In this document: piece after piece, positions 1 through 64,000 of the stretch
Position numbering within the stretch: the stretch's first letter is position 1
How the letters are laid out: the number at the start of each line of letters is the position of its first letter
Origin: Lophium mytilinum
Lineage: Eukaryota > Ascomycota > Dothideomycetes > Mytilinidiales > Mytilinidiaceae
Length of the DNA stretch: 64,000 nt
Reading direction: 5' to 3'
NCBI GenBank assembly: GCA_010093605.1
Contig: MU004185.1
Location: forward strand, 68,067-132,066
Program-made: the position numbers and the translations under genes
The notes under the pieces: generated by a model
What the model saw: only the letters and a program-made list of their open reading frames with translations
Told to the model about the DNA's origin: nothing
Databases searched by the model: none

Positions 1-2162
1 GAACACGCAACATTTTCTAAGCCATCTCAAAAGGCACGATCGTCGTTGGGACCATTCATCTTGCTCTAGAGAGAAGTGTAATGCAGCTCACATCGTGCCG
101 CAAACATACAAATTATCTCACGCGCAAGATGGCTGTGGTTGCTCAGAAATCTGTGTCGACCTAGAAACTATCCAACAAGTTCTTAGAGATACGTCCACCT
201 TTCCCATCTTACGCGTTCACGCAGACGGGGATCTCAAAAACATTACCATCGGTGTGGAACCATACAAGGGCGATGAAGACTATGTCGCAATTCTCATGTA
301 AGCATGACAATCTAGAGCACTCTGCCTCCGTGTCTAACGAACAGCTCTCTTGGTGCAGGTCTGGGCCGACGGCCTTGGAAATCCCTATGACAACTCCCTA
401 CATCGGTGTCAGATATCTCGCTTGGCGCAACTGATCCACAGGCTCCAAGAAACAGTAGAAGCGAAGACGTCAGAGTCCTGCCAACCTTATCTACTATGGA
501 TTGACACCCTGTGCTGTCCAGCGGTGGAGCCGCAGACAAAGGCCATTGCACTCAAAAGACTGCGTGCAGTATACACCAAAGCAAAGCATGTTCTTGTCCT
601 CGATTCCTCGATTTATTCATTCCCGTCACAAGGAGTTCATCCCGCGGAGGTATGTCTTAGGGCTTTAGCATCCTCTAACTGGATGCGAAGGCTCTGGACT
701 TTGCAAGGTAACACCGCCAGCTTGCTGAAGTGGACGAGAGGAAGCTGACATAATTCTCAGAAGGCGCATTAGCAAGATCCCTCTACTTTCAATTTTCTGA
801 CCATCCGATCAGTATTGTCGATGAAGCAACGGAATTATACAAAGTTAGCACGCCGGACCCTAGATATCGGGCGATTTTCCTCGATGTGTCAGCGGAAGTA
901 TGTCCTTTTTAGTGATACTTATATCAATGGTATGCATCCGTCGCTCACTCTGCCTTTTCTAGCTTTTCATCCTGCATGGCTTCTTTCAGAAGCACCTTGA
1001 TGAGTCGTACTCGAACGAACCGATGTGGGAGCCCTCCAGTGTGTTCGACCAGTTATGGACCCTCCAACGTTCTCTGCACTTTCGCTCTGTCTCAGTCGAG
1101 AGCGACGAGCCGCTGTGTATTGCGACTCTGCTATCTCTAGACCTGGGGGAAATTGCCACCGTTCAAGGCCTCGAGGCTCGGATGGTGCAAGTCTGGAAGC
1201 AAGTCGCCGAGAAAGGAAAAGGATTCTCGCCGCGTATCATCTTCTATGTCGACAATCCCATTGTAAAAAGGGGCTTCGGGTGGGCACCTAAAAGTCTACT
1301 GGGATCAGAAACCTATTCAGCTCTGAACTTGGGTAATTTGACCGGTCGTTTCTCTCCCTCGAGGGTAACTGGCGAGCCGATCGACCCAGACTACCTAGGA
1401 TTTCTCTCAAGCTATGGTCTTAGGGTCCGGCTTCCTGGGCAACGTATCTGCCTGAAGCTTTGGCGAGAAGACAGTCCTTTCTGGCTGTGGGAAGGGTTAC
1501 TGGACACGCCTAGAGCACAAGAGAGTATCGTCTGCCGCGATGAATCTACTGGACGCTGGTTTCGTGTGTCTGACTACCTCCGATCCAAAACAGAACCTGA
1601 ATTCCCAGATGAAGAGCTGCCCCCTTTCGATGACGCTCACCCTCATCCACTCATTGAGGATCTTCTTGAAGGCAAACTTTACCTTATCCAGGATGTTGAG
1701 CCCTGGAATCCCACCGCTGTAACTACCTGTCTGATGGTTCGGGTACGGCAAGACATTCCAAGTGACTGCGATGACGGCGAGTCCATATACGTCTATTCCC
1801 GCCGGACAGTTCTTTTTCACGAAGTGGACAGGACGTATGCGCGCAGCTTAGACGCATTCCGGGAGATCGCGGTCCAAGTTGCCAAAGACGAAGTTACCCA
1901 GAGATTAATCGAAATCGGCAAATCGGAAAGCATTAAAAGCGTCATCTACCAAAGCGCCCTGGCTAGTGTCGTGCAACTTATGAAGGACTTGTTTGATAAG
2001 GCTTTTGATACCGACCCTCGGGTATCTGAGTATTTTAGCTCCAAGTTAGGAATGAATTCTGCCCCAAGCGGTTGGGCGGTAATTCCGTCCATGTTTCCGT
2101 TCGATGTAGTCCTTTCTGATATGCTTAAACACCAATCCTGGGTCGTGGATAGGGAGATTTAA
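1..2162 (+). CDS. HET-domain (heterokaryon incompatibility) protein, 5'-partial, apparent frameshift
   Basis: This is a heterokaryon-incompatibility family protein of the long form, with an N-terminal Cys-rich HSxC...C segment and the HET core. Proteins of this family act in cytoplasm in non-self recognition and cell death. The frame is open to the window edge, so the start lies outside. Exons seen: <1-297, 359-707, 761-897, 990-2162, each intron with GT-AG ends (donors gtaagc, gtaaca, gtatgt). Recognisable blocks are YVAI / VWADGLGNP at the first junction, LWIDTLCCP in exon 2, MRRLWTLQ|EG across intron 2 and SDEPLCIATLL in exon 4. Frames do not match across the first junction: exon 1 ends at phase 2 while exon 2 must start at phase 0. 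One base is missing just before the expected SH of SHVW, so the copy is either a pseudogene or carries a sequence error. Family call is firm; intactness is not. Confidence 0.8.
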
Positions 2163-2461
2163 TGCAGTTGAACACAAGAGATCGCTTTGTTATAGTAGGC
2201 TATTTCTGGACATCTCTCCTTACAGTTTGGTACCTATGCAGGGCAGCCATGATCTTGACCATGCACAATCGCTTTTTCCTTTTGTCGTTCTCTCGTCTCC
2301 TAGTTTCAAAGACTTGTGAAAGTTGCAGTAGCTATGATTATGCTGGTGACCTGGTGGCATTTTTGGCAACGAAGTCTTATATTTGAACACAGCCATTTCC
2401 GAGTTAGGTTACTAAGTGAAGGCTTGTATTCTCCACTACACCCTTCAAGGGACCGCCCCAA

Positions 2462-3573
2462 TCAATCAAATTTGACTGCAACCCTTCCCCGGAACTTCCC
2501 TTCCTTCATAAGATCAATCATCTCGTTGATCTGCTCTAATTTATAGTAGGCTATCTTGGATTTAATGCCATGCTTCACTGAGAAGTCCACAAACTCTGGA
2601 AGTAGTCTTGGGATCTTGTTCGAGCTTCCTATGACCCTGAATTTCCGCAGAGCAATGAACATCGAGTTGAACGACAACGGCTCTTGTGGTAATCCAACGA
2701 CCATGAGAATTCCATTGATCCTCAGCAGATCGGTCGCGCTCTCGTACGCCGCTTTCGAGTTTGTGTAGTTCACAACAGCATGGCAGCCGCCTTTGGTGAT
2801 TTCCTTTATCTTCTTCACGTAGTCCTTGTCCGTCCGAGTGTTGATTGCGTAATCTGCGCCGCACTCTTTCGCTTCCTCGAGTTGGATATCATTGATATCT
2901 AGGGCGATGATCTTGAAGCCCATGGCATGTGCGTATTGAACCCCTAAAATTCATTAGCCAGTTCCAAAGCTTCAAAGCAAACCTGCTCACCCAAGTGCCC
3001 AAGCCCTCCAACGCCAATAATCGCCATCCACTCCCCCTCCTTCAGTCCAGCTAGTCTACAGTCATCAATCCCATGATAACTCGTCACCCCCGCACAAAAC
3101 AACGGCGCCGCTTCCACCGCCCTCAACTCCGCTGGCAGCACGATCGCATTCCGCCAATCCACAGCGATGTACTCCTGGAAAAACCCGTCCGCCGCATGCC
3201 CGGGCATCTTACACCCCTTCTCACACCACATCTGGTGGATCTGGCAGCCTTCACACTCGTAGCAGCAGTTCGTCGCGGGTAGGAAGCCGACCTCGTCGCC
3301 CACTTTGAAGCCTTTGCATTCGGGCCCTGCGCTGACGATCACACCCGCGGCTTCGTGGCCGAGGGTTACGGGGACGTCGGACTCGAGCTTTAGGCCGATG
3401 TCGTTGGGCTCGAAGTTCATGAGGTCGGAGCGGCAGAGGCTGCTGCATATCGTCTTCACGAGGAGATCTGTGGGCAAGGGCTTTGGAACGGGGATCTCGT
3501 TGATGTGGATTGCGTTGTCGCTTCGGTGGTATTGGGCAGCTTTTTGGGTCGCTGGGATCTTGGGGGAGACCAT
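2462..3573 (-). CDS. Zinc-dependent alcohol dehydrogenase (MDR superfamily)
   Basis: Two exons, complement(2462-2943, 2991-3573), give 354 residues, the usual length for a fungal zinc alcohol dehydrogenase. The protein would interconvert an alcohol and an aldehyde or ketone with NAD(P)(H) in the cytosol. Catalytic zinc ligands appear as SLCRSD (Cys47) and GHEAAG (His73/Glu74). The structural zinc lobe is visible as four cysteines in the CCYECEGC...C stretch near residues 103-117. The Rossmann motif GVGGLGHLG spans the splice junction; the intron starts gtgagc, ends ttttag, and restores GHLGVQYAHAMGF. It is the first gene of the oxidative cluster running to 17.2 kb, on the same strand as the next SDR and monooxygenase. 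The exact substrate cannot be read from sequence. Confidence 0.92.
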
Positions 3574-4423
3574 CTTGACGCGTGGAAGGGTCTTTGGGGG
3601 TTTCGGACAAGAGAAGGCGAGGAGGAGAAAATGAGAGCTTTGTTTGGAAGCTGTGAAATTTGATATGGCTCGCGATGATTAATGGGTAGTATTTACGCGT
3701 CCTCGCGTGGATAATCATAGCCTAGTGTTCCATTATGGAGCCGTATGCTGAGGTTTGGTAAAAGGCCATCACGGGGATCGGAGGTGTGAGACCGCAGCAA
3801 CTATTGTAAGTTCTCAAAAGACTGAATCATTAGTCTCATAAGAGGAGCGTTCGAATATGCTAACAGATGCAGGTGACGGTGCGGGAAGGTCATGGTACCG
3901 ATGATGTGCAAGTGGCGGCAGCTCTCACAGCTACACAGGAAGTTTTGCGGTCGAGTTGAGCCATACCAAGCTAAGCATTGGGTCTCTAGGAGCGGGGATG
4001 CATGATGCATGAGCTTGTAGCTCTGAGTGTCACGTGACTTAGTCAGCAGGGATTTCCGTGAAGTCCACCTCGCCCCTTCTCCTCTTCTCCCCCAATGACA
4101 TGTCCACATCCCCGCGTCTTCTTCCCTCACCATCAGCTTTGTGCGTTCGGTCTTGCACCTCCGGGACTTCTCCACCGCTAGCCACGCGCCGAACGGGAGC
4201 CCTAGTTGCGGGGTATCTCCACCAGATCATGCGCGACGGACATTGAAGTCCTTCCCCTGTTGAAAACACTAGCGCAATCCAGATCTCGACCGCACGGCAT
4301 GGGATGGGATCGTATTGCGAGGCCGACTATGTTTTCTCGAGGCTGTACACTACTCAGTCGCACTTTTGATCGTGGAAAAGTCGATGTCACGTGTTTGGAC
4401 AAGGAAGACTTCTTTACTGCTGC
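3574..4423. other. Intergenic region between ADH and SDR genes
   Basis: About 850 bases without a convincing gene. The short open frames on both strands lack family motifs and usable splice signals. It contains a palindromic GTCACGTGAC at 4029-4038 and another CACGTG core near 4388, the kind of site bound by bHLH regulators in fungi. The promoter of the ADH gene lies at its left edge and the 3' end of the SDR gene at its right. Confidence 0.6.
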
Positions 4424-5285
4424 TCAACATACCCATCCGCCGTCAATTTGCTGAACAGTCCCACTAATGTACTGACTCTCGTCGCAAAGCAGCCAGCATA
4501 TCAACGACGCAATCTCCGAAGGCTCTCCTTCGCGCTTTATTTGCTGAACCCAGGGCATTCCCTCTCCTCTATGCTCCGACACTTTGTGGTACATGGGTGT
4601 ATTTATGATTCCCCTTAAACCCACAGAGCACCTGTTAGACACGGCATCGCCTCGGGGAGGCCATCGACTTACGGGGCTATGCAATTGACTCGAATGCCCT
4701 TCGTCGGTCCGACTTTCTTCGCGGCGCATTTCGTCAAGCCTACAACACCAAACTTGGATGCTCCATATGCCGCGCAATTCGCAAATCCAATCAGACCCGC
4801 AACGCTAGATGCGTTCACTACGCTTCCCTTGTTGTTCATATATTGCAGCTCCGATCGCATGCAGTACATTATCCCAGTGAGGTTGACTGAAATAACGAAG
4901 TCCCAGTCGGATGTCTGCTGGTCCTCAACGGTGCCAGTATGGAATGTTTTGGGCAACACTCCTGCCAAGTTGGCTGCGCCATCTAGCTTCCCAAACTTTT
5001 CGACCGTCTTCTCAATCCAAGCTGCTACCTGTTGCTCACTTCGGACGTCTACAGCCGTAGCCATGACTTGCCCACCGGACTTCTCGATATCGGCTGCTAC
5101 GCTGAATAAAGATTCCTCCTGAATATCGGCCATCGAGACTTTTGCTCCTCGCGCGCAGAGCATCTTGCAAGTTTCTAATGCCATTCCTGTTGAGTTCTTA
5201 GCTTATAGTATAGATACGTTGGGGTGTACTCGCCTCCTCCGGCTCCTGTGACTACAATCACCTTTCCTCGTAAGTTATTTGACAT
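4424..5285 (-). CDS. Short-chain dehydrogenase/reductase with a GC-AG intron
   Basis: Three exons, complement(4424-4613, 4673-5186, 5234-5285), give a classical SDR of 251 residues. It would be an NAD(P)-dependent alcohol/ketone oxidoreductase in the cytosol. Exon 1 reads MSNNLRGKVIVVTGAGG. The first intron must begin with GC (gag|gcgagt) and end cag to give the cofactor motif TGAGGGMA; a GT donor would break the frame. Exon 2 holds NLAG, the serine in NASS and the catalytic YGASK. The second intron (gtaagt...ttaag) restores NCIAPGIINTPM, the PG motif after the active site. The C-terminus ends SGTVQQIDGGW, typical of the family. It is co-oriented with the neighbouring BVMO and ADH. Family certain, substrate unknown. 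Confidence 0.92.
5187..5233 (-). other. GC-AG intron of the SDR gene
   Basis: The 47-base intron starts gcgagt after an exon ending gag and finishes caacag. Only this donor keeps frame and rebuilds the TGxxxGMA nucleotide-binding motif. GC-AG introns are a small minority in fungi, and this one has an otherwise strong donor context. Confidence 0.75.
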
Positions 5286-5691
5286 GCTGAAGTGTGTTTG
5301 GAGCTCGGGCGGTTTCTATTCCAACGAGATTTCTTTTATTCATGCCATCAGCCCTTTCGTCCTTCTATATCACGTTCTGTCAGAAGAATAGAGCCGTATT
5401 TCAATCTCCACATGTGCTTCCTAGCGTGGCTGGGTCGCGGAGCGGAGAAGTCCTACGCTACGGGAATGGATTCGCGCGATGGAGCACGTACTTCTTAACC
5501 ATCACGTGATACGCTCATCTTTTCAATGTTCTCGCCGCTGTGACTATAGGCCCAGAGCTAGGGACACACATTTAGAGAGAAGAAATGATGGTCTTTGAGG
5601 AAGATCAGGTCCACAGGGTAATTATTGCCACGAAAAGGTTATAATCAGAGGAACATGGTATGCCGCAAATATAACAGTTGAAACATCCACT
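5286..5691. promoter_or_regulatory. Intergenic, SDR promoter and BVMO 3' flank
   Basis: About 400 bases holding the upstream region of the SDR gene and the 3' flank of the monooxygenase gene. A TCACGTGA core lies near 5502. No gene is visible. Confidence 0.5.
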
Positions 5692-7749
5692 TCAGCACCA
5701 CGCCTTCCAATTCGGATCGTCCTCATCGAGCTCTGGCTGCGGCTCTCGCACCACCGTGCCGCTTTTCGTCAACACCTTTCTCACTTTCGCCTTACTCAAA
5801 TACGGCGAATCGTCAACCTCCCGGATATAATACGCCCAATCGCAAGTCTGATCTAATTCCGTTTGACTGAAGCCATTCCCCAACCAATCGAACCTGTTTC
5901 CCTTATATGCGACATCAAAATCGTCCGCACGCAAGTACTGCATCGCCTCGCAATAATGCAGCGAGCTGCCAGGCCAAAGCGCCGAGACGCGACCGTCGAT
6001 GGTCCCGTGCTTGTACCAGCTACGGCAGCCGGCTTTCCAGATTGTATCGCGCATGAAGAGGTCAGTGCGAGCGGCGAAGTCGTTTATGGCAGCTTGTTTA
6101 GGTATGAAAGATTTGATGTTTTCGGTTTGCCAGCGGTCACACCAGCGGAGCATGTAGTCGGCTTGTGCCTCTGCGTCATCTGGTCAGTTAAAAGTCATAC
6201 TGCGGTGCTTGAAGAACTACTTACCAATAGCTCCAACCAGAGGACCGCTCCCTATGGGGCAATTTGGACCTAAGAAGTGGAGGTAATTTGGCTGCTCTGG
6301 CGCGCCAACTCCCATGTATGAGTGTGCCTCTCCCGCTGATCCCCACAAATCCTGAAGGTTCTTTCCATTCTTTCCGTGTATAGGAAAACGGGGCTTAAAT
6401 GAGGTGTCGAAACCAGTGGCGCAAATCAGAACATCCATTTCGTACTCCTTACCGTTGTCGCAGACCGCGCCCTGCTCGTTGATCTTGGTTATCTCGCCGT
6501 AGACAACCTCCACATTCGGCTTTTGCAAAGTCTCAAGATACATGATGCCCGGCGTCATTCTTCGGCAGCCGAATCCCCACTGCGGTATCAACTGCTCTTG
6601 AAGCTTCTGATCTATGAGACGCGTTCGCATCTGAAACCCAACTCGCTTCTTGGTAGTTTCTTGCATTTTGCTTCCGTTTAAAAACATAGGGTAGATCGAA
6701 TTGACAGTGCTCTCGATGTTCTTACGCTGTTCTAAGAGGTGGCCTGGGCGGTTTGCGAAAGCGTCTAATTCTTCTTTAGTATAAATGTGTTGATCGAGCC
6801 CTTGAATTGGAGCGACCCATGTTGGGCTCCTGAAAAATGTCGTCACCGCTTTGACCTTGGGGTATATAGCTGGCAAGATCTGTATACCAGATGAGCCATT
6901 CCCGATTAATCCCACGTTCTTCCCCGCCAAATCAACGGATTCATCGTAATGCGCGCTGTGCAGAAGCTGGCCTTTGAAATTCTGTAATCCAGGTATGGAT
7001 GGCCACTTCCAATTGTTGAGGATCCCAGATGCGTTGATTAGGATGTCGCAGCTCTCCTCCAGGATAGTGCCTGTAGTATGGTCTTTCACTCTCACGTTCC
7101 AGAGGCCTTCTACTTCCTCCCATCGTGCCTCGATGACTTCGTGGCTGACGCTGATATACCGGTCCAAACTGTATTTTGCTGCGAAATCCTTGAAGTACTT
7201 GAAAATCTCCTTACTTCCCACGTATACGGCCGACCAATCTTTTTTCTGCTCCCAGCTCCAGACGTAGTTGTGGCCTGGGACGTCGCAAGCGCACCTTTGA
7301 CCACCATGTTAGCAATGTCGGAACCTGATGGGTATGAATGTTACTCACCCTGGGTATCTGTTCTCAAACCATGTCCCTGAAATGTCGGGGTTCTTCTCAA
7401 ACACTCTGAGCGAGAAATTCTCAAATGATCGCTGGAGTTTGTATGCGAAACACAGTCCGGAGGCGCCAGCTCCAATGACTACGATTCGCATGGGGCGTTC
7501 GGAGTGGATTGGGCCTCCTAGTTCTTCGTTTCGATAATAGCCGTTCTCGCCATTTCGGCGTTTGGCGTTTGAAGGCGTTTGTGTGTCGAAATGACCGTTG
7601 GCGGCATGGCCTTTAACCCCGTTTTTGGGAAACAGAGACGACGCTTCTGGGGAAGTTTCGCTGATAAGCACGCCGTTGGCGTGCTTTCCATCGCCGTTGA
7701 AGTTTGAGTTTAGAGTTGTGACAACGGGAGGTGGGATTACATCCGCCAT
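5692..7749 (-). CDS. Baeyer-Villiger-type FAD monooxygenase (BVMO 1)
   Basis: Three exons, complement(5692-6179, 6225-7294, 7349-7749), give 652 residues. Type I BVMOs use FAD and NADPH to insert oxygen next to a ketone, giving esters or lactones. A variable, Asn/Gly-rich N-terminal extension of about 85 residues precedes the FAD Rossmann motif GAGASG (93-98). Next come GTWFENRYPG|CACDVPGH across intron 1, the BVMO fingerprint FKGQLLHSAHYD (about 240-251), the NADPH motif GNGSSG (about 265-270) and CATGFD near the FAD-domain end. The C-terminal exon contains SWYKHGTIDGRVSALWPGS, a common end block of fungal BVMOs. All introns are GT-AG with gtgagt/gtaagt donors. Flanked by two SDR genes, it probably acts on a ketone supplied by one of the dehydrogenases; that link is inference. 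Confidence 0.93.
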
Positions 7750-8407
7750 CCTTCCCTTCGGCAGCGTGAAAATGCCGCTAGAAATAGAGCAAAGTCTTGA
7801 TAGACGAGATTATGAAGAATATCTCCCCGCAGGCTACGTATGTTTAGATCATATATCCGCGTTCTGCTCAGACTCTTTCTCGAGTTGGTCTCTCTTGGCA
7901 TCATTCTACAGCGTCGGAAGGAGTATCACAACGACCGGCATACTATGCTCGGGATCAGGTATGCGGGGTGCCAAGGTACCGGCCTTCCAAAGCCATGGTC
8001 GGGAGATTCAATTCTCGCTTCTTGGTTCCCGTGGCGTAGGCGAGAGTCCTAGTGTTGGACTCTTCTCGGTTCTCGCTACGGCTTTCAATGTCCGAATGCT
8101 TGAGTCGACGAATCTTCAAGCATTTGCCTGAAGATTGCTCCCAAATTGGAAATTGTCTAAATTCGACCCTAACATAAGGAGCGCGGTCATTCACTTTTCC
8201 AGGCTTTGCCTTTGCTAGCTCCGGATCTAAATGTACTGCCTGCAAGGGCCATACTCCATGCACAGCTATTCACTTTTGCGGTTCATGCCAATATTCACTC
8301 ATCTAGGACTAAAAAAGGAAGGATCTTACCACCAAAATCCACGAATCTGGACTCATTTTCTGACACTATAGCCTACATCCATGAGAATTATTTTCTACTT
8401 CTGAACC
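7750..8407. promoter_or_regulatory. Divergent promoter region between BVMO 1 and SDR 2
   Basis: The 658 bases separate head-to-head genes, so the stretch should contain both promoters. Open frames here are short and show no family motif. A CTCCGGAT element sits near 8218. No clear TATA box was chosen. Confidence 0.55.
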
Positions 8408-9305
8408 ATGAAAACCGCCAAAACAGCCTTAATCACGGGGGGTGGTCGGTAGCCCCTTTCCCAGCATCTTTTTCCCGTAACTGAATCCCCTCTTCAGCTA
8501 GTGGCATGGGCCTAGCAGTCGCCCGGGCTCTTCACTCCAAAGGCTGGAATATTGCCCTAGTTGATCTAGACTCTACAAATGGAACCAAAGTCGTCGCCGA
8601 ACTCGGCTTAAACTCCATATTCATCGAAACGGATGTCACCGACTACGCTTCCCAAGTGCTCGCTTTCGAGAAGACAGTAGCCCGATTTTTGGATATAGAC
8701 TTCGTTTTCGCGAATGCAGGCATCGCAGGCCGAGGCGGGTTCTACGACTAAACCAAGGATTGGCCGCCAAAGCCGCCATCAATGCTTCTGCAAAATGTAT
8801 GCCTAACAGGTGTGGTATACTCTAGCTGGCTGGGTATGCATTATATGCGACGGAATGCGGTTCCAGGCGGGTCGATTGTCATGACTGCTTCAGGTACGTT
8901 CTCTAGCCAACCTCCTACACCCGCGTCGTTCTCCAGTCTAATGACGACGAAGCCGCTTCACTCTACCCTTCCCCAGATCTACCGCTCTACTGCTCAAGCA
9001 AGCACGGCGTATTGGGTCTGATGCGGTCCATGAGTATCCCTTTAGCAAAAGAGAATATTCGCGTGAGTTGCATTCTTCCTGGCGCAATCCATACTTCTCT
9101 TCATCCTGAAGACGTGTGGGCGCAATTTGGGAGGGAAAATTTCACTTCTATCGACCTGATTGTGAAAACCGTGCTAGAGTTGCTGAATGGCGAAGAGGCG
9201 GCTGGGAAAGCGATGGAGGTGAGTGCCGGTGAGGTGTTTGATAGGAAACAGCCAAAGTTTTGTAACGAGACGATGCGATTGATTATGACGGATAAGGAAT
9301 ACTAG
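8408..9305 (+). pseudogene. Short-chain dehydrogenase/reductase with one in-frame stop (SDR 2)
   Basis: The exon structure 8408-8448, 8502-8893, 8977-9305 is intact, with GT-AG introns, and would encode 253 residues. The NAD(P) motif TGGGRGMG forms across intron 1. Next are NAG in FANAGIAG, the catalytic serine in MTAS and YCSSK across intron 2, then LPGAIHT. The reading frame runs through the whole gene except for one TAA at 8749-8751, between FYD and TKDWPPKP. The sequence on both sides is in the same frame and looks family-like. So either a single substitution has killed the gene or the base is wrong. No intron with credible ends removes the stop. It lies head-to-head with BVMO 1 and tail-to-tail with the MFS gene. 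If truncated, the product lacks the active site. Confidence 0.8.
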
Positions 9306-9497
9306 TAATTCCGCATAGAAAGTTGGCAAGAAAGCTAACAAGTGCAAGCTGGAAAAGACATCTTGCACATCTAGAGTAGTATATGTTGCAACAGTGATCG
9401 AGTGAGCTCATATTTGCTATCAGAGTAACTCCCGACAATATTACATGCTTTGCTTTCGTAAAGACAATACCACCCACTTCAATTGGAACAAATGTTA

Positions 9498-11573
9498 CTA
9501 ATGGAACTTATTCTTCTCAGCCAAAGCGTCGTTCTCCAAGAAAGTCTCAATCTTCTCATTCATCTTCGGCCCGATGTCCTCGCAGAAACATGCCAAGATG
9601 ATACCAACGACCCCAAAGGCCATCGAAGCCAAAGCAGCATTTCTACATCAAGGTCAGCAAGAATCCTACAACACGTCAGAATATGTGAGTCAATGATCCA
9701 TACCTCAGTCCATAAGCAACAGCGTACTTATACGCCGTCCCAATCGCCTCGGCGCCCTGAGGCGTAACCCCGGGAATCTTCTCAAGAGCAGCAGCTCCCA
9801 GTCCGGCAGCGGCAGAGACAGCGGCCATCGATGATTGAGGGATTCCAGCTGCCAGAGCGGCCTTGGGAATGAGTACAGCACCTCTCTCGGCGATGCCATT
9901 CGAGATTGCGCTTGAGTAGCAAGCGCTCGCAACAGCGCCGCCGGCGTACCGTGCTGTTCCTGCCAGGCCGCCCGAAAGTCCGAGCATAGTCTGGGGAACG
10001 CCGAGTTGGGTGTAAGTCACAGAGAGATAGGCTGCCCAGCCGTACGATAGTTGGCTTAGGGTCACGAAGGTAATCATCGTGACTTTGTTGTAGGGTGTCA
10101 TCAGGGCGAGGAGGCAGCCAAAGAGGACCAGTGAAAATGTTGAAGCGATCCTGGAAATAGCGTGTTAGTTTTCATTAGAAGAAGAGAAGCGAGTCTTGGA
10201 ACGTACATGGTGATTTTCCAGTGCCCAATTTTCCTTCCAAAAGCGACGAGGAGCATCGCTCCAAGTGGGAGTGCCAAGTTAGCCGGGAGCGTTAGCAGCA
10301 GCTGTGTGGAAATTGAGGTATTTGCATCGATATAGAAGGCATCTGGGGATTTGAAGTCAGTCAAGATGGAGTAATAATGCGTGCTATCGAGGTTTGGCAT
10401 GCTTACTGAGCATCGTAGGGTAAATGACCGCCGTGCCGTAGAAGAACCCAACGATGATGAAAGTGAGGCAGAATGGTACCCCAAATTCGCGACCTTTGTG
10501 ACTTGAGAAGATTTCCTCGGGGCATAGAGGGAATCGAACACCCGAAAAACGTTCCCAAAGTCCAAAAGCAATGATGAGTACAAAGCCAACGACGAGACAG
10601 ATAATGACCCTTTTGTCAGTGGCGGGAATGTAACTTGTGTAGACCACTAGATCCAGTTAGATTGTTTCATCACTCATAGGGCGAATACGTACTGCCTACG
10701 AGAACGAGAATGGCCCCGATGGTGAAGAGAATGGCTCCAACCCAATCCAAACCGCGTACGGCCTCTTTCCACGGAACTCCCCGGGGGTGTTTTGGAGGCT
10801 GATAAAAGATGAACAATCCAATAAAAGCAATCATAGTGAAAACGAAGCCTCCCCAGTAGACATATTGCCACCTACTATCGCTATTGATGATTGCATAGCG
10901 CCCTACCACGGGGCCTATGACGATCATAACGTATACGAAGCCATCGGCGAGGACCACACCGATGTGTCGATATTTGTTGGGAATCAATTCCGGTACCGCG
11001 ATCAGAGCGACACCGGCCATGCCAGATCCAAAACCATTGAGACTGAGTCCGGCGATCAACATGCTCGTGTTGTGAGCGCGCGCGCACACGATATAGCCAA
11101 CCGCAGTTACAAGGTTTGCTGCGAGTAGAAAGTATCTGCGGCCGAATAGATCGCTGTTAGCGCCGAAAATGAGGATGCTGATGGTAGCGCAGGTGGTGAT
11201 GCAAGGAATAACCCAAGATGATAATTCAACTTGGCCCAATTTTGTCAATAGTTGGGAAGACATCGCAGCCGTTGTAGGAGTGGCCCTTTTCTATTTTAGC
11301 GACGATAATAAGAACAATTTCGAGAGAGATTGGTACCAGAATGGTGATCCGAAGGTCATAACCAGAAACTTGAGATACATTAGTACTATTTATGCAAATA
11401 AAAGATGGTAGTCTCACAAAAATGCAAAGCCATGCCTTCGGAGTCGTTCGTTCCTCTCTCACACCCTCGTGTTCCGCCTTGGTCTCATCAACCGCAGTGG
11501 AGTTGGTTGGCGAGTGGGTTTCGATGTCTTCCGAATGCACGATATCGTGATCGGACTTTTCAATTGCAGCCAT
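9498..11573 (-). CDS. MFS transporter, Tri12/DHA2-like, about 14 TM
   Basis: Seven exons, complement(9498-9642, 9704-10150, 10207-10342, 10407-10646, 10693-11285, 11337-11368, 11418-11573), give 582 residues, the usual size for this plasma-membrane efflux family. Splicing joins WLCIF to FLVMTFGSPFW and then ATPTTAAM through a 32-nt exon. Family landmarks include the loop FGANSDLFGRRY after the second helices, a 14-TM hydropathy pattern, and the conserved C-terminal block SYGWAAYLSVTYTQLGVP...GTARYAGGA. These match the fungal family that includes the trichothecene efflux pump TRI12; the trichothecene substrate is not implied. The acidic N-terminus (about 45 residues) is cytosolic. Within the cluster it probably exports the product or imports the substrate (inference). 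The last exon ends ENDALAEKNKFH. Confidence 0.92.
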
Positions 11574-12340
11574 GGTTTCTCACAAAGAGAGGAAGTGTCT
11601 TGAGACGAATGTGTAGTACGGCGATGCAGGACCAGAATGCAGAGGTTATCTCGGGCTTGATATAGATATAAGGACTATAAAATGAGACTCTCCACGCCTC
11701 AAAACTCAAATGAACTAAGCCGTTTTGTCTTGACTCAAATATGGCGCCTATCACCTAGCAAAAATGGAAAATGAGACGCCACAATTCCCTGGCGTCTCCA
11801 TGCTATGGGATACGGATTTGTGGAGTATGGGGTAATCTTGCGGGGAAGCGCAACGATGATTCATTAGTTCCCTCTAGCGGCTCCTGCAGATTGGTCCCAG
11901 TCAATCGTCCTTGTCTCTGAAGGCACATGCGCACTACGGTCATTGAAGTCCGGGGGACGCGACTGATCAACGCAACCATCGGCTGCGTTCTGCCGGCCAA
12001 CATCACTGGCCACACCTCTATCCTATTGGTCTACGGCTAGTATGCAGGTGAGGTGGATTCACATGCACATATTACCAGCTCCATGGTCTCGGAGTTGACT
12101 TTTTGGCATGGTCTGAAGGTTGTCGCCGCGGAGGCAGAAGACCGACTTTTCATAGTCTCTCCGGCATTGGAGAGACCGTGGTCAAAAAAGGACCAATGAA
12201 GGCAAGCCCTTGGGAACGATCAGGGTTCCAGACGCAATACATCAGGTATTCCCGCCATAGGCAATGTAAAGTTTCTTCGTATACTACCAATAATTTGATA
12301 ACCTTGCTACGCTTGCCGTACGGCTAATTTCTCTGTCGCA
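11574..12340. promoter_or_regulatory. Divergent promoter region between MFS and BVMO 2
   Basis: The 767 bases separate two head-to-head cluster genes. No protein family is visible. The region contains a perfect 8-6-8 inverted repeat at 12155-12176, described separately. Confidence 0.55.
12155..12176. promoter_or_regulatory. Perfect inverted repeat, candidate regulator site
   Basis: GTCTCTCC and GGAGAGAC flank a 6-base spacer (GGCATT), a perfect dyad with CTCCGG at its centre-left. It lies 165 bases upstream of the BVMO 2 start, between divergent cluster genes, where a site for the neighbouring Zn2Cys6 regulator would be expected. The link to that regulator is inference. Confidence 0.4.
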
Positions 12341-14564
12341 ATGGTCTATCCGGGCCAACTCCATTATTCTGAGTTCAAAGCTCCAATATTGAATAGACCA
12401 ATCGACGATCCAGGCCGCAAACTCCGGATCATTTGCATTGGCGCTGGAATCTCGGGAGTTACGACTGCAATTCGTTTCCGACAGCATTTAGGCGCAAACA
12501 TAGACCTTCAGATATACGAGAAAAATGCGGGTATGGGCGAAGAGCACTCCCAGAGAATCAGCATAGCATACACTGACTGGGTTTGGTAGATATTGGAGGT
12601 GTGTGGCTGGAGAATAAATACCCAGGCGTAGCCTGCGACATCCCAGCGCCGTGTTTCGCGTTTTTGTTTGAAGACAACCCTGATTGGTCTGAATACTATG
12701 CTGGAGGTAAAGAGATCAAGGACTATGTGCAGCGAGTGGCTACAAAGTATGGTGTCAGAGAAATGATGAAGTTTCAGCATCCTGTGCAAGAAGCAGTATG
12801 GCACGAGGGAGACGGGAAATGGCGGCTCAAGATCCATGACATCCAGAATGATGTGGTAGGTCTTCAGGACTTCCTCATCTAGGTTGCACAGCTAATATCC
12901 TGACAGATGATTGAAGATGAGGCGGATATCGTGGTGATGGCGTGGGGTATGCTGAATAACTGGGAGTTCCCCAAGATTCCGGGAATTTCCATGTTCAAAG
13001 GCCCCAATATGCATACTGCTGATTATGACGAGACTTTTGATCCCACGGATAAGGTGGTCGCGCTTGTTGGGGGAGGATCAACTGGTGTGCAGGTGCTTCC
13101 GCACATCCAGAAGAAGGCAAAGAGGGTACATCATTACATGAGATCGCAGTGAGTACCTCCACTAGCCCCCATGTCTAATGCCAGAGTAGGAGAGCTGAAT
13201 CGTCGAAATAGGAACTGGATAGCTCCTGTTGGGTTCGGGGCCGGCGAGCTTCAAAAGCGCCAGGCGCTCGAAGCCGGAAACTGTACGTAATGTAGCGAAA
13301 CGTGATGAACCTCAGCTGACGGCAAACCAACTAGTTTCATATGCAGAAGAAGAACGTCGACGCTGGGCTGAAGATCCAACATCTTACCATGAGTATCGTC
13401 GGGGCATCGAGGATGGTATAATGGCATATATGGCAGAGTCGGGATTCACCTACGGTTCTCCAGAGCAGCAAAAGATGGAAGGAGAGTTCCGAGCGCGCAT
13501 GAAACGTGCCCTGGGCCAAAGACCCGAGATCTTGAAAACGTTACTTCCAGAATTTCCTCCTGGGTGTCGTAGGCTGGTACCAGGGCCTGGGTACCTCGAG
13601 GCGGTCGTAAAGGATAACATCGAATGGATCCCGGAGCAGATCGAGAAAGTGACTGCAGAAGGCATTGTAACTAAGGATGGTATATTACACAGATGCGACG
13701 CTATCATCTGGGCGACTGGCTTCATTTGGTAGGCATAGCTCCTCATACTTTGAGAGGCGCATGCTGATTATGATACCTAGTGATTTCAGAAGCCGCTTTC
13801 CAGTCACTGGCCGCGACGGAATTACTTGGAACCAAGTGATGGATCCGGAGCCTGAGGCGTATCTCGGAGTCCTTGTCGACAAAATGCCAAACTGCTTCCT
13901 GTACTTTGGTCCTAATTGCGCGCCTGGCGCTGGAAACGCCTACCTTGCTATAGAGACCGAATGCGAGTTGATGATCTCGTGTATCAAGAAGATCCTAAGA
14001 GAAAAGATCAAGTCGATTTGCATCAAGTCAGTATCTCAGCACAGTTATAGAAATTCGCGGGTAGTGATCCTGATCCGTCTTAGGCAAGAGAGAGTAAAGC
14101 AATACGTCGCGCACGTCAATGAATACCTTAAGAACACCATCTTTGGACAGCCGGTAGGCCACGCACGAAAGCTATTTGACCAACACGACTATTAACTCCA
14201 ACAGTGCAAATCGTGGTTCAAAAGAGGCGATCCAACCGGTCGAAACATCGCATACTACCCTGGAAACTCGTTAAACCTGCTCTACGTAGCAAGGAATCCC
14301 CGATGGGAAGACTTTGACTATACGTACCTAGACGAAATGGGCGGCAATCCCTTGACGTGGCTCGGCAATGGCTATACGATGGCCGACTACGATGGCAGTT
14401 CGAGGACTTCGTACCTTGATCCGGCGGTCATCGACTATCCGCCGATACCTGAGGCAGAGATTCCTGTGAATGAAAATACGACCAGTGAGAGCTATGAGCG
14501 GGTGGAGATCAAAGATCCTGCAGATGTCAGTGTTGTACTGCTCCCAAGAACAACTGCTGCATAG
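12341..14564 (+). CDS. Baeyer-Villiger-type FAD monooxygenase (BVMO 2)
   Basis: Eight exons (12341-12530, 12590-12855, 12907-13148, 13212-13282, 13335-13728, 13781-14026, 14084-14153, 14205-14564) give 612 residues. The FAD motif GAGISG is at 34-39, and EKNADIGGVWLENKYPG forms across intron 1. The fingerprint-like FKGPNMHTADYD follows at about 182-193, then the NADPH motif GGGSTG at about 207-212, and WATGF before intron 5. The C-terminal exon starts CKSWFKRG and contains NPLTWLGNGYT. The intron at 14027-14083 has a weak donor (gtcagt) and a length divisible by three, so retaining it would not shift the frame. This gene is only distantly similar to BVMO 1 and has many more introns, so the two are not recent duplicates. 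Likely cytosolic ketone or aldehyde oxygenase; substrate unknown. Confidence 0.92.
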
Positions 14565-14819
14565 AAAGCTCGCACTGTATCGTCAAGACTGCGGTGACAT
14601 TGGTTGGTGATCAGATTTATATAGACATCAGAGAAAGAAGAAGTTTCATGATGTTTCGGGCTTCGTTCTCCGGGATGCGGGGTGCAAAACAAGCGAATCG
14701 TGGGGTAGACTAGCGAGGCGGCATGAAGATCAGCTAGTGAATTTAGTTCCCCTGCGGAGATCGACCTGCGACCTGCGACTCGCGACTCATCTCAATCACT
14801 TCCCACTATACTCCTAGCC

Positions 14820-17175
14820 ATGAATGAACAAACGTACCCCCGGCCAGTCCCTGCGTTGCAAAAAGATGGAATGGGAGGACTGCCTGGTATCCAATCGTAC
14901 TCTAATATCTCAAGCTTTACTCACCCTCGACCGGCTGCAAAGCCGAATCGCAAACCAAAGCAGCTGGCATGCATAAGTTGTCGCCGAAAAAAGGTCAAAG
15001 TAAGTATACTTGATACAACAGTAACCAATGAAAGCGTTAAAGCTCACAACACGTATTAGTGCTTACCTGGCTCCGGTGGGAGAGACGCCTGCTCCCTTTG
15101 CGCAAAGCTAAAGATCGAATGCTTCATCCCACAAGTCGACGAACGGCGCCAGTCGACCCCGAAGCGGTTGGTCAGAGATCTATGTGCTCAAATTGCCCAG
15201 CTTCAAGCCGAGTTAGATACGCATAAGCAGTACTGCCTCATGGGACCAGAGCAAGGAGACTCGTGCTCAGCCCAAGACGAAATTTTGAGCCCAGCATCCG
15301 AGTCTGGCAAATCTGACGGCTCAAAGTCTAGCAACTCCGACAATATGATCGTCCGGTTATGTGGGGGCCAACGCCAGCTCAACAGCGACAGAGTTGGCCG
15401 GCTACGTTTCTTTGGTCCAACGTCGAGTTTGCATCTGGCGGAAAGCGTGACGTCCTCGGTCTTGATACGCGAATCGAACGGAACGAGATCGCAGCTGCAG
15501 TGGCAAGATGAGTTTCCTCTAGACCTTCAGCAGCATCTTTTTAACCTGTTTTGGACGTATCAGCATCAAGTGCTGCCTATCATACATAAAGAAGGTACAT
15601 CCTTACTTGATCCAAAGCATAGTAGCGGGTTGACGCTGACTTCTGAACCAAAGCTTTCCTCCGTGATATGAACAACGGCCATACGAAATACTGCAGCAGG
15701 CTTTTGGTGTACTGCATCCTGACTAGAGCAGCGGCGATATCTGACCAACCAGGGCTTCGAGCTTTGGCTCTGAGCGATGATGCAGATGACGATCCGCCGT
15801 TCCTTGTCCGGAAGTGTGTCTCTTATCTAGATATCGAACTAAACAATCCGGGAATTACAACATGTCAAGCGTTGCAACTCCTCAGCGAGATGCACTGCGC
15901 AATATCGAATGATACAAAAGGCTGGATGTACGCTGGTAAGGACTTGCCGTTTCTAGCCTACGGTGGATGGATAAAGACTCACGCACTGTAGGCGGAGCTG
16001 GCCGCCTAGCATACGAGCTTGGTCTACACAGCGATAGCACAGGTCTCAGCACGAGTTTGAACAAGGTCGATCTAGAAGTGAGACAATTAGTGTTCTGGAG
16101 CTGTTTCAATCTTGACAGGTAAAGGTCGAGAAACTCGTCTAGAAGACTCTCACTAACCGTGAAAGGCAATGGGCACTCTATCTTGGTAGGCCTCAATGTA
16201 TAAAACTAGAAGATGTTTCGGTCAAGAGACCTGGAGATGGGTTATCGGACTTACCATCGGAAGAGACGAAGATTGCAGTGGCTTGGACAAGCTTGCTGGA
16301 GATTGTTGGTCTGATATGCGATAATCTGTAAGCCTTGGTTTCGGAACATACCCTAGCGAAAGCGGCTCTGACGACCTAGAAACGGGGTCAAAACTATACG
16401 GCGAGAGATAACGACTCTAGACCAACGCCTCCGCAGCTGGCCATCATCTCTCGATCCTTCATTTCAATATAATCCCCATCAATCTCCGGCGGTCATAATC
16501 TTGCAGTAAGTCTTGTCTGCGTACCTATTAACTGCGTGAGTTTCGCTGATGCCAGGCTGCAATAGCATGCAATACGCCGCCGCCTTGATCCTCCTCCACC
16601 GCCCTGTCGCCCACTTCGGAACAGACTCTGACTCAACAGCACACACATCTGCCAGTGAAACCTCACGCCAAATCTGCGTACATAATGCCTGCTTGATCGC
16701 TCAGTACCTCCAAGAGTACTACGAGAAACACGGCAGTGTACTCACCATGTCCTGGGTCGCGCTTCATATCATCGCCACCGCATCAACTACGCTCGTCGCC
16801 AACATTGCTGAGCGGAAAGGCTCCATTGATTTCAAATCACAGCTCTCATGCCTGCAGACGTGCATGCGGTCATTGAACGAGTTGGAGAAGAGCCATGTGG
16901 TGACGAGGAGGGTGAGGAAGGTTATCCAACATGCGATTCGCTTGTTGGACTTGGATTCGACCATTGACTCAATGACTACGTCGCTTCCCTACGTGGGTTC
17001 GTCGTCGTCGCAATTGGCTGGGTTGTCTGAGCCACTGGTGACGCCGAGTCAGGATTTGGAGTTTGGGCCTGCGAGACTGGAGACGATCCCAGAGGTGTTC
17101 CAATTCAACGATCTGCTACCTGTTTGGTCGCAGTTCGATATGTTGAATTCGTTCGAGTCTTACTTTTCGGGATAG
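14820..17175 (+). CDS. Zn2Cys6 transcription factor with fungal_trans domain
   Basis: Seven exons (14820-14999, 15060-15594, 15654-15935, 15992-16118, 16166-16327, 16380-16505, 16566-17175) give 673 residues. The Zn2Cys6 binuclear cluster is at residues 51-81 (Cys 51, 54, 61, 71, 74, 81). Intron 1 falls immediately before the third Cys. A basic linker (TPKRLVRDLCAQIAQLQAEL) resembling a short coiled coil follows. The fungal-specific regulatory domain shows YCSRLLVYCILTRAAA, a GRLAYELGLHSD segment formed across intron 3, and DRQWALYLGRPQC formed across intron 4. The acceptor of the last intron gives LHMQYAAALILLHRP, a conserved late block; the nearer CAG acceptor would lead to a stop. Located at the end of the cluster and co-oriented with BVMO 2, it is the likely pathway regulator. 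Confidence 0.92.
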
Positions 17176-17390
17176 GAATCTTGGCTGCAAGAGCAAGTAC
17201 TAGTCCTTTAGGGAATGCTCCATTAGGTGACTAAACCTAAATCACGTTTCGAGCGACTAGTCTTAATAGAGTTCCAATATACTAGATACACACACGATCT
17301 ATATATAGTCGATTCGAATTACGTCGTTAGGTCGTTAAATACAACCGACCCTCACTATTTACTAGCGTGAAATTCTCACATGAAAAGACT

Positions 17391-18888
17391 TTAAACATTA
17401 ACAGTACAAGCGCCACCCGTAGGGACAATGCTAACAGCATCAAACTCAAGGTTACAACTGCTAACAGCGCACGTAGACCGGATAGACAAGACAGCGGTAG
17501 TACCTCCAGCCACAAAAGAGAACGAGTACTTGTACATCTGGCTATTGGAAGTCGTCAATGGAAGCGTCAGGACGGTAGTCCCATCCATGCTCACGACACT
17601 TGCCGAGTTCGAATCTCGCTGGTTCCAGAATGTGACGGTGTACGCGCCGCCGGGTGTCAGCTGTTGGATGGTGTTGCTGATGGTGACTACGTCTTGCACA
17701 TCGTGCAATTGGACCATTCCAACCATGGTGCCGTCTATGGCCGTGACGCCTATTTCAGATGCTGGTATAAAAATGAATGCCGAATACTCGTTGTCGACGA
17801 TAGGGGTGATATAATTGACACTCCAGTCTCCCCCGTATGACTCGAAATTGGCATCCTTTATATACCCGGGGCCACAGGTCGGCAATGGCGTAGCTGATGA
17901 AGTGCTCGAGGATGTGGAGGTTGTGGTAGGCGCAGCCGATGAAGTACTTGACAGCGTCGAGGTGGGCGACGCGGAGCTGGAAGCCGAGCTGAAAGGGATA
18001 AGCTTAGCGCCCATAACGCCCGTATTAGATTGTGCGTCGTTTGCTTCCGATTTCATGTAGCAAGGGCCCGGAGTTCCAGGGACATAAGAGACATCCACGC
18101 AGCCTGCGGTTGCGCTGCAAGTCTGTTTTACGAGTCAGCTACATAGCTTGTTGTGAAACGGTGTCTACTCACTGAGATGCAGCTTTCGAGGCTAGATTTC
18201 CAGGATATGGCCAAATCTCCGTCGTAACGGTCCATAAAGCACTCGATGAGATATACTGAGCCAGTGCTGTCAACATAGCAAGAGCCGGCTGGTTCAGGAC
18301 AAGAGAGTGGACTGGTCATGAAGCCGCCGGTGCAAACTCCGGGGGTCGAGGTTGGGGTCGCTACGGAGATGACCGATGAGGATGCGGAAGAGGTGGTTTG
18401 GGTGAGGTAGCAATTGAGGACGTGGACGAAGGGAGAGCGCCCTGCTTGACAGCGCCCCACACGCCTCCATTCGCTTGTGGTGCACCGGCAGAGCTCTTAA
18501 GATAGCAGGGACCAGGGGATCCGGGAATGTATGAGACATCGACGCAGCCTGACGTTACATCACAAGCCTATCGTAACGGTCAGCTACCCGTCCGGTGATT
18601 GTACTCTTGTTCACTCACCTCAATGCAGCCTGCAAGGCTGGACTCCCAGGCAACAGATAGGTCATTTCCATAGCGATCTACGGAGCACTCGACGGTAAAG
18701 ACACTGCCATCGGTGGCAGTGTACGTGGTTCCGTCGGCGTCAGGACATGTGACGACCTTCTTCGCAGCCCAAACGCCCGTAGCAGACTCACCACCGTCAA
18801 GCGAGCTCTTCGGATAGCACGCGCCTCCGTTGTAGGAGACGGCAGCACAGCCCACGGTACTGTCGCAAATATTTAAAATTTGTCTCGT
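17391..18888 (-). CDS. Ser/Thr-rich surface protein with PAN/Apple-like modules and C-terminal lectin-like domain; frame broken
   Basis: Exons read complement(17391-18122, 18173-18567, 18619-18888). Two near-complete copies of a Cys-rich module are present: a CP..Y start, an Ile/Val-E-C..DR-GDL core, then a CVDVSY.PG.PGPCY end. The end of a third module lies at the 5' side. They resemble PAN/Apple domains of secreted fungal proteins. Ser/Thr linkers separate them. The C-terminal 160 residues (from CGPGYIKDANFE) look like a beta-sandwich carbohydrate-binding (CBM4_9/CenC-like) domain. Two problems are visible. In the first Ser/Thr linker (about 18410-18430) the frame must shift by one base to reach the second module. 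At the 5' end a splice acceptor is plausible, but no exon with a start codon and signal peptide could be found. It may be a truncated pseudogene. The function proposed for intact homologues is cell-surface binding. Confidence 0.6.
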
Positions 18889-19554
18889 CTACAATGAACG
18901 CCGTTGAAGTAGCCGAATTTCTGTCTTCCCATGGAGTATTAGAATCAAGGCCCGCAATATTGTAGTTCTTTTACTCTGCATTGCCCTGAGTGCCTCTTCC
19001 TAGGAATGTAATAGGGTCTTACGTTCTCAAACACAACAACGCTGAAATGGTTCTAGACGACGTGAACGGAACAATTAACAGCATAACCAAGATTGCTGTA
19101 TTTTTTTGGTTGCAGAGTGGTATCTTGAGGAGAAATATCTAAAAATGATTGTCATATCAACTATGACTTTATAGGCTTATGAGGAAAGATTTAAGATGTC
19201 TGAACAAAAAGAGATTTTCGGGACGGGGGGTTTCTCGCGACCTACGGAAGCACCTTAATAGGTTAGCTAGTGCCTGAATTCTTTCGCGGGATATGCTGTA
19301 CCACTATATGATCGCAAGCAGGACCGTCCCTTTATGAAATATATACGCTATGAAATTGCTATAAGACGTACTGTGTGTGACTCTGAAGGCACACTCCCAG
19401 TAGCTTCGTTTCTTACTCCTCTAACCCCTCACTTCATCGCCTGACATTACTATAAGGAGCAGGCCAGGCAGCAGCTATCAGCTTTGTCAAAGCGCAGTCC
19501 AATCTTGCTCCTCAACACACCCAAGAGCAGTCTGCTTGCACGATCTATGATACG
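18889..19554. other. Intergenic, no gene seen
   Basis: About 665 bases. A 5' exon for the PAN-module gene was sought here and not found. Only tiny open frames occur, for example 35 codons from 19047 on the plus strand, without recognisable features. Confidence 0.5.
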
Positions 19555-22500
19555 TTAGCTCACCCATTTCTCAAAAACCACGAACCAGGGGTTACTTACA
19601 GGCTTCTTATCATCACCATCATCAACTGTCCAGGCACTGCAGCTCGGCAGCTTGCTATCCTGATCCCAAGTATCAAAGATAAAACTCCCAGCCTGAACCT
19701 CGATAGGCCACGTTTTAAATGTCTTCGTTTCCTTCCGAACGAGAACGGGGTCTCTAGCAAAAAGCTCCAGCGCGCGCTTCCAGATGTTCCGCTTGTTGTT
19801 TTCTCTACCCCCCTTCAAGAATTCGACGAAGACGGGGTACGGGAGCTTGGTGTTGGCAGCTTCGAATCCTACGGTGTTGCCGATTTCGGATCGGGACGTT
19901 TTGTTCAAGAGCTCCTTGCCGCCGTTGTCGCTGATGGCAATGTTCCAGTTGATGTACGGATTGCCGGCGGGAGCCTCCTTCCATTCTCTGATGCGAAGTT
20001 TGCAGGTGCCTTTTTGGTATGTAGGAGGTGGCGGAGGCGGAGTTGAAGAGGGCTTGGATGGCTTCAAGGTCGTGGGGGCGGGGCCTTTGGACGAGGCCTT
20101 AGCTGGAGCGGATGGCTTCATCGACGGTTTCACCGAGGGATTCACCGAGGGCTTCACCGAGGGCTTCACCGAGGGCTTCGCCGATGGCTTAGCAGAGGGC
20201 TTCGCAGAGGGCTTCAACGTCGCGGGCGCTGAGTTCGCGTTCTACACACTGAGTTAGCAAAGCTTTTGTTAGAGTTAAGGAACATGTACTTACCGGCCTG
20301 GTACACGCAGGGGAGTCTCTTTTGTGAGGAGCCATATCGGGATGCAATTGGTTAGGCAAGGCCGGCCACATTTTCTTGAGAATTGGATTTGGCCGGTCCT
20401 CGACCCAAAGTTGAAACGCTGCCAACTGCTGGTCCTTATTGCACCCAGGATATGCGAAAAGGCTGGCATCTTCCTCTATAGCTTCTAATGGGTCGTACTG
20501 GAAGAGAGCCTTACCCTGAGGCCAGGAAAAACCGTGAGGGTTTTCCGGATTTCGAACGCGCGGATCTTCTCCTGGTAGGGCATTGTAATCGGCAACACGT
20601 ATGCGATCCCGATTGGCGTGATAATCCCATCCAAGGATCTCGTTAATTTTATCCTTGAGCATTGCGACTTGGAGGGGATACTGTATAATACCTGCCGCTG
20701 GCTGGCCTGATGTGGCTACATCTCGATCTTGTGGAGTGATGATTATAACCTCTGGGTCGGTATCTGGGGCAAGCATCCCTCCAGGTGCGGTGTGTACACG
20801 AAGTCCCTGGTCACTTCGGTTTGGGTCCCACGTAGTGCCCCGGTCTAGTGCGCCTAGAACCTCATTAACAAATAGATCGTACTCAAAATATAACCCAGCA
20901 GGTGATGTTTTGTCGGTTACTGGATCGTACGTCGTTCCCCTTGACACCACGAATGACCCGACTTCCCAGAAATGGGTTTGATAAATTCCTATATCCAAGT
21001 TAGCGACTTCTTGTACTTTACGACTCCACCCCTTGGTTGCGTTTACTTACCTTTACGAGATGCTACGACAACGGACGTACAACCGTACAGATTGACAACA
21101 CCCGTCTTCAATGGCTTGTTGAGGAACTCCCTTGTTATAGCAGTGGACGCCGCGAGATCTAGGCCATTAGTGATGCGTCCACCATGAGGAACAAAGTCCG
21201 CTTGGTCCAATTCGGAGAACAGAAACACGTCGTGTGAATAATAATGGTGCGGCAGGGGCATAGCACGCTCTGTTAAGTTCATAGCCAATGAATGATCCAA
21301 CATCTTGGCATCGCTAGGTGTAGGAGAATCCGCGTCGCCAGATGCTTTCTCCTCATTTTTCATTGCCCTTTTGGTGGCCTGCGCAGCCGCCGGCGATTTT
21401 ACGAGCGTACTTGCAGCAATATACGCCATGGAGTGTGCGTCCGTCAAACAGTCTTTGCATTTTGCGATAGGACCCTTCGGCGGAGTAAGTTTATTAGACT
21501 TACAAAGTGGAGACTCTATATCACAGTAAACTCCCGGGCTAGCTGGCGTTACAGTGACCATCGAGGAAGACACCGTTGGAGAAACTGTCTTGCATCCTTT
21601 AAAAGTGACGGCAGAACAGGTTCGGCTACAGGCTTCTCCACGGTTGACATGGCTTGGGTGCAACGAGGCTGTCGTAGTGCAGACCGCTTTGCAGTTAGTA
21701 ACCGTCTGGGTTCCTCTGCAGGAAGAGCTCGAAGACGTTGTTGAAGCGCTGGACGACCGAGGTTTGCTTGTAGAGGTATGCTTCGAATCCGATTTTGAGG
21801 GGTCGCCCTTCTCGTCGGGAGGGGCGATGTTTTTCAGAGCTGCTACTTCGGGTTTCAGGTTCTTCAGATTCGACTCGACTTCCTTGACTGCACCCTCTAC
21901 CGCCGACTCGGTTCCCTTAGCGGCTCCCTCAATCGTATTGCCGATGTTTTTGGCTCCGTCAACCACGCAACTAACTGCGCCAAATATATCACCAAGTAGT
22001 GACCTGCGATTCAGATCTCGCCGACGCTTACCTCCACATCCACCACCTCCCCCACCGCCTCCTCCTGATTTCCCTCCGGCTCCCGGCAGGCTAGCGAGGA
22101 GACCTCCTCCAGCCGCTAAAGCTCCCGCAATGGCCACGCCGGCATCATGTCCCGCGGAGGATTTCGGGTTTTGAATCCAAGCCTCAATAAGTGGATATAC
22201 ACCCGCCATCTGATCAGAGAATGCACTCGCGCTCGCCGCGGCAGCCGTTCCGGTTGATGCGAGCTTCCCTGAGTTCAACGATGGCAGGGCCATAGGAGCA
22301 GTGAATGCACCACCAAGCAGGACAGGAACGAGCTCAGTCTTGCCATTTTCAACCGTTGTCACGGTCTGAATGGCAGGCTCATCGGTGAACTCACCTTTGG
22401 AGTGTAGCTTTAAGCTGCTAGTTGTAGTTGGAGGACTTGTAAACTCGCCTTTGGAGTGTAGTCTTAAGCTGCTAGTAGTTGTTGGAGGACTTGAAAACGA

Positions 22501-23370
22501 CTCTCTGCTCGGAAAACTGAGTGATGAGTGGGAGCTGCTAGTTGCAGTCGGAGGAGTAGAGAAATGAGATCTGCTTATCAAGCCTGTGGGATCTGCTGGT
22601 TTCGAATGAGCAGAGAATCCGAAAGGTGGTGGAACGAATGAGAAGGGCCGAGACGTTGCGTTCTGCGTTGAGGACGGTTTCACATGGGAATGCTCCAAAG
22701 GTGGCGGAACGAATGAGAGGAATCCAGAGGTTTCGCTCTTGAGCGAGCTTTCTCTAGGAGAAGGTTTCCCAAGGGAAGAAAATCCTATAGGTTGTGGGAT
22801 AAATGGATGGGCCCCAGAGGTCACGCTCTTCGGTGAGCTTGCTGCGGAAGATGCGGGTTCCTTGGTCGTCAAAGGCGTAGGCTGTACGTTACCTGCAGAA
22901 GCGCCTGTTCCCGAAGGTGCGCGGTTTGGTGCTGTGGACGCCGAGTTCAGCGGCGATGCTAGTGTAAATCTAGGAGCTCCTGTTTCTGATTGAGGCGACG
23001 GAGCCACTGCCGGTTTCTGGCTGCGCGAAATTTCGGAAGATGCCCCAGTGCTTCTACTGAAAGAGGCATTACTATGAGATGCTGAAATTAAATGGAGCGA
23101 TTCGCTTAACGCTGAACTATGGACCGGCGGAATTCCAGAAGGTGTCCCAGTGGCTGGTATCGAAGCGTTTTCCAATGCCGTACTCCTGGTACCGGGCAAT
23201 TCTGACCCTGTGCCAGACAGGCTATTATGTGTGGCCCCTACTGAGGCTATAGGTGCAAGACTTGCTGACGACAAGGGCGACAAGCTCGACACAGGTAATG
23301 GCCCCGCGAAGCTCTTGTTGGAATTGAGCACTAGCAAGAGAAAGGAGACTGTAAGGTAGCTAAGAACCAT
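19555..23370 (-). CDS. Large secreted Ser/Pro/Thr-rich protein with Cys-rich and conserved fungal C-terminal domains
   Basis: Three exons, complement(19555-20241, 20294-20988, 21051-23370), give 1233 residues. A signal peptide is clear (MVLSYLTVSFLLLVLNS). Roughly 400 residues of Ser/Pro/Thr-rich sequence follow, likely O-glycosylated, with short repeats such as SLRLHSKGEFTSPPTTTS. Next are an eleven-residue Gly-rich run, a KRRRDLNRRS dibasic stretch that could be processed, a Cys-rich block (CRGTQTVTNCKAVC...) and a domain around LYGCTSVVVASRKGIYQTHFWE. I have seen that last block in other Pezizomycotina secreted proteins but know no name for it. The third exon opens with a KPSx repeat (about 11 tetrapeptides). 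Its 3' end could also be spliced: a gtaagt occurs before the stop. Probably a wall-associated or secreted protein; no enzymatic motif recognised. Confidence 0.8.
20105..20220 (-). repeat. KPSx-coding 12-bp tandem repeat
   Basis: About eleven tandem 12-base units encode Lys-Pro-Ser plus Ala or Val (and Asn or Met). The repeat lies inside the third exon of the large secreted protein. Copies are near identical, so length variation between strains is expected. Confidence 0.8.
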
Positions 23371-24450
23371 TTTCGGTTATTAGAGTTTGGACTCTCGTCT
23401 TTCGATAGGAAAATCGGGCGGTGATATTAAAAGTTATGATGAAGATGAGGACGACCAGAAACAAATGGAGAAGACCAGCTAATCCTAACGAATTTAGGCA
23501 AGGACAACAAACGAGGAAAGATTTGAAAAGGTAACGACTATTATTTATCAGAGAAATGAATCAACTTGCCCCTTGGTATTGAAAATGCAAGTTCGCCGCT
23601 GCGGTGCCGTTGGCTGTATTTAGTTCTCTCAGAACACCTACACCTGACCCATGCGACGGGAAGAATGCCAACAAAGGGTATTGGTAGTGCAGAGCTGTGG
23701 ACAATAGTTACAGGTGCCGTTTAGACTAACACAGTCAGTCTTCAAAGCGACATGCCATCAAGAAGCGCGCTTTGTTCTCTTTGTCACCACCCAAGCAACA
23801 AAGACCCCGACTAACGATAGTGGGTAGCGAACAGGAGAACAAAGACGAGATAACAATCAGCACCTTTGGAACAACTTGGGTATACGAGAAAGGTTACATT
23901 TGCGCATTATTAAATTTGGCAACTTACCAGGCGCCATGATGTTCGCCAACACTCCTTCCACATTCCAAGTTCATCGCACTAGTGCAGTAATCGAACGTAC
24001 AATGAATTGGCTCGCACGTTTCTTTGTCGAAGTGTAGGGATTTTCGTGCAATCTAAGGCTTGTTGGGGCTGCCGTGCTCCGCCTCGAAAAGGGCTCTAGA
24101 TAGCGAATTCGATCAAACTCTCCTAGTATGGTGATTCTGTAATGGCCTCGAGTAATCAGCCAATCTTCGTCCACGGTATCCTCCGGAAAGACCACCACCT
24201 TGCACTCAGACCATTAATTCAATCGCTCTAGGTCAGAGCTGCTATGGGACTCCGAATTGCACTAGCAGATTGTTGACAACAGTAACGAAAGGTCTCCCAT
24301 AACGTATGCTCGATATTTAAAAAATAAAATTGTCCGACTAATAGAATGTGGGTATCAAGAGCATCAACACCCTCCATGAACGCCCGACGACCGAAATAGG
24401 AAGAAGAATTAGACGGGGTACATCTGTCGTAGGTTAGGGAAGCAGCAAGG
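23371..24450. other. Intergenic region, promoter of the secreted-protein gene
   Basis: About 1.1 kb. Short open frames on both strands lack motifs, and no RNA gene was recognised. It contains the upstream region of the large secreted protein and the 3' flank of the SUR7-like gene. Confidence 0.5.
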
Positions 24451-25497
24451 CTACTCGTAACCGTCGAAACCCTTTTCGTCTGGAGTCGTGAAAATGCATC
24501 GAAGCCGTGAACCAACGGTATGCCAATAGAGAGAGAGAGAGAGAGAACATGTTTAGCCTTGCTTACCAACGTAGGCAGACTGCCTACGCTTCCTGCTCCC
24601 AATCACACACTCGAAGCACCAAGCAATACTAGCCAATATCACCAGCGCAGTAGCTACCCACGTGATGATCAAAAACTTGGCGCCACGGTGGGCCTCAACG
24701 CCGATAGGTTTGCCGTACTTGTTGACAACGCTACTCGACTTATCAATCACGACTGTGACGATAGCAGACGCAATGGCCAAGACGATCCAAGCGAGTGCGG
24801 ACACCAGGATGTTGATGAGTGCCATGAGACGGCCACTGGCGAAAATAGCGGCTAACGCACCCAGCAGAGCAACGAAAGTGAGGGCGATGCCGGCGCAGTA
24901 GAATCCAAAGACGATTTTCTGGAGAACATGGACGGTCTTGATTCCCTTTTGAATGTCGTCGGGCCAATCCAACTCCTTAAGAGTGATGTTGACGCCGTTA
25001 TCTGCCAAACTCTTCTCCAAAGCGGCAGTGGGGTCGAACTCGTAGCCAGCAGTCGTGTTCAAGCATTTGGTAACATTCTTGTGGATCTGCTTCTTCGATA
25101 CGGTCGCATTGGCGAGTGGTCCGGGGACGTAGGAGCCGTAGCAGTAATCGAGAATGTGGGCGCTGTAGAAATCTTCCACTCCAAGCTGCTTTGCCAGGTC
25201 GCCGGCGATATCGTCGATTTCGCCGTTGATGGCGTTTGTGATGTTGTGAAGGAGGACCGAAAATGGGTTATCGGAATTGCCAGCGGTCGACGAGTTCAGC
25301 AAATTTTGGCCAATACGTGAGGTATTGAGCTGGTGGATTTACGTCAGCGCGATCTGGAAAGGGTTCGGGACAAAGCTTACAGTAACAAGGTGAAAGTTCT
25401 CCATGAAGTCCCTCTTGTGCCCGGCGAAAAGACACAGAAACGTGAGCACTAGCGACGCGGCGCACAAGAGCGCGGGTACTAGGGCGGTAGGACGCAT
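24451..25497 (-). CDS. SUR7/PalI-family four-TM membrane protein
   Basis: Three exons, complement(24451-24479, 24567-25329, 25381-25497), give 302 residues. An N-terminal membrane helix (residues about 5-24) is followed by an external loop with LNTSRIG, N-glycosylation sequons and a Cys-containing segment ending in a DYCYGSY motif. Three further helices follow (FGFYCAGIALTFVALLGALA, LMALINILVSALAWIVLA, FLIITWVATALVILASIAW) and a short basic tail. This is the SUR7/PalI layout: eisosome or plasma-membrane proteins, and PalI in ambient-pH sensing. The last exon is only nine codons. Its intron (gtaagc...ctccag) contains a (CT)n tract and gives the tail SAYVDEKGFDGYE; without splicing the protein would stop after VGKQG. 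Confidence 0.88.
24528..24546. repeat. (GA)n/(CT)n microsatellite in SUR7-like intron
   Basis: A pure GA dinucleotide run on the plus strand. On the coding strand it is a CT tract in the upstream half of the last intron, about 50 bases from the acceptor. Confidence 0.85.
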
Positions 25498-25564
25498 CGT
25501 TGTGTGATGCTACAGATGCTCGATTCTAGGCGTGTTGTACGTAGTAGGTACGGGCTTCTTAACA

Positions 25565-25595
25565 GTGAGTGAGTGAGTGAGTGCGTGAGTGAGTG
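25565..25595. repeat. (GTGA)n microsatellite
   Basis: Seven to eight GTGA units with one GTGC interruption, in the leader region upstream of the SUR7-like gene. Confidence 0.85.
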
Positions 25596-27801
25596 TAGAT
25601 GAGTGGTCAGAATATGACTGGCACAAAGGAGGATATACAAAAGAAAGGCCGCCAACGTCACTGCATAAATCCATTCCATGGGCTCGGCTTGGGACCCACA
25701 AACAAGGAACGCGCCTCCCTCCAGCCTCGTGTTTCCACGAGCCAGCGACTCGCTACAGCGACTAGGGGGTGCATTGCTCGTATGCTGTGACGTGTCGCGA
25801 GATGGGCGCGCTGGGCGTCGACAACGGCGGTTGAGAGGTGCAAGCTGTGCAAGTTGACTGGCCCTGAAGTCTCGCGCAGGGGCAAACGTCATGAAGCGCC
25901 AGGGTCCAAAGCTTGCTTCACCCCTGCCATCCCCAGCCACATCAACTCTCAACTTCAACTTGGAACCCTGGAAAAGACATCCCACATCACGCGAAAAACT
26001 TCTTGAACGGAGCAGATCTGCGACTTTCTATTCTTGCTCGGTACCAGCTCTCCGTCGGCTAATAATTGAGTTTTGCTAGACTGAGGTACATAATTTCTTG
26101 GCGACATTGAAGCAATCACAGGAAAGCGACAGTCCAGAATTGCTATTGATTCGGATCATCCCCACAACTACTAATGAACTACCAATGTGGCTACAAAGGT
26201 ATAAAGGAATCTACGTCTGCAGACTGAGCCTCGCCGTTGTGGATACCTGTGTCCCCTATACAGACGCGTTTGCTCCACATCAGCCAGCGTCTACGCGGCA
26301 GCTTCACGAATAGAAACCCATCTCAAGCTGAAAATGCTTCCAACTGTTTGTCACGAAATGGAGACACCTCTTACCCTTGGACGAGGGTGGAGACTCTGCA
26401 TAATACCTCTTACGCGGACTGCATATCGCCACACCACAGCCACAACCCTACTCGACGATCCCCCGCACCCTTCCACCACCTGCATGCAGTTGTTGTGTGA
26501 AACAGATTACGAGTGCATAAACTCTGTTTCAAACACGATTCAATGTCCCTCCCTAGGTCGAGAGATGCACCTGTCTCCAAACCGGCATTATTCGACTGTC
26601 ATTTCCACACCTTGTGCGTATGTGCAACGAACATGTACATTAAAAGCTCGGTATACCGTTCAGATCCGTGGTGGTATGGATGCTATACCGTATCATAACG
26701 GTATAACTAAAGATCACGTGCACTTTCTTGACACTTAGCTTTAGAAGATAAGTAGTACATGCATTATATTTGCTTTCTCCATCCATTAGGTTACTGAGAA
26801 ACAAAGACACAACACAAGCCATTCGTCCAGTTTCATTATTCCCTCATGTCATCTTGCTCATTCATTGTTGCTAAGATGGATAGAGCCAGTCAGATTCAGA
26901 CCACTACCACAATCAGCTTCTGCCTTTCTCACGTTGTCTCTTTCTGCGCACTAGTCTTTTAACCGGGGTTCTTACGGAACTTGCAATCTACCATTCGGCC
27001 TTTTTCGTTCCAGCCGGCAATTTGACCGGACTTTTTATTCATATTGGTTAGTACGGCTCAACACTGATGGAACATGAAGCTTTCATATCTGATTAAAGTG
27101 CCGAATCAAGCCGTGTCTTGGGCAGTTTGCAAGGAGCCCGCTTTCTGGTCACGTTAAAGGGATATTCACGCACATATTGAACTTTTCTTGGGTACTGCTG
27201 TGCCCACTTGCTGAGGGTCATCAAGGCGTGCAATCGCATGGGGAGATTCTGTCATCAAAGCTAATCAACATGAGCGGCCTCCGTCTACTACAGTGATTTG
27301 AGACAAGTTTCAATCACGTGACCTAATCTAGCCAATCGTCTCCAGGCTTCAAGATCACTGTTTGAGTTTGCCTCACTTGATGTATCATCTCTGCTACTTT
27401 GCGAGCCATGTTCTCCATAATACGTCTAAGTCTTGTCTTCTGAGAACGCATCCTTAGGCCTCGCCCATGTCCATAACGTGGAGGCCTAGGGGCATACATC
27501 ATTCTGTTTCACTTCCCTACAGCTAATCATTACAGGAACATTCGAGGTCACAAAACGACCATGTAACGTTCGTCCCTAGGCGGAGAGACGCACGCCTTAA
27601 CGAGACGAAGTGTAAGTGTTTCGAATTTAAGCGACTTTAAGTATGTAAAAGATCCCTAAATTTTTCAATAATATACCAAGCAAAACGGCCACTCCAGAAC
27701 GCGCAATCAGCGCCATCGCCCTAAGATATTACTGATAGCCGTGCAAGACAATATCTGATATCTGCAATGTTAGGTACCTAGGTAGGTATAATGTTGGGAA
27801 G

Positions 27802-27868
27802 CTCGCTAAGCCACCTCTCTAAGCCACCACCTCGCTAAGCCGTCACCTCGCTGAGCCACTTCGCTGAA
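27802..27868. repeat. Imperfect tandem repeat, CTCGCTAAGCCACC type
   Basis: Five degenerate copies of a 14-16-base unit (CTCGCTAAGCCACC, TCTCTAAGCCACCAC, CTCGCTAAGCCGTCAC, CTCGCTGAGCCACT, TCGCTGAAC). They lie about 170-235 bases upstream of the HET start codon. Confidence 0.7.
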
Positions 27869-28038
27869 CGTTACTTTTGCTTCCAGTGCTTGCCTATGTT
27901 CGAGACACTACAAAAGATACAATACTCTCTTGAATCGTCCTCTCACCGTACATTTCCACACTGTATCCCCTACGTTAACCAGAGTGACGGTCCTATACCA
28001 CAACGACACCACATGGGGCCAAGGGCCTTACTGAAACC

Positions 28039-29877
28039 ATGGCGTTCGAGTACGAACCATTGTCCTCTGGAGAATATCGTGTGCTCATTTTATTTCCTGC
28101 CTCTTGGTCGCAGCAACTCCTATGTGCCTTAGTATCAGGGCCACCTCACTCCCTCCCGAAATATGAAGCCGTTTCGTACACGTGGGGCCAGCCCGACCGG
28201 ACTCATCCCGTACTCTGCAACAACGCTACTAAAACACTAAATGGCCCAGACGACCTTGATATAGACACCTCTCTCCGGTTCGAGCGCGTCATTTACGTTA
28301 CAGAGAACCTCAAAACTCTTTTGCATCGCTTTCGACACGAGAACGAATCGCGATATCTTTGGATTGATTCCATATGTATCAACCAAAATGACTTATCGGA
28401 GCGCGCGGCGCAAGTGCAGATGATGATGACCATATATCATCTTTCACAAAGGGTAAATATATGGCTAGGTGAAGAGGACGAATACACCGAGCCAGCTTTT
28501 GGACTCTTAGGGCATTTGGTTGCAATCAGCCAGTCCAAACCTGACGGCATCCTGCAAACCGGGCCAACATGCTCACTCCCTACAACGCCGTTCATACCGA
28601 ATCCGCAACATTACTCCTGGACACTGTACGTTCCTCTTTTCCTAGCCTTGGACCAGCTCCTCCGGCGTCCATGGTTCAAACGCCTATGGGTCATCCAAGA
28701 AGTCGTCGTCTCCAAGCAAGCCACCGTAATATGCGGTAACCGGAGCGTAGACTGGAACCACCTTTTCGACGCGTGTCAGGTGCTAGAAAAGCGAGACCTG
28801 TTCTTCGACGACGTTCTCGGCCGGCCCTATATCTCTGTCATATCTATGGGAATTCTTAGACTGGCTTACCATGTCTTGCACTCAACCGTGGAGAACGAAG
28901 ACGCCCCATCAACACTGGCCCTACCTGAAGTTATTCTCCGCACCATGAATGCGGAAAGCTCGGATCCTAGAGACAAAGTTTACGCGCTGCTCGGAATGAT
29001 TCGCGAACAAGACCGCCAGAATCTGCGTCCAGATTACACGAAATCCGTTCGCGACGTGTACATTCAAATGGCACGCCAGCTGTGCCTCTTTAACGGGAAA
29101 CCGTGTTTCACCTTTATCGGCATAATATCGCAAAAGACCGCGACGCACAGGCTACCTTCCTGGGTTCCCGACTGGAGTGTGTCCCACCAGGCAATTGATC
29201 CGATCGCGAGATATGGACGGTTTCAAGCATCCAAAGATTCAGCGCTGTGCATGGAGTTCCCGCGTGAGGACGAGATAACAGACACGCGCTGCTGTCTGAA
29301 AGTCCGTGGAGTCTGTCTCTTAACAATCGGCACGATACAGCATCCCTCTCCTGGAAAGTCCCCGGATCGTGACGATCATTGCGCTACTCTTAATTCGTAT
29401 CGCGACCCCTATCCCACCACCAGCGAAACATATATCGAGATATACCCCAAGATTGTGAATCCAAAGGGCAAAGAGGACTTCTACCGGTCTACTCAACCAA
29501 CATGCAATTTCTGGGATTACGTAGCGGCCTGCGAATCCGGCGCGCATACAGCGGAATCTGAGGCTGAGCACCTCCGCTATCGTCAACGCGATGTGAACGC
29601 CTGCCTGCCTGAACTGCATGTCGCAGGCATACTCTCAAGTGCAGCGCAAAAGCGGAACTTTTTTACTTCCACGATCGGATTCATGGGCCTGGTTCCGGAA
29701 GAGGCCCAGGTGGGCGATAGGATATGCGTTCTCTTCGGCGTCGAAAGGCCTTTTGTTGTTCGGGAAAACGGGCCATCATGGACAATGGTAGGCGAATGTT
29801 ATGTACATGGCCTGATGGATGGAGAGGCAGTGGATGGTCTTCCTGAGGACAGAGTGAGGGAATTTGAGTTTCTGTGA
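28039..29877 (+). CDS. HET-domain (heterokaryon incompatibility) protein, intact
   Basis: Single-exon gene of 612 residues. The three HET blocks are present and intact: YEAVSYTWG (residues 42-50), LWIDSICINQNDLSERAAQV (about 110-130), and RPWFKRLWVIQEVVVS with a following CGNRSVDW (about 211-240). The region after HET contains the usual SSDPRDKVYALLGM helix and LRPDYTKSV. The start follows an A at -3 (CCATGG context). HET proteins trigger cell death on fusion with incompatible strains and often sit in variable genomic regions. No NACHT, ankyrin or WD partner domain is present, so it is the short form. The partner specificity cannot be inferred. Confidence 0.94.
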   Translation: MAFEYEPLSSGEYRVLILFPASWSQQLLCALVSGPPHSLPKYEAVSYTWGQPDRTHPVLCNNATKTLNGPDDLDIDTSLRFERVIYVTENLKTLLHRFRHENESRYLWIDSICINQNDLSERAAQVQMMMTIYHLSQRVNIWLGEEDEYTEPAFGLLGHLVAISQSKPDGILQTGPTCSLPTTPFIPNPQHYSWTLYVPLFLALDQLLRRPWFKRLWVIQEVVVSKQATVICGNRSVDWNHLFDACQVLEKRDLFFDDVLGRPYISVISMGILRLAYHVLHSTVENEDAPSTLALPEVILRTMNAESSDPRDKVYALLGMIREQDRQNLRPDYTKSVRDVYIQMARQLCLFNGKPCFTFIGIISQKTATHRLPSWVPDWSVSHQAIDPIARYGRFQASKDSALCMEFPREDEITDTRCCLKVRGVCLLTIGTIQHPSPGKSPDRDDHCATLNSYRDPYPTTSETYIEIYPKIVNPKGKEDFYRSTQPTCNFWDYVAACESGAHTAESEAEHLRYRQRDVNACLPELHVAGILSSAAQKRNFFTSTIGFMGLVPEEAQVGDRICVLFGVERPFVVRENGPSWTMVGECYVHGLMDGEAVDGLPEDRVREFEFL

Positions 29878-30645
29878 TATGGCAGCTGGCTCGGACGGGG
29901 AGTGGAATGCTCACTCACTGTGCAGCGTGGATTTCTGGGGGGATGAATCATGTGACTATCACGTGCATCATTCTACCCGCTGTCTTCCACGAACTATAAA
30001 GCACCCTTCCAACTTCTTTCTCCAGGTTCTGCAGGGAAGAGAAGTAGAGCAATGAGGTGTTCAAACTCGGCTAGATGAACAGACCAATGCGCCCAGCGTG
30101 GTCGTCTTCAATCTGGAAGAGGACTCATGGCTGGGAAAGCCTCGGCTCTCTTCAAAACACGACAGGAAAAGTCCGAATGGCTTGGAGGTCAAACCGATCA
30201 GGACATCGATTTTGATGAGTGCTGGTGCTGGAGATGGGAGGGATTGGCTAGATTTTAGTGGTGACGAGTAGCATTGACACGTTTTCTTGAGTGTGATTGC
30301 GAGGTTCGGAAACATGCAGGATGGGTTTGGATGATATTGACGAACACTGTTATGGATGGGTAAAGATTTTGAGTATCATCGTTGCGGCCTGCATGCCACC
30401 AATCTTCCACCATTCGCCGTCTTAAACATGCCTGCTTTAATCCCTCCAACCCACACACCAGCCATGGGTGGGATGACATGATATTTTCAAGCCATGCCAT
30501 TGTTGATACATCCCCTAAAGCTAACTACAGAGCACCAACCCACCGTCGAACGCGAGTTATATACTCCCCTCAAACCACTTACATAAGCACCCCGTGATTC
30601 CCACTTCTATCACTCTCTCGATTCCTTTCAACCTTCAAAAATCAT
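29878..30645. other. Intergenic between convergent genes
   Basis: About 770 bases containing the 3' flanks of the HET gene and the large membrane-protein gene. A CACGTG core is present near 29957. Nothing else supportable is seen. Confidence 0.5.
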
Positions 30646-33600
30646 CTATATCACCGTCCACTTCACGCCCAACCCTCCATCCCCCAATCCCGTATCCATC
30701 CCACTCAACCTTGCCCTCCTCTCATACTCCCCCACCCTAAACGCCGCATTCCTCACCACCATCACCGGCTCCGCATACCTCAACTCCACCAAATCCTCCA
30801 CATACACCATCCCCACCACAACCAAGAACAAAACCAGCAGCTTGACCCACCCCCTCCTTAACACCTCCCTCATCCAGCCCCTAACCAACAAATTCCGCAA
30901 CGTGCGCAGCACAGGCGCTACCCACCCCTCCACCCGCCACATCACCTCACTCCCCCTCTCAACACCCCACCCCCCAACCGCCCTCACCCCCAAAAACGCC
31001 GCACGCACCACCTGCACAACAGAACCACACAACAGCCCAACCCCCAGCAGCGCCCGCCCAACCTCCCCCCCCCCCCCCCCCCCAATCGCAAGATCAAACA
31101 CATTAAACCCCCCCACCACGCACCGCGTGAGCCACGACAACGCCCCCAAGCCGCCATACGCAACAAGGCGGTACAACAACCACCGCGGGAAGCTTGCACA
31201 GAGGAGGTAGAGCGCCCACGTGATCGGCTCGCGGGCGGCTAGGAGTGCGAGGAGGCAGAAGCCTAGCCATTGCGACCGGCTAGAGGAGCAGCCTAAGAGT
31301 ATCGTGAACAACGGAAGTAGCACGAGAGCTCCGGCGCCCGCGGCCCAGAGTAGGAGCGGGCGCAGCCAGGGTGTTGAGGGTTCGCGGGGTGGTGGGCTGG
31401 GGGTAGGGCGTAGCCGGGGCCCGATGCGGGCCACGATCTCTTCAGCGAGTTCGCCTGCGATTTCGGCCGAGAGGCGGGTTTCGTCGATTGGGCGGGGGCT
31501 GCTATAGGTGGGGGAGGGCGAGATGCTGTAGGTTTGAGTGGGCGAGGGGCGAGAGGGCGAGTCCGGGGACGGCGGCGTGGAGAAGACGAGAGGCCATGGT
31601 CTTGCACGCGCCTGGGGAGCTTGTAGCCGGTCGGGGGAATCGGGCTGCTGGATGTCCTCGGCGTCAGGGTGTATGGCGCCGGCCATGCATCTGCGGGCAA
31701 GGTCTTTTAGGTTGGACCAGGGGCGCCATGGAGTACGGTTGAGTGGGATATGGGGCCAGTTTGCTGGAATTAGGTTGCGGAGGTTTGTTGGGATTGGGTT
31801 GAGTTGTGGACGTAGAACGGCTTCTCTTATTACTGAATGGTCCGATAGATCTGGGTATTGAGGATTTCGTTGTGTCAAATTTGGTTCGCTGGAGTTACGA
31901 GGGTCCTCTCTACGGTCATGCTTTCGTCTGGTCGCTGGATAAAAGATCGGTCTTGGGGGCCTAGGTGGGCGACGAGACGAATTTGGAGTGGTGATTTTGC
32001 AGCGACCAACAAGGTTACCCCTTTCATTCCTGATATCGCCCGTATCATCGATAGTACACCCAGTGAGTTCTTCGCCATCACGTAGCACGAGCTCGCGGAT
32101 GATAATTCCATGTCCGTTCTTCAGAACGCGTTCCTTATCAACCCTAAGACCTCGAAGGGGGCGCGCATCCTGACCCGACAGTGGCTCGAAATGGATTGGG
32201 GATGGTGTGTCTGGAGAGTCGATATCACCGTCGATACTGTCGTAATATCGATAAGGCGGCCAAGTCCAATGAGCCTGATCATCACTGTCTTGCTGGTAGT
32301 CGTGGGGAGGCGAATAGCTGAGAGGGGGGTTACCCAAAGGCGAGTATCCGGGAGACGGTTTCTTCTGGGGTATAGTCGCTCGTTTTCCAGGGCCCATTCT
32401 GTTTTCCATCAGCTTTTTGGTCAGCTCAGTTAGGGGTGGAGGTCGTCTTTTCGGAGGTGATTTTCTTCTCCGAGGTGATTTTCTTCGCGGTGGTTTCTCC
32501 TGCCATGGCTGCAGCTGCTCCCAATTTCTCAACTTCCTGGTTTGAGAGGGGTTGGAGTGAGATGTTGGAATTTGAGAGGGGCTGTCATCAGAGGAGCTGG
32601 CATCAGAGGAGCTGAATTGAGAGACGTCGAACGACCATTTTCGAATCTTTTTGCCAGCGAATTTTGAAGAGTCGTCTTGAGGTGATTCGTCTTGAGGTCC
32701 GGTAGGAGCAGGACCGGTCGGCGCAGGGTCTGTGGGAGCATGATTAATTTGAGCTGCACCAGTCTGAGACGGAGGCCCATTGCCCTCACGAGTTCCTCTA
32801 GGATGTGGGGTCGCGGGTCTTGGAAGTAAGCTCTTGTATCCCAATCTTCTCCCAAGATCCTCGATGGTAGCTGGCCTGCTTTGACCTGCACTAGTCTGAG
32901 ACGGAGGCCCATTGCTTTCATGAGTTCCCCTGGGATGTGGGGTTGCGGGTCTTGGAATAAAACTGCTCTTAGATCTGCTCTTATATCCCATTCTTCTCCG
33001 AAGATCCTCGATGGTAGCTGGGTGATCAAACCGCGCCTTCTTCGCCTCCTTCGGCCATACACTAACAACGGGAGGCGCACCACCTCTCAAAATACGATCA
33101 AGAACTCTCCAGGTTTGTCTCAGCGTCGGAACGGGAGGATTGGAACTAGGTCGGACATCATCAGTAAAAGAAATATCATTTTGACTACTTAACTTACCTA
33201 ATTTGAGGTGGAGAAGGCTGAGAAGTAATGCCAAATACCTCCATGAATTCTTCATCTGGATCTAAGAAGACCGTGCTAGGAACAGATAGCTCTCTGGGGC
33301 TGATTTGATTGTTCTTGCAAAGATAGAATGCGTAAAGTGCATACCGCATCTCAAAGTTCCCGGTTTCAATGTCGTCTAATGCATTTATCAGCCACACGAC
33401 GGACCTACTGAATTCAGCCTTGAGCTGCTTCCCATAATTCGTTTTTGGACGATATTGATCGAGTCTGTATTGCATCCTCTGGGAGAGAAACTCTACTAAT
33501 CTTCCGTGGGTCTTCTTTCGCTCTCCTGGAAGATCTGACGCTGTCGCAGCAAATCGTACGCACATGGGTACGTAGAATTCGGTGAAATGGTCTACCAAAC

Positions 33601-35014
33601 GTCGAAGGCTGAGATCCTCATTCGTCTGCTTCAACTTATCGTTCGCCTTTGCAAAGTGGCAACTTGGACCGCAGTCGTGCAATTGAGGTTTCCTAAGATT
33701 ATACCTCGCCTTCCCCAACAGTTTCAGCGTCGCTTGGAACTCGGAGGCGTCGTTCAGAATCCTCTGCCCAACCGCAAGAGCTTCCGGCCCGGGATTGGAT
33801 TCAGCAGCCCATTTCAGTAACTTCGCAACTACTTCCGTCTCGATCCTGCGAGTCAGATCAGTGCAATCCTGGTCACTGACCTCATCCACGTTAGTAGATG
33901 CATATTCCTTGACGATTGGTTTAATCTCCCGCTCAAGATGAACTCCGATGTCAAAGAGCGTCCCAGGGATATGATCGCGTGTGTTCGGGAATGGATTGCC
34001 TGGCACGGGTGGGTTGCCTGGCACAGGTGGCTTACCTGCCACGGGTGGTTTGCCTCGCACTTGTGAAGTGACCGTGTTGTGGATTATAATTGCCCGCGCT
34101 GAATCATCCCTAACTCCAGTGCCGACTAGCACATCTCTCTCCCGCAAATGGCCGTCCTGGTCGAGAATACAGGGGCGGCCTCCTCCTTCCACGCGTAGGA
34201 AATGAGTGAGGACGTTGTCAATCTCCGTATAAAAGGCATGCAGCTTCGGTGCACACTCCTTCGATTCCCAGAAGCCTCGTAGCTCGTTCAAAAACCTATC
34301 CTGTACACTTTGTGCAGTCTTGGTAATACTTTCTTTTCTATTCTTGGATTGGAACACTTGTGGGTTGCAGCAGAAGTAGCGAATACCGAGGATATCTGGG
34401 CTTTTCCATAACTCTTCTAGGCTAGCCAGATGGTCAAGATTGTGTATATCGCCTGCCTGTACTGTGATCCCTGTTTTTCGTAGAGTTTCCTCTGCCGGCT
34501 GGATGTATACGTGTAGCTGTGTCGTCTCACCACTCCTACCGTAAGCAACCTCAATGAGCGGATTCGATGCTTCCAGCGCGGACAGACTCGTGGGCGACGA
34601 CGATGGAGGCTGGAATCTCCATCGTGGAATAGTAGGATCGACGGTCGGTACCCAAGGCTTATAGCTATGAGATTCGGGCTCTGGTAGCTCCAGTTCCGGT
34701 TCCCAGACGATCCTTTTCTTAGCTCGTGTACTGGTTGCAATCAAGCTAGCTCCTGACGTTGCATTAGTAGTTGAAGAATCGTCGATATGCGGAGTCGTTC
34801 GGTTGATAGACGCGGCAATGCGTCTGGTCCTGCCCATTCGCTCCTTCCTAATGCGTTCTTTCTCCGGCCATTCCCAAAGGGGTACTGCTGGCTCTAATCG
34901 CTTGACAGGACCGAATTGATGGCCATCGTAGGGGTGGAAGAGGTACTCTCTACGTGGACGAGGCGCTCTTTTCCGCTCAGCATAGGGCTGGAAAATGTAC
35001 TCTTTGCGTGACAT
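30646..35014 (-). CDS. Large unknown protein with disordered middle and C-terminal membrane helices
   Basis: Two exons, complement(30646-33145, 33198-35014), give 1438 residues; the intron (gtaagt...cctag) joins two long open frames that otherwise overlap in different frames. I do not recognise the family. The N-terminal half opens MSRKEYIFQPYAE with a partial echo at REYLFHPYDG. It carries a helical domain near residues 170-600 with an HDCGPSCHFAK motif and a KPPVAG/NPPVPG mini-repeat. The middle is Pro/Ser/Arg-rich and contains a 44-residue tandem duplication beginning ATIEDL. The last 250 residues hold several hydrophobic segments (LLLWAAGAGALVLLPLFTIL, LVLFLVVVGMVYV), so it is probably a membrane protein. 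A run of 19 C (plus strand) codes for six Gly in this part. Alternatively two separate genes exist, the second starting at 33255. Confidence 0.7.
31065..31083. repeat. 19-C homopolymer inside coding sequence
   Basis: An uninterrupted run of 19 C on the plus strand encodes a poly-Gly loop between hydrophobic segments of the large membrane protein. Any slippage of one or two bases would truncate the last membrane region. Confidence 0.9.
32763..33030 (-). repeat. 132-bp tandem duplication in coding sequence
   Basis: Two copies spaced 132 bases (44 codons) apart, each coding for a block from ATIEDL(R/G)RR through PATPHPRGT to NGPPSQT. The copies differ by scattered substitutions and one short indel, so the frame is kept. 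Confidence 0.75.
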
Positions 35015-36257
35015 CGCTCAAGGGGCGGTTTCAAGGTAATTAGAATTTAGTAGACTCCCGGAAACTCAAAGGGAGTGAAATTAAGATGTTGCGATACTCG
35101 TGCTCAAGAAATCGCAAATGATCGCACATAAAAGGATAAATGCAAGATTTGAAGATATCGAAGAGTAGAGACATGGCGAAGAGCATGAAATCTGAGGGAC
35201 ATTGTTGCAGTCGCCCCCAAAGCTGGTCAAAGCAAATTGCTTTCCAAGTATCTTCTTTGTTACCTTTGTGACATGAAAGCGAACAAGGCCTCTCAGCGCC
35301 GAGAATAAATGGAGAACAATAGAACAAAGATTGCCAAACAATAGATATCTTCGACTCTGCGCTATTCAAGTGGTAGTCCAGTCGCCTATGCTAGTAGTTG
35401 GGCACTAGGCCAAGGGGCCTCAGGATGAAGCGTATATCTCTTTGATTCCATGCTTGTGTAACCATCTCCCTTCCTGTTCCGGACAATGTATCTCCAAATG
35501 CTGTGCATGTATAGTCCTCCTTGTAAGAGTCGCGTCAACGGAGCAACTCCAGTATGACAACGCGTGCTGTAAAAGTTCGATATGGAGAGGGCGTTGAGGC
35601 GGTTTACTGGGACCTTTGGAGGCATAGAGACTGCACGGTTAGCACTATCAGTCATATCTTAGAAGCGTCTCCATGTACTGGAGTAGAGGTAGCCATGTGT
35701 AGGCCGGAGTGCTGAGGGTAGAGTTAGAGGTGAGCCGGGATCGATCGATCGTCAGAAATGCCAAGGCCAGTCACGTGACCTCCGCACTTCGTTCACGACC
35801 TCCATACCAGCTAGGCAACAATCGTAATGGTATAGCTGTCTGAAGCAGGGTTGCGCGTTAACCATCTTCAAGCGTCAAGTCAATCTGCAGTACTATATAT
35901 CAATTGCATTCATATATAATCGATGAACTCCTACGAAGCCGCAGCCTACTGAAATGTACCCAGATGATTACAATCAAGAAGAAGCAGAGCTACACTAGCA
36001 ATACAGCAACCTCAAGTAGCCAAAGAAACGAATCATGAAAAGATCATGATCGAAAAGATGAAAGTCATCATAGTAACGCATAAACCTATACCCCAAAACG
36101 CCAGCAAAGTAGCCAAACTCCGACCAGGAGTACCATGCAATGCTACCCGAACAAACGATAGATCAAGACGCGAGAGCGCAGCTTGATGACCGAAACGCCG
36201 TAGATACATGAGCCAAGAATTTGCGCGAAGAAGAATATCGGACGGGTTATAACAGAT
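35015..36257. other. Intergenic region
   Basis: About 1.24 kb without a supportable gene. A palindromic GTCACGTGAC lies at 35770-35779. Open frames on the minus strand are short and motif-free. Confidence 0.5.
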
Positions 36258-38171
36258 CTACATCATGGGCACAGGCTGAGGGATGTACTGCATGTCATAC
36301 TGCTGCTGCGCATCGAATTCAAAGGCGGGATACAGCGAGGCATTGGTATCGAGGTTCAAGTCTTGCTGCAGAGAGTCGAAATCGTTGAGCTGAGGCTGTT
36401 GGAACGAGTTCGCGTACGTCGAGGCGAAAGCGGTTGGGTCGCTCTCTGCAAATTGACTGTATTCGATAGGCTGCGAGGCGGAATGCGACATGGCGTAAGA
36501 AGCATCGACGTCGTACGACTGGGTAGTGGTGTTGGCGTCGGAATAGCTGGGTGAGGTGCCGAATTGTTCTTGGTCTTGCATGTTGTCATCATCCGAGCCG
36601 GAGTCGTCAGAAGCAGTAGCGACAACAAGAATCTCCTTGATCCAATGCGCCTTCAGAGTCTCCATTGGCGGATCATCTCCTCCACCTTTACCACCACGCT
36701 TCTCATCGTGCTTTCCCTTGCGGCCGCGCTTTCTGGGATGGAAATGTGCGCGACGAAGGTGGGCAGCGACGTTGTAGTACGCGCCGTACTGTTTGCCGGC
36801 TTTACATTGCTTGCAGTTGGCGAGGAACTTCTTGTCGGGCGAGGCGTCTACAGTGACCCATACTTTTCTCACGGCGGCATGCGCACGTTCGGTATGGCGA
36901 CGAAGCTCGTGCTCACCGCGGAACCCTTCTGGGTACTCGCGGCAGTGAGGGCACATTACTTTGGGGTGCTGCGGTCGGATGTAGGGAGCTTTAGTGATTT
37001 GAGCAACGTCTTTCGACGATCCGTCTTGAGATTGTACTCGCATCATCTTAGCTGATGACGATGCATGGCGTGCCGAATGAGAGGCCGCTGAGTGTTTCTG
37101 AATTGCTTTAGGGGCAATCGGACGGGAGCCATGAGCGAGTTGCTCTTGGCGGCGACGCGAGTGTCGAGAGTTGCTCGAAGTCGATGACTTGTTGCTTTCA
37201 ATGGACGTCGACCTTTTCATATCCTCCACCAGGTCCGACGTTTGCTGAAAAGAAGAAGAGCGTGCTGACGCACTATAAGGAAATTGCGAAGTAGAAAAAA
37301 CAGGTGCGCTCATAGGATTTGTGGTCCTATCAGTATAATCACAAGGACCAAGGAAAGAAGAAGGTTCAGTATCAGACAGGCTGATAGTCTTTACATCAAA
37401 AGGAGAAGAGTAAACAGGTTCCTCAGAGAAGGAATCAGAAAATTGCGAATTCTTTCGCGATAAAGAAACATCACCGAACAGGGTGCAGTAGCTTGCCTCA
37501 CGACTCATGTCACTCGCGAGAGTGGACGCAGTCGTGAGCTCACCAGTTGATGTGCAGGGGGAGACAGAGCCGTCAAATGACTGGCCCCAGGAGGGAATGG
37601 AGTCGTGCTTGATAGAGATGGATGGCGTTTGAGTGGAGTTTGTTGAGGTGCCGAAGTGCGTGCTGACGTAGTCGGAGGGATCGTACTCGTTGATTTCGTT
37701 GATTGTCTGGATGTTTGCTTGGTTGGGGGAAAACGACATGCTAGGGCTAATAGTGTAGCCGTCGTTGAATGAGAATGCATCGTCATTAGCTGAGAAGGAT
37801 GAGGGAGACCTTGACATAGAGACGGCTGCAGGAGCCGACTGTACGGAGAGGCCCTCAGTGCGACTCATGGTGTTGAACGTGTCGACGCCCTGCGGATGGT
37901 TAGATGGAGGAGGTTCCGACCAAAGACCAGAGGAGGATTGTCATACGAGGTTCGAATTGCGGATGCTCGAGGATCCATGATAGGACATCGTCCGTGGAAT
38001 GCGTGCATCGGGTCGTGGTGAGGAGGAGACATTGTCGCCGGCGATGAGGGAGCTGAGCTCGGCTTTGCGTTGTTCCCAGAGACTTTGGCGCTCGTGTGTT
38101 GGTAGGTGTGAGTGCTGATTCCAGACGGTTTGTCTCTCTTGCTCGAGGAGACGACGAAGAGTAGACTCCAT
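36258..38171 (-). CDS. C2H2 zinc-finger protein, probable transcription factor
   Basis: Two exons, complement(36258-37889, 37947-38171), give 618 residues. The second exon contains an internal Met at 37868, but the upstream exon starting MESTLRRLLEQERQTVW is in phase, has coding character and is joined by a gtatga...ccgcag intron, so I prefer the longer start. A Ser-rich region of about 300 residues precedes two zinc fingers. Finger 1 is CPHC...ELRRHTERAH (about 388-412) and finger 2 is CKQC...VAAHLRRAH (about 434-457), followed by a basic RKRGRKGK stretch that could be a nuclear signal. The C-terminus is acidic and Gln-rich, suggesting activation. Pairs of divergent C2H2 fingers of this type are common in Pezizomycotina proteins of unknown role. 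Confidence 0.88.
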
Positions 38172-39067
38172 GATGGCAGCGATGAGACGTGATGATAGAG
38201 CGAGATGCTGGTACGATCAACAGTGGCAGATCCAGATAGGGGCCAGGTAACAGTGCGTTGGCCTAAGGATGAAGCCGTAGAAAGTGGTGATGCGAATTAT
38301 GACGAGGAGAAAGTCAGGGCGAGCAGGAAATGTGAAGGGGGTTGGTGGGAGGAGCGGGCTTATGTTGGTGAGCGACAAGCCGGATGTGCTGGCAGCTCTC
38401 GAAGCCCGCACTTGTGCAGGGAGGACGCGGCCAGCGCTGTTGATCGCACCTCGTTGGCCGCCGGACTGCTCAGCTAGCCCGAGTAACGGCATCTTGCCAG
38501 CGATCCGACATGGGCACGACACGCCGGATTGGTGGTTGCGGGCGAGCCGGTCCGCGATTCGTCGCTTCATTTTAAAGGCTCGGCATGCCGGCCAGGGTGC
38601 CTTCTTGACGCCTTTTCCTGGTGCAACAGCCAACACCATCCCGCGCATCGTGGATCAATCGGCGTCGTCCCATCGAGGCCGCATCCCCGATCGTTGCTTT
38701 TGCCTACCCTCGTCTCACCATTTGGACCGGTGACCTCATGCATCCCGCGTCCTGGATTGGACGACGTCAACACGGCTGAGCGCCGACTGCATACTCGATA
38801 ATTCCCTCATCCGCCCCGTTACTAAGGCATTCTTCGTTCTGCGTGTCCCCGGACCGACGCTATCGCCAGAATGATTTCCTCTGCATGTGTCCTTCAAAAA
38901 GATCACGATAACAGCCTGCACGTGAGCTATGCAAGACTCGATACGTGGCTTAGCAGAGCCTCAAGTATTTCTCAAGTTTTGGTTGCCTTTTCACACTGTT
39001 AGTCATGCAGAGATCATCATTGTCTATTTCATTGTCAACTAAACTCATTTATTCATTCTATTGCGAG
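38172..39067. other. Intergenic, C2H2 gene promoter
   Basis: About 900 bases, GC-rich, containing the upstream region of the C2H2 gene and the 3' flank of the next gene. Opposing open frames here are mutual shadows without motifs. Confidence 0.5.
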
Positions 39068-40471
39068 TTACAAGATCGAAGTAGCGGAGCCCAGCAGTCT
39101 TCGCAGCTTGATCCTCTGCGGCGTCTTCCCTGCCGACTTCGGGATGCTCCCGCTGCTCAGCTGCCTCGGAGTCCTCGGGCTCGAATGCGGCGAAGGCACC
39201 AGCACCGACAAGGCAGAGGGCATGAGTGCAGGCGGTGGGGGCGGCCTTCGTGGCAGTGCGCGTTTCGGAGGCTCGACTAGCTTGTCCCAGTACCTGTCCA
39301 TACCAGCATCATCCGAAGGATCCAAGATGTGAAACTCTTCGAAGAAATCAACAATCGCGTCAATGACGGCATCATCCGACGCCCGACGCGGCTCTGCCTT
39401 CACCACAGTGCTCATGAAAGGATCAAGAGTGGCGATAGAGTCTTTCCGTGAGATGGCTGACACCACCGTCTCCAGCTGAATCGGTCCAGGTATGTAGACG
39501 TGCTGCTGCCACGCTGCCTCCTCCGGTGAGACGATGGTTAGCGTTGAGCCAGTCCGTAGCTTCCACGCCGGGCTTCCACGTTGTGGTCCTCCCACAGAGT
39601 GGGCTCGTGGCGAAGGCGTCAATGGAGACGACTTTGCCCGCCCCTTATTCGGCGAGATAGACTGCAAAGCCGGCCTTCTCTGTGCTGGCGGTGGACTCGG
39701 GCTATCAGGCGTCCAGCCTTGATACAGCTCACGCGGTGTTGTGACCACTGACCCTGGTGTCTCTGGTAGAGCCCTCTCGGTGAAGTTGACGAACCCTGTT
39801 CTCAGCATTTCCACCCGCCTGCTCTTCAACGCTTCCTGCACGCGCTGTCGACCGGAGAACGAGCGTCGTGGGCGCGGATCCCACCATCCTACACCAGTCT
39901 CATTCGATGAGCCCGAGATATCGCGGGAATGTCGTGTGTTGGGTATTGCTGCTACTCTCCACACCGGCACCTTAGGCTTCAATCCAATTCTTCCGCCCGA
40001 CGCACGCCCGCTCTTTCTTCTGCTAATCCTCGACCTCGAAGTCAACGGCGGTGAGACCGGAACGCGGGTAATCGGGCTGCTTGGGCTCACATCTCTACTA
40101 TCAGCGTTCTCTTTATTCGCTCTGCGCGGTGACCGTCTTGCACTGATAGCTCGTCTGGGTGGCTCCGGTGGTAGCGTGGTCAACTTCAACGTCCCAGGCG
40201 GTGCTGTACGAGCCTTCTTGCTCCCAGGCCTTGGTGGTACTGGGGGTGATTGGCGTGTGCTTTGATCTTCCGAAGTCGACGCGATGTTGCTCAGATCTGC
40301 AAGGCTCAATTTTCGCGGTGTAGAGTCCTCGCTTCCTAGGTAGAGCCGCTGCAGTCCTTCCGTGACATCTAGAAACTTGAGAGATTCCTCTGAAAACATG
40401 TCGTGGGTCCATTGCATCTCCGAAGAATGATCGTCGTAGACAGGTTGTTTGCCCTTGTCTAAAGTCTCCAT
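39068..40471 (-). CDS. Hypothetical Pro/Ser/Arg-rich protein
   Basis: Single-exon reading frame. The frame extends 34 codons farther upstream, but no ATG lies there, so the start is placed at METLDKGKQPVYDD, giving 467 residues. I do not recognise the family. Most of the protein is low-complexity, with Ser/Pro-rich and Arg-rich segments (RRSPRRANKEN, SRISRRKSGRASGGR) that could be phosphorylated or bind nucleic acid. Two short conserved-looking regions exist: EMQWTHDMFSEESLKFLDV near the N-terminus and FFEEFHILDPSDDAGMDRYW near residue 390. A Pro-rich tail follows, then TPQRIKLRRLLGSAT at the end. Probably an intrinsically disordered regulator. Confidence 0.65.
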   Translation of the reverse strand: METLDKGKQPVYDDHSSEMQWTHDMFSEESLKFLDVTEGLQRLYLGSEDSTPRKLSLADLSNIASTSEDQSTRQSPPVPPRPGSKKARTAPPGTLKLTTLPPEPPRRAISARRSPRRANKENADSRDVSPSSPITRVPVSPPLTSRSRISRRKSGRASGGRIGLKPKVPVWRVAAIPNTRHSRDISGSSNETGVGWWDPRPRRSFSGRQRVQEALKSRRVEMLRTGFVNFTERALPETPGSVVTTPRELYQGWTPDSPSPPPAQRRPALQSISPNKGRAKSSPLTPSPRAHSVGGPQRGSPAWKLRTGSTLTIVSPEEAAWQQHVYIPGPIQLETVVSAISRKDSIATLDPFMSTVVKAEPRRASDDAVIDAIVDFFEEFHILDPSDDAGMDRYWDKLVEPPKRALPRRPPPPPALMPSALSVLVPSPHSSPRTPRQLSSGSIPKSAGKTPQRIKLRRLLGSATSIL

Positions 40472-40917
40472 CGTTGCGAGAGTGGCCGTCCGTCTTCCTT
40501 CTGGCGTCGCTATAGTTCTCTCTGCGAGGGAAGAAGGCAATTGACAAGAAAGGGCAACTTCCAGCTTGTGCAAGTGCTGTAAAGGCCGACAGCTTCAGCG
40601 TTCACAGACTCGATGGGTGCTGGCTCGATTTTGGGCGGCGCTCGGCATCGAGAACAAAGAAATGCCAAAGTCACCTGTTTGCAACGCGTAGCACGGCAGA
40701 TCGGACAAAGAATATAGATTCCGCGCTGTCGACATTACTAGCTCCGGTTAGCAGCTCACTGTTCTGTACTTTACTCGACTACCAGCAAATCCTGGGTGTT
40801 GCGCCTTGAGTAGGTAAGGTGCGGACAGTCGCCGATATATGTACGGAAGCAAGGGGGGGATTTTTTCGAATCAACTCCGCCTAGACAACTCTTGGCCAAA
40901 ATTTCTTCAAATGTAGT

Positions 40918-41188
40918 CTAGGGATTATCGGCGTCGCCCTCGCGCTTGAACCATAGGCGGAAGTTGGGGAGGCCGATCTTCGGAAGCATGCTCATAAGGG
41001 CCACACTGAGCAGATCATTCTCGATGAAAACCAACGTACTTGTTCTGGATCCTAGGTTTACTCTCTTTATGTCTTGGGGCTCATCCAGCAACACAGACCT
41101 CGAGCCCAGAAAGGCAATCTACTCCTCCCGCAAGGCGCTTAGACCCACTATATCCTACCAGAACTATGTCAAGAGGAAGAATTTTCAT
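40918..41188 (-). CDS. Possible small gene or gene remnant
   Basis: A frame of 66 codons and a stop reads complement(40918-41118). It has good coding character (includes SVLLDEPQDIKRVNLGSR and FRLWFKREGDADNP at its end). A splice acceptor precedes it, and a ten-codon exon (MKILPLDIVL, 41159-41188) could supply a start through a 40-base intron. That intron is short for a fungus. No family is recognised, and it could equally be the decayed 3' end of a larger gene. Confidence 0.3.
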
Positions 41189-41758
41189 TGGGTTTTGCTT
41201 TCGACTCTGCATATTAAGACCGTATATAACCAAACAAAAATAACGGTAGTCATGTCCTTAGCCATCTTCCCATCTTTTTGGAAAGATGTTGGATGCCAAG
41301 AAACACATTCCAGCGCACAGGTGAAAGGTGGTGCAGGTAACATGTATTCACCATATTCCTCTCTTCCTGTCCCGGGGTTATATCGGGGTTCTGCGCTCCA
41401 CGCTTCTCCATATGTGCCAAGGGTTTCCTTTCTCGGGGGTAATGCACGGATACACTTTCACTGCACTGAGCTCTGCCTATTAAAGAGATTAGGGGCTTCC
41501 GCTCACCGCATTGCACAGGATATAATCGAGTCTTCCTGCAAAGTGGTACTCTGCAGGCGAATTTCAGAAGGAAGAAATTCTCGAATAGCAAGAACGTGGT
41601 TCCGATAGCAAGATATCGCCGTTTTATGTGCAGCCCCCCCCTTCAAGCTCTAATGACGAATGATGTAAAACAGCTTATCCAAGGTTTACGGACGTTCTGA
41701 TATTTCAATGGAGAGAGGACGAGGAGGTTCACGTGATGTTAGTGTGAAACATAATTAG
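41189..41758. other. Intergenic, no gene seen
   Basis: About 570 bases. A long plus-strand open frame crosses it but lacks an ATG near its start, has no motif and runs opposite to the better coding signal at 40918-41118. It is not accepted as a gene. Confidence 0.45.
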
Positions 41759-42122
41759 CGTTTCGAGCGCCGCCGCTAATGCACGAGCGCCGCCGCTAGA
41801 TATAGTTGTCGGCGCTCGATGCCCGCTCTTTTACTGTTTCCGTATAACATCGCGAACCAGATTGGTAAATCTAGAGGAGAGGCAACGGAGTTAGAAGCGG
41901 AGAATAGCAAGCCAGACGGTGGAAATAAGGACGGATCAGTAGCGGAGGAACCACTTCGTAAGAGCGACGTAGGTATAAAAAGCCATCTTCATCTCTAACT
42001 CTCCCAATCAATCGAATCATCCATCACTTCCCCATCTCTCAATCCCACTTCAACCCCTTCCTCACCACCATCTCCCCAACCACTTACTGCTCCAAGCGCT
42101 CAAAAGCCTCCCAACTCCCACA
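41759..42122 (+). promoter_or_regulatory. Promoter of the downstream SDR, with GC-box direct repeats and TATA
   Basis: The sequence GAGCGCCGCCGCTA occurs twice (41765-41778 and 41785-41798), exactly 20 bases apart. An inverted GGCGCTCG follows at 41811-41818. A TATAAAAA box is at 41974-41981, about 140 bases before the ATG, and a C/T-rich leader follows. The 20-base phasing (two helical turns) suggests a paired regulator site. Confidence 0.55.
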
Positions 42123-42917
42123 ATGTCCCAAACCAAATACACCACCAAACTCTCCGAAAAGAACATCCTCATCCTCGGCGGCACCTCCGGCGTCGGCTTC
42201 TGCGTCGCCGAAGCCACCCTCGAGCACGGCGCCACCGTCTTCATCTCCGGCTCCAACCCCACCCGCCTCGCCACCGCCCTCGCCCGCCTACGCACCGCCT
42301 ACCCCTCCCTCAGCGCCAACATCAGCGGCGCCACCTGCGACCTCTCCGACCTCGCCAACGTCGAAACGAACCTCACCGCGCTCTTCGACAAGGTCACGGA
42401 GCACAAGACGAAGAAGCTCGACCACATCGTCTTCACGGCCGGCGACGCCCTCAAGTTCCCGACGATCGCGGAGGCGACCCCCGCGGCGGTGCTGGGGCTA
42501 GCGAACGTGCGGTTTATCGGCGCGATCATGGTTGCGAAGCTCGTCCCGGCGTATATGAGCCTCGTGCCCGCGTCGTCGTTTACGCTGACGGGGGGGTCGA
42601 ATACGCAGAAGCCGTTTCCTGGGTGGGCTGTGATCGCGGGGTGGGGCGGGGCGACGGAGGGGTTGGCGCGCGGGTTAGCGGTCGACCTTGCGCCGTTGCG
42701 GGTTAACATGGTTAATTTGGGGGTGGTGCGGACGGAGCTGTTTGATAGCTTGCCGGCCGAGGTGTTGGAGAAGGCGCTGGAGGGGTGGAGGCAGCAGACG
42801 ACGGTCAAGGCGATTGGGCGGCCGGAGGATGTGGCCGAGGCGTATTTGTATTGTATGCGTGATCGGTTTGTGGCGGGGGCGACGATTGAGACGAATGGGG
42901 GGAGGTTGTTGGTTTGA
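42123..42917 (+). CDS. SDR-fold protein lacking the YxxxK active site
   Basis: Single-exon gene of 264 residues, more GC-rich than its neighbours. The N-terminal Rossmann motif GGTSGVG is at 19-25, and CDLSD and FTAGDA fit the usual SDR positions. In the place of the catalytic Ser-Tyr-Lys, the sequence reads TGGSNTQKPFPGWAVIAGWGGATEG, with Trp and Gly where Tyr and Lys belong. The late part (LRVNMVNLGVVRTEL, GRPEDVAEAYLYCM, ETNGG) follows the SDR pattern. It is therefore either an atypical reductase with a different mechanism or a non-catalytic NAD(P)-binding protein. A tail-to-tail EthD-like gene is next. Confidence 0.88.
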   Translation: MSQTKYTTKLSEKNILILGGTSGVGFCVAEATLEHGATVFISGSNPTRLATALARLRTAYPSLSANISGATCDLSDLANVETNLTALFDKVTEHKTKKLDHIVFTAGDALKFPTIAEATPAAVLGLANVRFIGAIMVAKLVPAYMSLVPASSFTLTGGSNTQKPFPGWAVIAGWGGATEGLARGLAVDLAPLRVNMVNLGVVRTELFDSLPAEVLEKALEGWRQQTTVKAIGRPEDVAEAYLYCMRDRFVAGATIETNGGRLLV

Positions 42918-43075
42918 GGGCAAGGCAGGGAAAGACAGAGAGAACGAAGTGAATGGTTTTGGCCGAAAGTGAAGAAAGTAGGATAGTTATTGAATGTAAT
43001 AGAAGAAGCTGTAGTATACTCGTCCTGAATCTCATTGATCATGTTCTGCCCTCTCTCTTCCCACCCCCGTCTTTA

Positions 43076-43572
43076 CTAGACCGCCTTTCCATCAACAACA
43101 AAGTCCTTTTGCACTCCCACCGTCTGCAAACCCAGCACCTCCGTAGTCTTCCGATCAATGAACTTCGCCTCATCCGGCACGATGACTTCCGCATAATACG
43201 GATCCTGCATCGCTGCCAGGAACATATCCCAGTCTTTTACCTCCATCTGGCCGCAGCCGTCGGCGTCAACAGCGCCAGGAAGAGAAGCGAGGGATAGGGG
43301 TGTGGTGTGGATCTGCGTGCCGAAGGCGAGCAGTAAGTCAAGTGAGTGGGGTGTGGAAAAGTAGAACTAAGGGGTGGGGTATAGAGAATGAGGTATTAGG
43401 GAAGGAGAGGGATAGTGTAGCGGACCTGCATATAAGAAATGAAGCCATGTTTCAGGATCCACGGTACGACGAGTGGCGCGTGTTTCTTTTCCCAGTGCTC
43501 GTAGAACTCCTCATGAGTGAGGTCAGAGCGTTTCTTGAGGAAGCCAATTACGCGGAGGGTATCTTGGGGCAT
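43076..43572 (-). CDS. EthD-like small protein (dimeric alpha+beta barrel)
   Basis: Two exons, complement(43076-43312, 43426-43572), give 127 residues. The N-terminal half reads MPQDTLRVIGFLKKRSDL followed by THEEFYEHWEKKHAP, the EthD-type helix pattern with an HWxxxHAP-like motif. The second exon has GAVDADGCGQME, then DWDMFLAAMQDPYYAEVI and VPDEAKFID, common in fungal EthD proteins that occur in polyketide pathways as dehydratases or decarboxylases. The intron donor is weak (cag|gtccgc) but the acceptor (cgcag) and phase fit. Whether this protein works with the adjacent SDR is unknown. Confidence 0.8.
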
Positions 43573-44044
43573 TTTCAGGTCTACCGGAATCGGTTCTTTG
43601 TGTTCGAAAATATTGTGATGAGATGACGCTTGAACAAGAGGTGATTATGAAGGTAGTAGTGAGATGAAAATATCGAACGGAAAGATATAAGGCTTGGAAA
43701 AGTAGAGGCCTGGTACTTTATAGCTAATAAAGACACATATGTAGCCCGGAATAGCGTAACTTAAAGTAGTTGCTGACGCGGATTACTAACCCGCACATCT
43801 CAAGCACGTGACATATGACTCGAGGAGCTGGCGCTGCAGATCCAGATGCGGTTGCGGAGATGCAGTGTTCATAAACTCAAATAAGGCTGTAAGAGGTTTA
43901 GTACAGTAAACAGAGTTCACGCTTTCGCTTCATGATCAAAAAGAACCGCTGGGGTTGCCCAGTGTGGAATATGACAAGTTGTCTTGTATGCCGTCCGCTG
44001 TATCGAAATTTTGTGAGTATTTATGCATGGTAATAGACTGCTGA
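43573..44044. other. Intergenic, EthD gene promoter
   Basis: About 470 bases with a CACGTG core near 43805. It holds the promoter of the EthD-like gene and the 3' flank of the capping-protein gene. No gene seen. Confidence 0.5.
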
Positions 44045-45229
44045 TCACCGTGCCATGCTGTTGATCATCTCTCGTTGTGTCGCCCTGTCCCTGTTGGTCT
44101 CGCTCAATGGTGGGATGCCTACAGAAGGGTTAGCGATATCGATTAAGTGTTGAGGCCAGCCTGTACTCACTCCGTAGATCGCCGACAACGTCCTTCGCTG
44201 GGTAGAGTATTAGTATGGAATTTAGGACTTAATTGACTGTTATTTATCATACCTTTTCCAAAGTAAACCTCCTCTAGATCAGAATGTGAGCCGATTTCTC
44301 TACAAGCGTTTAGGGGAAAACTTACGCAGCAGGTTCCGCATCTTCAACTCCATATCCTCGACCATCTGTGACCCCACCATTAGCAACGAAGCGCGTCTCT
44401 CTTATGGGACCGCATGCCTTTCCGATATTAGCCACATGGCTCCCATCATCCTCAACTGCCATATCTTGCTCCACCTGCCTAACCATGTTCCCGCTCAGAT
44501 CCATTGTACCTAGATTCTCCGCCTCATTACCAAGACTTAGAATGACAGTGCTGGTGAGCTTGTAGTGGGCCGTCCGAGCGCGATCTTGGGCGTCGAAGAC
44601 GTGGATGCTATCCCAGCTGCCGTTGCTCTTAGGAGAGGGGGAGACAGCTTGACCACATTAGCCCAAGTTACTCCCTTGATTTAGGTAGGATACATACCCT
44701 TCTTCAGCAAAACACACCCGGCAAACCCATCATCCATGTCCCATAGGTAGACGCTTGAGATCCCGCCTTCGAAGTATCTAAAGCACCCCTCGTCAGCAAA
44801 TGACCCCACACCCCCAATTCCCCAAGAATACACTCACAGCTCCCGGTATACGTCAAACGCTTCGTTCGCCTTAACCTCCATCTTCCGTATACGGTCGCTC
44901 GGCGCAATCCCCTCCCCATCATCTAGCGGCGGCTGAAACTCATTGCTCCACGGGCTCCGCCAGCTATCCCCGTCCCGATTGTAGTCGCAGCACAGGAAGT
45001 CGCGCTTCGTTTTGAGGCATTGCTTGACCGCGAGCGGTATATCGACAGATTCGAGGAGTTCTTCAGTCAGAGAGGGCGCAAGCTGGCAGAGGTAGTCAAC
45101 GTTTTGCTTGACGTCTTTAGGGTTAAGGCGGCGGAGCAGGTCGCTAGTTTTTGGAATTAGCAGAGGGGCATTTGGAGGAGAGTACTAGGGAGCATACAGC
45201 GCACTATCGAGAGGGTCTGCGGAGGCCAT
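44045..45229 (-). CDS. cap2: F-actin-capping protein subunit beta
   Basis: Eight exons, complement(44045-44118, 44171-44197, 44253-44273, 44326-44365, 44418-44647, 44698-44777, 44838-45143, 45198-45229), give 269 residues. With the alpha subunit this protein caps barbed ends of actin filaments at cortical patches. Matches to the family run through the protein: [95 protein letters not shown]. It ends [17 protein letters not shown]. The intron at 44366-44417 must use a GC donor (aag|gcatgc) to give IGK|MVEDME. Two exons are only 21 and 27 nt. This identification rests on continuous agreement with the known family and is the firmest orthologue call in the window. Confidence 0.95.
44366..44417 (-). 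other. GC-AG intron of the capping protein gene
   Basis: Starts gcatgc after an exon ending aag and finishes gtcacag. The nearby GT (gtccca) would shift the frame, and reading through loses the conserved VEDME block. Confidence 0.7.
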
Positions 45230-45515
45230 GGTGTCGAGGGAGAAGCGGGCGGAGGAGAGATGCCACGGCGTATGGAGCATCATCGACCTCCCGCCGCTGA
45301 TGGGACTCGAAGTGGGCTGTGGCTTGGCGCGCTTGGATCAACGCCGCGAATTGTCGGGGGTGGTGCTGCGTGGTGTTTGCTCACTCAATCAAAACATCAC
45401 TCAACACAACTAGAATTGGAGCTCAAAGCTCAGACTCAGAGATATCATTCACTATCCATCGCCCCTTCCCTTTCCGAGCCCTTTAGACTTCCCTTTCCCT
45501 CCCATCGAAGCCTAG

Positions 45516-46166
45516 CTATGGCTTCTCCCCAGTCCCCACCACCTCCCCATACAGACGCACTGGATCCTCGCTACTGTACTTCTTGATGTCCTCGACGAGC
45601 TCCTTCATCTCTACTTCAACCTCTGTTGCGGCTTTCCATGCGTCCAATGAGTCCCATAATAACTCCGCCTTCACCGCGTACGGCCCCTCGGCATATGTCT
45701 CGACATGATACCGCTTCATTCCGCGCGGATACCAGTACTTAGTGGCCAGTCGCAGGTGCGTGGAGAGGTAGTAGTTGAGGTTGAACGTAGCTGTTGCGGT
45801 GCGCGGGTAGAGAACTGTTATTATGCCACTTGGCATGGCTGCGGTGGGGTCGCTCTTCTCACCAGTCCCCACCACCTCCCCAAACCACTGCACCGGAGCT
45901 TCATTGCTATAATTCTTGACGTCCCCAAAGATCTCCTTGATCTCCTCTTCAACCTCTTTGGCGGCTTTGAATGCGTCTAACGAGTCCCACACGCACTCGG
46001 CCTTCACTGTGTACGGCCCCTCGGCGTGCGTCTCGACGTGATACCGCTGCATTCCGCGTGGATACCAATATTTGGCGGCCAGTGGCATGTGCTTGGAGAG
46101 ATAGTAGTCGAGGTCGAAGGTGGAAGACGCGGTGCGCGGGTAGAGGATTGTCATTATAGTAGGCAT
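45516..46166 (-). CDS. Internally duplicated EthD-like protein
   Basis: Single-exon gene of 216 residues made of two near-identical EthD-like halves (about 1-105 and 112-216). Each half carries TxLYPRTA, YYLSxHxxLAxKYWYPRGM, RYHVETxAEGPYxVKAE and GEVVGTGEK. The start is placed at MPTIMTILYPR; the frame continues upstream but without an ATG. The linker between halves reads SDPTAAMPSG. The codons upstream of the start, if read, would give DPTATMPT, so the linker seems to descend from the 5' leader of an ancestral single-domain gene. EthD proteins are small dimers; here one chain could form the dimeric barrel alone. Function is not known. Confidence 0.85.
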   Translation of the reverse strand: MPTIMTILYPRTASSTFDLDYYLSKHMPLAAKYWYPRGMQRYHVETHAEGPYTVKAECVWDSLDAFKAAKEVEEEIKEIFGDVKNYSNEAPVQWFGEVVGTGEKSDPTAAMPSGIITVLYPRTATATFNLNYYLSTHLRLATKYWYPRGMKRYHVETYAEGPYAVKAELLWDSLDAWKAATEVEVEMKELVEDIKKYSSEDPVRLYGEVVGTGEKP

Positions 46167-47588
46167 GGTTGCGGTGGGGTCGTCGTAGTGGTTTGAACCG
46201 CGGGGTGTTAGGATGAATATACGGAGGTGAGGGGGGTAGAAGGAGTCTACTTGAAGGAGTGTTATCAAGATGTATGGATGAGGCGGAATTTTGAACAAGC
46301 TTCCTTTATACGTGGGTAGAGGTATGTATGTTTTCGATCCTTATGTAGCTACAATAGCACTACAGTCATTTGATTCCCCTCAGACCATAATTCCCGAGGC
46401 ACGATCCGCTCCACGGACTAAATCGCATACAACGGATTTAGGCTATCGAGAGGGTCTCAATGGCCGAATAAGGAGGGGAGGCGAATTAGTCCGTGCGGCG
46501 GCTATGTCCCTCTTTCCACACTTTAGCTCCTTATGATATCGTATATCCGTTGTCTCCGTTTCATTACTCGCGGATCAGAGTCGTCAGCAAAAAGTAGTGG
46601 AGTTTCAAATGCACGGGTGACTAATGCAACGTCCTTCGCTTTCAACAAGCTCGATCTGATAATTCCCAAACGTTACGGTGTTGCTTACTACACCAAATCG
46701 GTGAACAAACTCGGCATGACAGTCGGGGTTATCGTTTACACTCGCGACTGGCAATTTCCAAAGGTTCCATCTGACGTCTTATAATGTCCTAAGCTGCGTC
46801 TTGCCTTGATGCAATGGTAGCGAACCTAAAGAGGACTGGCGCTCCCAGAAAGCACCTTATGGGGCTCGAAAATTCCATAGGCTTGTGTAAGTCCTAAGTC
46901 TGGGTACTGTGCTTTGGTACTGTTTCAATTATACTTTCATCCATTCGAAAACCCGCGAGGATGGATAGATCGAAGCACTTTCGGAGTGATACATGGTGCC
47001 ATCGGGAGGTGTATTTCGGGATCGAGCTTCCCGACTTGGCCCCTTCTTCTCTCGCTAAGTCTAAGCCGAGCTCCTCTACAGACATCCTCTCCTCCAATCA
47101 TCAATGTCTTCTGTACCTTGCTCCTCATCGCAGGCGTATCACAGCAGCAATTATCTCGCTCACCAGTGCCAATTCATCGCACACCAAACCGCCAGCCTTG
47201 TTTCATCAGCGAGCACCGGCCAGTCGCCCATCCAATGATCGCCAACAAGAGGGGATGGTGCGAACTCGTGTGCCGTTGAGACGTGGTTGTATTACACTAT
47301 GTGGCACTCAAGACCTGGTGCTCACAAGCTACTGATTTATTGAAGTGCTACGGTGTTACATTGTGTCTGCGTTGTGCCGTGTGCCGACCTACTTGAGAAG
47401 ATGGTGAGGGTGGGACAGAGTGGGGAGGTGCACGAGGCGAGGAAGTAGAAGACCGGCCATCATTCGTTTTTATTCCGCCTTCGTCGGTCCTCTTCATCTC
47501 ATCTCTGGATTTGGTCCTATACTTCAAATTCTTTGCCGCTAGTCCTCGTCCTACCCGTGATTTTCTTTCGGTCCAGACTACGATCTCA
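46167..47588. other. Intergenic region
   Basis: About 1.4 kb. It contains the promoter of the duplicated EthD-like gene and, at its right edge, that of the CorA-like gene. Opposing open frames around 46900-47300 show no motif and are rejected. Confidence 0.5.
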
Positions 47589-50033
47589 ATGGACTACTTC
47601 CGGACACAATGCCGCTGTCACGGCTGCGACGCACTTCTAGATGTATCAGAAGCCGCTCGCATGCTTGCGGTCGAGTCGAAAAAACTCATGAATCAAAAAA
47701 TGGGCACTTATTTCAACAAGGATGACCGCGTCTTGCTCGACAAAATAAGTAATCTTTGCGAGGTCATCTCAGGCCGTACAAAACAACACCATAGCGGGCT
47801 GACATGGTATGGGACGCCTCCACATCTTGAAGACTCCATATATCAGCTAGCAACGCAGTTTGCGCATAGATGCATCAAGTTGCATCTGAACCTACAGACG
47901 ACTTTGATCACACTCATCCCCGAAATTCTTGTCGCAGTTATGAGGGAAACTGATCGCACGACCCTCTTTCGTAACTTGCAATCATGGCATCAAGATCACG
48001 AAAATATATTCCACCTATACCGTCAGTGGATGGTGTATCAACCTAAGTATGTACGATGTCGTTGAGATGAGATGAAAAATAAAGTCCCAGGAGTCGTTGT
48101 ACAATTACTAAATCGGTACCTGCCTTAGAGCCGCTTGGGAGCATATTGAACCACGATCACATGCGAAGAGCTCCATTTACAGGATTAAAGAAAGCAGAAG
48201 TGCTCTTCATGATGACTTTGAGTTACTGCATAAGGTGTATCTGAATCCACAGATAGGTATCCAATTCAAACCTCGTATTTGCCACTGCTTCTCAATGTGT
48301 TGGGTACCTGTATGAACCCTATCCTATTCTTAGATGTCGATAATGCTGAATTTACTAGGGTGAAACGGTTTCATGTCACATGGTGACCATTCCGGTGTTT
48401 GACGACAATATCGAGGAACATCTCGAGTCGTTGGTAAGCTCGTGACGAAAATCTACTCCCGGGCAATGAATTGTTAACTGCTCGCGAAGTCGAATATCAA
48501 CATGAATGCGTGTGGGAAGTTGCCCTCTTTGGACTTGATGTTCGTGCTTGAATTCTATAATTAAAAGTCGAGCTAAAAACCTACGTAGTGTTGGCTGTTC
48601 AAGTTCGCCTAATCACCATTTCTCCGTGCCCTTTTCTAAACCAAAATTTCTCTCAATCCTGAGGTTCTTCGAAATCCCATCTGCGTATCTGCAAATGATA
48701 TTCACGGAGACCTCACAGACATTGAGCTACAAGCACGAAGGCTCTCTAGAGAAGCATAGTAAGCAATGCTAAGGACCCCAAGTATATCTTCGGGTTATAA
48801 CGAAGGATCCCAGGCTTCATATTTCGGTCGCCAAAAACCATTCTTCCACGCAATGATTGGGGTTTGTGTTTGACCCACGATGAGAAACGCAACCATACTA
48901 CCGGTGTATTGCTAGGAATGAGACCTAGAGAAAGGGACCACTTTCTCGCAAGTTTGGAGTCTATGAAAATGGAGAACTTTCATCCCATGCATATTCCAGT
49001 ATGGCTTTGCGAAGCTCAGACCGACAGAGACTCGGCCGAGGTCAAGCGCCATGCGGCTGGGCTTCACGATCTCACTGTGATGTCTATCATGAAAGATTCT
49101 AGTCCTCGAATGGTTATTCCTGGAGAGGAATTAGACTACGCCTTGATGACCTCGAAACTGAACGCCGCTACCTCGCGACTTTCGCACCTTCAATTGAGAT
49201 TTGAGAGTACCATCGACTCTTTGAAATATATTGCAACTTGCGAAGGTGACTTCGGTGAGAATGAAAAGATTAGGGAAGCTCTTCAAGAAAAACTACACCA
49301 ATTGGAGGCAGAAAATCGGGCTTTGCTGGCCGAAGTGCTATGCAACCAGCGGATTTCACAGTCTTTGATGCAGTTCGTAAGTTGTTCCGAATCTATTTGA
49401 CAACGTTCTGAATATGTATCTAAGCCTGACATTCGAGGTATTCAACATGATCACCGAAAGAGATAGCGGAGCAAACCTGAGTATGGCAAAAGCCTCGAGA
49501 GACCTCGCCGAAGCGACAAAAGCTGACAGCTCTGCCATGCGTACTCTTGCGTTCATGAGCATAGTATTCCTCCCAGCAACCTTTGTATCGGTAAGGTAGC
49601 ACAATATCTCTTGCGGATTAGCTTCACCGACACCCTCTGATACTAATAATGCAGTCTTTCTTTTCGATGAGCATGTTCGATTGGCGAGCTCCACAATTGA
49701 CCTCTATTGTTTCCAAGAGAATGTGGATATACTGGGTCGTATCCATCCCGCTTACGCTTATCATTATTGTGATCTGGCAACTGTGGCTGGTGACTTTCCC
49801 CACATTGAATGTCAGCGGACACTACTGATGTTCTGCAGCGTATCGATATTGATCAATACCAAAAGTCGACACAATCGAATAACGTTCTTGCTAAACCAAA
49901 ATCGCAAGACCTTTCCACCAAGTTGAGTCCTAAAAAGGTGGCGGAGAAGGTGCAGGAATGGTCCCGTCTGCGAATGCGAAGACGAAAGCCCTCACAGGAT
50001 GAAGAGGCTGGCACGACTAAACCAGCGACTTGA
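47589..50033 (+). CDS. CorA-like Mg2+ transporter-type membrane protein, damaged in the middle
   Basis: Exons supported at both ends: 47589-48046, 48129-48303 and 48359-48433 at the 5' side (start MDYFRTQCRCHGCDALLD), and about 48860-49376, 49438-49590, 49655-49810, 49839-50033 at the 3' side. The 3' half shows DWGLCLTHDEKRNHTTG, a long helix (IREALQEKLHQLEAENRALL), NMITERDS, and two closing membrane segments with FMSIVFLPATFVSSFFSMSMFDW. This layout is that of fungal CorA-like proteins, although the GMN signature of true Mg2+ channels is absent. Between 48434 and 48860 the coding signal continues in pieces but stops and frame changes appear. At 48851-48854 one missing A would join YFGRQKPFFHA to NDWGLC. 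The gene is therefore probably decayed or contains sequence errors. Confidence 0.65.
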
Positions 50034-50830
50034 TCTCTCTCTCTCTACTATTGATACGCATGGTACTGCTCAGGGCAATGGATGATTAAGGGGCCGTCCC
50101 GATAAGATACCACCATGTGGCAAATTATACGTACGGCCTGTGATGCGTTTTGTGGTTTCTAACTCAAGTATGTACCAAGCGAAAGGCTTCAAGTTTTTTC
50201 ACCTTTCTAATCGCCTTGACGTTTTGGCGTTTCACCAACCCGCTTGCAGGTTCGAAACGACCACAAAACTAAAAGATTCGCTCATATGCCATCTTCTACT
50301 CATCACGACGTATCTGCAAACTCACCAAACTGGGGTACGCATTCCTCAGCAGTCAAAGCCATGGAGTGCAAATGCCGTTGACGTTGAGCGACGCACAAAT
50401 CATGACCTGCATGCACTAACGCCTCCTGCGTCGTACCCCAATCGGAGAATTAAGGCCTAGACAACGCCCAGCCTTCACACCAAGACTAGGCGTTGGCAAT
50501 AAAACGGCACGTCCGTTAGGTGAGCTCGGCGACCTCCTATGCATGAATGGATTAGGTTGCATCATCAAAATCTGGGGTGCTTTTACCCTCAGGGTCTGCC
50601 ATGGCAAAGTCAGGGAGGGTGGTGCAGCGGTGGCGAGGTCACTAGGCACAAGAATCTGACAGGTCGAGGTGAAGGGGTCGACGGTAGGGCAGGGGGATGG
50701 GCAACGCAACACAGCCAGGCGGTTTAAGGGGATCGGATCGGGAGGTTGTTCAGAGCGACTGGGCGCTAGCCATCCCCACACGAACTGCTAGATAGAATAA
50801 ACCCCCGAGCAGCGGCAGACGGCGTCCCTG
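50034..50830. other. Intergenic, no gene seen
   Basis: About 800 bases. Opposing short open frames without motifs. Base composition is normal and not RIP-like. Confidence 0.45.
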
Positions 50831-51240
50831 CATGACGACGATGGCGCCGCGAGCTGTGGTTGGCTGCTGCATTCACCGCGTGGTGGTGAGGGCGGTGAAT
50901 AGGCATCTGGTGCCTGCGTCGGATCGGCTCTTTCGGCGGGCACGGGCAAGGAAACTCGTCGTGCAACTGCCCGGGTGAGCTGGCGCAGTGGGAACCGAGG
51001 CCCGTGTCGCGGCCAATACGAGGCCGTCCAAGAGCGCGGCGTGGCTGCGGAAATTGCTCGCTGACTTGGCCGACAACACCCGCGAGATGAGAGATGATGG
51101 AGAAGAGGGGGTTGTTTCTCGATTTGCCGTGTTGGAGGCAGGACTGGAGGAGCTGGAGGCCTCAATTGCCGCCGCTGCTCTCGTCGTCGGCCTTGTGACC
51201 CGGATCGTTCATGAGGAGGGCACGCGAATGGCGCTGTGTA
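50831..51240 (+). CDS. GC-rich open frames interrupted by a transposon, possible host gene
   Basis: From the ATG at 50831 a frame reads MTTMAPRAVVGCC... for about 55 codons. A second frame from about 50988 runs to the element boundary with regular charge patterns (LRKLLADLADNTREM, FAVLEAGLEELEASIAAAALVV). If the element at 51241-53722 and one TA copy are ignored, the frame passes the insertion site and continues for about fourteen codons beyond 53724. No family is recognised, and a connecting splice is not evident, so this is a weak call. Confidence 0.3.
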
Positions 51241-51290
51241 CAGTCTTTTCCCACGTCCGGTAACCTAGCGCGAAGAGGCGTCAGCCACGG
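51239..51290. repeat. Left terminal inverted repeat with TA duplication
   Basis: TA followed by CAGTCTTTTCCCACGTCCGG and a less conserved continuation (AACCTAGCGC...). Pairs with the sequence ending at 53722. Confidence 0.85.
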
Positions 51291-53722
51291 AGTGAGATCC
51301 GTATACAGTTTAGTATAAGAATCCCCTGTTCCTTAGCAAGCCCCTTGCAACGTTGTCTATTAAATTGAAGCTCTACAGAAACAACTGTTATATATTCCTA
51401 TAAGCTAGCTAGGTGTTAAGCGTATAAATAAGCGTATAAATAAGCGTGTAGCCGAGCGTGCAAATAAATGCAGACCACCGGGATTCTTACTAAATTAATA
51501 AGCGTATCTCTACTAAATTCTATCTAAATTTATCTATTCTAAGTGTAAATTAAAGCTATATAGAATATACATTTACTACTTTATAGGGCCGCCCTGCGCG
51601 GCAATTACGGCCTCTATTCTCTTAGGTATGCTCTTAATTAGCTTTATAAGGAATTCCTTACTAATTTATATCTATTTCTTCTTAATTACTTTTACTATAG
51701 CTTTGTAAGTAATAGGCCTCTACCGGCGGTGTTAAATTTAATATTTTATCTAATTCTAGACGTTCTTAATAGGGTTTAGATCTAGGCTATAAGCTAGCTA
51801 ATTAAGGACCGGAACTAGAAGAGTTAGTATAATATTAAGGCCTAAATTTAATATAGGTAGACTTACTATAATTCTAAGTAAATTAAGCCTAAGTTCCCTT
51901 TACCTTATATACTAATGCGCTATCTATTATTACCTAGGCATTATTATATGCATAGAAATTATTAAAATAGTAGTGCCAGGTTCTTAGCATAGAATAGATA
52001 TACTTAAGAAAGCTCTTAGAGGTAATATTACCCTAATTCTTCTTATTCTAGATAATAAGAGGGCCCTTTTAGCCGCCTATAAAGCATGCCTAGATTATTA
52101 TATATAGAATCTTAGCGAATTTAGGCCTAAGGTAATTAAGGTAATAGCGTTAATTGGCCTTCCGGGTAATATATATACGCTAGTGCCCGCTATAATATAT
52201 TGCGGCCTTATCTATCTATATAATTAAGGCCTAATCGCCCACAGTCTAATAGTAATAAGCGAGCGCGAAAGCTAGGCGCTTCTCTTAGTAATAAGGCTTA
52301 AGAAATAGCTTCTAGGTAGCTATATAGCGCCTATAGCTAGCTTTCTTTATTAGCCTAGCTACTATAGAGGAGCTGCACGGTATACTAATATAATAGGCTA
52401 GCTCTAAGTATATAAAAGTTCTTAACTATAGCATTAATTTAATAAAGTTAATAAGTTAATAGGTAACCGGTAAACTATAGAGGCGCCTATTTTTATACTA
52501 GCTAAAGCGCGTAGATATACTAGGTTTATTATAAATACGCCTTATAGTTAATATATTAGTATTAAGAAGGGCTATAATCTAGTAGAAGGGTAGATCTAGG
52601 TATAATTATATAGTCTTAATTACAATTTAAAGCTTATATAGAATTAGTAGAGGCCTAGGTACTACCCTAGAAGAATAATATAGATTAAGGTTCTCTATAG
52701 CCTGCCGGCGGCGAATAGTAGCGCGCTAGCTACTGCGCACGGCACGTACTACCTGCATAGCTTTACGCTAAGCCTATCGGCGAGCGCGTTAGTTTAGTAA
52801 TGGCGTTAGTAATGCAGAAGGGCTACTAGCATTAGAAATGGAGCTAGAATGGCGGCGGCGTAATGCTAGGGAACTAATAGAGGGCTAAGAGACTTACTAG
52901 GCCTTCTAGAAGGGCAACTAATACGGTAATTAAGGCTGCTAAGTATTATAAGGTGGCGGCGGCGTTCCGCGCTTAGAGAGGACGTTAACTAATAAAATAG
53001 ATAATAGTAATAAGAAAATAAAGCGCCTAATAGCTTTAAACATGCCCTATATCTAGAAAGGAGAAGAGACTTAATTACAAGGTATCTTAGAAGGCTTATA
53101 GGCGGCGCAATTGCTATACTACTAGTATAGAGCCGGCAGGTAGCATAGCCTAAGAGGCATAGTAGAATAAGTGGAAAAAATAAGTTTATCTAAGATTATT
53201 ACTAATTAATGCTTTCTATCTAGAATTTAGTAGTAAAAGCGGTAATTTTAGATAGCTATATATACAGCGCGATAGCGCGTTATATATATATATAATAGCA
53301 GCCAGCTTAGCTATAATTTTAGCCTATTTTCTACCTCTTTTAGCCGCTTCTTAGCTCTCTTATAATCCTTCTCTTTCTCTATAACTACTAATGTTATTAA
53401 ATCTATTAAAACAACACCCGGAAATCTATTTTCTAGCCTTCCAGCGCGTCCTTAGGGTCTACTAATGTGCCTTGGGCAATAATTAAGGTTAGCCGGGCGC
53501 TTAGCAATTTAGTAAGCTGGAAAATAATACTAAAAAGAGGAGGACGGCTGGCCTATATACGCCTCTATTATAATTACACAGAAGTAGCTAATATTAAGCT
53601 TTAATACTGCTAAGCTACTAAGAGGCTTAAATTAGCTACTCCATGCACGCCGGAGGAACGTCTATATTTAGCTAGTACGGTGGCTTTATTAGCGCTGGTT
53701 CACCGGACGTGGGAAAAGACTG
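51241..53722 (-). mobile_element. Tc1/mariner-type DNA transposon, RIP-degraded
   Basis: The ends are inverted repeats: CAGTCTTTTCCCACGTCCGG at the left and its complement at 53703-53722. Similarity continues, with gaps, for about 50 bases. Both ends abut TA (51239-51240 and 53723-53724), the target duplication of this superfamily. Near the left end on the minus strand a stretch reads like the C-terminus of a Tc1-type transposase (PKRIEAVIAAQGGPIK at about 51580-51626). The interior is very AT-rich, with TpA excess, almost no CpA or TpG, and many stops in every frame, as produced by RIP. At about 2.5 kb it is longer than most Tc1 elements. The transposase cannot be functional. Confidence 0.85.
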
Positions 53723-53724
53723 TA
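53673..53724. repeat. Right terminal inverted repeat with TA duplication
   Basis: The complement of the left end: CCGGACGTGGGAAAAGACTG followed by TA. The inner part (GCGCTGGTT) mirrors AACCTAGCGC at the left with one indel. Confidence 0.85.
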
Positions 53725-54206
53725 TGGCCCTCGCGCAGCCGGTTAGCAGGGGAAATTACCCGGGCTAGCCGTCTTTAGTAGCGGACCAAGGCTGTTCAAC
53801 CGCTTCCAGCACACCTCACCGGCTTCCCCAGACTCTTTCATTTCCACTCGCCCACGCCCAACCCATCTTGCACCCAATTTCTCGTAGCCTCGCCCGCCCA
53901 TCCCCAAAGCAGTTACCCAACTGCAACGAGATGCCATGCTCATTTCTCCCCCTGATGCTGGCCGGACGCTATGGCGCCGTACCTGCGTCTGTCAAAACCT
54001 CATCGCTCCCGCTCTCGTGAGAGACCTTCTTCTTCAGCAAGGCCCTCTGTTCCTCACAGCCTCTCAAGTTTGGCATCTTGCCTAGTCACTCGTTTTCAAT
54101 TAATCTCATACCGGCTTCACTCGTTCAGCCGTCCACGCTCTCTAATTATTCTTAATTTCACGAAAATCCCCATATCAACAAACCCCGTACTCCGTATTAC
54201 TCGATA
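53725..54206 (+). promoter_or_regulatory. Promoter region of the GH17 gene
   Basis: About 480 bases of normal composition between the transposon end and the glucanase ATG, with a C/T-rich leader (from about 53971). No separate gene is supported; the open frame that overlaps the start codon is unlikely to be translated. Confidence 0.5.
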
Positions 54207-56205
54207 ATGAAGGGTGCTTTTGTCGCGGCTTCGGCTGCTTCTCTGATCGGCGCTGTTGCGGCGTCGCATCAAGGCCATGTTGGCTTCCACAACCGTAGGG
54301 GCTTCTACGGCTCCGCCCCGGTTGGAACTGCGGTGGGAACTGGTGCCCTATACCCGTCCGGCGAGGTGTGCTCCGTCTACACCTCTACTTACACCGGAGA
54401 GGGAGGATGTATGTTTGACTTTCTATTTCTTCTCTTCCTTCCATGATTATTCAACTCGGAGTACTCCACGAAGATTGGATTTGTATTAACATTACGCAGG
54501 GGTTCCCAAGCCCACCCCATATGCCGTCAACAGCACGGTCTACTTGGCCCCATCTCCCATTCCCACCCCCACCTCGTCCGTGGTCGTGGTCCCCGTCCCT
54601 ACTCCTGAGGTGACCATCTGCCCCACCCCAGGCACATACACCTTCCCGGCGTCGACCATCGTCGTCACCGAGACAACCACTGTCTGCGGCGCCGAGACCA
54701 CCGTGGTCCCGCCTGGAGAGCACACCTATGGCGGCGTGACCACTTCCGTTGTCACCGAGACCACCGTGACCTGCCCGTACGCCACGGTCTCAACCGCCGG
54801 CTCGACCACCACCAGCGTCATCTTGACCACCACCTACGTCTGCCCGTCCGCTGGCGAGTACACTTTCGGTGCCACCACCTCCAGCTACTCTGAGACTGCG
54901 ACCGTTGTCTACCCGACCATCTCCACTTTCACCCCAGGCACCTACACTCACCCCGAGACGACCGTGACTATTGTCAGGACTTCTGAGGTCTTCGTCTGCC
55001 CGTACTCGCCATCCACCACCAGCGAGGTCTACGTTGCGCCCTCGTCGTCCGTGGTCGCCTACGCAACTCCCTCCTCCTCGGCTGCTGTCTACTCCGCACC
55101 TACATACAGTGTGCCTGCGTACTCTGCCCCTGCGCCAGTTTACTCGGCACCGGCCAAGCCCGTCTACTCGGCACCAGCGAAGCCCGTTTACTCAGCACCC
55201 TCAAAGCCAGTCTACTCAGCACCCTCTAAGCCAGTCTACTCAGCACCCGCTAAGCCAGTCTACTCAGCACCTGCTAAGCCCGTCTACTCCGCACCGGCCA
55301 AGCCCGCCTACAGCGCGCCTGCCTACAGTGCCCCTGCCAAGCCCAAGCCCAGCGCGTCCTACGGCGGAACTCCCCTCCACAAGACCAACGGCAACCAGTG
55401 GGCCATGACCTACACCCCCTACACCGAGCAGGGCGGTTGCAAGAGCGCGTCTGAAGTCATGTACGACATCGGCGTAATAAAGAACCTCGGCTTCACGACC
55501 GTCCGCACCTACAGCACCGACTGCGGCGGGCTCGAGAACATTGGCGCCGCCTGCACTGAGCACAAGGTGCTCATGATCCTCGGCGTGTTCATCAAGGACA
55601 AGGCCACCTTCGAGTCCGGCTGCGACGAGCAGGTCAGCGACATCATCACGTGGGGTAAGCAGGGCAACTGGGGCCTCGTCGCCATGGTTGTCATCGGTAA
55701 CGAAGCCATCTTCCACGAGTACTGCACCGCGGGTGAACTCGCTGCCTACATCACCAAGGCCAAGGCCAAGATCACCGCTGCCGGCCTGCCCAGCACCGTG
55801 CCGTTCACGACCACCGATGCCGTTTCCTCCATCCTCGAGTTCGGCAGCGAGCTCTGTGGCGCCATCGACGTGCTCGCCGCGAACGTGCAGCCCTTCTTCA
55901 CCAGCTCGGTGTATGCCGCCAAGGCCGGCGAGGAGGTCAAGAAGCAGCTTGATGCCATCTCGGTCGTCTGCCCCGTGGCCGCTGCCAAGGGCTTGTACAA
56001 CCTGGAGTCTGGCTGGCCCACTGGCGGCGAGCAGAACGGCAACGCGAAGCCCGGGAAGCAGGAGCAGAAGGATGCGATCAAGAACATCATAGAGGTCTGC
56101 GGTGACTCGAGCGTCATCTTCAGCTACGGCAACGATGCGTGGAAGGCGCCGGGCCAGTTTGGTGTTGAGCAGACTTGGGGCTGTGCTGACAACCTCTCCA
56201 TCTAA
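54207..56205 (+). CDS. GH17 beta-1,3-glucanase-like cell-wall protein
   Basis: Two exons (54207-54408, 54500-56205) give 635 residues. The protein is secreted: the signal peptide is MKGAFVAASAASLIGAVAAS. After the splice junction (GEGG|WVPKP) follow about 170 residues rich in Thr/Val/Pro with repeated T(Y/H)T..P/G and TTxxC blocks. A linker of about nine VYSAPAKP units comes next (near residues 275-345), then the GH17 catalytic domain from about 360. The acid/base Glu lies in VIGNEAIF (about 469) and the nucleophile Glu in YNLESGWPTGG (about 570). Related fungal proteins remodel wall beta-glucan or act as glucanosyltransferases. No GPI signal is visible at the C-terminus. The gene lies between two RIP-degraded elements yet is intact and GC-rich. 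Confidence 0.93.
55130..55330 (+). repeat. VYSAPAKP-coding tandem repeat in GH17 linker
   Basis: About nine 24-base units code for VYSAP(A/S)KP or close variants, giving a flexible, probably O-glycosylated spacer. Copy number is likely to vary among strains. Confidence 0.85.
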
Positions 56206-56585
56206 GCGTCTTTAATGACGGTTGGAGGGGTGAGGTGCAGCGGGAGGAAGGGTTGCATATGCATAGCCAGGGAGTTGAGCGCTTTAGTCAAAGGGGGATT
56301 TTGCATATGGGCGGGGTTGTTTGATTAAAAGTAGTGAGAGGAGGGTGAGGGATCTAGTGTATACTTAGTACCGCTTTGTCAATACGTCGCTACGTTATGT
56401 CGTTTACGCTTCCTGCTGTGCTGTTGTACTTTGGGGGGAAGGATAGGAGGATGTCCTTTGGTTATTTTTTAGTGTCTAATTTCGATATTTGTTTATCTAA
56501 GCTGACCAATGTACAGTCGGCTACACGGCTTGAGTAGTCGAACGCCACAAACGCTAATCGCTTACAGATAAGCACCCACCCAAAA
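56206..56585. other. 3' flank of GH17 gene
   Basis: About 380 bases of normal composition before the AT-rich tract. No gene seen. A TACAGTC sequence near 56511 resembles a transposon end but its partner was not found. Confidence 0.4.
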
Positions 56586-56589
56586 ATAA

Positions 56590-57645
56590 GTGTAGCTCAA
56601 TCAACTATTAATTAATTAAGAAGCCGTTTAGACGTGTATATTTATAATATATCTATAAATCTATAGTATTCTAATTTACTTAATATTTTATAGAGCCGCC
56701 CTTAGCCTTAATTATAGCTAGGCAGCACTTTCTTATTAATATAAAAGAGGACTTCTAGTCTTTTAAAGTTAATTTCTTCTATTTCTCTTTTAATACCTCT
56801 TCTATCTCTTAAATTAATTATATTCTATACCTTCTCTTATAAATTCTAAGCTTTATAATCCTCTAGATATTTTTAATAGGGTTTAAATTAGGTAATTAGG
56901 CCGGCTATAGAATTACCTAAACTAGTATCTTTTAGAGGTACTTTAGAGAAGCTTTAAAGGTATAATATCTAGCTCTATTCTACTAATAAATAGCGTCTCT
57001 ATACTTCTTAGTTAGCTTATTAATAAATGCCCTAATAAGAGGTAAAAGGACCTAGTTAATATAGATTTAGGTATTTATCTATACTCTCTTTAGTAGAACT
57101 ACTATTAGCCCCTTCTTTTTAATAGATATTATACTCTATATACTAATAGAGGATCTTCTACTCTTAAATATTAGCTAGAGGTACTTAGACTCTATAGCCT
57201 AGCCCTTCTTTCTTTAAACCTAAAGAGGTCTTATATCTAAACTAACCTTAAAAGTAAATTTATCTAAAAAGCTAAAAAGGTACTAGTCTTTATAAGTTAG
57301 ATACTTTATTAGATAGCACTAAAGAAGGTAAATTCTCTTATATTTTAGCTTAAGAAATAGCTTCTTTTAAGGCTTAAATATATATACCTTATTCTTAGCT
57401 AGGTATTTTCTTATTATATTAAGATGTATCTTCTATCTAGACTTAGAATATTAGAAATTTCTAAATTAAGAAACGCGTAGAGAATACTAGTTACTTATAT
57501 AACCTTCTAGAAAAATATAATGTAATTAAATTTACAGCACCTTAGAAATATAACCTAAGAAGGGCCCCTAGGGGCTACTTAAGGCTCTATAAATATTTGC
57601 ATGCAGTATTAGAGCTCTATAAGCTGTGCTAGCGGCGTTGCAGTA
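56590..57645 (-). mobile_element. Second Tc1-like DNA transposon remnant, RIP-degraded
   Basis: AT-rich, stop-filled sequence. On the minus strand at about 56683-56720 it shows the same C-terminal signature as the first element (AIIKAKGGSIKY-like, compare AVIAAQGGPIK). The remainder is consistent with a mutated transposase body running leftward. Terminal repeats could not be defined, so the borders are approximate. Confidence 0.6.
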
Positions 57646-57649
57646 GAAT

Positions 57650-60600
57650 TACGCATTACAACCCCTATTGTGCAGCATTATTAATAATAATAATAATAAT
57701 AATAACAATACTACTAATAACACTAATAATAACTCTAAAACTAAACCTACTAACTAAAGACTAAGTAGAATATCTACGCCGACATCTAAGCGCTTATTAA
57801 AGAAGCCTATAGCATATAGAACTCCCTATAGAATAAGCCTATATTCTTTAACCCCGAGATAAATAACGCCCTTAAGCACCTCTAAAACTTCGCCGGGCGC
57901 GTACTAGCTAGCCTTTTAGGCACTGCGGAGGACCTATAATAAACGCTATAGAGAAAGATAATAAAAATAATAGAGGAAATATAGAAGGGCGTATAGGCGC
58001 TATCTATATAAGAAACAACCTATATAGCGGTAATAGCGGCAGGAAGAAATAGTAAAACTATAGAAAATAGGGAGTATATAATATAGACTACCTATAAAAT
58101 TACTATATATATTAAGAATAAGGAGGAACACGCCGTAATAAATAAGGACTTAAACGCAACTATTACCTATAAGCTTTAAGTAGTAGGAGAGCCTAATATA
58201 ATAAAGATCTACAGCATTAGAAAGCTCTAGAGCGGAGACGTAAAGGCCTATATACTAGACGCAACTGCTAAGAAAGCTCTATTAAAGAAGAAGGAATAGA
58301 TAAAGGTTCTAGGTAAAATAGTATAAATTTAACTACCTAAGGTCCTTCTAGAGGTATACGGAGTACCTAAAGAGATAGACCTAGAGGATCTAATGCTGCA
58401 AAGTAGTATTATATAAGATAATAAGGTACTATATCTAGGCCTAGCTATATATAAGATTATATAGAAGTACCTAAATTAGATCTAGGCTATTAGAAATAAC
58501 TCTAAATAGCGCGCCTTATTAGCTATAGTTACTATAGGCATAGAGGCAATAGTAAATAAGATTATAGATAGCGGGCTAGCATAGAATAAATATATACTAG
58601 AGGCTGTAAAGTATAAGGTAGGCTTTACAGCCACCTAATACTTCTAATGCTAGGGCTATAGGCACGTTGCTAGATACTATAAGAAGAAGGCGGTATACGC
58701 GGCGTGCGCAGAAGCTTATAATACAAGATAATGCATAGAGGAGAGTATTAGAAAGTGCACTAACTATAAGAGAAGCTACCTATTATATAGTGCGGCGTGC
58801 ACTATAAGAAAGAATGCTTAACTAAAAGCTAATATAAAGAGATAGGCAGCACTAACCTACTATAGAGCTAATAATAGCTCTAATAATAATACTAATAATA
58901 CGCCGGGCACGGTAATATTCTAATCTATAATAGAATTATAAGCTCTTAATATAGTAAGTAGAAAGAGGAAGGCTACTAAGAATAGTAATGCACTAGATAG
59001 TAGCACCCTAAGAAGAGTAGAACGCCCCCCTATATCTACTATATTCGCCGCGCATAAGAACCTAAAATAACTAAAGATAAATAGAGTGCTATAGTCTACC
59101 TATGCTATATAGACTACCTAATTAATGTATACTTTCTATTTAACGCAGCAGCCTAACTATAATAACCTGCAGCCTTACTATAATAGCCCGCAGCCTTTCT
59201 ATAGAACCCTATAGCCTACCTATAAAATACTATACTACTCTTAGATAATAGCCTACAGTAATAACGCCGGACTATTATAATTTAATATAACTTAGGTGCC
59301 GTCCACCTAGAAAGAAGAGATAGTAAGCTATTAGCTCTATACTAAGGCTAGCTAGGCTATAATAAATAACCCTAAAGACTCTATAGATACCTAATATTAG
59401 GGCAACCTAATATACTTACTATTATATAGTATAATATTAATAAGAGCTAAGAGACCTAAAGGGAGTTTCTTAAGAAGGTAGAGGCGGCCTAGCTCTAGCT
59501 ATTAGTACTAGCTATATAAGAACTATAGAAGAATACCTAGAAATATACCTTACTATATATAAAATTATACTACCTACTATATAGAGAAAGCCTAAAAGCT
59601 AGAATATATATATATATTAATAAGTGCCTAAACTTAGGCTAATAGACTATAGAGTACTACTTACTAGACCTTATTACTCTCTCCCTCTAGGCCGGGGGAG
59701 AGGATATTTAAATTTATAATATCTATAATCTAAAGCTATATAGAATTATAGCTATGCTACCTTCTATACTATATAAGAAGATAGAGTATATACTTATAGG
59801 TAATATAAACCTATACTACCCGTTCTAGAGAGGAATATAGGTAATTAGTGTAGAAGAGTAAGCTAAGGAGCTTATTTATATTATAACGGAAGCAGGCCTA
59901 ACCCTAGCTATAGAGGAGGGCATAGAAATATAGGCAAGAGAAATATAGTAGACTATAATTAACCTTATATTTATATTTAAATAGCTAATAGAATATATAA
60001 TATCCTGCATAGTTTAAGAGGAGTAGAACTATTACTTAGACTACCGCCCTATATATATAGAATTTAATATTACACTACTACTAGTAACTAAATAGCCCCT
60101 ACGCCGGCTATAGAAGAATGTTATATAGAAGGATGTATAGAAGTACCTTATAGCCTAGCTAGTTAAGCTAGAAAACTAGAATAACCCCCTAGATAATAAA
60201 GAAGAAGAAGACCTAGATAACTTTATACGCATTCTCTACTAACTTATTAAAATTACTATTAACGCTATAGTACTAATAGCACGGCCCTTATAGTATATAT
60301 TACTATCCTAGACTAAGAAGTACTTAGAGAAAGTATATAAGACTAGGCGGGCGTATAGAATATAGCGCTTATTATACTTTATAGAGGACTAGATATTATA
60401 CTAGGTCTAGTATAACTATAAGAAAAGAGCTATATAGAAAGAGAGTACTAAGGTATAGCGCTATATAGTAGAGAAGGTAATAAATAACTCTAAAGGGGTA
60501 TAGAAACTAGCTAAATAGGGCTATATAGTTAGAAAGGAATTAAGGCCCCCTCCTTAATTTCCCCCCCTCTTCTAGCTAGATAACCCTACCCTGCATGTAG

Positions 60601-62734
60601 ATAATAAGATAAAAGCATGTATACTTACTAAATAGTTCTTTCTACTACTAGTGGAAGCTAACCTATCTAACCTAGAAGGGTTTTAATACCTAGAACTGCA
60701 TACTACCTCTATAGAAGTTACTATAGAAGATATACTTTTAGCACTAATAGAAATTGCGCTAGATAAGGCCCCTAGAATTATAGGAATTATAAATAGATTC
60801 CTAAAGAAGTGTAAGATATAACTAGTACTAGTGCTTGCCCGCTTTTTTATAAAGTGCCTATATAGAGGACACTACCCCCGCCTATTTAAAGAATTAATTA
60901 TAGTAGTTCTATATAAACCCTAGAAAGCGTCCTATATAATAGCGAAAGCCTATAGGCCTATTACGCTACTAGAAATAATAGGTAAGCTATTTAAACGCAT
61001 TATAGCTAAGAGGCTCTCTAAGATAGTAGAGAAAAAGGGCATGCTACCGCCTAGCTAAATAGAGGCACGGCCGGAACGCTCTATATAGATAGTACTTAAA
61101 CTCCTTATAGAATAAATCTATGCTATATAGAAAGGAAACCCACGGCTTATAGTATTACTTCTTAGCCTAGATATATTAGAAGCGTTTAATTAAGTTTTAT
61201 ATAAATAAATAATATATAACCTACGGGTCTAGAGTATACTAGAGTAGATAATAAGGTTTACTAGGTTCTTTCTATAAGACCGCATAACTAGGCTCTCTAT
61301 AGAAAGCTATATAGTAGAACTAATTATAGTTACTATAGGCATTCTATAGGGCTCCTCTCTATTACCTATTCTCTTTCTCTTCTTTACTAGTATACTACTG
61401 CTAACTCTTTAGAATAGTAATATAACGGCCTATAGGTTTATAGATAATATAAATATCCTTATATATAGTAGAACTATAGAGGTAAACTACAGGGCTATTA
61501 AAAGAGCCTATAATAGATGCATAGAATAGGTAAGAAAGTATAGCATAGTATTTATACTAGATAAATATTACCTAATATACTTTATAAGAGCCTATAAAGA
61601 AGTTAATCTAAGAGCTATAGTTAATATATAAGGCTTTATAGAGGGCCCTATAATAGACCTAAGAGTACTAGGGATATAGGTAGACTTAAAGCTTAAATAG
61701 GGCCCGCACATTAGTATTATAAAGAATAAAGCTATAACCTAGATAGGGGCACTTACGCGGCTTATAGTATCTACCTAGGGCGCTAGCTTTAGAAAAGCAC
61801 GCCTAATATACTTAGTAGTAGTCCGGCCTGCTATTATATATAGATGCACTACCTAGTATACTATACTAGGCATGCTAGAGTAGCTTAGTAAGATAAAAAT
61901 TAAGTAGCTTAAAATAACCTAGAACTAATGCCTCTAGAGAATCTTAGGGGCCTATAAGACTATAAATACTATAGTACTAGAATATAAAATATTATACCTA
62001 CTACTCTAGCTAAAACTAGAGGAACTTATAGTGGCTTATATAGACTATACGCGTAAAGGGCTAGTACGCTAGTATATTAAAATAGTATGCAGTAATATAT
62101 AACGGGAAATCTACACCCACTATAGGCTACTTATAAGGCTAAAGTACGGCCCTAGCCGCTGTAATATACTTCGCAACCTTATAGTAAAGGCTATAAGGTT
62201 ATATACTAGGTATAAAGATAAATTAGATAAAGCCTATAAGTGCTTAAGGTAATTTACAATTAAATGCAAATATAAAGAAAGGTGGAAGAAGGCATAGAAG
62301 TTCTTTTATAAAATAGAATAGCGCGGGCTACTAATGCCGGCCCTTAATACTAAATAGAGTAAATAATAGGAGACTATATATAAAGGGCTTATAAAGGTTA
62401 AAAGTACTATTTTTATAAACCTATAAATAGAGTATATAGAGCTTAATAGATACCTATACTATATATAGGTGCTAGGCTACCTAATACTAGCCTGCCCCTG
62501 CGGGCACGGCCTCTAATTACTATACTATATAGTAATAAACTGCGAGAGGTATATAGAGGGTAGAGGCGAACTATTTAAGAAAGTAAAGACTTAGATGTAT
62601 AAGGAAATATATAAAAGTAAAAAGGAACCTAAAGTAGTAGCTAGGTAGTTTCTATAGAAAATAGACCTACTACCCTACCTCTTAATAGCGAGAGAGATAG
62701 AAAGGGAGTAGACCTAGCCCTTCTACTTAATACT
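57650..62734 (+). mobile_element. LINE (non-LTR retrotransposon) remnant, RIP-degraded
   Basis: Plus-strand traces of a LINE appear in order. A CCHC zinc-knuckle region at about 58645-58800 (GHVARYC, then KCTNCKRSY) marks the gag-like part. A reverse transcriptase core lies at about 60900-61060 (AYRPITLLEIIGKLFKRIIA). A SLDI.EAFN block sits near 61170. The catalytic box reads FIDN near 61436, where FADD would be expected; Asp to Asn change is what C-to-T on the opposite strand gives. A C-terminal CPCGHGL...C motif is at about 62490-62550. The order fits a fungal Tad1-type LINE of about 5 kb. A (TAA)n stretch at 57677-57712 lies at its upstream edge. All frames contain many stops, so no protein is made. 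Confidence 0.75.
57677..57712. repeat. (TAA)n microsatellite
   Basis: About nine TAA/AAT units with two interruptions, near the border between the Tc1-like remnant and the LINE. Such tracts often mark the 3' tail of a LINE, here possibly of a second copy. Confidence 0.6.
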
Positions 62735-62897
62735 ACAGCCCTGCTATTACCTATAGCCTTACTATAACTAATAGCCTTGCTATAACTAATAGCCTTACTA
62801 TTACTAATAGCCTTACTATTATCTATAGCCTTACTATTACCTACAGCCTTACTATTACCTATAGCCTTGCTATTACCTATAGCCTTGCTATTACCTC
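62735..62897. repeat. 18-bp satellite-like tandem repeat
   Basis: About nine copies of a unit close to TATAGCCTTACTATTACC, differing mainly by T/C and A/G changes. It directly follows the LINE C-terminal motif region. Confidence 0.75.
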
Positions 62898-63360
62898 TAA
62901 CTATACTATAGCGGGCCTTAGCGCCCCCTCTTAACTAGTACTTAGTATAGATAGTTAGCTTTAGGTCTCTACTATATACTCTATAATGTATACTTTCTAT
63001 ATACTTTCTATCCCTTATAGCCCTTCTATTTCTAAATAGCCTACCTACTTTATAATAGTATATACACGCGGCTCCCTCCCTCTTACTATTAGTTAGTTAT
63101 GCTATAAGGGCTTATACTTACTATAAGCGGCTATATACTTTCTAATTATAGACTATAAACTATATACTCTACACTCTTAGCCCTTCTATAGCTATTAGCT
63201 ATGCTATAGAGGCTTATATATGCTACTATAGCTATAAACTCTATATAGCTACTTATAGCCCTTCTACTCTTATAGCCTGCCTATAAACTATATACTTTCT
63301 ATATACCTCTACTATATACTACTTATACACCGCGTAGCCTTTCTATCTCTAATAGCCTAC
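62898..63360. repeat. AT-rich low-complexity tract with CTATATACTTTC-type motifs
   Basis: Short motifs such as CTATATACTTTCTATATAC and TAGCCCTTCTAT recur in irregular order. The composition is RIP-like. No gene is present. Confidence 0.55.
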
Positions 63361-64000
63361 ACGGCCACTATTTATTTTACCTTATTACCTTAGATAAAGG
63401 CCCCGCAAGTGCACTACTTATACGCGGGCCCTTACGCTAATTCTATACTAGCCTCCTATCTAGATTCTACTCGGCCTAAACCTAGGAGAATAATAATAAA
63501 CCTTCCTAGATAGATATAGAAAGACGCATCTTAATAGCTTATTCTATAGTAGTTCTTATAGACCTACTACATGTCCCCTATAGTAAAATATAAAGAAGAA
63601 GGGCGCCTAACGCTAGATATAATAGAGGATAAGGTTTTTACCTAAACGCTGCCTGGTAGTAAACGGTTTCCTCTTATAAATTAGCCTAGATAGAACAGCT
63701 ACATGGACCCTAATAGGAGCTACACTAGCGTAATAGAATTTAATAATAATAATAATAACCTTCTAGAAAACTATATATTTTACTACTCCGCGGGCTTTAT
63801 ACTACTCTATAAAAGTTTACCTACTTCTTATATAAAATTTACGCGCAGGCTATATAGATAATTCTTAATTATAGATAATCTAGTATTATAGGTAATTATT
63901 ATAGTTAATAACTACTTTATAGTCCTTATAAATATAGCTATCTACCTTCTCTATCTAACCTTCTAAAACCGCCTAATCCGCCTAGGTTATAAATAGATAG
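63361..64000. mobile_element. Unassigned RIP-type repeat, continues past window
   Basis: AT-rich, TpA-rich sequence with stops in every frame. A sharp change from the low-complexity tract suggests another element begins here. A (TAA)n stretch lies at about 63742-63761. No family signature could be read. Confidence 0.4.

Follow-up and report, generated by a model that had tools for sequence, protein, structure and literature searches.

We propose that seven genes at positions 2462..17175 of a 64-kb window of Lophium mytilinum (the window being the whole stretch of DNA analyzed here) probably form a subtelomeric, regulator-controlled cluster for the catabolism or detoxification of a secondary alcohol or ketone, one that is reduced and may be decaying. 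The genes are grouped beyond chance, as judged by both linkage shuffles and a promoter site that they have in common. An initial annotation had described a self-contained ketone-processing or detoxification cluster. The processing role and co-regulation gain support from CGG-N10-CCG sites in four of five promoters and from the recurrence of the gene combination; self-containment is doubtful, as an ester hydrolase, an ALDH and a CoA ligase are all missing from the seven and one SDR is probably broken.

Gene content and chromosomal setting

Gene models and Pfam matches bear out the seven genes and their families as first annotated, along with the intron numbers of the two monooxygenases (two versus seven). 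They also support two head-to-head pairs with common promoter regions, monooxygenase 1 with SDR2 (658 bp apart) and the MFS transporter with monooxygenase 2 (767 bp apart). The genes and promoter regions (P1 to P5) are:

2462..3573, minus strand: Zn-dependent alcohol dehydrogenase (ADH), 354 aa; exons 2991-3573 and 2462-2943; PF08240 (4.2e-20) and PF00107 (1.9e-27)
3574..4423: P1, ADH promoter region; CGG-N10-CCG at 3779-3794, 4148-4163 and 4162-4177
4424..5285, minus strand: SDR1, classical SDR, 251 aa; PF13561 (1.2e-58)
5286..5691: P2, SDR1 promoter region; no perfect CGG-N10-CCG, two one-mismatch versions
5692..7749, minus strand: monooxygenase 1, BVMO-like class B flavin monooxygenase, 649 aa; 2 introns; PF00743 (3.6e-15)
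7750..8407: P3, divergent promoter region of monooxygenase 1 and SDR2; CGG-N10-CCG at 8079-8094
8408..9305, plus strand: SDR2, adh_short matches; in-frame TAA at 8749-8751
9498..11573, minus strand: MFS transporter, TRI12 family, 582 aa; 6 introns; PF06609 (1.7e-37)
11574..12340: P4, divergent promoter region of MFS and monooxygenase 2; CGG-N10-CCG at 11937-11952, 11980-11995 and 12129-12144
12341..14564, plus strand: monooxygenase 2, BVMO-like class B flavin monooxygenase, 612 aa; 7 introns; PF00743 (9.2e-12)
14565..14819: P5, regulator promoter; CGG-N10-CCG at 14657-14672
14820..17175, plus strand: Zn2Cys6 transcription factor, 673 aa; 6 introns; PF00172 (2.7e-06) and PF04082 (8.9e-29)

Gene models give open frames and usable splice sites for every gene except SDR2 (6 of 7), and the first intron of SDR1 is GC-AG. 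The best solved relative of ADH is the alcohol dehydrogenase 1rjw (3.7e-57); that of SDR1 is levodione reductase 1iy8 (3.8e-44), with cyclohexanol dehydrogenase 4ure in third place. ADH, SDR1 and both monooxygenases had no NCBIfam match above cut-offs among the matches listed.

Telomere repeats occur at the contig start, and the cluster lies about 70 kb from the chromosome end. The reported absence of a backbone enzyme holds for the polyketide or fatty-acid type: with all 23 candidates scored, 1.6 Mb separates the cluster from the closest ketoacyl-synthase match on this contig, and a search of 10 selected flanking open frames returned no backbone domain. For the NRPS type, 14 of 98 AMP-binding candidates were scored, and the nearest listed is at C5:303.6 kb, in a list that omits the known frames on contigs 14 and 10. 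Neither the seven genes nor the 10 flanking frames include an esterase, ALDH, CoA ligase or beta-oxidation gene, and the cluster is therefore incomplete as a catabolic route.

Paralogous monooxygenases and an interrupted SDR

The two monooxygenases had been called unrelated, which is incorrect; they are colinear paralogues, 35% identical end to end and 38% identical over residues 19-441. The best solved relatives of both are cyclohexanone monooxygenases (6er9 for monooxygenase 1, 6.4e-54; 6era for monooxygenase 2, 1e-44). Monooxygenase 1 carries GAGASG and GNGSSG, and monooxygenase 2 carries GAGISG and GGGSTG. We compared both with the type I Baeyer-Villiger monooxygenase (BVMO) fingerprints, [A/G]GxWxxxx[F/Y]P[G/M]xxxD and FxGxxxHxxxW[P/D], and with the FMO motif FxGxxxHxxxY[K/R]. 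The first fingerprint is present in monooxygenase 2 (GGVWLENKYPGVACD), and its counterpart in monooxygenase 1 has S at the first position (SGTWFENRYPGCACD). Neither protein matches the second, in which Y replaces W (monooxygenase 1, FKGQLLHSAHYD; monooxygenase 2, FKGPNMHTADYD), and for this reason we label them BVMO-like class B monooxygenases. The tyrosine is a minority variant that is not unique to the pair. Among 14 second-fingerprint strings from 61 loci of the same genome (both focal proteins included, some others arising by chance), there is one further YD and one YN; among prokaryotic strings, covering 77 of the 80 loci taken as the best of 206 relatives, 11 end in YP. In addition, the catalytic Asp and Arg of cyclohexanone monooxygenase align, in both proteins, with the YPGxxxD aspartate and with an arginine of CRR. 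Overall, both are probable BVMOs that depart from the strict fingerprint. The genome holds about 35 loci of this family besides the focal two, and because each of the two has closer paralogues elsewhere, it is plausible that they act on different intermediates.

SDR2 is probably broken and inactive because of its in-frame TAA, which had been overlooked. Searched apart, the 96-aa N-terminal piece and the 164-aa piece both match PF00106 (5.1e-18 and 8e-19). Twenty-five hypothetical GT- or GC-to-AG cuts spanning the stop would restore the frame. Rescue by such an unannotated intron is disfavored: by reading, the listed donor hexamers include no GTRAGT. One candidate donor, GTAGCC, speaks for rescue in being identical to that of SDR2's own first intron, but cuts there would excise the conserved NAG stretch. 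By eye, the residues ahead of the stop share R..FY with the contig 14 relative, which speaks for that stretch being lost coding sequence. Less probably, the stop is spliced out with an intron, is read through or is a sequencing error.

Common promoter sites and recurring linkage

Eight of the 15 CGG-N10-CCG sites in the window fall in the five promoter regions, which cover 4.6% of the sequence (63 patterns tested; binomial 9.4e-8), and the four promoters that carry them include the regulator's own. The same triplets at 30 other spacings gave a mean of 0.47 and a maximum of 2 sites, versus 8 for N10, and promoter combs shifted at least 3 kb downstream never held more than 4 (920 positions). The spacers of the eight sites are also more similar to one another than letter-shuffled spacers, 34 of 3000 shuffles reaching the same similarity. 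CGG-N11-CGG is likewise enriched (8 of 28, p 2.7e-5), but N10 sites overlap five or more of the eight that lie in promoters. Among words common to at least four promoters, 6-mers are in slight excess (49 versus 29.5 expected, reached by 1 of 60 shuffles), 7-mers number 3 versus 0.93 (5 of 60 shuffles), and there are no 8-mers; 3+3 dyads present in all five promoters show no excess (37 versus 34.1). Genome-wide, a 16-bp consensus had 15 matches versus 16 for its backwards control. Four of these fall in the focal cluster, a result that shows specificity only, because these four sites were the ones used to build the consensus. In the accessible text of PMC5729217, CGG(N10)CCG is the site of Saccharomyces cerevisiae Put3. 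A regulator encoded within the cluster and a binding-type site common to four of its five promoters, as would be predicted for a Zn2Cys6-controlled cluster, are both present.

Similar gene combinations recur among paralogous loci of the same genome. Six loci carry at least three of the five families within 15 kb, versus 0.30 by shuffle (0 of 2000 shuffles), under a null that ignores any general clustering tendency of accessory enzyme genes; five of the six include a monooxygenase. On contig 14, a single 25-kb stretch contains relatives of all five families (0 of 2000 shuffles under the same null). This sister locus, at 1.516-1.544 Mb, holds relatives of ADH (42-47% identity), the Zn2Cys6 regulator (28-35%), the monooxygenases (37-40%), SDR2 (52% and 29% for two pieces) and MFS (32-50% over three pieces, including the top individual MFS match anywhere beyond the focal cluster). 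Unlike the focal cluster, it has one monooxygenase and two MFS genes, and it additionally holds an acyl-CoA dehydrogenase, an alpha/beta hydrolase, an AMP-binding enzyme and an ALDH. A related locus on contig 10 features an AMP-binding enzyme, a P450 and an acyl-CoA dehydrogenase. By piece, the sister loci are about 27-52% identical to the focal cluster; neither is colinear with it, and neither is evidently enriched in CGG-N10-CCG (contig 14, 7 sites in 36 kb; contig 10, 6 sites in 25 kb; the window, 15 sites in 64 kb).

Proposed pathway, alternatives and known systems

We propose that a substrate-sensing Zn2Cys6 protein would bind the CGG-N10-CCG sites, presumably as a dimer, and activate itself, the transporter, both monooxygenases and ADH. 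ADH or SDR1 would convert an alcohol to a ketone; oxygen insertion by one monooxygenase, and either could come first, would yield an ester or lactone; and a second carbonyl would be the target of the other at a later step. Transport of substrate or product would fall to the TRI12-type carrier. The cluster would depend on other loci for hydrolyzing the ester and for the acyl-CoA steps, with candidate genes in the contig 14 sister cluster. With SDR2 probably inactive, the pathway would use the remaining dehydrogenases or be decaying. The direction of flow and the substrate class are likewise inferred. Several observations count against this reading: the incomplete catabolic route, the SDR1 promoter without a perfect site, the interruption of SDR2, and sister loci that are neither colinear nor evidently enriched in the site. 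A further one is the absence of SDR and ADH together from the fetched flanks of prokaryotic relatives (0 of 80, the best 80 of 206).

Alternatively, the seven genes could be tailoring genes of a secondary-metabolite cluster, modifying and exporting a scaffold made by a distant backbone enzyme, with the TRI12-type carrier as exporter. The TRI12 family match, the in-cluster regulator and the subtelomeric position are consistent with this, and BVMOs do take part in known biosynthetic clusters, as with MoxY in aflatoxin (PMC6315744, accessible portion). We nevertheless consider it unlikely, given the 1.6 Mb to the closest ketoacyl synthase of the contig and the catabolic company kept at contigs 14 and 10 (AMP-binding enzymes and acyl-CoA dehydrogenases at both, ALDH on contig 14). 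Still less probable is a decaying remnant of a fuller, contig 14-like ketone-catabolic cluster that is losing genes, with SDR2 dead and the rest under no useful selection. Its subtelomeric position, the in-frame stop and the lack of the hydrolase, ALDH and AMP-binding enzyme found at contig 14 would fit; six genes with open frames and usable splice sites, and a regulatory site common to four of five promoters, argue otherwise. Finally, that seven common genes came together by chance in a gene-rich accessory region is very improbable: although SDR, ADH and MFS are large families here (109, 46 and 43 other loci), the linkage shuffles and site statistics reject chance neighbours.

The favored catabolic or detoxification cluster has partial counterparts in other organisms. 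The bacterial cyclohexanol/cyclohexanone route consists of ADH, BVMO, lactonase, ADH and ALDH. The focal cluster resembles it in chemical logic and in the best solved relatives of its monooxygenases, but the seven genes include no lactonase and no ALDH. A bacterial origin has no support: the best 80 of 206 prokaryotic relatives are 28-32% identical (one, L062, 38%), and their fetched flanks contain SDR in 17 cases, ADH in 4 and both in none. In fungi, the accessible parts of the Grosmannia clavigera literature implicate the BVMOs CMQ_6956 and CMQ_7007 in terpenoid detoxification (PMC8120277), report that monoterpenes raise alcohol dehydrogenase and beta-oxidation genes, many in one genomic region (PMC4368105), and describe a terpene-responsive cluster of 30 genes (PMC3680317). 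Two BVMOs and an alcohol dehydrogenase are gene types that the two fungi have in common. Unlike the G. clavigera region, the focal seven genes and 10 flanking frames include no beta-oxidation gene, whereas both sister loci do carry acyl-CoA dehydrogenases. A literature search, with subscription papers largely beyond its reach, recognized no published cluster of such composition.

Tentatively, the genome may possess a repertoire of modular monooxygenase-dehydrogenase clusters built from the same five families, each with a different downstream set. The focal cluster would then be a two-monooxygenase module, with Tyr in place of the BVMO Trp, whose enzymes act in series on one compound within a Put3-type CGG-N10-CCG regulon. 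According to the abstract of PMC4498894, it is widely unknown which substrates BVMOs act on physiologically and what roles they play. A built-in regulator and a readable site would offer a direct route to these roles, by way of the genes and substrates that respond to the regulator, and contigs 14 and 10, with their related loci, provide a natural comparison set for gene gain and loss in such clusters.

Gene content and promoter sites

The focal cluster is a real fungal oxidative cluster of seven genes that spans window positions 2462-17175 in gene models built from splice sites and homology, without transcripts. These limits agree exactly with those of the initial annotation, whose two head-to-head gene pairs and intron counts of 2 and 7 in the two monooxygenases were likewise borne out. 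The Pfam families are consistent with all seven gene assignments.

Gene order from 2462 to 17175 (spliced models), with CGG-N10-CCG sites
ADH; 3 sites before it
SDR1; no perfect site before it
Monooxygenase 1
SDR2; 1 site between monooxygenase 1 and SDR2
MFS
Monooxygenase 2; 3 sites between MFS and monooxygenase 2
Zn2Cys6 regulator; 1 site before it

Six of the seven genes have open frames. SDR2 is interrupted by an in-frame TAA (8749-8751), missed in the initial annotation, that separates the part that binds the cofactor from the catalytic YxxxK; both pieces still match adh_short in Pfam, and the cluster is possibly a decaying remnant. Introns measure 46-64 bases and are GT-AG throughout, bar one GC-AG, the first of SDR1 (5187-5233, GCGAGT..CAACAG). 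The SDR1 protein has TGAGGGMA at the position of TGxxxGxG, the classical SDR motif.

The window covers positions 68067-132066 of contig 5 in a genome that comprises 43.2 Mb in 24 contigs, and CCCTAA repeats open this contig, placing the cluster ~70-85 kb from a chromosome end. Elsewhere in the window, a HET-domain gene (PF06985) occupies 27988-29877; upstream of the cluster, the open frame within 1-2162 appears HET-like by eye (963-2159 lacks a Pfam match); and the open frame at 45516-46340, also without a Pfam match, consists by eye of two similar copies of ~100 residues each.

The five intergenic promoters total 2,936 of the 64,000 window bases and contain 8 of the 15 CGG-N10-CCG sites (binomial 9.4e-8), the outstanding one among 63 patterns of paired triplets compared. 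At 30 alternative spacings, CGG/CCG triplets give 0-2 promoter sites (mean 0.47), and promoter triplet density is ordinary (27.9 vs 25.9 per kb). When the five-interval comb was slid along the window, eight sites were reached at 4 of 1050 positions, including the unmoved one; moved downstream by at least 3 kb, it captured a maximum of 4 (920 positions). CGG(N10)CCG is described as the Saccharomyces cerevisiae Put3 site (PMC5729217). Judged from its sequence, the cluster is probably co-regulated.

Two monooxygenase lineages

The two BVMOs were initially considered unrelated; they instead align over their length at 35% identity. Compared exon by exon, monooxygenase 1 has paralogues on contig 14 near 391 kb (57-70%) and on contig 5 at 1012 kb (51-76%). 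Monooxygenase 2 has one on contig 10 at 83 kb (43-56%). Because each has closer paralogues elsewhere, they represent separate lineages rather than a recent tandem duplication. In both, tyrosine replaces tryptophan in the second BVMO fingerprint, and alignments indicate retention of the Asp and Arg equivalent to the catalytic pair of cyclohexanone monooxygenase. Neither is filed as a type I BVMO by strict motif; judged by their closest relatives, both most likely work like type I BVMOs.

Among the best 80 of 206 prokaryotic loci with monooxygenase relatives, there was no counterpart of the focal cluster. At one locus, L062 (NYXK01000081.1, a Deltaproteobacteria MAG), the encoded monooxygenase shares 38% identity with monooxygenase 1, compared with 28-32% at the other 79; this may reflect transfer or the presence of contaminating fungal DNA in the MAG.

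Recurring linkage in the genome

Searching the genome beyond the cluster with all seven proteins (for SDR2, the second piece only) and reducing matches by hand yielded loci for monooxygenases (35), SDRs (109), ADHs (46), MFS transporters (43), and regulators (24), with two weak FMO-like matches left out. At least three families lie within 15 kb at six places, five of which include a monooxygenase, vs 0.30 by circular-shift shuffling (six reached in 0/2000), a null that does not model general clustering of accessory genes and uses estimated lengths for 12 of 24 contigs. Four families within 15 kb occur at one place (reached by 4/2000 shuffles), and all five occur within 25 kb on contig 14, 1.520-1.541 Mb (0/2000).

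Pfam matches add an acyl-CoA dehydrogenase, alpha/beta hydrolase, AMP-binding enzyme, and aldehyde dehydrogenase to this contig 14 locus. A contig 10 locus (679-696 kb) contains the best paralogue of the focal regulator, along with an AMP-binding enzyme, P450, acyl-CoA dehydrogenase, two SDRs, and a monooxygenase. The partners at these sister loci are those that an alcohol-ketone-ester-acid-acyl-CoA breakdown route needs. Identity to the focal cluster is low, colinearity is absent, and no CGG-N10-CCG excess is evident at either (contig 14, 7 in 36 kb; contig 10, 6 in 25 kb). Other groupings include three monooxygenase loci amid several SDRs (contig 10, 60-84 kb), two monooxygenases side by side (contig 5, 1009.6-1014.3 kb), and a monooxygenase-SDR-monooxygenase-regulator grouping (contig 10, 1927-1934 kb).

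A candidate pathway and its closest parallel

We infer that a substrate would induce the Zn2Cys6 regulator, which would then bind the CGG-N10-CCG sites; ADH/SDR1 would convert alcohol to ketone, the monooxygenases would insert oxygen, the TRI12-type carrier would provide the transport step, and later steps would be supplied from elsewhere. Against this reading, catabolic partner genes were found neither among the seven genes nor in the 10 flanking frames searched; the missing perfect site before SDR1, the sister loci's low identity, lack of colinearity, and lack of an evident site excess, and the absence of a counterpart among the 80 prokaryotic loci also count against it. A tailoring-only biosynthetic cluster is also possible.

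The closest published parallel that we found is the terpene response of Grosmannia clavigera, for which the sources describe two BVMOs implicated in detoxification (PMC8120277), induced ADH and beta-oxidation genes, many in one region (PMC4368105), and a cluster of 30 genes (PMC3680317). The beta-oxidation part of that response, as described there, is absent from the focal cluster, which is therefore not filed as a Grosmannia-type member. The main value of the focal cluster is that it offers a testable way to learn what BVMO-like enzymes do in fungi.
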